The notes below the pieces were generated by a model. The model did not search any database. It saw only the letters and a list, made by a program, of their open reading frames with translations, and was not told the DNA's origin. A program made the position numbers and the translations under genes. From positions 1 to 43,826 of the forward strand of contig JAISKM010000023.1 in the NCBI GenBank assembly GCA_031261285.1: a DNA stretch of 43,826 bases, given 5' to 3'. Below are positions 1 through 43,826 of the stretch, in pieces; position 1 is the first letter of the stretch; each line of letters opens with the position of its first letter. The DNA is from Candidatus Symbiothrix sp. Its GTDB lineage: Bacteria > Bacteroidota > Bacteroidia > Bacteroidales > Azobacteroidaceae.

Positions 1-157
1 ATTCTTTAAAAATACGCATTAATTCATCCTTAGAACTTTCCTTTTTGTGATGTTCTTGTTGATTTTTAATGTAATTGATTATGCTTTCTTTATCTTTAAA
101 AGAATACGTAAATGCAGCATATCCTTCTTCCCAGGTAGTGTTTATTTTTGATAATTC
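1..157 (-). pseudogene. IS200/RAYT-like transposase fragment
   Basis: The minus strand encodes a peptide with the hallmark of the C-terminal half of IS200-like / REP-associated tyrosine transposases: TWEEGYAAFTYSFKDKES, then YIKNQQEHHKKESSKDE. In this family the W-(Q/E)-E-G-Y-x-A-F motif and the YI-x-NQ-x-x-HH motif lie just before the C-terminus. The frame runs off the left edge. To the right the frame stays open through palindromic DNA to an in-frame stop near 236, and no HUH motif or plausible start is seen, so the 5' half is missing or replaced. It is probably a remnant, although the full gene state cannot be judged from a partial copy. Confidence 0.6.
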
Positions 158-299
158 AACCCCTCTTCGGGGGTTGCGCAAGGGAGAGAGTTGTGCTTTA
201 CCCCCAGTCGCCCTATCGGGCTTCACTGGGGGTTAATCATATTCAAGACCTTCGGTCTTTGCAAACACAGGGTTTTACTGGTGAGCCCCCTTTAAGGGG
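158..299. repeat. cluster of REP-like palindromes
   Basis: Four hairpin-forming palindromes lie next to the transposase remnant: AACCCC/GGGGTT (158-163 with 170-175), ACCCCCAGT/ACTGGGGGT (200-208 with 225-233) with an inner GCCC/GGGC, AAGACC/GGTCTT (245-250 with 254-259), and CCCC-TTTAA-GGGG (287-299). Clusters of this kind accompany RAYT transposases in other bacteria. Positions 262-283 also match, inverted and with one mismatch, a stretch at 6333-6354. From 300 to about 383 I see only AT-rich spacer. Confidence 0.55.
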
Positions 300-383
300 T
301 TGGGGGTAATATTGCGGATAATCATTTTAAATTTTTAAGACAAGAGGCTTTTTCTTAATTTTTGAAAACTTCGTGCCGATTTA

Positions 384-415
384 TTTGGATTGTAACTAAA
401 AAATAGTTACCTTTG
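384..415 (+). promoter_or_regulatory. hicAB-1 promoter with inverted-repeat operator
   Basis: A -33-like TTTG (384-387) and a -7 box TACCTTTG (408-415) are 20 bp apart, as expected for Bacteroidota sigma-ABfr promoters. A perfect inverted repeat, GTAACTA-N5-TAGTTAC (392-410), fills the spacer and overlaps the -7 box. The same arrangement precedes the second hicA at 6649-6680, so it is the likely autoregulatory operator bound by HicB. Confidence 0.75.
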
Positions 416-432
416 CAAAAATTTAGATAAAT

Positions 433-711
433 ATGGGTTCACATGAAAAGTTATTAGAGCGATTTTTAAGGCTTCCAAAAGATTTCAGTTGGGAAGAATT
501 GAGCCGTTTACTTAGCAAATACGGCTATGTTCAAAATAACAAGGGGAAAACATCCGGTTCGCGGGTTGTTTTTGAAAAGGAGGATTCGGCAATATCACTT
601 GACTTGCACAAACCTCATCCGAAAAACATTCTCAAACCCTATCAAATGAAGGACGTTTGGGAATTTTTGCAAAGAATTGAAGTGATAAAAAAAGAAACGG
701 ACACAATCTAA
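433..711 (+). CDS. hicA: HicA-family mRNA interferase toxin (copy 1)
   Basis: A 92-residue protein of the HicA/YcfA family, small double-stranded-RNA-binding-like ribonucleases that cleave mRNA when not neutralised by HicB. Visible family features are the N-terminal helix with PKDFSWEELSRLL, the central glycine-rich turn NKGKTSGSRV (residues about 36-45) and the catalytic histidine region DLHKPHP (about 57-63). It is followed 14 bp downstream by hicB, the usual toxin-first order. It has a close paralogue at 6695-6958 with the same promoter and operator. The start is the first ATG after the -7 box at 408-415. Confidence 0.85.
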   Translation: MGSHEKLLERFLRLPKDFSWEELSRLLSKYGYVQNNKGKTSGSRVVFEKEDSAISLDLHKPHPKNILKPYQMKDVWEFLQRIEVIKKETDTI

Positions 712-725
712 TAAATAACAGTAGT

Positions 726-1067
726 ATGGAAAATATATTAAAGTACAAAGATTTTATTGCAACGGTAAAGTATAGTGAAGAAGATGAAGCCTTTGTTGGA
801 AGGATTGAGGGGATTAAATCAGTCGTTTCATTTGAGGGACAAAGTGTTGCAGAATTGAAAGAGGCTTTTCAAGAAGCTGTTAAAAGTTACCTCGCTTTTT
901 GTAGGAGAAAAGGCATTGCTGACGCTCAAAAATCGTATACAGGCATATTCAACGTGCGTATTAATTCCGACTTGCACCGAAAGGCTGCGATAACAGCCAA
1001 ATCCAAAGGAACAACGCTGAACGCATTTGTCAAGGAAGCTATCGAGAAAAGAATGGAATTTGCATGA
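726..1067 (+). CDS. hicB: HicB-family antitoxin (copy 1)
   Basis: A 113-residue antitoxin. Residues about 1-60 form the HicB partial RNase-H-like fold (DFIATVKYSEEDEAFVGRI, then a SFEGQSVAELKEAF helix) that blocks HicA. Residues about 75-113 look like a ribbon-helix-helix DNA-binding module (FNVRINSDLHRKAAITAKSK, then TTLNAFVKEAIEKRM). The family normally represses its own operon, and the GTAACTA inverted repeat at 392-410 is the obvious target. The gene ends 30 bp before the convergent argF'. Confidence 0.85.
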   Translation: MENILKYKDFIATVKYSEEDEAFVGRIEGIKSVVSFEGQSVAELKEAFQEAVKSYLAFCRRKGIADAQKSYTGIFNVRINSDLHRKAAITAKSKGTTLNAFVKEAIEKRMEFA

Positions 1068-1097
1068 TGTGAAGAAATAAATCAACTGCCACCGCCC

Positions 1098-2051
1098 TTA
1101 CAATGCTTCCAGCATCCGTTTGATGACCACTTCGGCGGCAATTTCGCGGTTGGCGGCCTCTTGGATGACGATGGATTGGGGACTTTCGATGACGTCGTCG
1201 GTCACAATCATGTTGCGGCGCACGGGCAGGCAGTGCATGAATTTGGCGTTGCCGGTTAATGCCATTTTGGCTGTGTCGACCGTCCATGCAGGATCTTTGC
1301 TGAGGATGTGTCCGTAGTGAGGATCGGCGAATGCCGACCAGTTTTTCGCGTAAATGAAGTCGGCGCCTTCAAACGCTTTCGCTTGATCGTATTCTATTTT
1401 GGCGTCGCGCACAAACCGGGAGGCTAATTCGTAGCCCTTTGGGTGCGTAATCACAAAATCCACATCGGCTTCGTTCATAAAGTCGGCAAACGAATTGGGC
1501 ACGGCTTGCGGCAAGGCTTTGGGGTGAGGTGCCCACGTCAGCACCACTTTCGGACGCGCTTTCGTCTTGTGTTCCTCAATCGTAATCAGGTCGGCAAACG
1601 CTTGCAGCGGGTGCGTCGTGGCACCTTCCATGCTGAAAACCGGTCTACCGGAATAGTTTATAAACTGCTGAATAATTTTTTCACTGTAGTCGTCCGCCTT
1701 ATTTTCAAAGGTCGCAAACGCACGCACACCAATGATGTCGCAATAGCAACCCATCACCGGAATCGCCTCCAAGAGGTGTTCCGACTTATCGCCGTCCATG
1801 ATCACGCCGCGTTCGGTCTCCAATTTCCATGCTCCCTGGTTCACGTCGAGCACCATCGTGTTCATACCGAGGTTCATGCCCGCTTTTTGGGTGCTCAACC
1901 GGGTGCGCAAACTCGAATTGAAAAACACCATCAGCAAGGTCTTATTTTCGCCGAGTGCCTTGTAGGCAAATCTGTTTTTTTTCACTTCGAGCGCCTCCTG
2001 AATAGCAATTTTCAGGTCGCCCAAATCTTTCACATTGGTGTATGTTCTCAT
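1098..2051 (-). CDS. argF': N-acyl(succinyl/acetyl)-L-ornithine carbamoyltransferase
   Basis: A 317-residue transcarbamylase of arginine synthesis that in Bacteroidota acts on an acylated ornithine rather than free ornithine. The carbamoyl-phosphate motif appears as FFNSSLRTRLST (residues 43-54), and the C-terminal HCLPVRR is intact. The whole sequence resembles the Bacteroides fragilis succinylornithine enzyme. The position that discriminates acyl group (Pro90 in the succinyl enzyme, Glu92 in the acetyl enzyme, from memory of published structures) is Ser90 here, in MDGDKSEH. I start at MRTYTNVKDLGDL because the family begins there; an ATG 27 bp upstream would overlap the preceding gene. It follows the SPOR gene by 8 bp. 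Confidence 0.85.
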   Translation of the reverse strand: MRTYTNVKDLGDLKIAIQEALEVKKNRFAYKALGENKTLLMVFFNSSLRTRLSTQKAGMNLGMNTMVLDVNQGAWKLETERGVIMDGDKSEHLLEAIPVMGCYCDIIGVRAFATFENKADDYSEKIIQQFINYSGRPVFSMEGATTHPLQAFADLITIEEHKTKARPKVVLTWAPHPKALPQAVPNSFADFMNEADVDFVITHPKGYELASRFVRDAKIEYDQAKAFEGADFIYAKNWSAFADPHYGHILSKDPAWTVDTAKMALTGNAKFMHCLPVRRNMIVTDDVIESPQSIVIQEAANREIAAEVVIKRMLEAL

Positions 2052-2059
2052 TTTTTTAT

Positions 2060-2800
2060 TTATTGAAAAAGAATCCACGCATCCTTATATTGGGGGCGTT
2101 CTTTTTTGAATACGGTTAGAAAATCATCCGCATCCTGTTTTGTATCAAACTTACAAGCAGAAATGCCGAATCCGCGTTTCAGGGTCATCAATTGAGCCTC
2201 CGGAAATGCCGTTTTTTGGAGGCGTTTCAATTCTTCTTGCGCCTCTGTTTCCGTCGACAAGGACGCCACAATCATATAATAAGCCGGTTTCTCAGGAACG
2301 GCTGCAGTGTTTGACTTCGCAATAGAATCTGTTTTTTGTTCCAAAACAGGCAGCTCTGTTTCCTCTAATGATTGAGCATCAGCAGGTTGCGTAATATGTA
2401 ATTTCTCCTTCAAAACAGACCAAGCAGGCGAGATGAGCGGTGCAGCAACTATGCATAGCAGTAACAACAATAGCACAGATATGATAGCTGCCGGCCAATA
2501 GTTTGTATGATGCTCTTTCTCAGGAGCGGGAGTAAGCGATTCGGTCGCCTGTGATTCGACCATTTGTGATTTGACCGTTTGTGATTTGTTCACCGGCGAT
2601 TCGGAGTTGGGCGATTCGGAGTTGGGCGAATGCGATTCCTCCCCCTCCAATAACCGGTAATTGGTAATTGGTAATTGTATTTCTGCGAGCGTAGGCATAT
2701 AAAAATTGCTCAAACCATAGTTGTCCGCCTCGTATCCGGCGGGTACGACGGGTGGTGAAAACAGTCCGTTAGGCTTTATGCGTTTATTTTTTTCATCCAT
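2060..2800 (-). CDS. SPOR-domain membrane protein
   Basis: A 246-residue protein with a proline- and serine-rich N-terminal half, one transmembrane helix (about residues 101-122, AAIISVLLLLLLCIVAAPLI) and a C-terminal SPOR fold (about 172-246, starting at YYMIVASL). SPOR domains bind denuded septal peptidoglycan, so a role in division or envelope maintenance is likely. Residues before the helix contain near-repeats such as NSESPNSES that come from repetitive DNA (see 2651-2677). The chosen ATG at 2800 overlaps the cdsA stop by 8 bp; a start 27 bp further upstream is possible but would overlap cdsA more. Confidence 0.7.
   Translation of the reverse strand: MDEKNKRIKPNGLFSPPVVPAGYEADNYGLSNFYMPTLAEIQLPITNYRLLEGEESHSPNSESPNSESPVNKSQTVKSQMVESQATESLTPAPEKEHHTNYWPAAIISVLLLLLLCIVAAPLISPAWSVLKEKLHITQPADAQSLEETELPVLEQKTDSIAKSNTAAVPEKPAYYMIVASLSTETEAQEELKRLQKTAFPEAQLMTLKRGFGISACKFDTKQDADDFLTVFKKERPQYKDAWILFQ
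2651..2677. repeat. 7-bp-period repeat within SPOR gene
   Basis: Nearly four TAAYYGG units in tandem, encoding the peptide LPITNYRLL on the minus strand. The same phrase, LPITDYRLL, occurs in the CdsA insert made by the 3411-3508 array. Confidence 0.7.
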
Positions 2801-3719
2801 AACAGCAACAATAAAAAACGACTGCATACACCGCCAACAACAAACTGTCGAAGCGGTCTAAAAATCCTCCGTGACCCGGCAAGGCATTACCCGAATCTTT
2901 GATATTTAGATTACGTTTAATCAGTGATTCCACTAAATCGCCCCAAACACTAAACAACGCCACTAACAGTGCCAATGCCAACCATATACAGTGAGCAGTG
3001 AGCAGTGAGCAGTGAGCAGTGACCAGTGAGCAGTGAGCAGTGACCAATAATGAGGGGGCTGTGTTGGCAAAAATTAGCGATGAAAGTCCGGCAAAAAACA
3101 GTCCGCCCCAAAAGCCTTCCCACGATTTTTTCGGTGAGATGCGTTCTATCAATCGGTGTTTTCCAAATTTCACACCTATGATGTAGGCACCTGTATCGTT
3201 CATCCAAATAAAGACGAATAGTGCCAAAACCAAAGTTGGATCATAGCTTCTCCCGGAGAAAGCCAGGAAATTGAGTAACGACAATGGCAAAGCAATATAA
3301 ATTTGTCCTAAAAAAATAGCCCCCAAATTAGCAACCGGATTGGATTTTTTGGCATAAAGTTCCGCGACCAACACACTCACAATATATAACAAATAAAAAC
3401 CAAAAACCAATAACCGGTAATCGGTAATCGGTAACTGATAACCGGTAACTGGTAACTGGTAACCGATAACCGGTAACTGATAACTGATAACTGATAACTG
3501 ATAACTGATAATGAATAAAATCAATCCCCCCAAACAGTGGTGCAACCGATTGATAGATAGATTTTTATGCGTATTTAGCAAGCCATAAAATTCCCACAAA
3601 CAACACACCGTTACCAATGCAAACAGCGCGCCAAAAGTGTATGGACCGCCAAGAATGCCACCCACAATCACGAGTACATAAATGAAACCCGTTAGCGACC
3701 GTATTACACTGTTTTTCAT
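2793..3719 (-). CDS. cdsA: phosphatidate cytidylyltransferase with repeat-encoded inserts
   Basis: Makes CDP-diacylglycerol from phosphatidate and CTP at the inner membrane, the branch point of phospholipid synthesis. The CDP-synthase signature is present near the C-terminus (KRNLNIKDSGNALPGHGGFLDR), together with many membrane helices and ISPKKSWEG. At 308 residues it is longer than usual because two 7-bp-period arrays encode in-frame inserts: SYQLPVI-like heptapeptides (residues about 70-104) and TAHCSL-like heptapeptides (about 224-244). Both sit at hydrophobic or loop positions and leave the signature intact, so the enzyme is probably active. Gene order rsfS-ftsH-cdsA is common in Bacteroidota. 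Confidence 0.9.
   Translation of the reverse strand: MKNSVIRSLTGFIYVLVIVGGILGGPYTFGALFALVTVCCLWEFYGLLNTHKNLSINRLHHCLGGLILFIISYQLSVISYQLPVIGYQLPVTGYQLPITDYRLLVFGFYLLYIVSVLVAELYAKKSNPVANLGAIFLGQIYIALPLSLLNFLAFSGRSYDPTLVLALFVFIWMNDTGAYIIGVKFGKHRLIERISPKKSWEGFWGGLFFAGLSSLIFANTAPSLLVTAHCSLVTAHCSLLTAHCIWLALALLVALFSVWGDLVESLIKRNLNIKDSGNALPGHGGFLDRFDSLLLAVYAVVFYCCCYG
2991..3046. repeat. eight GTGAGCA heptad units inside cdsA
   Basis: Eight consecutive units of GTGAGCA or GTGACCA. Because 7 bp is not a multiple of 3, the encoded peptide repeats every seven residues and all three phases are used. Confidence 0.9.
3411..3508. repeat. fourteen TAACYGR heptad units inside cdsA
   Basis: Fourteen tandem 7-bp units, variants of TAACCGG, TAATCGG, TAACTGG and TAACTGA. 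They encode about 32 residues of YQLPV-type repeat in CdsA. Confidence 0.9.
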
Positions 3720-3723
3720 CTTG

Positions 3724-3837
3724 TCATTGCGGGCTTGACCCGCAATCCCCTATTTAATTAAATCTGCATTTCCATTCCGTTAGGAATGATAGCCCGGCAG
3801 AAAAAATGTCCTCTCTCGTACCTGCATGCCGTAGGTA
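3724..3837. repeat. palindromic repeats between ftsH and cdsA
   Basis: Three palindromes lie in this 125-bp gap: the REP-like ATTGCGGG-CTTGA-CCCGCAAT (3726-3746), CATTCC-GTTA-GGAATG (3773-3788) and TACCT-N9-AGGTA (3819-3837). The first recurs in cysS and around the YggS-family gene. Confidence 0.75.
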
Positions 3838-3844
3838 TGCAACC

Positions 3845-5845
3845 TTAATCCTCCTGCGGCGTTTCGCCCAACACTTCCGTATTGGCGTCGGGCTCGATCA
3901 AACCTTGCTGTTGCAGGATTTCTTGAGAACGCGACAACCATTGGCGCTTGCCGAAAATTTTCTCCAAATCGTCGGAATAGATAACCTCTTTTTCCAAAAG
4001 TAAATCTGCTAATTCCTTGTGCGCCAACTTATTCTGCGTCAAAATTTCTTTGGCGCGAGTATATTGTTCTTGAATAATCCGTTTCACTTCCTGGTCAATC
4101 AGCGTTGCCGTTTCGTCGCTATACGGTTTCGTGAATGTACCCCAATCCTGACCACTCGAATCGTAATAATTCAGATTTGCCAAACGTTCGCTCATGCCGT
4201 AATACACGACCATAGCGTAGGCTTGTTTGGTCACTTTTTCCAAATCGTTGGCAGCACCGGTCGAAATTTTTCCGGTCGACAATTCTTCGGCTGCACGACC
4301 GCCCAACGTGGCGCACATCTCGTCCTGAAGCTGTTGATAAGTAGTAATCTGACGTTCTTCCGGCATATACCAGGCAGCGCCCAGACTTTTTCCGCGCGGC
4401 ACAATCGTGACTTTCACCAGCGGATTGGCATGCTCCAACATCCAGCTGAGGGTCGCGTGACCGGCTTCGTGAAGGGCAATCGTCTGGCGTTCTTCCAACG
4501 TCGTGATCTTGGATTTTTTCTCCAATCCCGCCACAATGCGGTCTACGGCATTCATGAAATCTTCGCGTTTCACAACCGTGGCGCCGTTTCGGGCTGCAAT
4601 CAAAGCAGCTTCGTTACATACATTGGCGATGTCGGCACCCGAAAATCCGGGTGTTTGACGTGCTAAAAACGCGGTGTCAACTGTTTCGTCTATCTTGATG
4701 TCGCGCAAATGCACGATAAAAATCTCTTTCCGGTCGTTCAATTCGGGCAAATCTACGTGAATCTGACGATCGAATCGTCCGGCGCGTAACAACGCCTTGT
4801 CCAAAATGTCGGCACGGTTAGTTGCTGCCAGGATAATGACACCGCTGTTGGTACCGAAACCGTCCATTTCCGTCAACAACTGATTGAGCGTATTTTCGCG
4901 CTCATCGTTGCCACCCATTGCTGCGTTGCGTCCACGTGCCCGTCCTACCGCATCAATTTCGTCGATAAACACGATACACGGTGCTTTTTCTTTGGCTTTG
5001 CGAAACAGGTCGCGCACACGCGAAGCCCCTACGCCCACAAACATTTCCACAAAATCCGAACCCGACAACGAGAAAAACGGAACGTCTGCCTCGCCGGCTA
5101 CGGCTTTTGCCAGCAACGTTTTACCGGTTCCCGGAGGGCCAACCAGCAACGCGCCTGTTGGAATTTTCGCTCCTAACTTTGTGTATTTTTCAGGATTTTT
5201 CAAAAAATCCACGATTTCTTCTACTTCTTGCTTCGCTTCCGAAAGTCCGGCAACATCTTTGAATGTGGTTTTTTTAGTGGCAGTTGCTGATTTGTCGTAC
5301 ATCTGCGCTTTGGAGTTGCCCACGCCAAAAATGCCGCCGGCACCACCTCCGCCACCCATTTTGCGCATCACCCAAACCCACAACAAGACAAAAAACAGGA
5401 TAGGCAACAGGTTGCCCAATAGATTCAACCAAATACTTCCGCCTTCTTCATATTTGACGGTGGCATCAATATTGTATTGTTCCCTCGTTTTGTCGTAAAA
5501 ATCTGAAAACCGGTCTGCGGACGGAAGAATTGTTCGCACCGTTGGTTTTGTCGTTTCGCCGGTCCAGCTATTGGTAGTCGTTGCCGGCACGCTGTCGCCA
5601 AACACCTCTTTGGCGCAGTCGGGCTTCACTTCGGCAATTACCAAATTTTCTTTGAGGTTGACCGTCATTTTTGAAAAGTCATTTTCGCGCGTATAGCGTT
5701 GAAAATCAGACCAGTCGATTTGTTTTTCGGATGGCAGCGTATCTTTATTGGTAAAAAATAAGAACGCTAACACACCCAAAATAATGAGATACACCCAGTT
5801 CGGGTCGAATTTCATCTTTTTATTTTTTTTCTTCGTTGTATTCAT
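3845..5845 (-). CDS. ftsH: ATP-dependent zinc metalloprotease FtsH
   Basis: A 666-residue membrane-anchored AAA+ protease that degrades misfolded or regulatory proteins. In order: a first membrane helix (about 17-34), a periplasmic domain, a second helix (about 142-162, [15 protein letters not shown]), a glycine-rich linker, Walker A GPPGTGKT (about 235), Walker B VFIDEID (about 290), the second region of homology with [17 protein letters not shown], and the zinc motif HEAGH (about 458). Length is normal for Bacteroidota. The ATG overlaps the rsfS stop by four bases (ATGA), which indicates translational coupling. Confidence 0.97.
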
Positions 5846-6201
5846 AAATCATCAGGAATTTCGGTTGTTTCGGCATCTGCCCATAAATTTTCCAAACTGT
5901 AAAAATTACGCAGTTCCGGCACGAAAATATGCACAATCACTGTTCCATAATCCATTGCAACCCATTGGGCTTCCTGCATACCAATAGCACCTAACGGTTT
6001 TTCTTTCAAATCGTCGGCCACCCTGTCCCAAACACTATCCGACAATGCAGACACCTGCGTTGGCGTATTTCCCTGTGCCACAATGAAATAGTTACAAATC
6101 GAGCCTTCCAATTGAGAAACGTCCAACGTCACGATTTTCTGACCTTTTTTCTCTTGCAGCGCCTCCACTACCTTATTAACCAATATTTTTGTTTCGTTCA
6201 T
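5842..6201 (-). CDS. rsfS: ribosome silencing factor RsfS
   Basis: A 119-residue RsfS/Iojap-family protein, which binds ribosomal protein uL14 and blocks subunit joining during starvation. Family motifs are IVTLDVSQLEGSICNYFIVAQGNTPTQV, then EAQWVAMDYGTVIVHIF. It is the first gene of the rsfS-ftsH transcript; a -7 box lies at 6225-6232. Confidence 0.92.
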   Translation of the reverse strand: MNETKILVNKVVEALQEKKGQKIVTLDVSQLEGSICNYFIVAQGNTPTQVSALSDSVWDRVADDLKEKPLGAIGMQEAQWVAMDYGTVIVHIFVPELRNFYSLENLWADAETTEIPDDL

Positions 6202-6224
6202 GTTCGCTTTATATAATTAAGGTG

Positions 6225-6232
6225 CAAAGTTA
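6225..6232 (-). promoter_or_regulatory. -7 box for rsfS-ftsH
   Basis: TAACTTTG on the minus strand, 24 bp before the rsfS start. Confidence 0.65.
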
Positions 6233-6423
6233 CAATATTTTTTTGAACTAACAAGTGAAAATGATAGAAGTCAGCGCAATCGCATCAAAAATTGACAATG
6301 TTGCTCTCGGACTACGGTTACTTAGCCGGATTCACCAGTAAAACCCTGCGTTTGAATTACAAGCACATCGCCGCTCTCGGAGGGAGCGGGTTTGACTCTA
6401 TACTGAATTGTCTTTTAGTGGCG
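6233..6423. other. intergenic segment with shared repeat and hairpin
   Basis: Between the rsfS promoter and tRNA-Arg. Positions 6333-6354 match 262-283 (inverted, one mismatch) through the core CACCAGTAAAACCCTG. A hairpin CCGCTC/GAGCGG spans 6371-6389. A 42-codon frame (6298-6426) crosses it but ends inside the tRNA and is not supported as a gene. Confidence 0.45.
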
Positions 6424-6498
6424 TGATCCGGTTGGGATTCGAACCCAAGACCCACAGCTTAGAAGGCTGTTGCTCTAATCCAACTGAGCTACCGGACC
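6424..6498 (-). tRNA. tRNA-Arg (anticodon UCU)
   Basis: A 75-nt cloverleaf: acceptor GGTCCGG/CCGGATC with one G-U pair, D stem GCTC/GAGC, anticodon stem ACAGC/GCTGT with loop CTTCTAA (anticodon TCT), T arm TTGGG-TTCGAAT-CCCAA, discriminator A. CCA is not encoded. A -7 box TACCTTTG lies just upstream at 6516-6523. Confidence 0.95.
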
Positions 6499-6515
6499 AA
6501 TGCGATTTGCGGGTG

Positions 6516-6523
6516 CAAAGGTA
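6516..6523 (-). promoter_or_regulatory. -7 box for tRNA-Arg(UCU)
   Basis: TACCTTTG on the minus strand, 17 bp before the mature 5' end of the tRNA. Confidence 0.7.
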
Positions 6524-6536
6524 CTAAATAATTTTG

Positions 6537-6564
6537 AGTTATAAATTATAAGTTATGAGTTATT
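6537..6564. repeat. 7-bp-period array (AGTTATA type)
   Basis: Four units: AGTTATA, AATTATA, AGTTATG, AGTTATT. Intergenic, between tRNA-Arg and the second hicAB operator. Confidence 0.7.
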
Positions 6565-6648
6565 TTGTAAAAAGTGATTTAAAGGGTGCTTAAGTTAATT
6601 ATTGGCAAATTATAACAAATAATATTCAGATTATTTTTTTACAAACTA

Positions 6649-6680
6649 TTTGCAGATGTAACTAAAAATAGTTACCTTTG
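6649..6680 (+). promoter_or_regulatory. hicAB-2 promoter with inverted-repeat operator
   Basis: TTTG (6649-6652), a 20-bp spacer and -7 box TACCTTTG (6673-6680). The inverted repeat GTAACTA-N4-TAGTTAC (6658-6675) overlaps the -7 box exactly as at 392-410, with a spacer one base shorter. Confidence 0.75.
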
Positions 6681-6694
6681 CAAAAATATTTGAG

Positions 6695-6958
6695 ATGAGT
6701 ACAAAAGATAAATTGATAAAACGGTTTTGTGAACTTCCAAAAGACTTTACTTTTGATGAGTTGGCGAAATTATTAAATGGTTTAGGGTATGAAATAAGCA
6801 ATAAAGGTAAAACTTCAGGCTCACGTGTGAGGTTTTCTAATGCCGAATTAAAATTAATCATTGATATTCATAAACCTCACACATCCGGAAGCCCGATTAA
6901 AGAAACTGCATTGAAAGATGTATATAATAAGTTGGTTACAAACGGTTTAATTAAATAA
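6695..6958 (+). CDS. hicA: HicA-family mRNA interferase toxin (copy 2)
   Basis: An 87-residue paralogue of the 433-711 toxin. Shared blocks are LPKDFTFDELAKLL, NKGKTSGSRVRF and the histidine motif DIHKPH; the C-terminal helices differ. The pair order, spacing (15 bp to hicB) and operator are also shared, which points to duplication of the whole cassette or two insertions of related cassettes. It is unclear whether each antitoxin neutralises only its own toxin. Confidence 0.85.
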   Translation: MSTKDKLIKRFCELPKDFTFDELAKLLNGLGYEISNKGKTSGSRVRFSNAELKLIIDIHKPHTSGSPIKETALKDVYNKLVTNGLIK

Positions 6959-6973
6959 AAAGGAGGACTAATT

Positions 6974-7318
6974 ATGGACAAATTAGAATATAAAGGCTAT
7001 TATGGCAGCATTGAATACAGCAAAGAAGATAAAATGTTATACGGCAAAGTTTTAGGTTTGGCTAAAGATTGTATCAGCTATGAGGGAAGCAGTGTTGAAG
7101 AGTTAGAAAACGATTTTAAAGCCGGTATAGACAGTTACATTGAAGGCTGCAAAGAATTAGGAATTGAACCTCGCAAGGCTTACAATGGCATCTTGAATAT
7201 CAGAATCCCATCAGAAATTCATTGCAAAGTGGCTATTATAGCAGAACATAAAGGCACGAGCATCAATGCTCTTATTAAAGAAGCGATTGAGCATAGCATG
7301 GAATTACAACTTGCTTAG
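6974..7318 (+). CDS. hicB: HicB-family antitoxin (copy 2)
   Basis: A 114-residue antitoxin aligned throughout with copy 1: YYGSIEYSKEDKMLYGKVLGL, SYEGSSVEELENDFKAGI, then the ribbon-helix-helix-like tail NIRIPSEIHCKVAIIAEHKG and ALIKEAIEHSM. The first domain should bind HicA and the tail should bind the GTAACTA inverted repeat at 6658-6675. It ends 6 bp from the convergent GH3 gene. Confidence 0.85.
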   Translation: MDKLEYKGYYGSIEYSKEDKMLYGKVLGLAKDCISYEGSSVEELENDFKAGIDSYIEGCKELGIEPRKAYNGILNIRIPSEIHCKVAIIAEHKGTSINALIKEAIEHSMELQLA

Positions 7319-7324
7319 AGGTTT

Positions 7325-9709
7325 TCATTGCACCACAAACTCCGCCTTCGCAGCCTCATCTTTGGAGGAATTGCCGACAAACACGGTGAATGTGCCGGGT
7401 TCGACCACAAAGTGATTGTCGCGATTCCATAAGCCGAGATGCTGTGGGGTGAGCGTAAATGTGATTGTTTTTGTTTCGTTGGGTTGCAGCGACACGCGCT
7501 CAAAACCTCGCAATTGCTTGTCGTAGGTTGTGACTGAACTGACATTGTCGCGGACATATAGCTGCACAACTTCATCGCCGGCACGTGAACCGGTGTTTTT
7601 TACTTTCACAGTCACTTTCACAGTTTCGTCGGGACGAATGCTTGTTTTCTCTAACTGTAACTCATTGATTTCAAACGTGGTGTAACTCAAGCCATAGCCA
7701 AACGGATAGAGCGCACCATCTACACGGACACGCCCTTTGGTGTCTGAACCGGGCTTGAACGGGAACGCAAACGGAATCTGTCCGACCGATTTTGGGAACG
7801 TCACCGCGAGTTTGCCACCCGGATTGTAATCGCCCCACAAGACTTGAGCCGCTGCCGGACCCATAAATTCGCCCGGAAACCAGCCGTGAACGATGGCCGG
7901 GATATTTTTTTGTGCCCAGTTGATGGTCGCCGCACGACCGTCAATCAGCAATAAGACGACAGGCGTACCGGTTGCATACACCGCTTCCAAAAGTTGTTGT
8001 TGACGACCCATCAGGTCGAGATTGGTGCGCGAAAATTCTTCGCGGACGGTTTTTTCATTGCCTCCCAACACCAAAATCGCGATTTCCGAATTTTTAGCCA
8101 ATGCAACAGCCGCATCAATGTCTGCCTGTTCATCGGCATCCAATGGAATCGAATACAGTTCGCTTTCGGGAAAATACTTGTCAATGATTTCGCACCCTTT
8201 GGAGTATTGCACATCAGCCGTCGGCAGATAGGCTTTGATACCTTTGTAAACAGTCTGAATCTGGGCACCGGAAGGACCGTAGCGGCAAGTCAGGTTGCGC
8301 ACTTCGTCGGCATTCGGTCCGATGACGGCTACTTTTTTCAGACTTTTCGACAGCGGCAAAAGAGGTGTAGGGTGAAGGGTATGGGGTGAAGGAGCATTTT
8401 TCAATAAGACAAACGATTGTAACGCCGCTTGTAATGAAACGGCTTGATGTTCGGTATTATGCACGATCTTATCCACCGTTTTGGTGTCGCCTTTATACGG
8501 ATTATCGAACAACCCTATCTGAAATTTCACGCGCAAAACATCTCTCACACGTGAATCAATCGTTTCCAACGTGACTTTGCCTTCGGCAATTGCCTGACGC
8601 AGGGGCAGGATAAAATTTTTAGGGTCATCGAATTGTGTTCGCACATTCAATCCGGCATTGATGGCTTGTGCCGCCGCATCGACCGGCGTTTCGGCTACCC
8701 GATGTTTCGTTTGGATAAATTCCACCGCTTCGCTATCCGATACTACATAACCCTTGAAGCTAAATTGGTTGCGCAAAATTTCCGTCAAAAAATAGGGACT
8801 TCCCGTCACCGGAATGCCGTCATAATCATTGTACGAGCTCATCACGCCCAGTGCAGATCCGTCCACAAAGGCTTTGCGGAACGGCTCAAGATAGAGCGAC
8901 CGCATCTCGCGTGGCGCCACGTGCGGGTCGGTGCGCGTGCCCTCGTCGCGTCCACCTACCGGCACCGAATAGATTGCGAAATGTTTAGGCGAAGACACTA
9001 AATTGTTCGCTTGGAGCGTTTTCACTTGCTGCAAACCGAGTTCGCCGGCAAGAAACGGATCTTCTCCGTATGATTCCACCACACGACCCCAGCGCGGATC
9101 CTGCGCAATGTCCAAAATAGGCGAATAGATATTGGTGTAGCCCAGTGCATTCGCCTCTTCAGCAGTCACACGGGCGATTTCGGCGATGAGCGAGCGATTC
9201 CACGTGGAGCCTTGTCCGCATTGTGCGGGCATCATCGTGGCACGGTAGTGACACAATCCGCGAATCCCCTCATTGGTGTAGTCTACAGGAATGCCCAGAC
9301 GCGTTTGTTCCACAAACCAACGTTGAATGGTTTGCCGATTGTCGACGCTTACAGCCCATGGAAAGGCAATGCGACGTCCGAAACTGCCCAGCCCATTTGC
9401 CTGTTCGTCGATATTGGCGATGCCGTCTTTCCAAATTTCATTTTTCCAAAGTGGAGTAGGAAGTGAATCTTTCAAAACGCGACCGGAGCCATACAGCGTA
9501 GCTAATTGACACGTTTTTTCGTCCAAATTCATTTGCGACAACAAGTCTTCAACGCGATCGTTAAGGGCGGCTTGTGGGTCTTCATAGACATCCATTTTGC
9601 CGTTTTTATTGAAATCAATCCAAGTTTTTTTATAGATGGATTTTGTTTGCGCTACCGAAACAGTTGCCGTGAAAAAGCACAGCAGGAATAGATAAAATAC
9701 GTTTTTCAT
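7325..9709 (-). CDS. secreted glycoside hydrolase family 3 enzyme
   Basis: A 794-residue protein of the beta-glucosidase/xylosidase GH3 family. It has a signal peptide (MKNVFYLFLLCFFTATVSVAQ), then a short DFNKNGKMDVYEDP calcium-loop-like stretch, the GH3 barrel with DPRWGRVVESYGEDP and the presumed nucleophile Asp in KGYVVSDSEAVEF (near residue 320), the alpha/beta sandwich domain and a C-terminal fibronectin-III-like domain (VVQLYVRDNVSSVTTYDKQLRGFERV). It should cleave beta-linked sugars outside the cytoplasm; the substrate cannot be told. The start at 9709 is chosen because it begins the signal peptide; an upstream in-frame ATG would read through the promoter. Confidence 0.9.
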   Translation of the reverse strand: MKNVFYLFLLCFFTATVSVAQTKSIYKKTWIDFNKNGKMDVYEDPQAALNDRVEDLLSQMNLDEKTCQLATLYGSGRVLKDSLPTPLWKNEIWKDGIANIDEQANGLGSFGRRIAFPWAVSVDNRQTIQRWFVEQTRLGIPVDYTNEGIRGLCHYRATMMPAQCGQGSTWNRSLIAEIARVTAEEANALGYTNIYSPILDIAQDPRWGRVVESYGEDPFLAGELGLQQVKTLQANNLVSSPKHFAIYSVPVGGRDEGTRTDPHVAPREMRSLYLEPFRKAFVDGSALGVMSSYNDYDGIPVTGSPYFLTEILRNQFSFKGYVVSDSEAVEFIQTKHRVAETPVDAAAQAINAGLNVRTQFDDPKNFILPLRQAIAEGKVTLETIDSRVRDVLRVKFQIGLFDNPYKGDTKTVDKIVHNTEHQAVSLQAALQSFVLLKNAPSPHTLHPTPLLPLSKSLKKVAVIGPNADEVRNLTCRYGPSGAQIQTVYKGIKAYLPTADVQYSKGCEIIDKYFPESELYSIPLDADEQADIDAAVALAKNSEIAILVLGGNEKTVREEFSRTNLDLMGRQQQLLEAVYATGTPVVLLLIDGRAATINWAQKNIPAIVHGWFPGEFMGPAAAQVLWGDYNPGGKLAVTFPKSVGQIPFAFPFKPGSDTKGRVRVDGALYPFGYGLSYTTFEINELQLEKTSIRPDETVKVTVKVKNTGSRAGDEVVQLYVRDNVSSVTTYDKQLRGFERVSLQPNETKTITFTLTPQHLGLWNRDNHFVVEPGTFTVFVGNSSKDEAAKAEFVVQ

Positions 9710-9737
9710 GCTACTAATAATTATAAATTCAACGATG

Positions 9738-9745
9738 CAAAGATA
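9738..9745 (-). promoter_or_regulatory. -7 box for the GH3 gene
   Basis: TATCTTTG on the minus strand, 28 bp before the chosen start. Confidence 0.6.
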
Positions 9746-9775
9746 GCATTTTTTTTTGAACAATGAAACACCATA

Positions 9776-9817
9776 ATTAACCATTAATCATTAACCATTA
9801 ACAATTAACAATTAACA
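9776..9817. repeat. 7-bp-period array (ATTAACM type)
   Basis: Six units of ATTAACC, ATTAATC or ATTAACA, ending directly upstream of the glycosyltransferase -7 box. Confidence 0.8.
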
Positions 9818-9834
9818 ATTATTTCGTACCTTTG
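9811..9834 (+). promoter_or_regulatory. promoter of the glycosyltransferase-flippase operon
   Basis: The -7 box TACCTTTG is at 9827-9834. The segment from 9811 is nearly identical (22 of 24 bases) to the rsmG promoter at 24171-24194. Confidence 0.65.
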
Positions 9835-9862
9835 CCCAAAGAATGAAATTAACAATAAACGC

Positions 9863-10894
9863 ATGAAAGTTGCATTTGTATTAAGTGTCCACCTCTCCGA
9901 CGACGAGCGGGTTTGGTATCAGGAAGCAAAAAGCCTCTCTGATGCCGGCTGCGAAGTGTTCGTTGTAACGGAGGATTGGAAAGCACAACTACTTGACATT
10001 CAGCCCAATGTGTTGATTTGCGACCATCCGGGAGCAATTATTTTGGCATATCAATATAAGCGGCACACCACACAGCCCGTCCGCATTATTTACGATGTGA
10101 CGGAGTGGTATCCCTCCAAAAAATACCTGAGAGGGGCATCTTTTCTTAAGACACGTCTTAAATTTATCGCCTTAATCGCCATCGTCTATTGCATCGCTTG
10201 GCTTGTCGATGGATTTATTTTCGGCGAATATTATAAAGCACGCCCTTTCCGCTGCCTGTTTCCTTGGAAAAAATACGTTTATCTGTCCTATTACGCTGAC
10301 CCTCAACAAATAACAACCTACCCCTTTCGCGACATCAGCAAACAATGTGTGCTTTTGTATGCGGGCACTCTCACGAAAGAAAAAGGGTTTGACAGAGTGA
10401 TACACGTGGCGCAAACGGCGGCTATCCGGTTTTCAGACACTCGTTTTACCTTGCGCATTTTATCAAAAGAAGAACGCGAAATTGAAAGCAATCTGCCAAA
10501 TTTGGAGGTGCAAGTACTGCCGTTTCTGCCGTTTCCTGACTTCTGCGCAGAGATTGGCAAAGCCGATATTTTCCTCGACCTGCGTTCAAATGATATTGAA
10601 AACACCCATTGCCTCCCCATTAAGTTGTTTTATTATATGGCAGCCCAACGTCCGGTCATTTATTCCAATTTGCGGGCCATAAAGAAAGAGGTGCCTGAAA
10701 TAACACAGGCCGGACTATTAGTTAATCCGAACGACATCAACACCATTGTTTCACAGATTGGGCGTTATATACACGATAAAACGGAATATCAACGAGCCGG
10801 TCAATTGGCGCGGCAATTAACAGAAGCAAAATACAACTGGGCGCGCATAGCACCCACTTTTGTACAATTTATAACACAGAATGGGAACGTTTAA
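9863..10894 (+). CDS. glycosyltransferase, GT4-like
   Basis: A 343-residue GT-B-type glycosyltransferase. The C-terminal half carries the family features: LLYAGTLTKEKGFDRVI (donor-domain start, about 169-185), then KADIFLDLRS and the acceptor-side LPIKLFYYMAAQRPVI with the conserved Lys that precedes the membrane-facing helix. A hydrophobic stretch near residues 95-117 may be a membrane contact. The start is 28 bp after the -7 box. It overlaps the flippase gene by 14 bp, so both likely serve one surface polysaccharide or lipid-linked glycan. Specificity cannot be inferred. Confidence 0.8.
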   Translation: MKVAFVLSVHLSDDERVWYQEAKSLSDAGCEVFVVTEDWKAQLLDIQPNVLICDHPGAIILAYQYKRHTTQPVRIIYDVTEWYPSKKYLRGASFLKTRLKFIALIAIVYCIAWLVDGFIFGEYYKARPFRCLFPWKKYVYLSYYADPQQITTYPFRDISKQCVLLYAGTLTKEKGFDRVIHVAQTAAIRFSDTRFTLRILSKEEREIESNLPNLEVQVLPFLPFPDFCAEIGKADIFLDLRSNDIENTHCLPIKLFYYMAAQRPVIYSNLRAIKKEVPEITQAGLLVNPNDINTIVSQIGRYIHDKTEYQRAGQLARQLTEAKYNWARIAPTFVQFITQNGNV

Positions 10895-12077
10895 TACGAA
10901 AAGAAATATTTTTTTCACTATTTTGGGAAAATGCTTGATTCTGCTGCTCAACTTTGCGGTAGTCGTCTATACGACACGTGTTTGGGGGGCAGAGGGACGA
11001 GGTCTTATTGCGCTGTTTTTAGCCAATCTCAACCTCATTTCTATCGTAGCAAATGTATTTACGAGCAGTAGTGTGTCTTATTTTTTGCAAAAGACAGGAG
11101 CTTCCAAACTCCATTCACAGGCAGCACTCTGGATATTTCTATCTTCTGCCGTTGCAGCTGTGGTTTTTCATTGGATGGGTGATGGCTTGGCACTGTTTCT
11201 TTTCATCACCTCCATTTTATTTGGCTTTTTATCTTTTTATTCATCGTTATTTGTTGGTTCTCAAAAGATTAACTACTATAATTGGGTTACAGTCCTTCAA
11301 CCTTTGCTCCTCTTGCTTTGTATAGGTATCTTTCATTTTACCACCGGTATTTCATATTTTAATTATTTTTATGCGCAAATTATTTCCTTATTTATCGTTG
11401 TCGTCATAGCTCGCCTCTTGTCAAAAAAGACCGTTGGAACACTAGCGTTCATATTGGATAAAAAAGTTGTCAAAAAAAGTTTTCGTTTTGGTTTTCAAAC
11501 AGAGTTGAGCAATCTGTTGCAATTTTTCAACTACCGTTTGGGCTTTTACTTCTTGGGATATTTCGCGGGTATGGCACCGGTCGGCGTATTTTCTATTGGT
11601 GTCACGCTTTCCGAATCTATTTGGATAATCAGCCGCAGCATTTCGATGGTGCAATACTCCAAATTGCTTTCAGACGGCAACACGGTCACTGCCCGCAAAG
11701 AAACTATAACTTGCTCTAAATACAGTCTTTACGCCTCATTGGCTTGCATTGTTGTCGCCTTGCTTTTGCCTCGGCAAGTCTATATTTTCGTCTTCGGACC
11801 GGAATTTTCTGAAGTAAAAAAAACTATCCTGCTGCTTAGCCCCGGCATCTTAGCAATAGCCTGCTCCAATGTTTATGGGCATTATTTTTCTGCTTTTGGT
11901 CATCTGCACATTTTGGTCATTAAATCGGCGATAGGAGTAGTAGCAACAGTGTTATTATCACTATTGCTAATTCCAAATTTGCAAATAACGGGGGCTTGCA
12001 TCGCCACCGGTACAGCACATGTGGTGACCTCTTTCGTACTTTTATATTGGTTTTTCAAAAAAAATAATGACTTATGA
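10881..12077 (+). CDS. polysaccharide flippase, MOP/Wzx-like
   Basis: A 398-residue polytopic membrane protein with about 12 hydrophobic helices. The N-terminus GKCLILLLNFAVVVYTTRVWGAEGRGLIALFLANLN is typical of the polysaccharide-biosynthesis branch of the MOP exporter superfamily. Members flip lipid-linked oligosaccharides across the inner membrane. It is translationally coupled to the preceding glycosyltransferase, which supports that role. Its end faces the convergent PiT gene 19 bp away. Confidence 0.8.
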   Translation: MGTFNTKRNIFFTILGKCLILLLNFAVVVYTTRVWGAEGRGLIALFLANLNLISIVANVFTSSSVSYFLQKTGASKLHSQAALWIFLSSAVAAVVFHWMGDGLALFLFITSILFGFLSFYSSLFVGSQKINYYNWVTVLQPLLLLLCIGIFHFTTGISYFNYFYAQIISLFIVVVIARLLSKKTVGTLAFILDKKVVKKSFRFGFQTELSNLLQFFNYRLGFYFLGYFAGMAPVGVFSIGVTLSESIWIISRSISMVQYSKLLSDGNTVTARKETITCSKYSLYASLACIVVALLLPRQVYIFVFGPEFSEVKKTILLLSPGILAIACSNVYGHYFSAFGHLHILVIKSAIGVVATVLLSLLLIPNLQITGACIATGTAHVVTSFVLLYWFFKKNNDL

Positions 12078-12096
12078 TTTTTGTAATCATAGCTCA

Positions 12097-13143
12097 TCAG
12101 GACAACCCAAACGCCCCTAAAATCCAATAGACAATTGCGGCGAGGAGCGCGCTGATAGGGATGGTGACGATCCATGCCCAAATGAGATCGACCGTCACGC
12201 CCCAGCGAACGGCTGACAAGCGTTTGACGGAACCGACGCCCATGATGGCACCCGTAATCGTGTGGGTGGTGCTCACCGGAATGTGGTAATGCTCTGTGAA
12301 ATAGAGCGTTATGGAACTTGCCATTTGGGTACAAAAACCTTCAAAGGCATTGAGTTTGGTGATTTTATTGCCCATGGTCTTCATGATTTTCCAACCGCCG
12401 GACATGGTTCCGAGCGCAATCGCCGTGAAACAGGTGAACGGCACCCAATCGTGAATATCTTCCATGCTCGTCAATCGTACCCAGTCGGGCAGGGCGGCGG
12501 CATCAGCCCCTGCCTGCATATTGTAATAAATTAAGGCAATACCGATTACCCCCATCACTTTTTGGGAGTCGTTTAGTCCGTGATTGATGCTCAACCAAGC
12601 CGATGAAAAGAGTTGCAAACGCTTAAACAGCGGCTCCGCATGGCGAGGTTTTACGCCTCGCGAAAGGTGCAGAGAGATAATGGTGACTGCCATGCCGGCA
12701 ACCATTCCCACGAATGGCGCCACGAAAATAAAGGCAATGATGATGGAAATCACCTTGATATTAATGGCAGTCAATCCGCCGTGCACAATGGCTGCACCCG
12801 CCAATCCGCCAATCAGCGTGTGTGACGACGACGACGGTATTCCAAATCGCCAAGTGATTAAATTCCAGGTAATTGCGGCAATCAAACCCGCCAAAATCAC
12901 CGTCAGCGTGACGGAACCTTCGGTCACCACCTTAGACACAGTGTCGGCAATTCCGAAACTGCCATACCAATATTTTGCGATAAAAAAGGCGACAAAATTA
13001 AAGAAAGCAGCCCAAATCACCGCTTGCACAGGGGTTAGTACACGGGTTGTCACCACCGTAGCAATCGAATTTGCCGCGTCGTGAAAGCCGTTGATATAGT
13101 CAAATATGAACGCCAGAACGATTACTGCTATTAATAATATCAT
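12097..13143 (-). CDS. pit: PiT-family inorganic phosphate transporter
   Basis: A 348-residue transporter with the two PHO4 repeats that define the family: DYINGFHDAANSIATVVTTRVLTP at the N-terminus and VSTTHTITGAIMGVGSVKR in the C-terminal half, plus FGIPSSSSHTLIGGLAG. It imports phosphate with protons or metal-phosphate complexes. The upstream gene on the same strand encodes its usual DUF47 partner. The 91-bp gap between them is filled by a 7-bp-period array rather than a recognisable promoter. Confidence 0.93.
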   Translation of the reverse strand: MILLIAVIVLAFIFDYINGFHDAANSIATVVTTRVLTPVQAVIWAAFFNFVAFFIAKYWYGSFGIADTVSKVVTEGSVTLTVILAGLIAAITWNLITWRFGIPSSSSHTLIGGLAGAAIVHGGLTAINIKVISIIIAFIFVAPFVGMVAGMAVTIISLHLSRGVKPRHAEPLFKRLQLFSSAWLSINHGLNDSQKVMGVIGIALIYYNMQAGADAAALPDWVRLTSMEDIHDWVPFTCFTAIALGTMSGGWKIMKTMGNKITKLNAFEGFCTQMASSITLYFTEHYHIPVSTTHTITGAIMGVGSVKRLSAVRWGVTVDLIWAWIVTIPISALLAAIVYWILGAFGLS

Positions 13144-13231
13144 TTAGAGTGTAGTTATTAGAGTTTAGAGTTTAGTTATTAGAGTTGAAAGTGTAGTTTT
13201 TCTAAACTCTACACTCTAATAACTAATAACT
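13144..13231. repeat. 7-bp-period array with self-complementary halves
   Basis: TTAGAGT-type heptads run from the pit start codon to the DUF47 stop. The left part (GAGTTTAGAG) is complementary to the right part (CTAAACTCTACACTC), so the transcript could fold into a hairpin between the two coding regions. Confidence 0.75.
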
Positions 13232-13234
13232 AAT

Positions 13235-13885
13235 TTAAGCGTATTTTACAAAAATGGATTTCAGCACTTTGCCGGTGCTGTTGATTTTGTTGGCTGTTTT
13301 TTCAAGTTCCTGAATGATGTCTTTCAGTTTGATCAGTTCAGCCGTGTTGGTTTCGTCACGGAAAAGCGCGGTGATACCTTGTTCATACACACCGTCGGCA
13401 GCCTCTTCCAGGCGTTTGATTTCTTTATAATGGTGACGAAAATGCGTGTTATTCTTTTTGAGTGTATCCAGCTCATACACAGCCCCTTTCACTTCTTGAG
13501 TGCCACTTTGAATCAGCTCCGTCATGCGTGTCATACAGGGCGAAAATTGTTCGGGAGAGTAGAGCAGCACCTTCTGTGCCACACGATTGATGACATCAGT
13601 CACTTCTTCCATTTTATCGGAAATGGCATTGATGTCTTCGCGGTCAAACGGCGTTATAAAGGTGTTGTTAAGTTCTTTCAAAATTCTGGCAGAAACTTTG
13701 TCGCCATTGATTTCTTCCACTTTTATTTCACGACAGAGTTCGTCGCGACGTTCCTTATCTGTGCAGATAAATAACTCGTTGAGTAAAGTACTGGCTTTAA
13801 CCATGATCCCGGCTTCCTCCTTTAATAAAGGTAGAAATTTGGTATCTGTCGGCGATAGAAGGCTTATGAGGGAATTAAAATTCAT
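13235..13885 (-). CDS. DUF47 / PhoU-like phosphate transport regulator
   Basis: A 216-residue all-helical protein of the DUF47 (PhoU-like) family, which is normally encoded next to PiT transporters and is thought to modulate their activity. Recognisable parts are DREDINAISDKMEEVTDVINRVAQ in the middle and IKLKDIIQELEKTANKINSTGKVLKSIFVK at the end. It precedes pit on the same strand. No clear -7 box is seen between it and hc1, only the hc1 terminator. Confidence 0.88.
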   Translation of the reverse strand: MNFNSLISLLSPTDTKFLPLLKEEAGIMVKASTLLNELFICTDKERRDELCREIKVEEINGDKVSARILKELNNTFITPFDREDINAISDKMEEVTDVINRVAQKVLLYSPEQFSPCMTRMTELIQSGTQEVKGAVYELDTLKKNNTHFRHHYKEIKRLEEAADGVYEQGITALFRDETNTAELIKLKDIIQELEKTANKINSTGKVLKSIFVKYA

Positions 13886-13921
13886 GATATAATAAAGTTT
13901 TATTGGTATAAAAACAATACA

Positions 13922-13947
13922 CGGAAGACATCTTTCAATGTCTTCCG
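13922..13947 (-). terminator. terminator downstream of the Hc1-like gene
   Basis: A perfect 10-bp stem CGGAAGACAT/ATGTCTTCCG with a 6-base loop, 27 bp after the stop, with a GTTTTT run shortly after on the minus strand. Confidence 0.75.
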
Positions 13948-13974
13948 GTATGTTCGTAAACTTGCATCGCTGAA

Positions 13975-14148
13975 TTACTTAGTAGAAGCGATAGATTTCT
14001 TACGGAATTCTTTCAACTGTTTTTCGATATCCAAAGAAGCTTTGCGTGCACGTGTGCCGGCTGCTTTGTTACCTTTTTCTACATGGTCTGAAGCGTCTTT
14101 TGAAAATGCTTCGAATTTTTCGCTAATGCTTTTAAATAAATTTTTCAT
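13975..14148 (-). CDS. histone H1-like (Hc1) DNA-binding protein
   Basis: A 57-residue basic protein: MKNLFKSISEKFEAF at the start, then VEKGNKAAGTRARKASLDIE, then KQLKEFRKKSIASTK. The block NKAAGTRARKASL with a following KEFRK matches the short Hc1-like histones found throughout Bacteroidota, which bind DNA nonspecifically through lysine and arginine. It has its own promoter (-7 box 14187-14194) and terminator (13922-13947), which suggests strong independent expression. Confidence 0.85.
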   Translation of the reverse strand: MKNLFKSISEKFEAFSKDASDHVEKGNKAAGTRARKASLDIEKQLKEFRKKSIASTK

Positions 14149-14186
14149 GAATCTAAAATATTAATAATTATTAATAATGTCCGATG

Positions 14187-14194
14187 CAAAGGTA
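14187..14194 (-). promoter_or_regulatory. -7 box for the Hc1-like gene
   Basis: TACCTTTG on the minus strand, 38 bp before the start codon; back to back with the cysS promoter. Confidence 0.7.
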
Positions 14195-14270
14195 ATGCTT
14201 TTTTTAGAAAAAAAAGGCTTTTCGCAATTTTTTTTGCAAAAAAGATGCTTTTTTAACAATTTTTTTTCAC

Positions 14271-14278
14271 TACCTTTG
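14271..14278 (+). promoter_or_regulatory. -7 box for cysS
   Basis: TACCTTTG, 28 bp before the cysS ATG. Confidence 0.7.
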
Positions 14279-14306
14279 TCTCATCAATTGAAAATAAAGA
14301 ACAAAT

Positions 14307-15878
14307 ATGGATGCTAAATTATTGATACACAATACATTAACGCGTAAAAAAGAGCAATTTCAGCCACTGAACGAAAATAGGGTTGGATTGTACGTTTGTG
14401 GACCTACTGTTTATGGTGATCCGCATTTGGGACATGCCCGTCCTGCGATTACGTTTGACGTGCTGTTTCGCTACCTCACACATTTGGGCTATCACGTGCG
14501 CTATGTCAGGAATATAACGGATGTAGGACACCTCGTGAACGATGCCGATTCGGGTGAAGATAAGATTGCAAAAAAGGCGAAATTGGACAATCTGGAGCCG
14601 ATGGAAGTGGTGCAATACTACCTTAACAGGTATCACAAGGCGATGGAAGCGTTGAATGTGTTGCCGCCGAGCATCGAACCGCACGCCAGCGGACACATTA
14701 TTGAGCAAATTCAGTTGGTGCGTGACATATTAGATAAAGGCTTTGCCTACGAAAGTGAAGGTTCCGTCTATTTTGACGTACCTAAATACAATAAGCAATA
14801 TAATTATGGGGTGCTTTCGGGGCGCAATGTGGAAGATATGCTCAACACGACGCGTGAATTGGACGGTCAGGACGAAAAACACAATCCGGTCGATTTTGCG
14901 TTGTGGAAAAAAGCATCGCCCGAACACATCATGCGTTGGCCGTCGCCTTGGAGCACCGGATTTCCGGGCTGGCATTTGGAATGTACGGCGATGAGCAAAA
15001 AATACCTCGGTGCCGAATTTGACATTCACGGAGGCGGGATGGACTTGATTTTTCCGCACCACGAATGTGAAATCGCCCAATCGGTGGCGTCGACGGGTCA
15101 TGAGGGTGTTCGCTATTGGATGCATAATAATATGATTACGGTGAACGGACAAAAAATGGGTAAATCGCTGGGCAATTTCATCAATTTGGAAGAATTTTTT
15201 ACAGGCTCACACGCACTCCTGACTCAATCCTATTCGCCCATGACGATTCGCTTCTTCATTTTGCAGGCGCATTACCGGAGCACGGTCGATTTCAGCAACG
15301 AAGCGTTGAAAGCCTCTGAAAAAGGACTTTCGCGTCTTTTGGAGGCGTATAATCGCATTGAGAGCCTCCCCCCAGCCCCCTCCTCAAGAGGGGGAGAAGT
15401 GTCCGCGTCCAATCGTCATGGCGGGCTTGACCCGCAATCCCCTCATACAGAGTCTGTCATTGCGGGCGCAGACCCGCAATCCCCTGAGGCAAGTACCATC
15501 CAAAGCTTGTTTGACAAAAGCGAGGAGGCGATGAACGATGATTTGAACACGCCAATCGTGATCTCGTATCTTTTTGAAGCCGCACGCCTCATCAATTCGG
15601 CGGCTGCCGGACAAATGCAATTATCAGCCGAAGATATTCAAAAAATCAAAGCGTTCTTTGATCTCTATCTGTTTGATTTACTTGGAATTAAGAACGAATT
15701 GAAAGCTGACAATGCCTCGTTTGAATCGTTTGAAAAAGCGATTGATTTACTGCTCAATTTGCGCTTGCAAGCCAAACAAAACAAGGATTGGGCAACGTCA
15801 GACAAGATTCGCGACGAACTCACCGCTCTGGGCTTTGAAATCAAAGACACGAAGGACGGTTTTGAGTGGAAAATTTGA
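14307..15878 (+). CDS. cysS: cysteinyl-tRNA synthetase with repeat-derived insert
   Basis: Charges tRNA-Cys. Class I motifs are intact: HLGHARPA (HIGH box), the zinc-site blocks [19 protein letters not shown] and [11 protein letters not shown], and KMGKS (KMSKS box). At 523 residues it is about 40 longer than usual. The excess is one block (residues about 353-395) encoded by two REP-like palindromes and a CCCCCTC/GAGGGGG hairpin; it falls in the helical region after the catalytic domain and reads [10 protein letters not shown] then GGLDPQSP and GADPQSP. The frame is maintained on both sides, so the gene appears functional. Confidence 0.95.
15364..15490. repeat. REP-like palindromes inside cysS
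   Basis: Three hairpins in 127 bp: CCCCCTC/GAGGGGG, a slightly degenerate GGCGGG-CTTGA-CCCGC copy near 15420-15438, and ATTGCGGG/CCCGCAAT (15459-15466 with 15473-15480). The second and third belong to the same family as 3726-3746 and 19058-19078. In-frame within cysS. Confidence 0.85.
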
Positions 15879-15918
15879 TCCCACGCGATTATCCGCACGT
15901 CCACTTGCTCCTTATTTG

Positions 15919-16809
15919 TTATTCTCTTTTTTTTATTGTTTTTTCAAATACATAACTGCATGGCAATTCACCCAACAATTCGGCTATTATGGAATCGTTC
16001 CGAATGTAATAGGCCTTTGGAACAGTTTCCGCTATACGAAGTAAAGTTTTTGCAGGATAGTTAGTGATACCAAATTCAGGTTTGAAAACGGCTTTGAATT
16101 TTTGTTCTCTCACCGAATCTTCTATTGCTAAGCCAATAACCTTGTCCACAACACCGGAAGCTTCATATTGTTTCAGATTTTCAATAGAATTCATGCAATG
16201 CGGGCAAGAATAAGTGAAGGCAAAGACCAAATAGGTGGAGTCTTTGGATGTAGTGATAAAATCTTTCAACACACTTGTTTCTAATGCTTTGTTGGCAAAT
16301 TTGCTTGTTTTTTTCATTTTACCACCATTCTGATAAGTATAGCCGGACATAAAAGCGACGGCAACCATCACTATCACGATCACCCCAACAGTCCATTGGC
16401 TCATCTGCCAATTATTTTCACTCTTTCGCCACACAGCGAGCAGCAAATAAATCAAGACGATGTTGCGAATAAACGTAAAAACAGGCGAAGTGTTCAGCAC
16501 GGTAATTTTTCCGAAGCAACCACAATCTTCGATGCCGTTAAAAATGAGTCCATACACAAAAATCAGCGTAAACAGTACCACTAACGAGGCACTAAGCAAA
16601 GCAGTATATTTCAACCCAACCTGAAAGACGAGCAATAAGCCCAACAAAATTTCTGCCAACACAATAAGCGGAGCCAGAAACCGCAGGCTCTCAAAACCAT
16701 ATTGGGCAATTAAATTAGCAAAATCGTTCACACTTAATGCTTTGGCTATGCCGGATATTAAAAACACGATGCCTGCGATGAGGCTGTATATTTCTATTTT
16801 TTTGTTCAT
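15919..16809 (-). CDS. MauE/DoxX-like membrane protein fused to a thioredoxin-like domain
   Basis: A 296-residue fusion. Residues 1-160 hold about five membrane helices with the MauE-type motif DCGCFGK (Cys96, Cys98) facing the membrane surface. Residues 170-296 form a periplasmic thioredoxin-like domain with SCPHC (Cys202, Cys205). MauE-like proteins pass electrons or disulfides across the membrane to periplasmic thiol proteins, so this looks like a self-contained disulfide relay. Upstream on the same strand is a small lipoprotein with several cysteines, a possible client. A strong hairpin (16825-16857) precedes its start. Confidence 0.75.
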   Translation of the reverse strand: MNKKIEIYSLIAGIVFLISGIAKALSVNDFANLIAQYGFESLRFLAPLIVLAEILLGLLLVFQVGLKYTALLSASLVVLFTLIFVYGLIFNGIEDCGCFGKITVLNTSPVFTFIRNIVLIYLLLAVWRKSENNWQMSQWTVGVIVIVMVAVAFMSGYTYQNGGKMKKTSKFANKALETSVLKDFITTSKDSTYLVFAFTYSCPHCMNSIENLKQYEASGVVDKVIGLAIEDSVREQKFKAVFKPEFGITNYPAKTLLRIAETVPKAYYIRNDSIIAELLGELPCSYVFEKTIKKRE

Positions 16810-16824
16810 GATAAATTTATTAAA

Positions 16825-16857
16825 ATAGAATCGACTTTATTAAAAAGTCGATTCTAT
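16825..16857 (-). terminator. 14-bp stem between the lipoprotein and MauE-thioredoxin genes
   Basis: A perfect stem ATAGAATCGACTTT/AAAGTCGATTCTAT with a 5-base loop. On the minus strand it is followed by TTTTAATAAATTT, so it could terminate the lipoprotein transcript or act as an attenuator 15 bp before the next start codon. Confidence 0.6.
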
Positions 16858-16878
16858 CGTTTTTTAATTTGTTTTTAT

Positions 16879-16896
16879 GTCCGTTCTTCAACAGAC
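16879..16896 (-). promoter_or_regulatory. conserved leader hairpin, copy downstream of the lipoprotein
   Basis: GTCCGTT-CTTC-AACAGAC, the same hairpin and flanks as at 17177-17194, but here not followed directly by a start codon. It looks like a duplicated leader whose gene was lost. Confidence 0.5.
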
Positions 16897-16916
16897 CGTT
16901 AATTTAAATTTAGTTA

Positions 16917-17159
16917 CTAATGTACCTCACAATCACTACCATACTCGGCGTAGAGTTGTTTTGCCTCCTCTTGTATATCAGCACAATCACTATATCCAAC
17001 CTTTATAAGTGCTTTTACCTCTGCTGCAGAATAAGTGCCACATGCTGTTTTACAGCTACCACTATCACTATCATCATCATCCTTGCTACAAGAAGATACT
17101 ACAAATGCACCAAACCCAAACATGGCAATCATGCCAACTAATAAAAATTTCTTATTCAT
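16917..17159 (-). CDS. small cysteine-containing lipoprotein
   Basis: An 80-residue protein with a lipoprotein signal peptide (GAFVVSSC lipobox, Cys at about 24), an acidic stretch KDDDDSDSGS and a short mature domain with four further cysteines (CKTAC, then SDCADI and SDCEVH), enough for two disulfides. Function unknown. It lies 107 bp upstream of the disulfide-relay gene at 15919-16809 on the same strand, so redox coupling is an attractive guess but nothing more. Its leader carries the GTCTGTT/AACGGAC hairpin. Confidence 0.65.
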   Translation of the reverse strand: MNKKFLLVGMIAMFGFGAFVVSSCSKDDDDSDSGSCKTACGTYSAAEVKALIKVGYSDCADIQEEAKQLYAEYGSDCEVH

Positions 17160-17176
17160 TTTTTAATTTGTTTTAC

Positions 17177-17194
17177 GTCCGTTCTTCAACAGAC
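17177..17194 (-). promoter_or_regulatory. conserved leader hairpin before the lipoprotein
   Basis: GTCCGTT-CTTC-AACAGAC (plus-strand reading), 18 bp before the lipoprotein ATG; related copies at 16879-16896 and 17834-17851. Confidence 0.5.
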
Positions 17195-17216
17195 ATTTAA
17201 TTGATAAATTTAATTT

Positions 17217-17816
17217 TTAGAACAAATACCCGACAGAAATTCCGATGCTGCCGTTTTTAATAGATTCTTTGCTGGAGTTACTCAAATTTCCAAAACCTAA
17301 ACCGTATTGAGCTTTGATGAAAAATTTGGTATATTGATAACCAACACCAGCATTTATCCCAAAATCCAAAGGATTGAGTTTGCCGTCCCCTGAGCCGAAT
17401 TTTATGTCTCCACTGTCACTTTCGCCATCGAATTTTTCTTTCACAGTGCCGGAAAGCCCATATCCTACATAAGGACCGGCAAAAATGAAAAGTTTAGAAT
17501 CGTCAGCAATGCTGAATTTGTACAATGCATTGATTGGCAATTGCAAATAATTTAACGTATAAGTCGAGCTCTCGTCTCCTGCTTCAAACTTAGTCCCTCT
17601 TTGAGCGAAAAGCAATTCAGGAGCAATAGAAAAACTTTCGGTAAGTGCAAAGTCAGCAACTACACCTGCTTGAAAGCCGGTTTTCATTTTTGCATCTTTA
17701 ACATCTCCTGACCAATTTGAGAAATTTAAACCGGCAGTAACACCAAACTTAATCCCCTGCGCATTCATTGTCACAGCACTAAGTGCTATTAACATAACTA
17801 AAACAACTTTTTTCAT
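17217..17816 (-). CDS. outer-membrane beta-barrel protein
   Basis: A 199-residue protein with a signal peptide ending MNAQ and alternating amphipathic strands typical of the 8-strand PorT/OMP_b-brl families: GIKFGVTAGLNFSNWSG, then GFQAGVVADFAL, APELLFAQRGTKFE, YLQLPINALYKF, IFAGPYVGYGLSG, DFGINAGVGYQY and a final GSIGISVGYLF ending in Phe. It is preceded by copy 1 of the structured leader (17876-18102), giving a 5' UTR of about 340 nt from the -7 box at 18159-18166. Confidence 0.85.
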   Translation of the reverse strand: MKKVVLVMLIALSAVTMNAQGIKFGVTAGLNFSNWSGDVKDAKMKTGFQAGVVADFALTESFSIAPELLFAQRGTKFEAGDESSTYTLNYLQLPINALYKFSIADDSKLFIFAGPYVGYGLSGTVKEKFDGESDSGDIKFGSGDGKLNPLDFGINAGVGYQYTKFFIKAQYGLGFGNLSNSSKESIKNGSIGISVGYLF

Positions 17817-17833
17817 TTTAATTTTTGTTTTAC

Positions 17834-17851
17834 ATCTGTCCTTTAACAGAT
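17834..17851 (-). promoter_or_regulatory. conserved leader hairpin before the OMP gene
   Basis: ATCTGT-CCTTTA-ACAGAT. Compared with the two downstream copies the closing pair changed from G-C to A-T on both arms, which supports a real stem. Confidence 0.5.
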
Positions 17852-17875
17852 ATTTAATTTTTAATTTATTTTGTT

Positions 17876-18102
17876 TTTTGTCCTAAATGTTCACATACAC
17901 ACATAAAAAAGCGTGGACAAAACTCTAATATCTATCTGCTTTCCGTGGTTTAGAACGACCATGCTACCAAATAAATGAGTTTGCCCACGCCAAACGGCGT
18001 GAGCGTCTTCACTTTACTCTCGGTAGCTTTTTGAATGTTCTAATTTCGGAAAGCTAAGAATATAAGCTAAACGCCTTTTCCAATATGTCTTAAAATGTGC
18101 GT
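17876..18102 (-). ncRNA. structured 5' leader element, copy 1
   Basis: Unrecognised RNA element upstream of the OMP gene. Plus-strand coordinates of helices: outer closing 17897-17904 with 18095-18102; 17905-17913 with 18072-18079; P1 GCTTTCCG 17938-17945 with 18047-18054; P2 TTAGAAC 17950-17956 with 18037-18043; P3 GCTACC 17963-17968 with 18022-18027; P4 GAGT 17977-17980 with 18016-18019; P5 CACGCC 17986-17991 with 17996-18001. A second partner for GGACAAAAC (17915-17923) lies at 17876-17883. The helices differ in sequence from copies 2 and 3 but all re-pair. The 347-bp gap between the OMP and CPBP genes is otherwise leader and promoter. Confidence 0.8.
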
Positions 18103-18158
18103 ATTAACACATTGATTTATACCATAAGCCTAATTTTTATTTGTTTTTAATTTGGGTA

Positions 18159-18166
18159 CAAAGTTA
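18159..18166 (-). promoter_or_regulatory. -7 box for the OMP leader, copy 1
   Basis: TAACTTTG on the minus strand. It overlaps the stop codon of the CPBP gene and is followed about 28 bp later by the conserved GGCTTATG that also starts copy 3. Confidence 0.6.
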
Positions 18167-19018
18167 CAATTTATTTTTGATACAACAATGAATGTGAAAA
18201 AAAATTATTATTTGACGAAAAATAAGCGCGAATAAAACAACGGAAACGCCTGATAACCAAAGTGTTGAGCCGGAACCAATTTGGTCAACTTGCTCCATTT
18301 TATCGGGTGCATCCTGAAAGGCTGTGCACGTTGCAATGCTAATAAAGTTGTGTGTGAAATGCGCAATGATTGGCATCCACAGACTTTGGGTATAATAAAC
18401 CAAATAGCCAAAATAGGCTCCCAGCAGCATACGAGGCACAAAGCCATAGAATTGAAAATGAATCGCGCTAAAGATAATGGCCACGACCCAAATGGTCATT
18501 ACCGGCTTCATTTTATCGCCCTTTTTTAGAATATTGGTCAGTACGCCACGAAAGGTTAATTCTTCTCCAACAGCAGCTAATAAACACATTGTCAATACGT
18601 TACGAATAAATTCCCAAACGTTGTTCACATATAAAATCTTTTTCAAAACGGCTTCTACTGCGGTTTCGGATGCCCGCATCCACTCTTCCAAACCGTGCAA
18701 CGCTTCGGGCAATACCATAGACTGATTCAAAACATTCAACAGATTGATGAACGGATAGACTGCAATCACACTCAAAACGGTCAATCCAACGATTTTCCAA
18801 TTCACCGGCGTAGTGAGGTGCAGGTAGTTCCAAAGATTGTCGCTAAACAGATAGGCGCACAGCAACGCCGGCAATACAAACACCAAGAGGCTGTCTAAAA
18901 ATCCGAAACTGTTTAACAACCTGGATACAACCACGGTAATGAGAGTGCCTGCAAACAGGAGCGCTGTCAACACCCAGAGTTGCGTCCTGCGTTTTGCATT
19001 TTTGAGTGAAACTTTCAT
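18164..19018 (-). CDS. CPBP-family intramembrane metalloprotease
   Basis: A 284-residue membrane protein of the CAAX-protease/bacteriocin-processing (Abi) family. The catalytic motifs are all visible: EELTFRG (Glu152, Glu153, Arg157), AIHFQFYG (His187) and MPIIAHFTHN (His220). About seven membrane helices. Substrates of bacterial members are mostly unknown. A 7-bp-period array and REP-like element separate it from the YggS-family gene. Confidence 0.85.
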   Translation of the reverse strand: MKVSLKNAKRRTQLWVLTALLFAGTLITVVVSRLLNSFGFLDSLLVFVLPALLCAYLFSDNLWNYLHLTTPVNWKIVGLTVLSVIAVYPFINLLNVLNQSMVLPEALHGLEEWMRASETAVEAVLKKILYVNNVWEFIRNVLTMCLLAAVGEELTFRGVLTNILKKGDKMKPVMTIWVVAIIFSAIHFQFYGFVPRMLLGAYFGYLVYYTQSLWMPIIAHFTHNFISIATCTAFQDAPDKMEQVDQIGSGSTLWLSGVSVVLFALIFRQIIIFFHIHCCIKNKL

Positions 19019-19019
19019 T

Positions 19020-19082
19020 GAGTTATGAGTTATGAATTATGAGTTATGAATTATGTCATTGCGGGCTTGACCCGCAATCCCC
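19020..19082. repeat. 7-bp array abutting a REP-like palindrome
   Basis: Five GAGTTAT/GAATTAT units (19020-19054) run straight into ATTGCGGG-CTTGA-CCCGCAAT (19058-19078). The palindrome contains the stop codon and last codons of the YggS-family gene. Confidence 0.85.
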
Positions 19083-19769
19083 AAAGATTTTACTTCCAAT
19101 CCGCACCATAGTGCTCCCAACCGCGATTGCCAGCGGATAATCATTGCTCATTCCCATCGACAATTCACAAAAACTGTCTTGATTGGCAAAGAAAAGTTGC
19201 TTTATTTTTGAAAACAAGCCGGCAAGAGTAGTAAATTCGCGACGAATTTGCAACTCGTTTTCAGTGTAAGTTGCCATGCCCATCAAACCAACAATTTCTA
19301 CATTCGGCAACACTGTTCCGTCATTGCTGGCTTGACCCGCAATCCCGTGACACTTCACCACTTTTGCCAAAAAATCCACGAGCTCATCCGGCGCAAAACC
19401 GTTCTTTTGTTCCTCCTGAGCGATGTGTACTTCCAGCAAAACCTTGATTAGGCGATTGTTTTTGGCGGCTTGCGCATTGATTTCCAGCAGCAGTTTCAAT
19501 GAATCTACCGAGTGAATCGTGTCGATAAACGGCGCGATGTATTTCACTTTATTCGCTTGCAAATGTCCAATGAAATGCCATTGAATATCTTTAGGCAAAT
19601 GTTCGTATTTGGGCACGATTTCTTGAGCGCGGCTCTCGCCGAAAATACGTTGACCGGCATCATAAGCCTCTTGAATGGCACTTTCAGGGAAATATTTGGA
19701 CACGGCGACCAACTTCACGCGAGGCAGAAGTTCCGCTTTCAGTCGATTCAGTTGTGCCGCAATGCTCAT
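19056..19769 (-). CDS. YggS/PLPBP-family pyridoxal phosphate homeostasis protein
   Basis: A 237-residue PLP-binding TIM-barrel protein that buffers pyridoxal phosphate. The PLP lysine is in VAVSKYFP (Lys25); other family blocks are FGESRAQE, WHFIGHLQANKVKYI, LMGMATYTEN, SMGMSNDYPLAI and GSTMVRIGSKIFG. REP-like palindromes have modified it twice: an internal insert GIAGQASNDGTVLP (near residue 143) and a changed C-terminus DCGSSPQ made by the element at 19058-19078. The start overlaps the DUF4494 stop by 4 bp, so the two are coupled. Confidence 0.92.
   Translation of the reverse strand: MSIAAQLNRLKAELLPRVKLVAVSKYFPESAIQEAYDAGQRIFGESRAQEIVPKYEHLPKDIQWHFIGHLQANKVKYIAPFIDTIHSVDSLKLLLEINAQAAKNNRLIKVLLEVHIAQEEQKNGFAPDELVDFLAKVVKCHGIAGQASNDGTVLPNVEIVGLMGMATYTENELQIRREFTTLAGLFSKIKQLFFANQDSFCELSMGMSNDYPLAIAVGSTMVRIGSKIFGDCGSSPQ
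19323..19343. repeat. REP-like palindrome inside the YggS-family gene
   Basis: ATTGCTGG-CTTGA-CCCGCAAT, a copy of the 3726-3746 family with one stem mismatch, read in frame. Confidence 0.75.
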
Positions 19770-20248
19770 GCTTCAGCGTCTTTGGTTGCATCTGATTTTG
19801 TGTCCGGCTTCTTTGTTTTGGTGTCCGCTGAAAATGGAAAAACGTCCATAATCATCGTTTCCGTCACGGAAGCGATGACATAATCTGCCATGCCGCCTTT
19901 CATGCCTTCTTCAAGAATCGCAATCGCCTCTTTGACATCGTTGGCTTGTGCCAGCATAGTGCAAGCCGTTTTCTTTTCCGCACCACTTTTTTCATCCAGC
20001 GTGATGAAATTGACCTTAAATTTATAATAACGGTCGCCTTTGTCGTTGAAAAACAGTTCGGCAAGCTTGGCACGCTTGATGTCCGTCACCAAAAATTCGC
20101 CGCTCACATAGTGCGACACTTCCTCAATAATCCGCGCTTCCGCTTCGGTAAAAGAGAGCGCATCCACCAAATAAGGTTCAGTCACAGGCTTCTGAACACC
20201 ATTTTCCATCATTTTGTCATACTTGACTTTACATTCAAACCAATTCAT
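19766..20248 (-). CDS. DUF4494 domain protein
   Basis: A 160-residue protein matching the Bacteroidota family DUF4494 in its opening MNWFECKVKYDKM, the PYLVDALSFTEAEARI block and the KFKVNFITLDEKSGAEKK strand pair. The function of the family is unknown. A lysine/aspartate-rich tail follows residue 140. Co-transcribed with the YggS-family gene through a 4-bp overlap. Confidence 0.75.
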   Translation of the reverse strand: MNWFECKVKYDKMMENGVQKPVTEPYLVDALSFTEAEARIIEEVSHYVSGEFLVTDIKRAKLAELFFNDKGDRYYKFKVNFITLDEKSGAEKKTACTMLAQANDVKEAIAILEEGMKGGMADYVIASVTETMIMDVFPFSADTKTKKPDTKSDATKDAEA

Positions 20249-20318
20249 ATTATTTATCTGATTTATAAAATTTAAAGACTCATTTTTCAGTCATGTTTTT
20301 TATGTTTATAGAAAACTG

Positions 20319-21098
20319 TTATTTTCCAAAATATTTATGAATATACTTTGGTATTTCTTTTGTCCATTCGTCGGGTTTCAAATGAAATCCATGCCACTGG
20401 TTTAGAGGATTATCTCCCTCATAAAAAAAGACAATGAAAGTCTTTTTATCATCATCAAAGTTATACATATTTTTTCCTCTCTCCAAAAAACATGGAATTG
20501 CGGTGTTTAACAGTGTTTGAGCATTATGCTTTGAACATAGCAAAGGAGAAGCATTCGGTTGGTTGCCTTTTCCATTTTCACCATGTTTGGGATTGAGATT
20601 GAATGTTCGTGGCTTTATATCAGAAACCCAATTGACAATATCCTTTCTTGTGGGTATGGATATACATGCAAGTCTATCGTAAATCATATTTGATTCAACC
20701 AACAAAAAGGGATTAATATGAGAAGAGAAAGAAAGTATTGCTATTTTATCATGCTTATCTACTACAGATAACACATTATTCACCGGACTAATGGGATAAA
20801 TTGTCGTTTTATCTGCATCAAAAGACAATCCAAACACATAAGCTTTATTGTTTTTTTCTTTCGCATTTTGGAGTATGACATCTAATTGATTTCCTATTGA
20901 TTCGGAAAAATTGTCATTTATATCGCCCTCTATGATTTCCTTAAATTCATCGAATCGTTCCTTACTGTAAAATACAGATGCCTTATGTTGATAAGCCAAC
21001 TCAACAAGTTGGTATAGCTCTTTTAAATAAACATCAATAGTTTTATTTATGGCATCTTCCCAGTCAAAGTCAATATAGAAATGAAAATCTGAATACAT
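20319..21098 (-). CDS. third gene of a DUF262/ATPase cassette, function unknown
   Basis: A 259-residue protein I do not recognise. It has a helical N-terminal half and a C-terminal half with a conserved-looking core: PRTFNLNPKHGENGKG, SPLLCSKHNAQTLLNTAI, then the strand KTFIVFFYEGDN and WHGFHL. The histidine- and Asp/Glu-containing strands could belong to a nuclease or hydrolase, but no named motif is visible. It starts 1 bp after the ATPase gene stops and is the last gene of the operon, so it is probably the effector or an adaptor. Confidence 0.65.
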   Translation of the reverse strand: MYSDFHFYIDFDWEDAINKTIDVYLKELYQLVELAYQHKASVFYSKERFDEFKEIIEGDINDNFSESIGNQLDVILQNAKEKNNKAYVFGLSFDADKTTIYPISPVNNVLSVVDKHDKIAILSFSSHINPFLLVESNMIYDRLACISIPTRKDIVNWVSDIKPRTFNLNPKHGENGKGNQPNASPLLCSKHNAQTLLNTAIPCFLERGKNMYNFDDDKKTFIVFFYEGDNPLNQWHGFHLKPDEWTKEIPKYIHKYFGK

Positions 21099-21099
21099 T

Positions 21100-22245
21100 T
21101 TAAAATCCCATTAAGTGTTTACGGTCAATTGTAAATTGGTCAAAGAAGCCTGTGGGAGGGTATATGATACGCCCATTTTCTTCTATATTTACCTTTTTAG
21201 CGACAGAACAATGCTTTTCGCCATCCATATCCAGATAATAGACAGACACATTATCTTTGGAAATGCCGATTAGTTTCTCTTCAAAGTTTTTACATTGCAC
21301 TAAAATGCCATTGATAATGTGGTCGCTATGCGTTTCTACGATTATTTGGATGCCACTTTGAGCAGCAAGAGTTATCAATTCTGCTAATTTTGCTTGTCCC
21401 TGCGGATGTAGGTGTGCTTCGGGATTCTCAAGTAACAACAAATCGCCTTGTTCAGCTGCTAATATAGCAACGATAATTGAAAGAGAATACGAAACACCAT
21501 ACCCAATATTTTTTGATTGTAGATTTTCTATTGGTTTAGTATCTCCAACTCCTTTGTAGCCATATTCAATGCTTACTTTATCTGCCTTTTTCTCCGATTT
21601 GATCGTTATTCTTGGACTTATTTCTCTTTCCCATTCAATAACTTGATCTAATAAATCTGTGCTTGTATTATTGGGATGTAATAATTTGTCTAATTTAACT
21701 TTAAAATCTCTGTGTCTTCCGTAATATTCCAAAAAATGAGCAACCAATTCTCCTTGCCCATAATTCAAAGAAATTTGTTTTTCTGTTTCTACCGCATAAC
21801 TATCCATTGGATAGAGATTTAAACTTGCCCACCGTGCAGAACTGATATATTGAAATTTATGTGAAAACAAAGGTAAGTTCATCTCTAGCAATTCAAATTT
21901 ATTATCTGATTGACGTGGCAAAAAGGTATCTCCATACCGATCTTCTGCACCAAATATGTAATTAAGCGCAATTTTGTTATCAATTTCAAGAATAAACTCA
22001 ATCGTTTCATCACTTGCCAAATGATAAAGAGCATCAGCTCCTTTCCCTATATCACAAAGTGGAGCATTTAAATCCAAACCGGAATTAAGCCGCCCTTTTT
22101 GGTAGCTTTGTCGCAACAACAATAACGACTGCAAAATACTTGATTTACCGGAACTATTAATTCCGGTAAGAACAGTTAATGGCTTTATGTCTAAATCGGT
22201 GTCAAGATGCGATTTAAAGTTCTTTATCTTCAATTTTGTTATCAT
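21100..22245 (-). CDS. AAA/ABC-type ATPase (AAA_15, DUF3696-like)
   Basis: A 381-residue ATPase of the OLD/RecF-like group. Walker A is TGINSSGKSS (about 27-36), Walker B LLLLENPEAHLHPQGQAKL, followed by the switch strand IIVETHSDHIINGI. The C-terminal segment (NIEENGRIIYPPTGFFDQF) resembles DUF3696, which closes this subfamily. The ATG lies inside the DUF262 gene (32-bp overlap), and the third gene starts at once after it. Such ATPases occur with DUF262 proteins in anti-phage loci. Confidence 0.82.
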   Translation of the reverse strand: MITKLKIKNFKSHLDTDLDIKPLTVLTGINSSGKSSILQSLLLLRQSYQKGRLNSGLDLNAPLCDIGKGADALYHLASDETIEFILEIDNKIALNYIFGAEDRYGDTFLPRQSDNKFELLEMNLPLFSHKFQYISSARWASLNLYPMDSYAVETEKQISLNYGQGELVAHFLEYYGRHRDFKVKLDKLLHPNNTSTDLLDQVIEWEREISPRITIKSEKKADKVSIEYGYKGVGDTKPIENLQSKNIGYGVSYSLSIIVAILAAEQGDLLLLENPEAHLHPQGQAKLAELITLAAQSGIQIIVETHSDHIINGILVQCKNFEEKLIGISKDNVSVYYLDMDGEKHCSVAKKVNIEENGRIIYPPTGFFDQFTIDRKHLMGF

Positions 22246-23410
22246 CGGTAACTTTTATTTTAATGCCATTTATACTCTTATTTAACACTTTTTGAAACCA
22301 CGAAAAACGAATTTTTACACTATCAGTCGTTCCTGTTCCTCTTGACAACACATTGAAATAACGATCGGTTTTCATTATTTCAATCAAATTATCTTTTAAT
22401 AGTTCTTTGTTTTCAAATAGTAATTGTATTTCTGTATTATTTAATTTTGCAAAGCTTGTGGTAATAACCTCAAAATACGCCTTGTTTATTGGACTTCTGC
22501 CTACATTTATATCTCTTCGTTTTCTAAAAGCGTCATTTCCAAAAATATTAAATGCTAATTTCAATGATTTTTTAAAGTTTGTAGCTATAATATCAATATC
22601 TGATTTTTCCATTTTTTCCAATATTTCCATACTTGAATTGATAAAATCGTCCAAGCCAGGAAGATATTGGGTATAATCATTCAAATAAAATGCTATAAAA
22701 CGACTCACAAAATCACGGTCTTGCATTCTATTTTTAGGAATTTTCTGTTCTGTAGCAGTTAAAAATTCATCGAATTTGGCAAATAGATTAACCGTGTCAA
22801 TTGCTTTCCCTTGATAAACAGCATTACGAATTTCTTGCGGAGTCAGTTCAAGCCCACCTGTATTTAGCCGTTTGAATAAAATAAACCGAACTTTTCTATC
22901 TGCTTTTTTGATTAGGTTTATAGTAATAGGGCGCATATTTATACTACGTTGCAATCCATCATTTAATTCATCAAATGTTAATCCATTCAAATATGGTTTT
23001 TCATCTTTTTCTCCTAAAAATTCTAATCCTTGTAATCGTAAATCTTTCTTTATGCAAAAATTATAAATAGCACAACAACGTTGTAATCCGTCAATAATAT
23101 TCCACGGTTTAACACTCGTATCAAAAAAAAATGCAGGCAATGGTAATCCTAATAAAACAGATTCTATTAAACGACTTTGCATTTCATCTGACCATAAATT
23201 TCCTGCACGCTGAAAATCTGTATTCATATTGATTTCACCGTGCTTTATTTTGTCAATTAACGAATAAATTAAGAATGGCGGTGTTTCTATATCTATATCA
23301 TTAGGGTTGAAAGGTTTAGTTATAACCTCACTGCCAGAAGAAGTATCTTCTTTTTCAAAAACTACCTCCTCTTCTCCATTATCGTTATATATTTTATTTA
23401 ATTCTTCCAT
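22214..23410 (-). CDS. DUF262 (ParB/GmrS-like) domain protein
   Basis: A 398-residue protein with the DUF262 fold at residues about 40-200: NTDFQRAGNLWSDEMQSRLIESVLLGLPLPAFFFD and the nucleotide/nuclease motif NIIDGLQRCCAI, with FKRLNTGGLELTPQEIRNAVY following. DUF262 proteins are ParB-like NTPases or nucleases used in modification-dependent restriction and other defence systems. It is the first gene of a three-gene operon and has its own -7 box. Base composition of the operon is AT-richer than its housekeeping neighbours. Confidence 0.82.
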   Translation of the reverse strand: MEELNKIYNDNGEEEVVFEKEDTSSGSEVITKPFNPNDIDIETPPFLIYSLIDKIKHGEINMNTDFQRAGNLWSDEMQSRLIESVLLGLPLPAFFFDTSVKPWNIIDGLQRCCAIYNFCIKKDLRLQGLEFLGEKDEKPYLNGLTFDELNDGLQRSINMRPITINLIKKADRKVRFILFKRLNTGGLELTPQEIRNAVYQGKAIDTVNLFAKFDEFLTATEQKIPKNRMQDRDFVSRFIAFYLNDYTQYLPGLDDFINSSMEILEKMEKSDIDIIATNFKKSLKLAFNIFGNDAFRKRRDINVGRSPINKAYFEVITTSFAKLNNTEIQLLFENKELLKDNLIEIMKTDRYFNVLSRGTGTTDSVKIRFSWFQKVLNKSINGIKIKVTDDNKIEDKEL

Positions 23411-23434
23411 CTAAAATTCAAACTTTAGCATCGA

Positions 23435-23442
23435 CAAAAGTA
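23435..23442 (-). promoter_or_regulatory. -7 box for the DUF262 operon
   Basis: TACTTTTG on the minus strand, 24 bp before the start of the DUF262 gene. Confidence 0.6.
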
Positions 23443-23481
23443 CACATTTTATTCGATCTATACAATGGTTTGGGGATTTTT

Positions 23482-24084
23482 TTATTCCAAAAGGGAATTA
23501 TTAATACTTTCAATATAATTCAAAACGTCCTCTCGCCCGTTTTTGTACTCCGATGAGGTGTAAAAAATTGGCGGGAGTTCTTCCCAATCTTCCAGCAAGC
23601 GCGTTTTGTAGGCGGTGGTGTTTTCTTTTAATTTGGTAGCTGAAATTTTATCTATTTTTGTGAATACGATTGCCAGCGGCACGCCATTTTCGCCTTGGGT
23701 GCGCAGAAAATCCAAATCAATCTGTTGCGGCTCGTGGCGACAATCCAGCAACACGAACAGGCAGGTCAACGATTCCCGTTTTTCCAAATACGTGTCAATC
23801 AGCGACCGGATGCTTTCGCGCTGCTTCTTTCCGCGTTGCGCATAGCCATAGCCGGGCAAATCCACCAGATACCACTCGTCGTTGATTAGGAAGTGATTGA
23901 TTAGCAAGGTTTTACCGGGCTTAGACGAGGTCATTGCCAACCCTTTCTTTCCGGTCAACATATTGATGAGCGACGACTTGCCCACGTTGGAACGCCCGAT
24001 GAACGCATATTCGGGGCGCAAATCGTCGGGACATTTAGCCACGTCAACATTACTAACTATAAATTCCGCTTTTTTTATATTCAT
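23482..24084 (-). CDS. engB: ribosome biogenesis GTPase EngB (YihA)
   Basis: A 200-residue GTPase for 50S assembly. G-motifs are GRSNVGKS (about 30-37), the T-containing switch [15 protein letters not shown] and TKIDK. The start [12 protein letters not shown] at 24084 is preferred over an ATG 21 bp upstream because the upstream one would lie before the -7 box (24092-24099). That leaves almost no 5' UTR. Confidence 0.95.
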
Positions 24085-24091
24085 GGGACAA

Positions 24092-24099
24092 CAAAGGTA
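24092..24099 (-). promoter_or_regulatory. -7 box for engB, near-leaderless
   Basis: TACCTTTG on the minus strand with only 7 bases to the start codon, so the mRNA would begin at or within a few bases of the ATG. Confidence 0.6.
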
Positions 24100-24149
24100 C
24101 AACAATATTTTTAATTTGTAAATAAGTTGGAAAAAAACTCAACTAAATA

Positions 24150-24177
24150 ATTAACCATTAACCACTAATCATTAACA
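24150..24177. repeat. 7-bp-period array (ATTAACC type)
   Basis: Four units: ATTAACC, ATTAACC, ACTAATC, ATTAACA; directly upstream of the rsmG -7 box, as in 9776-9817. Confidence 0.7.
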
Positions 24178-24194
24178 ATTATTTTGTACTTTTG
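24171..24194 (+). promoter_or_regulatory. rsmG promoter
   Basis: The -7 box TACTTTTG lies at 24187-24194, 8 bases before the ATG. The segment matches 22 of 24 bases of the promoter at 9811-9834. Confidence 0.6.
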
Positions 24195-24202
24195 TAGCAG
24201 TT

Positions 24203-24826
24203 ATGACAGACATTATTGAAAAATATTTTTCGGCATTGATGGCGGAGCAACAAGCGCAATTTGCTGCGCTGGGAGACTTGTACGCCGATTGGAATGCAAA
24301 AATTAATCTGATTTCGCGCAAAGATATTGAACATTTGTACGAAAAACACATTCTTCACTCGTTGGGAATTGCGCAGGTGATTCGATTCACTGCCGGCTCT
24401 AAAGTGCTGGATGTGGGCACAGGCGGTGGATTCCCGGGCATTCCGTTGGCGATTTTATTTCCGGAAGTGCAGTTTGTGCTGCTGGACAGTATCGGAAAAA
24501 AAGTGAAAGTAGCGGAAAACGTGGCTCAAGCGATTGGACTAAAAAATGTCGACTGTCGCCACGCTCGCGCAGAAGAAGAAACACGCAAATTCGATTTTGT
24601 GGTCAGTCGCGCCGTGATGCCGTTGCCGGATTTGGTAAAAATCACCAAGAAAAACATCGACAAAAAACAACGCAACGCCTTACCTAACGGTATTTTATGT
24701 CTGAAAGGCGGCGATTTGCAAGCCGAATTAGCGCCTTTCAAAAAACAAGCCGTCGAATATGAGTTGAGCGACCAGTTTGATGAAGCCTTTTTTGAAACAA
24801 AAAAGGTCGTCTATTTACCGCTATAA
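24203..24826 (+). CDS. rsmG: 16S rRNA (guanine-527-N7) methyltransferase
   Basis: A 207-residue SAM-dependent methyltransferase (GidB). SAM motif VLDVGTGGGFPGIPLAI, then DSIGKKVKVAENVAQAIGLKNV and the family block RAEEETRKFDFVVSRAVMPLPDLVK. Length is normal. It is divergent from engB and ends next to two tandem long hairpins. Confidence 0.95.
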   Translation: MTDIIEKYFSALMAEQQAQFAALGDLYADWNAKINLISRKDIEHLYEKHILHSLGIAQVIRFTAGSKVLDVGTGGGFPGIPLAILFPEVQFVLLDSIGKKVKVAENVAQAIGLKNVDCRHARAEEETRKFDFVVSRAVMPLPDLVKITKKNIDKKQRNALPNGILCLKGGDLQAELAPFKKQAVEYELSDQFDEAFFETKKVVYLPL

Positions 24827-24834
24827 CCAAACAA

Positions 24835-24910
24835 AATCCCGGCACAGAGTCTTGAACGAACGAAGAATGAAACGACTAAACTTGCTAATTCAGACTCCCG
24901 TGCCGGGATT
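24835..24910. repeat. long interrupted hairpin 1
   Basis: AATCCCGGCAC (24835-24845) plus GAGTC (24847-24851) pair with GACTC (24893-24897) plus GTGCCGGGATT (24900-24910). A single A opposes CC between the two helices. The loop of 41 nt contains CGAACGAA. It may serve as a terminator for rsmG, but no T run follows. Confidence 0.65.
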
Positions 24911-24922
24911 ATTATGTAGGAT

Positions 24923-24993
24923 AAGAAAGAGACCCGCACCGGAAAAAAACGAAACGAAACTATGTACAAAAACCCGTGCGGGCTCTCTTTCTT
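24923..24993. repeat. long interrupted hairpin 2
   Basis: AAGAAAGAG (24923-24931) plus CCCGCAC (24933-24939) pair with GTGCGGG (24976-24982) plus CTCTTTCTT (24985-24993). Again a single A opposes two bases, and the loop of 36 nt contains ACGAAACGAAAC. Same architecture as hairpin 1, different stem sequence. Confidence 0.65.
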
Positions 24994-25032
24994 GATAGGA
25001 TGTATTGTTTTATGTAATTGTTATAGAATCAA

Positions 25033-26676
25033 TCAGTTGACACAGCGCACAGTTTGCCAAGTTGACGCTCCGTACATGCAGCATACATTTGTCAATCTGA
25101 ATATTCCATTTAAGTTGTTTGTATTCCAGTCAGGACCCATTCCATCAGCCATGATCACTTGGCCGTCTCTTGTAGCACTGGATGACCAGATGCGACCGCC
25201 CCTTCCGGAATCTACCCCGGTATTAATAACCCCTAAAAAGTTCATCCCAATCCCAGCAGGATACGAGGCGCCTTGATTATAAGACGAACCTAAATTCATG
25301 TTGGATCGCTGTGAGGCCAACGTATACCAATGCTGTGTGTCGGCATTAGCCCCGTTTGGAATTTTCGACAGGTCTGCGAATGTAGCAGGATTCGCATACA
25401 CGTACGTTAGCATATTTTGCCATTCAGTTTGTGTCGGAATATGCCAGTTTTCGGGACAAATACCTTGACGATTCGTGTAATTCCCATTACCTAAGGAACT
25501 AGCCGTACTAGCTTTCATAGCACCGGCCCAAGTGTATAAATACCCTGGCCGACCACCATTGAACAACGTAGTTTTTGCTGTTTCCAAATCAAAAGTAGGT
25601 GGTGCTTTATAGCTTGGCAGATTCAAATCCGCACCGTTATAGGTGTAACTGACACCATCTTCTACAGCTTGCGGTGTGTAAGCCAAGTTTTCAGCCATCC
25701 ATTTTACGCCATTAACCATAATGGTTTGATAACATTGACCGTCGCGGGTATCAAACAAGTTATCTGCCCCTGGGCAAGAAGAGACATTAATTACAATGCC
25801 ACCGGCCGGAGTTGGAACGACACTAGCAACTTGATTGGATACCACCGTGATAGTAGTCGTTCCATTAGTGTCAAAAGCTGTCACTAAACCGGTATTGTCT
25901 ACGGTAGCAATACTAGGGTCTGAACTTGTCCAAGTTAAACTTTTATCCGTTGCGTTATCCGGCAAAACAGTAGCCGTCAACTGATACGTTTTACCTTGCT
26001 GAACTATCGCCGGAGTTGTTGTTGGAGTTATAGACACGGATTCAACCGGAATACCTACGCGAATAGTAAAAGGATCACTTGAAAGACCATCCAAAGAGGC
26101 GGTGATTGTGGTGGTGCCATTATGTATACCCGTAACTGTGGCTGTATTAAGACTTCCTTCGACAGCATCAACAAGAGCGACACTTGGCACATTGCCACTC
26201 CAATTGACTGTTGACCAGCCTGCATTGATAGGGAGCACAGTTGCTGTTAGCGTCTGAGTGGCATCCACCGTCACCCAACCAATCGGATCGGCAGAAATAG
26301 TGATACTTTCAGGAACCGGACCGCTACCGCCTCCCGAATTAGCCAACGCCCAACCATTAGTGCCTTGCCAAATGTAAACGCCCGGCGCCAAACTTTCAGC
26401 ACCACCGAGGTTGTAGACCATCAAACCCGATTCCAATAAGTCGGTATTTTCTACAATATCAATCCATTCATTAGGAAGCGCTGTCGCGGTTGACAAAGTG
26501 ACCCGAGGCAGAAGAAGGCCGCCGGAAGTGGCAGAACTCAAGTCGAGGACAGTGCCCGGCGTGATTGGATCACCGGCATTACCGCCGATTTTGACTTGCG
26601 CAGTTACCGGTGAACAGTTACCAATTACCAGAAAACAGGTAACGAATAATACTACTATTTTTTTCATCATTTTCAA
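25033..26676 (-). CDS. secreted FISUMP-domain adhesin with Ig-like repeats
   Basis: A 547-residue surface protein: signal peptide (1-26, ending VTAQ), an N-terminal module (27-112; TSGGLLLPRVTL, LMVYNLGG, PGVYIWQGTNGW) shared with the 27027-27368 gene, a GGGSG linker, two bacterial Ig-like (BIG2) domains (about 122-208 and 210-297; TWTSSDPSIATVDNTG is diagnostic), and a Fibrobacter-type major paralogous (FISUMP) domain (about 300-547; YQTIMVNGVKWMAENLAY, ICPENWHIPTQTEWQ and a final TVRCVN). FISUMP is related to the formylglycine-enzyme/C-type-lectin fold and probably binds a ligand. The mRNA begins with structured leader copy 2. Confidence 0.85.
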   Translation of the reverse strand: MKMMKKIVVLFVTCFLVIGNCSPVTAQVKIGGNAGDPITPGTVLDLSSATSGGLLLPRVTLSTATALPNEWIDIVENTDLLESGLMVYNLGGAESLAPGVYIWQGTNGWALANSGGGSGPVPESITISADPIGWVTVDATQTLTATVLPINAGWSTVNWSGNVPSVALVDAVEGSLNTATVTGIHNGTTTITASLDGLSSDPFTIRVGIPVESVSITPTTTPAIVQQGKTYQLTATVLPDNATDKSLTWTSSDPSIATVDNTGLVTAFDTNGTTTITVVSNQVASVVPTPAGGIVINVSSCPGADNLFDTRDGQCYQTIMVNGVKWMAENLAYTPQAVEDGVSYTYNGADLNLPSYKAPPTFDLETAKTTLFNGGRPGYLYTWAGAMKASTASSLGNGNYTNRQGICPENWHIPTQTEWQNMLTYVYANPATFADLSKIPNGANADTQHWYTLASQRSNMNLGSSYNQGASYPAGIGMNFLGVINTGVDSGRGGRIWSSSATRDGQVIMADGMGPDWNTNNLNGIFRLTNVCCMYGASTWQTVRCVN

Positions 26677-26700
26677 ATTTATTTAATTAAATACTCTACG

Positions 26701-26935
26701 GTTTTGTCCTGTTCTAACATTTTTTAATACACACATAAAAAAAGCGCGGACAAAACTCAATCTATTTGCTTTGTGAGGCCTTCGACTGCCTAAAGGTTCA
26801 AATAAAATGAATAATGCCCACGCCGAACGGCGTGAACGTCATCACCTTATTCTATAACCTTTTTGAAAGTGTCGAAGTTTCACAAAGATAGAATAAAAGC
26901 TAAAACGCTTTTTTCAAAATGTTTAAAATGTGTGT
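26701..26935 (-). ncRNA. structured 5' leader element, copy 2
   Basis: Plus-strand helix coordinates: outer closing ACACACAT 26729-26736 with 26928-26935; AAAAAAGCG 26738-26746 with 26906-26914; P1 CTTTGTGA 26769-26776 with 26880-26887; P2 CTTCGAC 26780-26786 with 26871-26877; P3 AAAGGTT 26792-26798 with 26856-26862; P4 GAATAA 26809-26814 with 26847-26852; P5 CACGCC 26819-26824 with 26829-26834. Alternative pairings: GGACAAAAC 26748-26756 with GTTTTGTCC 26701-26709, and GCGCGGAC 26744-26751 with the GCCCACGC of P5. It ends about 25 bp before the FISUMP start. The 350-bp gap here holds only this leader and its promoter. Confidence 0.82.
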
Positions 26936-26993
26936 ATCACACCTGTTTTTATATCATACGCTGATGCTTTTTATTTTTTTGTTCATCTACCTG

Positions 26994-27001
26994 CAAAGAC
27001 A
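26994..27001 (-). promoter_or_regulatory. probable -7 box for leader copy 2
   Basis: TGTCTTTG, a weak match to TAnnTTTG, at the same distance (about 32 bp) from the conserved GCGTATGATATAAA as the -7 box of copy 3. It sits in the palindrome CCTG-TCTTTG-CAGG. Confidence 0.4.
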
Positions 27002-27026
27002 GGAATAGTTTTTGAATACCACACTT

Positions 27027-27368
27027 TCACCCCAACAATTTCCAACCGGTTGATGACCAATAATAAACCCCGATGGGAATATCAGTGGAAGTAGCTTCAT
27101 CCACTGCTGCTGTTTTGTTATAGACCAGCAGACCAACAATGGTGTCAGGATCAGTCTCAGTGGGAAAATCAACAGGCAAAGCTGTGAGATCGGTGATTTC
27201 TACCTGAGATAAGAGGAGACCGCCTTTTGTGCCATCCAACTCTAGTTTAACGCCCTGAAGTGGTGGATCAGAAGGTGTGCCAATACTGACTTGCGCCGTT
27301 ACAATGGCATCAGTAGCTGTTATCAATGCTATGATAAACAGCAACAATTCTAAATTTCTTTTTATCAT
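27027..27368 (-). CDS. secreted stand-alone N-terminal module of the FISUMP protein
   Basis: A 113-residue protein: signal peptide ending VTAQ and one small domain aligned with residues 27-112 of the FISUMP protein (VSIG..., TKGGLLLSQVEITDLTALP, GLLVYNKT, GVYYWSSTGWKLL). It ends exactly where the shared module ends in the larger protein, so it is either a natural single-domain protein or a truncated copy; no further coding similarity follows the stop. Its leader (copy 3) is nearly identical to copy 2, which suggests a tandem duplication of leader plus first domain. Confidence 0.75.
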   Translation of the reverse strand: MIKRNLELLLFIIALITATDAIVTAQVSIGTPSDPPLQGVKLELDGTKGGLLLSQVEITDLTALPVDFPTETDPDTIVGLLVYNKTAAVDEATSTDIPIGVYYWSSTGWKLLG

Positions 27369-27402
27369 ATCTATTTTATTTAAGAATAACTAATTCATAC
27401 CG

Positions 27403-27640
27403 GTTTTGCCCAGCCAACCTGACTTTTGTTCACATACACACATAAAAAAAGCGCGGACAAAACTCAATCTATTTGCTTTGTGAGGCCTTCGACTGCCTAA
27501 AGGTTCAAATAAAATGAATAAGCCCACGCCAATCGGCGCGAACGTTATCACCCTATTCTATAACCTTTTTGAAAGTGTCGAAGTTTCACAAAGACAGAAT
27601 AAAAGCTAAACGCTTTTTCCAAAATGTTTAAAATGTGTGT
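27403..27640 (-). ncRNA. structured 5' leader element, copy 3
   Basis: Plus-strand helix coordinates: outer closing 27436-27443 with 27633-27640; AAAAAGCG 27446-27453 with 27611-27618; P1 27476-27483 with 27586-27593; P2 27487-27493 with 27577-27583; P3 27499-27505 with 27562-27568; P4 GAATA 27516-27520 with 27554-27558; P5 CGCC 27527-27530 with 27535-27538, extended by an outer pair that is G-U only on the minus strand. GGACAAAAC (27455-27463) pairs with GTTTTGCCC (27403-27411), again using a G-U on the minus strand. The rest of the 437-bp gap holds its promoter and the panB terminator. Confidence 0.82.
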
Positions 27641-27700
27641 ATCACATTTGTTTTTATATCATAAGCCTATATTTTACTTTTTTATTATTAAACTTGATGA

Positions 27701-27708
27701 CAAAGGTA
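27701..27708 (-). promoter_or_regulatory. -7 box for leader copy 3
   Basis: TACCTTTG on the minus strand, about 60 bp before the outer helix of copy 3. Confidence 0.65.
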
Positions 27709-27771
27709 GTGATTATTTTTGAAAGCACAAAGAATTTTTGAAACGTTTATACATTTTTTTGCAAACTTTCA

Positions 27772-27795
27772 AAAAATGACGCAAAAACTTGCGTC
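27772..27795 (-). terminator. panB intrinsic terminator
   Basis: Perfect stem GACGCAA/TTGCGTC with a 4-base loop, 10 bp after the panB stop, followed by ATTTTTTG on the minus strand. Confidence 0.85.
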
Positions 27796-27805
27796 CCGTT
27801 ATCAG

Positions 27806-28624
27806 TTAATAGGATTCTTTTTCGTTGGGGAAATCGTGGTTTTTTATATCTTTGATGTAATGAGCGACGGAATTTTTGATTTCATCATGCAAATTGGCGT
27901 AGCGGCGCAGGAAGCGTGGTGAAAATTCGGTGTTGATGCCCAACATGTCGTGCATCACGAGCACTTGACCGTCGGTGTGCGGACCCGCACCGATGCCAAT
28001 CGTAGGAATATGTACTGTTTCGGTCACGCGTTTGGCTAAATCGGCGGGGATTTTTTCCAATACGATTCCAAAACAGCCTAATTCGTCCAACAGCTGTGCG
28101 TCGTCGAGTAATTTTTGGGCTTCTTCGGTTTCGCGCGCGCGTACGGCGTAGGTTCCAAATTTGTTGATTGACTGTGGTGTCAAGCCCAGATGTCCCATGA
28201 TAGGGATTCCTGCCGACAGGATGCGCTGCACCGAATCTTTGATTTCCAGTCCGCCTTCGATTTTGATGGCATCGCAACCGGTTTCTTTCATCATGCGAAT
28301 CGCCGAATGGACAGCCTCTTTCGAGTTGCCCTGATAGGAGCCGAACGGCAAATCAGCTACCACGAGTGCGCGTTTCACAGCTTTACGCACGGCCTGCGTG
28401 TACCAAATCATTTGATCAAGCGTCACCGGGAGCGTCGTCGAATTGCCCGCCATCACGTTGGAGGCAGAATCGCCGACCAATATCACATCCATTCCGGCTT
28501 TGTCGATAATTGATGCCATGGAATAGTCGTAAGCCGTCAGCATGGCGATTTTCTCGCCACGCTGCTTCATCTCAATCAGGCGTTGGGTCGTAACCGCCCG
28601 CAAGTCTTCAGTGTATGTTGACAT
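27806..28624 (-). CDS. panB: 3-methyl-2-oxobutanoate hydroxymethyltransferase
   Basis: A 272-residue ketopantoate hydroxymethyltransferase, the first committed step of pantothenate and coenzyme A synthesis, using methylene-tetrahydrofolate. Family blocks: [33 protein letters not shown] (metal Asp residues), [30 protein letters not shown] and [21 protein letters not shown]. Normal length. An intrinsic terminator follows. Confidence 0.96.
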
Positions 28625-28629
28625 TAAAA

Positions 28630-28663
28630 TAGAGTGTAGAGTTTAGTTATTAGAGTTTAGTTT
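28630..28663. repeat. 7-bp-period array (TAGAGTT/TAGTTAT type)
   Basis: About five units between panB and the lipoprotein gene; the unit sequence is the same as in 13144-13231. Confidence 0.7.
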
Positions 28664-29102
28664 ACCACAAAAAACGCACACAAAATGTGTATTCATTATA
28701 GAATGTACGCGGGGTATCCTCTGTCTTATGATCATCCGGTTTTATAAGGAAAGTAACATATTCCGGCTCATATTCTACGGTAATATGTTCTTCCCATTTG
28801 TACCCTTGATCATCCACAATGAAATCACTAAACGGCAATGGCGATAAAACATCAGAATCCAATCCTTTTGGTACATAATACAAATAGGTATTTAACGAGG
28901 CATTCTCTAAAACATAATTAGTGAGTTTAGGTTCGTCAATGGTGTAATAAAAATAATTACCTGTATCGTCGCTTCCTATTTTCCATTGATTGCTTTTAAC
29001 CGTTACATACCGATTGTGTGTAGTAATATCAACAAATTCTTTTGTTGTGCACGCTGTTGTAAAAAGCATTACCACCAGCGATAGAAATAAAATCTTTTTC
29101 AT
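28662..29102 (-). CDS. putative lipoprotein, function unknown
   Basis: A 146-residue protein with a lipoprotein signal (MLFTTAC, Cys at 18). The mature part is beta-rich: a first block WKIGSDDTGNYFYYTIDEP, then YLYYVPKGLD, YKWEEHITVEYEPEYVTFLIKPDD and a final FCVRFLW. Proteins of this type in Bacteroidales are of unknown function. It lies 6 bp after pepD on the same strand. Confidence 0.6.
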   Translation of the reverse strand: MKKILFLSLVVMLFTTACTTKEFVDITTHNRYVTVKSNQWKIGSDDTGNYFYYTIDEPKLTNYVLENASLNTYLYYVPKGLDSDVLSPLPFSDFIVDDQGYKWEEHITVEYEPEYVTFLIKPDDHKTEDTPRTFYNEYTFCVRFLW

Positions 29103-29108
29103 ATCCTT

Positions 29109-30584
29109 TTATTTATTAGGTGCTTGTTTCAATACTGCTGTTAGGAAATCCCAAAACTTTTGGACGGTGGCGATTTCCACCTTTTCGTCCGGAGAGTGTG
29201 GAAATTTGATGGTTGGACCGAATGACGCTGCATCGGTGATAACAGGAACGTTCGACATGATGATGCCACATTCCAAACCGGCGTGCACGACTGATACATC
29301 CGGTTTGTGTCCCCGTTGTTGTTCAAAAATAGTTTCCATTGTCTTCAAAATTGGAGCCGTCGCATTAGGAGCCCAACCGGGGTAAGAGCCGGAAACTTCA
29401 AAATTATCCACTTTGGCATTGTAAAATACACTTTCAATTTGGCTTGTGATGGCTTCTTTCTTACTTTCGGAAGAACTGCGTGCTAAGAATTTTACTTCCG
29501 CTTTTCCATCAGCCACATTGATAATTGCCATGTTAATAGATGTTTCCACGAGAGCCGGAAGCAAGGCCACACGATTGATCACGTTGTTTGGGCAACTCAC
29601 GACTGCATTGATCAGAGATTTTTGTACTTCCCAAGGCATCAGTTTCACACCACTGTGCGATACTTTTTCTGCTTTGAACGAAATCTTATTTTCAATGTCT
29701 TTAAATTCAGTATTATATAAATCTTCGTAGCCGGCAATCATTTCTACGATTTTTTCGTAACGTTCTTTGCCATCGACCACGATCGTTGCAAACGATTCGC
29801 GCGGAATGGCGTTGCGGAGTGTACCGCCTGTTGCTGACGATAAACGTGCACTGTAAGTCATCATCGCGTCTTTCAAGAAACGGAACAACAACTGATTGGC
29901 GTTGGCACGTCCCAAATGAATGTCTACACCGCTGTGACCACCTTTCAAGCCGGTTAAGGACACTTTCACGGCTACGTCTTCTTTTGGAACCCACTCTTCC
30001 TCCTGATATTGGAAGCCGGCACTGATGTCGACACCACCTGCACATCCGATAATCACTTCGTCGTCGTCTTCCGTATCCAAATTCAACAAGATTTTACCGG
30101 TCACAAAACCGGGTTTGATAGCGTTGGCGCCAAACATGCCGGTTTCTTCATCGCTTGTAAACAACCCTTCGATGGGTCCGTGTTCGATGTCGGTAGCTTC
30201 GAGCACAGCCATGATCGCTGCAGCGCCCATGCCATTGTCTGCACCCAAAGTGGTGCCTTTGGCCGTCACCCATTCGCCGTCAATATAGGCTTGAATGGCA
30301 TCTTTGGTAAAATCATGTTTGATGTCGGAATTGGCTTGCGGCACCATGTCCAAATGCGATTGGAGAATAATCGTCTCGCGATTTTCATACCCTTTGGTAG
30401 CCGGTTTGCGAATGCAAATATTGTCTTCAACATCGCGCAATGTCTCTAATCCCAATGATTTACCGAAATTTTCAACAAACGATGCAACCGGATCTTTGTG
30501 TCCCGAAGGGCGCGGAATTTGCGTCAATGCGTAAAAATGTTTCCACACATTAGCCGGCTTCAAACCTAAAATTGGATTTTCCAT
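29109..30584 (-). CDS. pepD: aminoacyl-histidine dipeptidase (M20 peptidase)
   Basis: A 491-residue dinuclear zinc dipeptidase (PepD/carnosinase-like). Metal-site blocks: ILQSHLDMVPQ (His, Asp), GTTLGADNGMGAAAIMAVLE (bridging Asp), LFTSDEETGMFGA (catalytic and metal Glu), LNLDTEDDDEV, and a C-terminal HAGLECGII with the last metal ligand. Length fits PepD. It hydrolyses dipeptides for amino acid recycling. Confidence 0.95.
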   Translation of the reverse strand: MENPILGLKPANVWKHFYALTQIPRPSGHKDPVASFVENFGKSLGLETLRDVEDNICIRKPATKGYENRETIILQSHLDMVPQANSDIKHDFTKDAIQAYIDGEWVTAKGTTLGADNGMGAAAIMAVLEATDIEHGPIEGLFTSDEETGMFGANAIKPGFVTGKILLNLDTEDDDEVIIGCAGGVDISAGFQYQEEEWVPKEDVAVKVSLTGLKGGHSGVDIHLGRANANQLLFRFLKDAMMTYSARLSSATGGTLRNAIPRESFATIVVDGKERYEKIVEMIAGYEDLYNTEFKDIENKISFKAEKVSHSGVKLMPWEVQKSLINAVVSCPNNVINRVALLPALVETSINMAIINVADGKAEVKFLARSSSESKKEAITSQIESVFYNAKVDNFEVSGSYPGWAPNATAPILKTMETIFEQQRGHKPDVSVVHAGLECGIIMSNVPVITDAASFGPTIKFPHSPDEKVEIATVQKFWDFLTAVLKQAPNK

Positions 30585-30596
30585 GATATTTTTCTT

Positions 30597-30690
30597 TTAA
30601 TTTTATATTGTTTTGAACTGTGATTTTTTTGATTTTGTGATGAACTGTGATTTTTAAAAATCATAGTTTTCATTCAATCAGTGTAATCAT
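30597..30690. repeat. inverted repeats between the UPF0104 gene and pepD
   Basis: GAACTGTGATTTTT occurs twice and its complement AAAAATCATAGTT once, giving a near-perfect stem around 30643-30672 plus a further partial copy ending at 30696. Likely forms a hairpin between the two genes; it could terminate the upstream transcript. Confidence 0.5.
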
Positions 30691-31661
30691 AGTTCAGAAA
30701 TTTTGTTTTTTTTGAGTCCGAGCATAAAGATGCTATACGTGCCGCAAATCACTTCCCAGAGGGCGTGAAGTCCAAAGACGGCGGTGGCAAAAGCGGTGGC
30801 TTCGCCACGACTGATGCCGTAAGCCATTAATCCGAAGACGGTGGCTGCTTGCCAGGGTCCTAAACCGCCATTGCTGGGAATTGCCATACTGATGCTGCCC
30901 ATGGTGAATACGAATAGAGCGGCGACTACTCCTAAATGCGAAGTAAACCCGAAGGCGAAAAACGTGGTGTAAAAATAACAGAAATAGCCCGCCCAAATGC
31001 CTAATGTATAGAGTAAAAAGCGGTTTTTCGTTTTCATTTTGCCTACGGTTTTGATGTCGTTCCAAAGTCCGACAAAGAAGTCGATCAATTTTTGAATGAG
31101 TTTATTTTCTCTGAAAACCCACACTGAAACCGCAACAAAAGCCGTCACACACACGATTCCGATATAAAATAGAGGCGACGTGAGAAAATCGGGCAAATCA
31201 AACGCGTCAATATTTTTCAGAAATACGGGAATGTTGCACACGAAAGCCAACAACAGAATGAGCAACACCATGATCGTGTCAAACAGCCGGTCGATAATCA
31301 ACGTGCCAATCAATTTTTTGAACGGAATTTTTTCTTTTGCCGAAATCACGCCACACCGCCAAATCTCACCTGCACGCGGCAGAACAAAGTTTACGGCGTA
31401 ATTTCCCAGCACCGCATAAATCAAATTTGATCGCTTGGGCTGATAACCCAACGGCTGAATCAACAACTGCCAGCGCAATCCGCGAATACAATTCGCCCCT
31501 ACGCCAAAAAACAACGAAAGCAGCAAAATACCCCAATTAGCGTCTCGCATTTCCATCCACAGGGCGTTAAAGTCTGTTCCTTTGTACAAGAAATACAAAA
31601 TCACGACGCCCAACGCCAATGGAAGCGTTATTTTTAAGACCTTTTTCAGTTGTTCGCCCAT
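30687..31661 (-). CDS. UPF0104 / LPG-synthase-TM-like membrane protein
   Basis: A 324-residue polytopic protein of the flippase-like family that includes the membrane domain of lysylphosphatidylglycerol synthase (MprF) and AglD. Family blocks: GANCIRGLRWQLLIQP, YAVNFVLPRAGEIWRCGVISAKEKIPFKKLIGTLIIDRLFDTIMV and GSISMAIPSNGGLGPWQAATVFGL. It lacks the synthase domain, so the role is probably transbilayer movement of a lipid; the substrate is unknown. Confidence 0.85.
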   Translation of the reverse strand: MGEQLKKVLKITLPLALGVVILYFLYKGTDFNALWMEMRDANWGILLLSLFFGVGANCIRGLRWQLLIQPLGYQPKRSNLIYAVLGNYAVNFVLPRAGEIWRCGVISAKEKIPFKKLIGTLIIDRLFDTIMVLLILLLAFVCNIPVFLKNIDAFDLPDFLTSPLFYIGIVCVTAFVAVSVWVFRENKLIQKLIDFFVGLWNDIKTVGKMKTKNRFLLYTLGIWAGYFCYFYTTFFAFGFTSHLGVVAALFVFTMGSISMAIPSNGGLGPWQAATVFGLMAYGISRGEATAFATAVFGLHALWEVICGTYSIFMLGLKKNKISEL

Positions 31662-31718
31662 GCTGTGCGTTTTTAGTTTCGCTATCTACTAAGCATTAAT
31701 CTGTAAGCATCCATTTCA

Positions 31719-33683
<1,965 letters not shown>

Positions 33684-33717
33684 TTATTTTGCAAATGTTC
33701 TTTTTAAAATTCGAGAA

Positions 33718-33725
33718 CAAAGGTA
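33718..33725 (-). promoter_or_regulatory. -7 box for gyrB
   Basis: TACCTTTG on the minus strand, 40 bp before the gyrB start and just after the rpsT terminator. Confidence 0.7.
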
Positions 33726-33742
33726 CGCATTTTTTTTGAATA

Positions 33743-33777
33743 AAACAAAAAAAGCCAACTCTTTTTTAGAGTTGACT
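33743..33777 (-). terminator. rpsT intrinsic terminator
   Basis: Stem AGCCAACTC (33753-33761) with GAGTTGACT (33769-33777), one G-U pair on the minus strand, followed there by TTTTTTTG. Confidence 0.85.
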
Positions 33778-33810
33778 AATTATTTTTAGATGCCTCCATC
33801 CGCAGGAAAC

Positions 33811-34065
33811 TTATGCCAATTTATTGACACGATGCGCCAATTTGGATTTCAAATTGCCTGCTTTATTTTTGTGGATGACGTTTTTCTTCGCCAATTTGTC
33901 CAACATTGCGCTCACTTTTTTGTAGAGTTCGGATGCTTGTGTTTTGTCGGTGGTTGTACGCAAATCGCGCACGGCGTTACGTGCTGTTTTAGCGTAATAA
34001 CGGTTGCTCAAGCGTTTGCTCAACGTTTGACGGATGCGTTTGATTGATGATGTGTGATTTGCCAT
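33811..34065 (-). CDS. rpsT: 30S ribosomal protein bS20
   Basis: An 84-residue basic three-helix protein that binds 16S r[25 protein letters not shown] at the start, then [10 protein letters not shown] and [23 protein letters not shown] at the end. It lies 36 bp downstream of tRNA-Glu on the same strand and has no -7 box of its own in the gap, so it may share the tRNA promoter. Confidence 0.97.
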
Positions 34066-34101
34066 CTTTTAAATCTTGTTCTTTAAATTTGTTTATGTTT
34101 G

Positions 34102-34173
34102 TAGTCCATAGGGGAGTCGAACCCCTCTTTCCAGGATGAAAACCTGGCGTCCTAACCGATAGACGAATGGACC
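34102..34173 (-). tRNA. tRNA-Glu (anticodon UUC)
   Basis: A 72-nt cloverleaf: acceptor GGTCCAT/ATGGACT with a G-U first pair, anticodon stem CCAGG/CCTGG around loop TTTTCAT (anticodon TTC), T arm AGGGG-TTCGACT-CCCCT, discriminator A, no encoded CCA. Promoter -7 box at 34195-34202. Confidence 0.95.
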
Positions 34174-34194
34174 ATATAGTCTCAAATGCGGGTG

Positions 34195-34202
34195 CAAAGA
34201 TA
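34195..34202 (-). promoter_or_regulatory. -7 box for tRNA-Glu (and probably rpsT)
   Basis: TATCTTTG on the minus strand, 21 bp before the tRNA 5' end. Confidence 0.65.
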
Positions 34203-34265
34203 CGGCTTTTTTTTAATTCTGCAAACTTTTTTAGAAAAATTTTACGATTTTAGATCATTTTTTTC

Positions 34266-34304
34266 AATTCATAATTCATAATTCATAATTTATAATTATT
34301 TTTG
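34266..34304 (+). promoter_or_regulatory. recO promoter merged with a 7-bp array
   Basis: Five heptads (AATTCAT x3, AATTTAT, AATTATT; 34266-34300) run into the -7 box TATTTTTG (34297-34304). Only four bases separate the box from the ATG, so the transcript should be leaderless. Confidence 0.55.
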
Positions 34305-34308
34305 TCGC

Positions 34309-35034
34309 ATGTTACATAAGACAAGAGCCATCGTGTTGCGCCGGTTGAACTACAACGACACCTATTCTATCGTGCGCGTTTTCACAGAGGAATTTGGGGC
34401 TGCGTCCTATTTGACCTACAAATCGACAGGTAAAAAGTCGAAAATAGCGACGTCTTGTTTTCATCCGTTGGCGATTTTGGATTTGGAAGTGGAGCACCAA
34501 AACGCCCGTGACATTCAGCGTTTGAAAGAGGCGAAAGTCCATTTGCCGGTTGTGTTTTTACTTAATAATCCCATTAAAAGTGCTGTGAGCCTGTTTTTGG
34601 CAGAATGGATTGGCAAGGCGGTGAAAGGGGAACAAGCCGACAAATTGTTGTTCGATTACCTGTTGCAATCCATCCAGATATTGGATTTGTCCGAAAAAGA
34701 GTATGCGAATTTTCATTTGGTATTTTTGATACGGCTGACGCAATTTCTCGGTTTTTATCCGGATGCAACCGGCTATGTTTCAGAAACTTATTTCGACCTT
34801 TTGAACGGTCTTTTTGTGCCTGTTAAGCCAACTCACGTTCACTTTTTAGACTTGGAAGAAAGTGCGTTGTTTTTTCAACTCTTGAACCTTAATTACGACA
34901 CGATGGCCGGTTTGCAGCTCTCCGGCAACCGGCGCAAAAGCCTTATCATCCGCCTGACAGAGTATTATCGCTTGCATTTAGTCGTTTTTCCCGACATCAA
35001 ATCGCTCGACGTGTTGCACGAGGTGTTTGGCTGA
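34309..35034 (+). CDS. recO: DNA repair protein RecO
   Basis: A 241-residue RecO, which anneals single strands and loads RecA with RecR. The N-terminal OB fold starts with KTRAIVLRRLNYNDTYSIVRVFTEEFG; a helical C-terminal domain follows (FHLVFLIRLTQFLGFYPD). The cysteine zinc finger of some RecO proteins is absent, as in many Bacteroidota. It is divergent from tRNA-Glu/rpsT. Confidence 0.92.
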   Translation: MLHKTRAIVLRRLNYNDTYSIVRVFTEEFGAASYLTYKSTGKKSKIATSCFHPLAILDLEVEHQNARDIQRLKEAKVHLPVVFLLNNPIKSAVSLFLAEWIGKAVKGEQADKLLFDYLLQSIQILDLSEKEYANFHLVFLIRLTQFLGFYPDATGYVSETYFDLLNGLFVPVKPTHVHFLDLEESALFFQLLNLNYDTMAGLQLSGNRRKSLIIRLTEYYRLHLVVFPDIKSLDVLHEVFG

Positions 35035-35049
35035 TTACAATATATATTG

Positions 35050-35057
35050 TACCTTTG
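35050..35057 (+). promoter_or_regulatory. -7 box for tRNA-Arg(CCU)
   Basis: TACCTTTG, 75 bp before the mature tRNA. The spacer 35076-35125 contains degenerate ATTGCGGG / AACGCAATGACG pieces of the REP-like family. Confidence 0.55.
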
Positions 35058-35132
35058 CAAGAAATTTTGCGCTGGGAATTGCGGGTAAGATTGCGGATCG
35101 TAGTCTGCAACGCAATGACGGCGTTTTCATTT

Positions 35133-35204
35133 GCCCCGGTAGTTCAACGGATAGAACGTTGGTTTCCTAAACCGAAAATATGGGTTCGATTCCCATCTGG
35201 GGTA
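35133..35204 (+). tRNA. tRNA-Arg (anticodon CCU)
   Basis: A 72-nt cloverleaf: acceptor GCCCCGG/CTGGGGT with two G-U pairs, D arm GTTC-AACGGAT-A-GAAC, anticodon stem TTGGT/ACCGA around loop TTCCTAA (anticodon CCT), T arm ATGGG-TTCGATT-CCCAT. A terminator follows. It borders the AT-rich island on its right, and tRNA-Arg(CCU) genes are frequent integration sites. Confidence 0.94.
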
Positions 35205-35209
35205 CTGAG

Positions 35210-35247
35210 ACGGAGGAGTTGTTAAAATTGCCTCCGTGTTTGTTTTT
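35210..35247 (+). terminator. tRNA-Arg(CCU) terminator
   Basis: Stem ACGGAGG (35210-35216) with CCTCCGT (35231-35237), followed by GTTTGTTTTT. Confidence 0.8.
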
Positions 35248-35451
35248 AAATTCTCGTAACTCATTGGTGTGAACGTAGAGCGCTATCAATAAAAAAATTA
35301 ACATAATTTAACGCGTCGACCCTGGTTTTTATAAGTGTTATATCAGTTGTTTACAAAATTTTTCGTATTTTTGTTCCCGAATAACATTAAAAAAATTGAA
35401 TATGACATAATCGCGTAGCAATACGCACAAATTAAAGACATAATAATAATT

Positions 35452-35679
35452 GAGCTTTTTAGCTCTTATTCTCCTTAATTCGAAATCTGGTAAATTTCCC
35501 TTGAGAATGAGTAGCGAAAGTTCACGTCTTCGGGCGTGAATTGTTTCGTGCTTATTTAAGGGAAACGGTTTACCAGAGCCGGAATTAAGAAATAAGCAAT
35601 CAACGAGCAGTTTCACGCTTTTTTGTTTGCTTAAGTTTAAGAGTTTTGAGGCATAAACTCTTAAAGCAATGACAAACAA
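35452..35679 (+). ncRNA. highly structured plus-strand RNA region
   Basis: A long, multi-helix hairpin: CTTATT 35465-35470 with 35591-35596; CTTAATTC 35474-35481 with GAATTAAG 35582-35589; TCTGGTAAA 35486-35494 with TTTACCAGA 35569-35577; TTTCCCTT 35495-35502 with AAGGGAAA 35558-35565; CGAAA 35515-35519 with TTTCG 35544-35548; and a tip TTCACGTC-TTCG-GGCGTGAA (35521-35540) with a C(UUCG)G tetraloop. One tip pair is U-G on the plus strand but a mismatch on the minus strand. A second hairpin follows: TTGTTTG 35623-35629 with 35673-35679, inner TTAAGAGTTT 35637-35646 with 35655-35664. I do not recognise it. It precedes the accessory genes. Confidence 0.6.
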
Positions 35680-35711
35680 GGTTTTCAAAATACATTCAAT
35701 AGTTTTATCAG

Positions 35712-35740
35712 CCATGCTAATAGCATGGGGTTGCAACCCC
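35712..35740. repeat. two abutting palindromes
   Basis: CCATGCTA-A-TAGCATGG (35712-35728) overlaps the perfect palindrome GGGGTTGCAACCCC (35727-35740). Confidence 0.75.
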
Positions 35741-35793
35741 TTGTTATTGGTGTGGCTTTTTGTGTGATATGGGCAAGACCTGCGAATCCGTAA
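35725..35793 (+). CDS. possible 22-residue hydrophobic leader peptide
   Basis: MGLQPLVIGVAFCVIWAR then PANP and TAA. It stops 24 bp before the next gene and its last codons and stop (GCGAATCCGTAAGAGCAGGG) are almost identical to those of the small peptide at 38056-38139 (GCGAAGCCGTAAGAGCAGGG). Both end in AxP and precede another ATG by about 25 bp. Coding is suggested by this shared ending only; the start is uncertain, and another frame offers a 32-residue hydrophobic ORF at 35669-35767. Confidence 0.35.
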   Translation: MGLQPLVIGVAFCVIWARPANP

Positions 35794-35817
35794 GAGCAGG
35801 GGAAAAAACAAAATTTG

Positions 35818-36462
35818 ATGGAAAGAGAAAACGAATTCGATTTTACAGAAAGATTTATAAACTATTTAATTTCAATAGGTTATCCAAAAGAATCAATAGT
35901 AAATGAATATGCTATCAATAAACGCAATCATGTTGATATTGCCATTATTGACCCTACTACAAACATTATAGTACAAATTTTTGAATTAAAAGGAATTTTT
36001 TCCGAAAAGGTTTTCAAATCTGCACAAGAGCAACTTAAATTTTATTTGGCTGAGATAAAAACATCTGTACCTGCCTATATGGTTTTTAAGGAAGATGCTT
36101 CTCAATCATTTAAGATTATTGATTATAATTCTTTAAAAGATGTAGATTTTATCGACTATAATCTATTGTTAAACAAAGCAATAACAACAAAAAACGGATC
36201 AATAGAAGAAAAGAAAAAAGAGAAAATCAACTTATTTAAACAGATATGTTGGTTTGAAGCATTAATTCTTGCAAGTATAATGTTTTGTAAAAAGACAGGA
36301 ATACTCTGTTTTGAACTATCTTGGATTGATTTAAGCATGATAGGCACTGCGGTTGTATTAAGCCTATTGCCTTTTTTTGGCAAGATTGCTTTTAATGGTT
36401 TGGAATTTGTGATAAGAGATGAAAATAACACGGAGAATGCCCGAAAATCCAGTAAAGAGTAG
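35818..36462 (+). CDS. PD-(D/E)XK-like domain with C-terminal membrane helices
   Basis: A 214-residue protein. Residues about 8-110 carry the spacing of a PD-(D/E)XK nuclease core: Glu30 in IVNEYAI, Asp40 in NHVDIAI and Glu57-x-Lys59 in IFELKG. Two hydrophobic segments follow (about 139-157 and 165-192), then a charged tail. A nuclease-like domain anchored in the membrane would suit a defence effector, but activity is not shown. It is the first gene of the AT-rich island downstream of tRNA-Arg. The ATG is chosen over a TTG one codon earlier. Confidence 0.6.
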   Translation: MERENEFDFTERFINYLISIGYPKESIVNEYAINKRNHVDIAIIDPTTNIIVQIFELKGIFSEKVFKSAQEQLKFYLAEIKTSVPAYMVFKEDASQSFKIIDYNSLKDVDFIDYNLLLNKAITTKNGSIEEKKKEKINLFKQICWFEALILASIMFCKKTGILCFELSWIDLSMIGTAVVLSLLPFFGKIAFNGLEFVIRDENNTENARKSSKE

Positions 36463-36482
36463 GGGAAAGAAAAAATGAATTT

Positions 36483-36899
36483 ATGAAATTATTAAATTTA
36501 AGCGAATTAGAAATTGGATATTTTGTTGCTCTTAAATTAAGAGAATCTGCACCTTGCATGGCAAGAGTGTTAAATATCAATGGTATTGATGATGTTGACT
36601 TTGAACTATCAAATGAATATATGGTAGAATATCGCAGTGGAAATGTTGAACAAATTGTAGCAATTCCATTGACCATTAATTGGTTATCTTCTCTTGGCTT
36701 TGTACGACATTTTCAAAAACCAAACTTTTTTGGACTTCCAATTGGTGGCTTTCTTATTGAAGTAGAAGCTTCCACAGATGGACTAATTGATAAAATTAGC
36801 GTTTGTGAGAATGGTGTAAAATACGAAAAACGATATGATTATGTACACGAAATGCAACAGGAAATATCCCATTTAAACTTAATCGTAGAATATGAATAA
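36483..36899 (+). CDS. hypothetical protein of accessory island
   Basis: A 138-residue cytoplasmic protein I do not recognise. It is mixed alpha/beta with a YFVALKLRESAPCMARVLNI start, a DDVDFELSNEYMVEYRSG strand pair and a GLPIGGFLIEVE strand, with no membrane segment. It starts 20 bp after the nuclease-like gene and overlaps the cyclase-like gene by 8 bp, so all three are probably one transcript. Confidence 0.6.
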   Translation: MKLLNLSELEIGYFVALKLRESAPCMARVLNINGIDDVDFELSNEYMVEYRSGNVEQIVAIPLTINWLSSLGFVRHFQKPNFFGLPIGGFLIEVEASTDGLIDKISVCENGVKYEKRYDYVHEMQQEISHLNLIVEYE

Positions 36900-37743
36900 A
36901 ATAATGGAACAGAAATATTGCGTTTTTATTGATGTTTTAGGTACAAAAAACATCATTCAACAAAATAAGTATTTTCAGGATACTAAAATTAGTATATTGA
37001 ATAGCATTTTTTCTGATTTGGCTTCGAGTGTTGCAACAGCAATAGAAGATACTAATCAACTTTTTACGAAGAAGATATTTATTCGTTCTTTTAGCGATTC
37101 TATCTATTTGCATTGTGATGAATTAGAACCTCTTATATATGCAACTGACAAAATTTTCAATGCGGCTTTCAATATGTATTCAAATTTTACGCAAAAAGAG
37201 GAATACACTCCTTTTATAAGGGCAGGAATAGCAAAAGGATGGGTTGTTGACTTTAAAGATATAGGTGGAATAATAAACAAAACAGGAGAAGTTAACCCTG
37301 TGGGCTTAGGTGTGGTGAATGCCTATGAAACTTCTGAAAAATCCAATCTGTCAGGGATGAGAATAATTCTTTCAATGGAAGTATTTAATGATTTACAAGC
37401 AAATCCTATCGACACGTCTAATATCCATTACAAAAAAGAAATAGATATATTTCACAGTAATGTGCCGACGCCATATTATTTAAAACAGATAAGTGAAGAT
37501 AGATGTGGAAATCCAACTCATTTGTATGAACTAATATGGAGTTACCAAGGAATGAACACTTGCACGTATGACTATGTGGATAAAATCAAAGGTATTGCAC
37601 CTTCAATTCCTGATGCTGCAAAAAAACATTTGAAAGCAACAGCACAAGTATTACTTGATGGATTACTCTTAACTGATTGTAATTCTCAAGCGGGAAACAA
37701 ATTTAGCCATGCAAGAAATCAATTAGAACAATTAATAAAATAA
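36892..37743 (+). CDS. class III nucleotide cyclase-like protein
   Basis: A 283-residue protein whose first 165 residues follow the class III cyclase pattern: CVFIDVLGTKN (first metal Asp14), IRSFSDSIYLHC (second metal Asp69), FIRAGIAKG (Arg110, Gly112) and PVGLGVVNAYETSE, which aligns with the VNxAxxxE transition-state motif (Asn143). This arrangement also resembles the pyrimidine cyclases (PycC) of Pycsar phage defence. No cyclic-nucleotide-binding effector is recognisable beside it, so it may instead be a degenerate or regulatory cyclase fold. A second ATG four codons later (36904) is an alternative start. Confidence 0.6.
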   Translation: MNKIMEQKYCVFIDVLGTKNIIQQNKYFQDTKISILNSIFSDLASSVATAIEDTNQLFTKKIFIRSFSDSIYLHCDELEPLIYATDKIFNAAFNMYSNFTQKEEYTPFIRAGIAKGWVVDFKDIGGIINKTGEVNPVGLGVVNAYETSEKSNLSGMRIILSMEVFNDLQANPIDTSNIHYKKEIDIFHSNVPTPYYLKQISEDRCGNPTHLYELIWSYQGMNTCTYDYVDKIKGIAPSIPDAAKKHLKATAQVLLDGLLLTDCNSQAGNKFSHARNQLEQLIK

Positions 37744-37749
37744 TGAAAT

Positions 37750-38040
37750 ATGGAAACAACAGGTAAGTATGTAATAACATACACTATTTCGGACGTGACA
37801 AGCAGAGAACAATTGGTCAAGTTTCTAACGGAAGAAAAATATTTATCCGATGAAAAGGATACTTCAACCTTTTTTGCTCAAGATGAAAAATGTGAAAGGG
37901 TAACTGCAATCAAAAGTAGCATTAGAAATTTTTGCAATCCGGAAACATTTATTTTCAACAAAGAAACAGACCATATTATTTGTTACTATCCTGAATGGGA
38001 TGGTAAGATTGCTAAATTGTATAGAGTAAATATAATTTGA
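37750..38040 (+). CDS. small hypothetical protein of accessory island
   Basis: A 96-residue protein. The first strand KYVITYTISDV followed by a REQLVKFLTEE helix recalls ferredoxin-like proteins such as Cas2/SinR-type families, but the match is too weak to name it. It follows the cyclase-like gene by 6 bp. I also considered 37750 as the ORF beginning METTGKYV; the ATG is clear. Confidence 0.55.
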   Translation: METTGKYVITYTISDVTSREQLVKFLTEEKYLSDEKDTSTFFAQDEKCERVTAIKSSIRNFCNPETFIFNKETDHIICYYPEWDGKIAKLYRVNII

Positions 38041-38055
38041 TAAATATACACAATT

Positions 38056-38139
38056 ATGAAAAAAACAATAATTCTTTTGGCAATTATTGGGGGGTTATCA
38101 ATACTTTTATGGTTGGTAGCATATTTAGCGAAGCCGTAA
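38056..38139 (+). CDS. 27-residue single-helix membrane peptide
   Basis: MKKTIILLAIIGGLSILLW then LVAYLAKP: a charged start and one membrane helix, ending 26 bp before the zinc-ribbon gene. Its terminal codons and stop match the hydrophobic peptide at 35725-35793 nearly base for base. It could be a real micropeptide or a coupling leader for the next gene. Confidence 0.45.
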   Translation: MKKTIILLAIIGGLSILLWLVAYLAKP

Positions 38140-38165
38140 GAGCAGGGAAAAATAAAATAAAAAAA

Positions 38166-38375
38166 ATGTCAGGAGCAAGAAATTTTGAAAAGCGATGTGA
38201 GCAATGCGGAAAATTAGTTCATATCCAAGAGTATTTTCTTACCGGTGGGCTCGGTGCAAAAGAAAAAGAAGAAGCCAGCTGTCCTAATTGTCACAGTTTA
38301 TTGTATAAAGCAATGACAGAAGGTGGGTTTAGAACTTCTCTAATTGAAGAAAATAGTATTAACAATAAAAAATAA
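38166..38375 (+). CDS. small zinc-ribbon protein
   Basis: A 69-residue protein with two CxxC knuckles (KRCEQCGKLVHI and ASCPNCHSL), a typical zinc ribbon. The ATG at 38166 is preferred to a TTG at 38037 because it follows the same GAGCAGGG-A-rich leader as the gene at 35818 and because upstream codons overlap the micropeptide in another frame. The role is unknown; it lies 6 bp before the next gene. Confidence 0.6.
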   Translation: MSGARNFEKRCEQCGKLVHIQEYFLTGGLGAKEKEEASCPNCHSLLYKAMTEGGFRTSLIEENSINNKK

Positions 38376-38381
38376 AAAATT

Positions 38382-39080
38382 ATGGGATATTACAGCGAAT
38401 TGGCAGCAGAATTGCAAGAGCCGCAAAAAAATCCGCGTTTGGCGGAATTATTAGGAATTACCTTTGACGAGTTGGAACAAATGGAATATAATCTTATTCC
38501 AAACAAGGAATCTGACAAGTTTGACGGAATTTATAGTGTTGAAATAGACACAGAAAAAACACCCCAAGAGATAATTAATAAAATTAAGAACCTTGAAAAT
38601 GGGTGTAGAGTATATGTTAATGCCATTGACTTGGAATATGACGATGACTGTGATAATGAAATTGACGAAGAAGAAAAGGAAGTTGATAAAAACGATGAAC
38701 TTTTAAAACATTTTTCTTTTGGAAAAACAATCATTACTGACAAAGGAATTAAATTTTCCTTTTTAGCAACAGAAAGAGAACTTGATTTTTCTAAATTATG
38801 GAGATTATTGGGAAACAATGAAAAGGACTACGTGTTTGATATTTTATATCACATTGGAACAAAAGATATTTCAGACGATGATTACAATGATTTTTGTGTT
38901 GCCTACTTACAAGCATTAAAATTATCTAAAAATAAAGATTTTGCAATTAAATCACCTGTTTATGGCGACTATCAAAAGTGTTTTATGAAAACTGTCAATA
39001 ATTCAGGTCACAACGTGAATATGTGTATTGTTATAGATGAATCAGATTTATTAGAAAAAAATTATGACTCGAAATGGTGA
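38382..39080 (+). CDS. acidic hypothetical protein, partner of the HNH-ATPase
   Basis: A 232-residue protein without recognisable domain. It has a helical start (SELAAELQEPQKNPRLAELLGI), a very acidic middle (YDDDCDNEIDEEEKEVDKNDE, residues about 86-106) and an alpha/beta C-terminus. The acidic stretch could mimic DNA or block a nuclease. It overlaps the HNH-ATPase gene by 17 bp, a strong sign of tight co-translation. Confidence 0.6.
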   Translation: MGYYSELAAELQEPQKNPRLAELLGITFDELEQMEYNLIPNKESDKFDGIYSVEIDTEKTPQEIINKIKNLENGCRVYVNAIDLEYDDDCDNEIDEEEKEVDKNDELLKHFSFGKTIITDKGIKFSFLATERELDFSKLWRLLGNNEKDYVFDILYHIGTKDISDDDYNDFCVAYLQALKLSKNKDFAIKSPVYGDYQKCFMKTVNNSGHNVNMCIVIDESDLLEKNYDSKW

Positions 39081-40272
39081 TTTTGACGAGAAAACAAAAG
39101 AAATTATTGCAAAAAGGGCCGGTTATCGTTGTAGTTTCCCGAATTGTAATAAAACTTTAGTTGGTCCAGGTAATACTTCTGATGGCATTATTACAATAGG
39201 GGAGTGCGCTCATATTTTTTCTGCTGTTCTCAAGGGACCAAGAACAGACGGTGGTTTGAGTAATGAAGAGTTAAAAAGAATTGAGAATGGAATTTATGTA
39301 TGCCGAAATCATCATAAAATTATTGATAGCAAGTCAAAAGAAAATAAATATACTTCCGATTTACTGACACAATACAAAAACAGGCACGAATTTCTTATTT
39401 CTGCAGAATTAGGAGAATATATGTATCCTTTAAATTGGATTAACAATATTAAAATAGCAGGAACAAATATACGACAAGAATTGAATATTAATTTAGGTAA
39501 GGTTACATTATTTACAGGTGATAATTCTACAGGCAAATCAACAATAATAGAAATGTTGAATTCTTGTTTTAGCCAAAAACTATTTCCGCGATGGAATCAA
39601 CCTGCTACTGAATTTTCATTAGAGGTTCAACTTGATAATCCTGTTCTTTCTAAATTCAAATCAGTAATAAAAAATAATCAACTGACTTATAATATAAGAG
39701 GCGAAAATAACCCTTTTGTTCCTTATGATTTTTTTGTTTTGCATTTGAGAGATTACAAAGGAAGAACAAAAATAAATGTCAAAAAATCTGATGATATAAA
39801 GCAAATTGCAACTATACTAGGACTTGATAGAAATTTTGTTAAATCTATGCTTGAAACCACAAACGTTAATTCTGGGTTAAAAACAAAAAGTCTTAAAATA
39901 CAGACAAAACGAAAAACACCTTATCCTGTTGATAAACTTATTGTCATAGATAAAAAACGTAAAATTCCATTTTCTTTTTGTCAATTATCAAGTTCAGAAC
40001 AAGCAGAATTAGTATTAGATATTGCTATTAGTTTTGCCAAAGAAATATCAAAATTTAAGCCCATTTTATTCTTGATGGATTGGGTAGGAATCGGTATTTG
40101 TGCTGACACAATAATTAAACCATATATTGATTATTTACAAAGTCAAGATGCGCATTTTCAATCAATTTTAGTTTCTGCCAATAGCCGTTCTCAATTAGAT
40201 TGGAATGGATGGATGATGGCAAAATTTAAGAAAGAAAATGGGATAGTTAAGATTATTCAAAACAAAAAATAA
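39064..40272 (+). CDS. HNH endonuclease fused to an ABC/RecF-type ATPase
   Basis: A 402-residue fusion. Residues 1-110 are an HNH nuclease: zinc knuckle Cys23/Cys28, GECAHIF (His50), RIENGIYVC (Asn75, Cys80) and RNHHKIID (His83, His84). Residues 130-402 are an ATPase: Walker A FTGDNSTGKST (about 150-160), signature-like QLSSSEQ (307-313) and Walker B PILFLMDW (333-340). The Walker B Asp339 is followed by Trp instead of the usual Glu, so ATP binding without fast hydrolysis is possible. A DNA-cutting enzyme gated by an ATPase suits phage or plasmid defence; I know of no exact named family. Confidence 0.75.
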   Translation: MTRNGDFDEKTKEIIAKRAGYRCSFPNCNKTLVGPGNTSDGIITIGECAHIFSAVLKGPRTDGGLSNEELKRIENGIYVCRNHHKIIDSKSKENKYTSDLLTQYKNRHEFLISAELGEYMYPLNWINNIKIAGTNIRQELNINLGKVTLFTGDNSTGKSTIIEMLNSCFSQKLFPRWNQPATEFSLEVQLDNPVLSKFKSVIKNNQLTYNIRGENNPFVPYDFFVLHLRDYKGRTKINVKKSDDIKQIATILGLDRNFVKSMLETTNVNSGLKTKSLKIQTKRKTPYPVDKLIVIDKKRKIPFSFCQLSSSEQAELVLDIAISFAKEISKFKPILFLMDWVGIGICADTIIKPYIDYLQSQDAHFQSILVSANSRSQLDWNGWMMAKFKKENGIVKIIQNKK

Positions 40273-40293
40273 TAAATAAAAACATAAATCATT

Positions 40294-43200
40294 ATGACAA
40301 AAAAACTCATTTTTTCAGCACTCTGCTTTTTCGCAGCGCTTACACTCTCCGCCCAAACATACTCCGGCGGCTCAGGCACAGAAGCCGACCCCTATCTCAT
40401 TTCTTCAAATGCAGATATGGCGGCTTTGGCTACGGCTACAAATGGCAATTCGTCTTATTCTACCGGCAAATACTTTTTGCTTACACAGGATATTACGGAG
40501 GCTGTTACAACTATTATTGGCAATTCTGATAGTCGCACTTTCAAAGGTATTTTTGATGGCGGTGGACACTCCATCGGCGTAAGCATTAGCACTACTACTG
40601 TAAGTTACGCAGGTGTGTTTGGCAATATTTTTGGTGCGACCATTAAAAATTTGGGAGTAACCGGAAGCATCACAAGAGCATCAGCAGCATCTAGTGCTTA
40701 TGTCGGCGGTATTTGCGGAATTGCTCAGGGTAGTAGTACTATTTCCAACTGCTACAATACGGCAAGCATTTCAGCCACTACTACCAATTCTTCAAGTTAT
40801 GGGGCTTATGTCGGCGGCATTTGTGGATTTGCTCAGAGTGGTAGTGTTATTTCCAACTGTTACAATACAGGAAATGTTACGGCATCGGGCAATCCATCCT
40901 TCACTTATGCCGGTGGCATTTGTGGATATTTCATTGGTAGAAAAATCAGTAATTGCATTGCTGCCAACACAAGCATTACAACAGGCACAGTTGCCTATGC
41001 CGGAAGAATAGTTGGGATTTTCAGCAGCAGTGCTAGCGCTATCGAAAATTGCAATGCATCTGCCTCTATGTTAGTCAATGGAACGACAAGAAGTAGCACA
41101 AATGCAAATAGTGAAGATGGGAAAGATTTATTCGGCACTGAGGAAATTCTAAATACGATTGGAACCTTAAATGCAAAATATATAGCCTATGGCGATATTT
41201 TGAATATAAACGAAGGTAATTTACCCATTAATTTTCAAGTGTCAGATAATAACATTGCAGAAATTGCGGGAAGTGTTTTGACTGCGAAAAAAATAGGAAA
41301 TGTCGTAATAACAGCAAATTATAATTATGAAAGTGTAGATTATCAATTTGAAATACCACAGATAGTCAACAAAGCCCAATTAACCATTCAAGCCGATACC
41401 CTTTCTATGATTTACGGAGAAACGCCTCCGCAATACACTTGCCACTATTCCGGCTTCGTCAACAACGAAACCGAGTCGGTATTAACCAAACTACCTGCGT
41501 TTTCATGCAGCGGCACTTCCGCAAGCAATGTCGGCAACTATACCATTACGCCATCAGGCGCAGAAGCCGAAAATTATTCGTTTACCTACAAAAACGGACA
41601 GTTGCAAATCGGCAAACGCGATTTGCAGGTAATTCCCGATAATCTTTCACGAGTTTACGGCGATAATAATCCGGCGCTCACTTTGTCATACAATGGTTTT
41701 GTGAATGGCAATACGGCATCGAATATATCAACCAAACCCACGGCAACTACCGTAGCTACAAAAACAAGTCCGGTAGGCAATTACGAAATTACCTGTTCCG
41801 GGGGAAGCAATCTTACCAACTATCAGTATGTTTACGAAAAAGGAAATCTGGAAATCGCACCGGCTCCACTTACTGTTACCGCCGATGGGAAAAGTCGATA
41901 TTGGGGTGTAGAAAATCCTGTATTAACCTTTACTTATTCGGGATTTAAAAATAATGAAAATCAATCCGTATTAACGGAAACGCCGCAAATTTCCTGCACG
42001 GCGGAACGTTTGTCGCCTTCGGGACAATATCCGATTACAGTTAGCGGCGGTGCTGCGCCCAATTACGAAATCATTCGCGTGAATAGCATCTTGACCGTTG
42101 AAAAAGACTCGCAAATGGCGACTGTTAAATTGAACTTTTCCAACCCACACATTATTCAAGGCATGAATACTGCCCTGCAAGTGACAGTGGAACAGGAAGA
42201 CCCTTTGGTTTCCTTCCAAACCGACATCACTTTTCCCGATTTTGTGACGGTCGATTTGGACAATGTTTCCTTGTCTAATCGTTGCAACAATGCGCATATT
42301 CTGGATGCGGTAAGAGTATCGAGCAATCCGAACAAATACCGGTTTTTGATTTATTCGCCTTCCAATGCGTTGATAGCAGGCAACAGCGGCACATTGCTCA
42401 CTATTCCCATGACCATTGATTGGAAGGTTTGTCCTGCCGCTTACAGTTACTATCCCGTTTCGACAAGCGCAACAACGGCTATTACCTTTCTTTCGGAAAG
42501 CGAAAAACCGGAAAAAACGCTTGCCAACACCTCTTCAACATTCGCTACTCATAAATTGGGCGATGCTGATGTCGATGGCAGAATAAGCATTTCGGACATT
42601 GTGACGGATGTGGATTATCGCTTGGGCAAAAATCCGGCACCTTTTCTGTTTGAAGCGGGAGATATGGATGCCAATCAAGCCATTGACGTTGCCGACCTTA
42701 CGCCTTTGTCCGACACGATTCTGGTGCAAATACCGTTTTTAAATAATGAAGGTTTTGAAAACGGCACAAATGATTGGGTAATAGTGAACGGCTCGCAAAC
42801 CAATAAATGGTATCGAGGCACGGCTACGGCACATTCGGGCAGTTATTCCATGTATATTTCCAATAACAGTTCTGCCAACAGTTATTCTACCACCTCTTCA
42901 AGTATCGTGCATTTCTATCGCGACATTACGGTTGGCGCAAACGACAAAATTTCTTTCTATTGGAAAGGTGTAGGTGAAAGTAATTACGACTATTTGACAG
43001 TTTATTTAGTCAGTACAACAACTACACCCACAGCAGGTACTTCTATCTCAACCGGTTATTCGTTAGGTACTTATTACGGCAATAGTTCATGGCAACAAGC
43101 CACAATTACGATTCCTGCATCGCAGGCAGGCAATAAACGGTTGGTATTCAGTTGGCGCAATAATAGTAATGCAGGTTCAAATCCACCCATCGCTATAGAT

Positions 43201-43826
43201 AATATAGAATTTTCATTCTTACAGCCCAATACAAAGGCAATGGTAAGTGCAAATTTCAGCCATCCCAATGTGGTTACGAACATGAGCACCGATTTATTGC
43301 TGACACTTGACAATGACGAGCCGATACTCGCTTTTCAAACCGATGTAACGCTGCCCTCGTTTGTGTCAATGAATATAAATAATATGGTATTGTCCGACCG
43401 TTGCAATAATTCATACACAGCCCGTGCGAAAAAAGTATCGTCAAGCCCCAATACTTATCGCGTTCATATTTATTCCACGAACAATACACCCATAGCAGCT
43501 GACAGCAGCAGATTAATCAGTTTGCCATTGCAGATAGATTGGACTGCAATTTCGGCTACTTATGCCAATTATACGGTTTCGACAGCCTACACTTCTGCCG
43601 TTTTCTATCTCTCGGAAACCGACAAACCGGAAAAAGCCATCGCCAACACATCCACGACATTCTACATCCACCGCATGGGCGATGTAAATATCAACGGCAC
43701 GGTAACGATTTCGGATATTGTGGCGGAAGTGGATTATATTTTGGGCAAAAATCCGCAACCCTTCCTGTTTGAAGCTGGCGATATGAATCATAACAATGCC
43801 ATCTCGATTTTGGATTTAACACAGAT
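40294..43826 (+). CDS. large surface protein with GLUG, MBG and dockerin-like repeats (partial)
   Basis: Runs off the right edge after 1177 codons. Signal peptide ending TLSAQ, then GSGTEADPYLIS and GLUG repeats (YVGGICGIAQ, NCYNT; residues about 130-240), about three MBG-type beta-sandwich domains (VYGDNNPALTLSYNGF is typical; about 365-605), then two units made of a cohesin-like beta domain plus a dockerin-like calcium repeat (GDADVDGRISISDIV ... GDMDANQAIDVADLT, and GDVNINGTVTISDIV ... GDMNHNNAISILDLT). A jelly-roll-like domain lies between the units. Likely exported by the type IX system, whose C-terminal signal would be outside the window. Frame checked at several points with no stop. 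Confidence 0.85.
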   Translation, partial: MTKKLIFSALCFFAALTLSAQTYSGGSGTEADPYLISSNADMAALATATNGNSSYSTGKYFLLTQDITEAVTTIIGNSDSRTFKGIFDGGGHSIGVSISTTTVSYAGVFGNIFGATIKNLGVTGSITRASAASSAYVGGICGIAQGSSTISNCYNTASISATTTNSSSYGAYVGGICGFAQSGSVISNCYNTGNVTASGNPSFTYAGGICGYFIGRKISNCIAANTSITTGTVAYAGRIVGIFSSSASAIENCNASASMLVNGTTRSSTNANSEDGKDLFGTEEILNTIGTLNAKYIAYGDILNINEGNLPINFQVSDNNIAEIAGSVLTAKKIGNVVITANYNYESVDYQFEIPQIVNKAQLTIQADTLSMIYGETPPQYTCHYSGFVNNETESVLTKLPAFSCSGTSASNVGNYTITPSGAEAENYSFTYKNGQLQIGKRDLQVIPDNLSRVYGDNNPALTLSYNGFVNGNTASNISTKPTATTVATKTSPVGNYEITCSGGSNLTNYQYVYEKGNLEIAPAPLTVTADGKSRYWGVENPVLTFTYSGFKNNENQSVLTETPQISCTAERLSPSGQYPITVSGGAAPNYEIIRVNSILTVEKDSQMATVKLNFSNPHIIQGMNTALQVTVEQEDPLVSFQTDITFPDFVTVDLDNVSLSNRCNNAHILDAVRVSSNPNKYRFLIYSPSNALIAGNSGTLLTIPMTIDWKVCPAAYSYYPVSTSATTAITFLSESEKPEKTLANTSSTFATHKLGDADVDGRISISDIVTDVDYRLGKNPAPFLFEAGDMDANQAIDVADLTPLSDTILVQIPFLNNEGFENGTNDWVIVNGSQTNKWYRGTATAHSGSYSMYISNNSSANSYSTTSSSIVHFYRDITVGANDKISFYWKGVGESNYDYLTVYLVSTTTTPTAGTSISTGYSLGTYYGNSSWQQATITIPASQAGNKRLVFSWRNNSNAGSNPPIAIDNIEFSFLQPNTKAMVSANFSHPNVVTNMSTDLLLTLDNDEPILAFQTDVTLPSFVSMNINNMVLSDRCNNSYTARAKKVSSSPNTYRVHIYSTNNTPIAADSSRLISLPLQIDWTAISATYANYTVSTAYTSAVFYLSETDKPEKAIANTSTTFYIHRMGDVNINGTVTISDIVAEVDYILGKNPQPFLFEAGDMNHNNAISILDLTQ

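Follow-up and report, generated by a model that had tools for sequence, protein, structure and literature searches.

We found that an element of about 210 bases, bearing the covariation typical of a folded RNA, occurs in about 100 copies in the genome of Candidatus Symbiothrix sp. (covariance model search) and has relatives in genomes across the phylum Bacteroidota (covariance model and pattern scans). On balance, we favor the view that it represents a phylum-wide Bacteroidota class of structured leader RNA, which likely switches the gene behind it by means of two folds that are unable to coexist. Because most copies have a promoter-like box upstream, at nearly constant spacing, and are followed by an ORF on the same strand, the element is predicted from its sequence to be a structured cis-regulatory leader RNA situated between the box and the gene.

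Copies in the window, the genome and the phylum

The window, i.e., the whole stretch of 43,826 nucleotides analysed, contains four copies, three on the minus strand and a diverged one on the plus strand. A preliminary description had reported a three-copy element and proposed a covariance model search of Bacteroidota. Its three copies were confirmed in the sequence, on the minus strand, but the search showed the count to be far too low: a fourth copy is present in the window (35421-35634, plus strand), the genome holds about 100, and the class extends across the phylum. The features of the four copies and the genes behind them are as follows.

17895..18104, minus strand: structured core of copy 1 (span of the R1 model), 185.1 bits on minus versus 21.0 on plus
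18159..18166, minus strand: promoter-like -7 box of copy 1, TAACTTTG (TAnnTTTG scan)
18117..18125, minus strand: mini-ORF of copy 1, ATG GTA TAA (sequence)
18033..18047, minus strand: hairpin A of copy 1, loop TTAGAAC (loop-pairing analysis)
17945..17960, minus strand: hairpin B of copy 1, loop GTTCTAA, the complement of the hairpin A loop
17217..17816, minus strand: gene behind copy 1, outer-membrane beta-barrel protein (Pfam OMP_b-brl_2, E 9.5e-28)
26727..26937, minus strand: structured core of copy 2, 223.6 bits (32.6 on the opposite strand)
26994..27001, minus strand: box of copy 2, TGTCTTTG, one mismatch to TAnnTTTG (sequence; among the 6 of 40 copies without an exact match)
26949..26957, minus strand: mini-ORF of copy 2, ATG ATA TAA (sequence)
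26865..26881, minus strand: hairpin A of copy 2, loop CTTCGAC
26775..26790, minus strand: hairpin B of copy 2, loop GTCGAAG
25033..26670, minus strand: gene behind copy 2, Big_2 repeats and Fib_succ_major domain (Pfam), signal-peptide-like start
27434..27642, minus strand: structured core of copy 3, 218.1 bits (28.8 on the opposite strand)
27701..27708, minus strand: promoter-like -7 box of copy 3, TACCTTTG (TAnnTTTG scan)
27654..27662, minus strand: mini-ORF of copy 3, ATG ATA TAA (sequence)
27631..27649, minus strand: alternative 5' hairpin P-1 of copy 3 (AAATGTG/CACATTT), overlapping the outer-stem strand
27571..27587, minus strand: hairpin A of copy 3, loop CTTCGAC
27482..27497, minus strand: hairpin B of copy 3, loop GTCGAAG
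27522..27543, minus strand: P5 hairpin of copy 3, with S1 at 27535-27543 and S2 at 27522-27530
27444..27458, minus strand: S3 of copy 3 (27451-27458), able to pair with S2, then U7 (27444-27450)
27403..27411, minus strand: S4 of copy 3 (GGGCAAAAC), pairing partner of GTTTTGTCC in the S3 region
27027..27368, minus strand: gene behind copy 3, encoding 113 aa with a signal-peptide-like start; a Pfam search found no domain
35421..35634, plus strand: copy 4, a diverged class member, 60.8 bits with the R1 model and 75.1 with the R2 model
35366..35373, plus strand: promoter-like box of copy 4, TATTTTTG (sequence)
35402..35410, plus strand: mini-ORF of copy 4, ATG ACA TAA (sequence)
35482..35498, plus strand: hairpin A of copy 4, loop TCTGGTAAA (sequence, R2 model)
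35566..35581, plus strand: hairpin B of copy 4, loop TTTACCAGA, complementary to the hairpin A loop over 9 bases
35818..36462, plus strand: gene behind copy 4, weak similarity to the type I restriction R N-terminus (HSDR_N_2, E 0.0026, under the Pfam cut-off), no PADLOC match

The covariance model search of the genome gave 101 matches, including two antisense duplicates and one contig-end fragment, and a pattern scan of public sequences matched at least 119 stretches. Copies were few in distant genera, where a same-strand ORF lay behind most of them; copy counts from these genome scans are lower bounds, because a limited number of candidates was scored per genome (6 or 7 in the large draws, 53 in the family draw, and 150 in the scan of this genome and one later scan). 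The leader pattern had four matches in a viral collection. Of the searches of plasmid and phage collections, one gave an unannotated match, in a plasmid record of Phocaeicola (74.7% over 52% of the query), and the other two gave none. Contigs frequently terminate close to leader copies.

Promoter-like box and downstream genes

The promoter-like box TAnnTTTG was found in 34 of 40 copies of this genome, and in 29 of these it lies 57-74 nt before the core. In some copies, another repeat is inserted between the box and the core. Of 93 copies, 4 sit at contig ends and were left out; a same-strand ORF is present behind 80 of the remaining 89 and absent behind the other 9; its start falls within 80 nt of the core's end in 61 of the 80, with 34 of these 61 start codons at 54-66 nt, and 29 of the 80 ORFs run off the contig end. 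By a crude rule, 70 of the 80 look secreted, in keeping with the initial description of the element as a leader of surface-protein genes in this genome. For the class as a whole, that designation is too narrow, because the genes behind the leader in other taxa include those for DNA methylases, restriction-type proteins, regulators and a sigma factor. Among nine proteins searched with PADLOC, five were matched (L177, L180, L217, L222 and L232) and four were not (two window genes, L203 and L270).

About 100 copies in one genome, contig ends near many of them, inverted outer ends and the insertion of another repeat between some of the boxes and their cores could also reflect a dispersed mobile repeat, MITE-like, with incidental RNA structure. 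We consider this highly improbable, since most copies follow the gene orientation and have a phased promoter-like box ahead of them, compensatory changes occur throughout, and in distant genera the copies are few and mostly placed before a same-strand ORF. A family of separate trans-acting small RNAs would account for the element having its own promoter-like box and a U-tract at its end, where such RNAs would stop, but the close and clustered spacing of the downstream start codons and the presence of a pairing strand, S4, beyond the U-tract make this reading improbable.

Predicted fold and kissing loops

Covariation in two sequence sets supports a fold comprising an outer stem, helix P1, a P3-P4-P5 arm and two hairpins with complementary 7-base loops. 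Because RNAalifold on the raw alignment recovered only part of this structure, the helices were defined manually before their pairs were counted. In the alignment of 40 copies from this genome, standard pairs fill 93.4% of the pair cells and 246 cells contain double changes, compared with 69.4 +/- 6.4 after shuffling (a value reached by 0 of 500 shuffles); the helices and paired changes first noted in three copies are real. In alignment A3 (the first 75 of 118 diversity-selected sequences, taken from 239, with 1 of 31 pairs dropped by the model), 93.2% of cells are paired and 552 are double-change cells, compared with 169.8 in shuffles; these shuffle statistics, like the permutation statistics used here, take no account of relatedness among leader copies. 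P1, which was untouched by the search pattern, is fully paired in 107 of the 120 public sites used (from 123 pattern sites), with a mean of 5.86 of 6 versus 2.79 permuted, and P5 (S1:S2) is paired in 94.7% of cells in the 75-sequence alignment. One U-G pair in P5 is invariant in 40 of 40 copies of this genome and would be C-A on the opposite strand, so the sense strand is the gene strand, as had been proposed; the scores of copies 1 to 3 on the two strands, listed above, agree with this.

The helix originally described as P2 is better read as a loop-loop contact between hairpins A and B, because the sequences flanking the 7-mers pair within their own strands (GAAA/TTTC and AGGY/RCCT, with Y/R covarying). 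The two loops are complementary at 7/7 positions in 39 of 40 copies of this genome and at 6/7 in the remaining one, with 19 different loop pairs among 39 parsed. In the 123 public pattern sites, for which the search pattern fixed just two of the seven loop pairs, all five free positions pair in 113 and four of five in the other 10, with 23 different loop pairs, and the Y/R pair of hairpin B is TA in 104, CG in 14, TG in 5 and CA in none. We therefore read the two complementary 7-base loops as kissing; kissing loops are a feature of the B12 riboswitch class. A plain rod in which P2 forms one continuous helix leaves the own-strand flank pairing and the Y/R covariation of hairpin B unexplained, and was retained as a possible alternative fold.

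At the gathering threshold of Rfam 15, the window gave only three tRNAs and no match to the leader, and 19 relatives gave none; 19 loci likewise gave no match at E values up to 1. Relaxed scans of copies 1-3 returned 6 and 7 hits, all unrelated and far below the gathering score, such as Streptococcus SSRC38 on copies 2 and 3 (16.7 and 16.0 bits versus 80 for gathering). Membership in an Rfam 15 family was therefore rejected, in line with the earlier remark that the fold is of no named class, and no published description of the leader class was found in a search whose scope excluded supplements and most subscription papers. The candidate structured RNAs Flavo-1, Bacteroidales-1 and Bacteroides-1 (PMC2864571) come from the same phylum, but none was reported by the Rfam 15 scans of the window, the 19 relatives and the 19 loci.

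Competing helices, mini-ORF and possible regulation

S2 is complementary both to S1, forming hairpin P5, and to S3, which runs directly into a U-tract and resembles an intrinsic terminator; S1:S2 and S2:S3 are mutually exclusive, and both covary. At the sequence level, the element thus has the arrangement of an attenuator, with two mutually exclusive helices of which one is followed by a U-tract. In the 75-sequence alignment, S2:S3 is paired in 92.4% of cells (slid versions, 32-61%), with 32 double-change cells versus 7.0 in shuffles (reached by 0 of 500) and double changes in seven of eight pairs, a number reached by 8 of 500 shuffles. Its mean complementarity was reached by 0 of 300 permutations of the 124 rows, among 149 parsed (10 of 159 regions were unparsed), that had the required P5 and U-run. 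In 95 of the 120 unique public sites that likewise had a P5 score, S3 is followed by a U-run. A further partner of S3 is S4, a complementary strand downstream of the U-tract; in the public-genome set this pairing is modest (4.56 versus 4.09 permuted, maximum 4.34; 95 of the 120 sites, used for S2:S3 and S3:S4), and no S4 was found in several copies of this genome (e.g., L011, L014 and L018).

RNAfold, left unconstrained, gives a best fold that is on average 13.0 kcal/mol more stable than the best one obtained when S2:S3 is enforced at the U-tract (108 sequences, smallest gap 0), so termination would require something that weakens the first fold. The S2:S3 hairpin loop, at a median of 63 nt (45-110), is long for a terminator. 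This energetic preference for a fold lacking S2:S3, and the presence of a stable fold before about 100 genes, would suit a constitutive 5' structure that stabilizes mRNAs or sets their translation level and does not switch. Such a role seems unlikely, because a plain stabilizer has no need of S2:S3, which is conserved, carries its own double changes and adjoins the U-tract. In the switching model, the kissing fold with P5 would be the read-through (on) state and S2:S3 with the U-tract an intrinsic terminator (off), with which the kissing fold would compete as in an attenuator, possibly gated by a ribosome on a tiny ORF.

This tiny ORF, often AUG-NNN-stop, lies just upstream of many Bacteroidales-type copies and is present in every parsed main-type copy of this genome. 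Among 121 unique TATG-containing 5' regions (39 of 39, 34 of 50, 35 of 60 and 43 of 123 before reduction; only such regions are covered), a stop occurs within two codons in 55% and within six in 88%, compared with 17% and 44% in shuffled sequences and 7-11% and 36% in other frames. Over all public sites, TATG with a stop within six codons occurs in 31 of 123, being present in 3 of 40 with an ACTGGTA loop (common in Flavobacteriia records) and 28 of 83 others. The inner codon is variable (ATA, ACA, GTA, GAA, AAG or none), and no conserved peptide was found among the mini-ORFs of TATG-bearing leaders. Complementarity within hairpin P-1 is 4.19 versus 3.63 permuted, the permuted maximum being 3.90 (79 of 149 parsed rows). 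In those copies that have a mini-ORF, a ribosome on the AUG and 0-5 codons might cover the 5' strand of P-1, which would free the outer-stem strand and favor the on fold.

Tentatively, and as a somewhat unlikely proposal in its full form, the element may be an undescribed phylum-wide riboregulator in which the kissing-loop junction and the near-minimal AUG-NNN-stop ORF jointly sense the state of translation, controlling at once about 100 mostly surface-protein genes in relatives of a termite-gut symbiont and, elsewhere in Bacteroidota, genes for DNA modification and regulators. A serious possibility is that the kissing fold instead binds a small molecule or regulator protein, with the mini-ORF incidental to part of one lineage. 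The compact fold, with conserved loop bases alongside variable helices, speaks for such binding, as do the wide mix of downstream genes, expected of a second messenger or global regulator, and the lack of a mini-ORF by the TATG test in most public sites; however, the downstream genes form no single pathway, no ligand or protein candidate emerged, and the mini-ORF statistics in TATG-bearing regions are left unexplained.

The translation-sensing proposal resembles leader-peptide attenuators, such as that described for tetQ of the Bacteroides element CTnDOT (PMC5418344), in that a short ORF in the leader precedes alternative RNA structures upstream of the gene, but differs in that any ORF present here usually has 1-6 codons and no conserved peptide, and in the kissing-loop junction and the approximately 100 genes of one genome carrying the leader. 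The Mycobacterium tuberculosis B12 riboswitches with uORFs, as reported in PMC11260477, similarly combine a structured leader with a short ORF, there translated, whereas the present leader has no cobalamin or other Rfam match and far more copies. FopS of Bacteroides thetaiotaomicron, described as 14 sRNAs (9 intergenic, 4 antisense and 1 derived from a 3' UTR) with other mRNAs as their targets (PMC11697453), are likewise multicopy paralogous RNAs and affect surface-protein expression; in that description they are non-leader sRNAs with no kissing-loop junction, in contrast to the predicted leader with kissing loops found here.

With an ORF of the form AUG-NNN-stop, the translation-sensing idea lends itself to direct testing by point mutations. 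For comparison, of the long 5' UTRs in a map of B. thetaiotaomicron, about 2% were assigned putative riboswitches (PMC7366714). If switching is true, one RNA mechanism, present in about 100 copies in a single genome, would coordinate most of the surface-protein repertoire of this organism, and its position before restriction-modification, regulator and sigma factor genes elsewhere would point to a global signal new to the phylum.

Copies and fold of the predicted leader

The window is a single contig within a 2.83 Mb draft genome, and covariance models located four copies of the predicted leader RNA in it.

Copies of the leader in the window and the genes behind them (Pfam)
17895-18104, minus strand, copy 1 (covariance model); outer-membrane beta-barrel
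26727-26937, minus strand, copy 2 (covariance model); Big_2/Fib_succ_major protein
27434-27642, minus strand, copy 3 (covariance model); 113-aa protein without a Pfam domain
35421-35634, plus strand, copy 4, diverged (covariance models); protein weakly similar to a restriction R subunit (sub-threshold HSDR_N_2 match)

The preliminary description had proposed a three-copy element; its three minus-strand copies were recovered, but the number three did not hold, given the fourth copy and the matches elsewhere in the genome. Copy 3 matched at least 40 genomic places by blastn (best 40 of 90 candidates scored). R1, a covariance model built from 40 copies of this genome, gave at least 101 matches at E <=1e-3, including two antisense duplicates and one contig-end fragment, and R2, a second, broader model, gave at least 113 at E <=1e-4 (best 150 candidates scored in each case); the weakest of these matches may be due to chance. 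At loci L084, L087, L094, L098, L101, L102 and L105, leaders were paired about 1.3-1.7 kb apart, in the order shorter-subtype leader, one secreted-type gene and longer-subtype leader, the longer subtype having a different conserved arm.

From 5' to 3', the element comprises an outer stem (ATACACACAT/ATGTGTGTAT plus AAAAAGCG/CGCTTTTT in the copies of this genome), a variable P1, hairpin A, the P3-P4-P5 arm, hairpin B, P1', the segment S3 and a U-tract. Alignment of the 40 copies showed 93.4% standard pairs across the helices, and the paired changes noticed earlier extended to 30 of 68 pairs, for each of which one or more copies had both partners altered. Hairpin A has the layout GAAA, 7 nt, 2 nt, TTTC, and hairpin B the layout AGGY, A, 7 nt, RCCT; their 7-base loops were complementary at 7/7 positions in 39 of the 40 copies and at 6/7 in the remaining one, with 19 distinct loop pairs among 39 parsed copies. 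This complementarity had been described as a plain helix, P2. However, because the Y and R positions of hairpin B change together (UA in 30 and CG in 10 of the 40 copies) and GAAA pairs with TTTC inside hairpin A, we read the two loops as a kissing loop rather than a continuous helix.

Public contigs were scanned with a DNA pattern fixed in its flanks and at just two of the seven loop pairs, which matched at least 119 stretches in GTDB representative contigs and four in viral contigs. Among the matches listed, the free loop positions were Watson-Crick paired at 5/5 in 113 of 123 sites and at 4/5 in the other 10, and P1, untouched by the pattern, formed all its pairs in 107 of the 120 unique sites; its 5' strand came in 93 distinct versions. 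In 75 diverse sequences, the kissing helix was 98.9% paired and the whole structure had 552 double-change cells, where shuffles gave 169.8; these shuffles, like the permutation statistics, ignore relatedness among sequences.

Distribution among the Bacteroidota

No Rfam family matched the element in the window or in the relatives scanned, in keeping with the earlier remark that the fold was not recognised as a named class, and no published description was found in the literature searched, without supplements or most subscription papers. Covariance searches of Bacteroidota, a check suggested earlier, did yield relatives: R1 detected the element in at least 35 of the 45 family genomes, 137 of 393 in the order and 38 of 395 in the phylum, and R2 in at least 54 of the 395. 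Other genomes of the window's genus reached at least 53 matches (R1), and no match was found among the R1-scored candidates of two nearly complete genomes of that genus (G002 and G003, 1.0-1.2 Mb) or by R1 in eight further family genomes, including one of 3.0 Mb and 92% completeness. With R2, the termite-gut symbiont Candidatus Symbiothrix sp. Hs463_bin62 (locus L160) had at least 105 matches, and ten other genomes reached via titled loci had at least 2-14 each. Among the matches listed, 77 of 80 titled records were Bacteroidota by name (Bacteroidales, Flavobacteriales, Cytophagales, Sphingobacteriales and unranked Bacteroidetes); the other three were two contigs of one Lentisphaerae-labelled MAG (L174 and L184) and one 'uncultured bacterium'.

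Promoter-like boxes and downstream genes

TAnnTTTG, which we take to be the Bacteroidota -7 consensus, occurred in 34 of 40 upstream regions in this genome, at a distance of 57-74 nt from the core in 29 cases. Between this box and the core, several copies (L011, L020, L030, L031, L033 and others) carry an additional short hairpin repeat resembling GTCATTCCCGCGAAGGCGGGAATCCC. The sigma-ABfr promoter is named in PMC7366714.

A same-strand ATG ORF lay within 320 nt downstream of 80 of the 89 copies in this genome with room for one, starting no more than 80 nt from the core end in 61 (54-66 nt in 34) and at 140-215 nt in 19; 29 of these ORFs were truncated by a contig end, and 70 had a signal-peptide-like start by a crude rule. 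Elsewhere, secreted proteins and lipoproteins were seen by eye among the genes behind leaders in titled records. Twenty downstream proteins picked as non-secreted were run through Pfam, giving a sigma-70 protein, LytTR regulators, EcoRI-type and other DNA methylases, ResIII, RteC, RibD_C and a response regulator match below the cut-off, with no family for seven. An HSDR_N protein follows the copy in viral contig L270 (Pfam). Behind copy 4, a small cluster (window 35818-37743) consists of the HSDR_N_2-like protein and two later ORFs, in which no Pfam domain was matched. The leader at L217 precedes an EcoRI-type adenine methylase gene (Pfam E 2.3e-145), which the ORF behind the L264 leader resembles, and five records (L197, L202, L234, L265 and L269) have similar-looking RibD_C/dihydrofolate-reductase-like ORFs behind the leader, the Pfam basis being L197.

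Competing helices and the mini-ORF

Segment S2 is complementary both to S1, forming P5, and to S3, which adjoins the U-tract on its 5' side. In the alignment of 75 sequences, pairing reached 94.7% for S1:S2 and 92.4% for S2:S3, the latter dropping to 32-61% in slid versions; S2:S3 had double changes in 7 of 8 pairs (32 cells, against 7.0 in shuffles that ignore relatedness). Since the two helices are mutually exclusive, the case for a switch rests chiefly on both being conserved. S3 can also pair with S4, downstream of the U-tract, with weaker support in the public-site set, and S4 was not visible in several copies of this genome. RNAfold, which lacks kissing contacts and can show the A/B loops as a continuous helix, placed the unconstrained fold at the U-tract ahead of S2:S3 by an average of 13.0 kcal/mol across 108 sequences, with a smallest gap of 0; this preference, together with an S2:S3 hairpin loop of 63 nt (median; range 45-110), suggests that a terminator state of S2:S3 and the U-tract would need a trigger.

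Just 5' of the core, all 39 parsed main-type copies of this genome had a TATG and, 2 to 5 codons later, a stop (two codons in 32); TATG was found in 34 of its 50 other copies, 35 of 60 relatives and, among the matches listed, 43 of 123 public sites. The stop came within two codons in 55% and within six in 88% of 121 unique TATG sequences, versus 17% and 44% in shuffles and 7-11% and 36% in other frames. Among the public matches listed, such mini-ORFs, with a stop within six codons, occurred in 3 of 40 sites with an ACTGGTA loop and 28 of 83 with other loop types, and therefore mark only some members of the class. Where copies were inspected, the stop lay next to or inside the 5' strand of P-1, a small alternative hairpin that shares part of its 3' strand with the outer-stem strand, an arrangement suggesting that a ribosome on the mini-ORF could free the outer stem by occupying the P-1 region.
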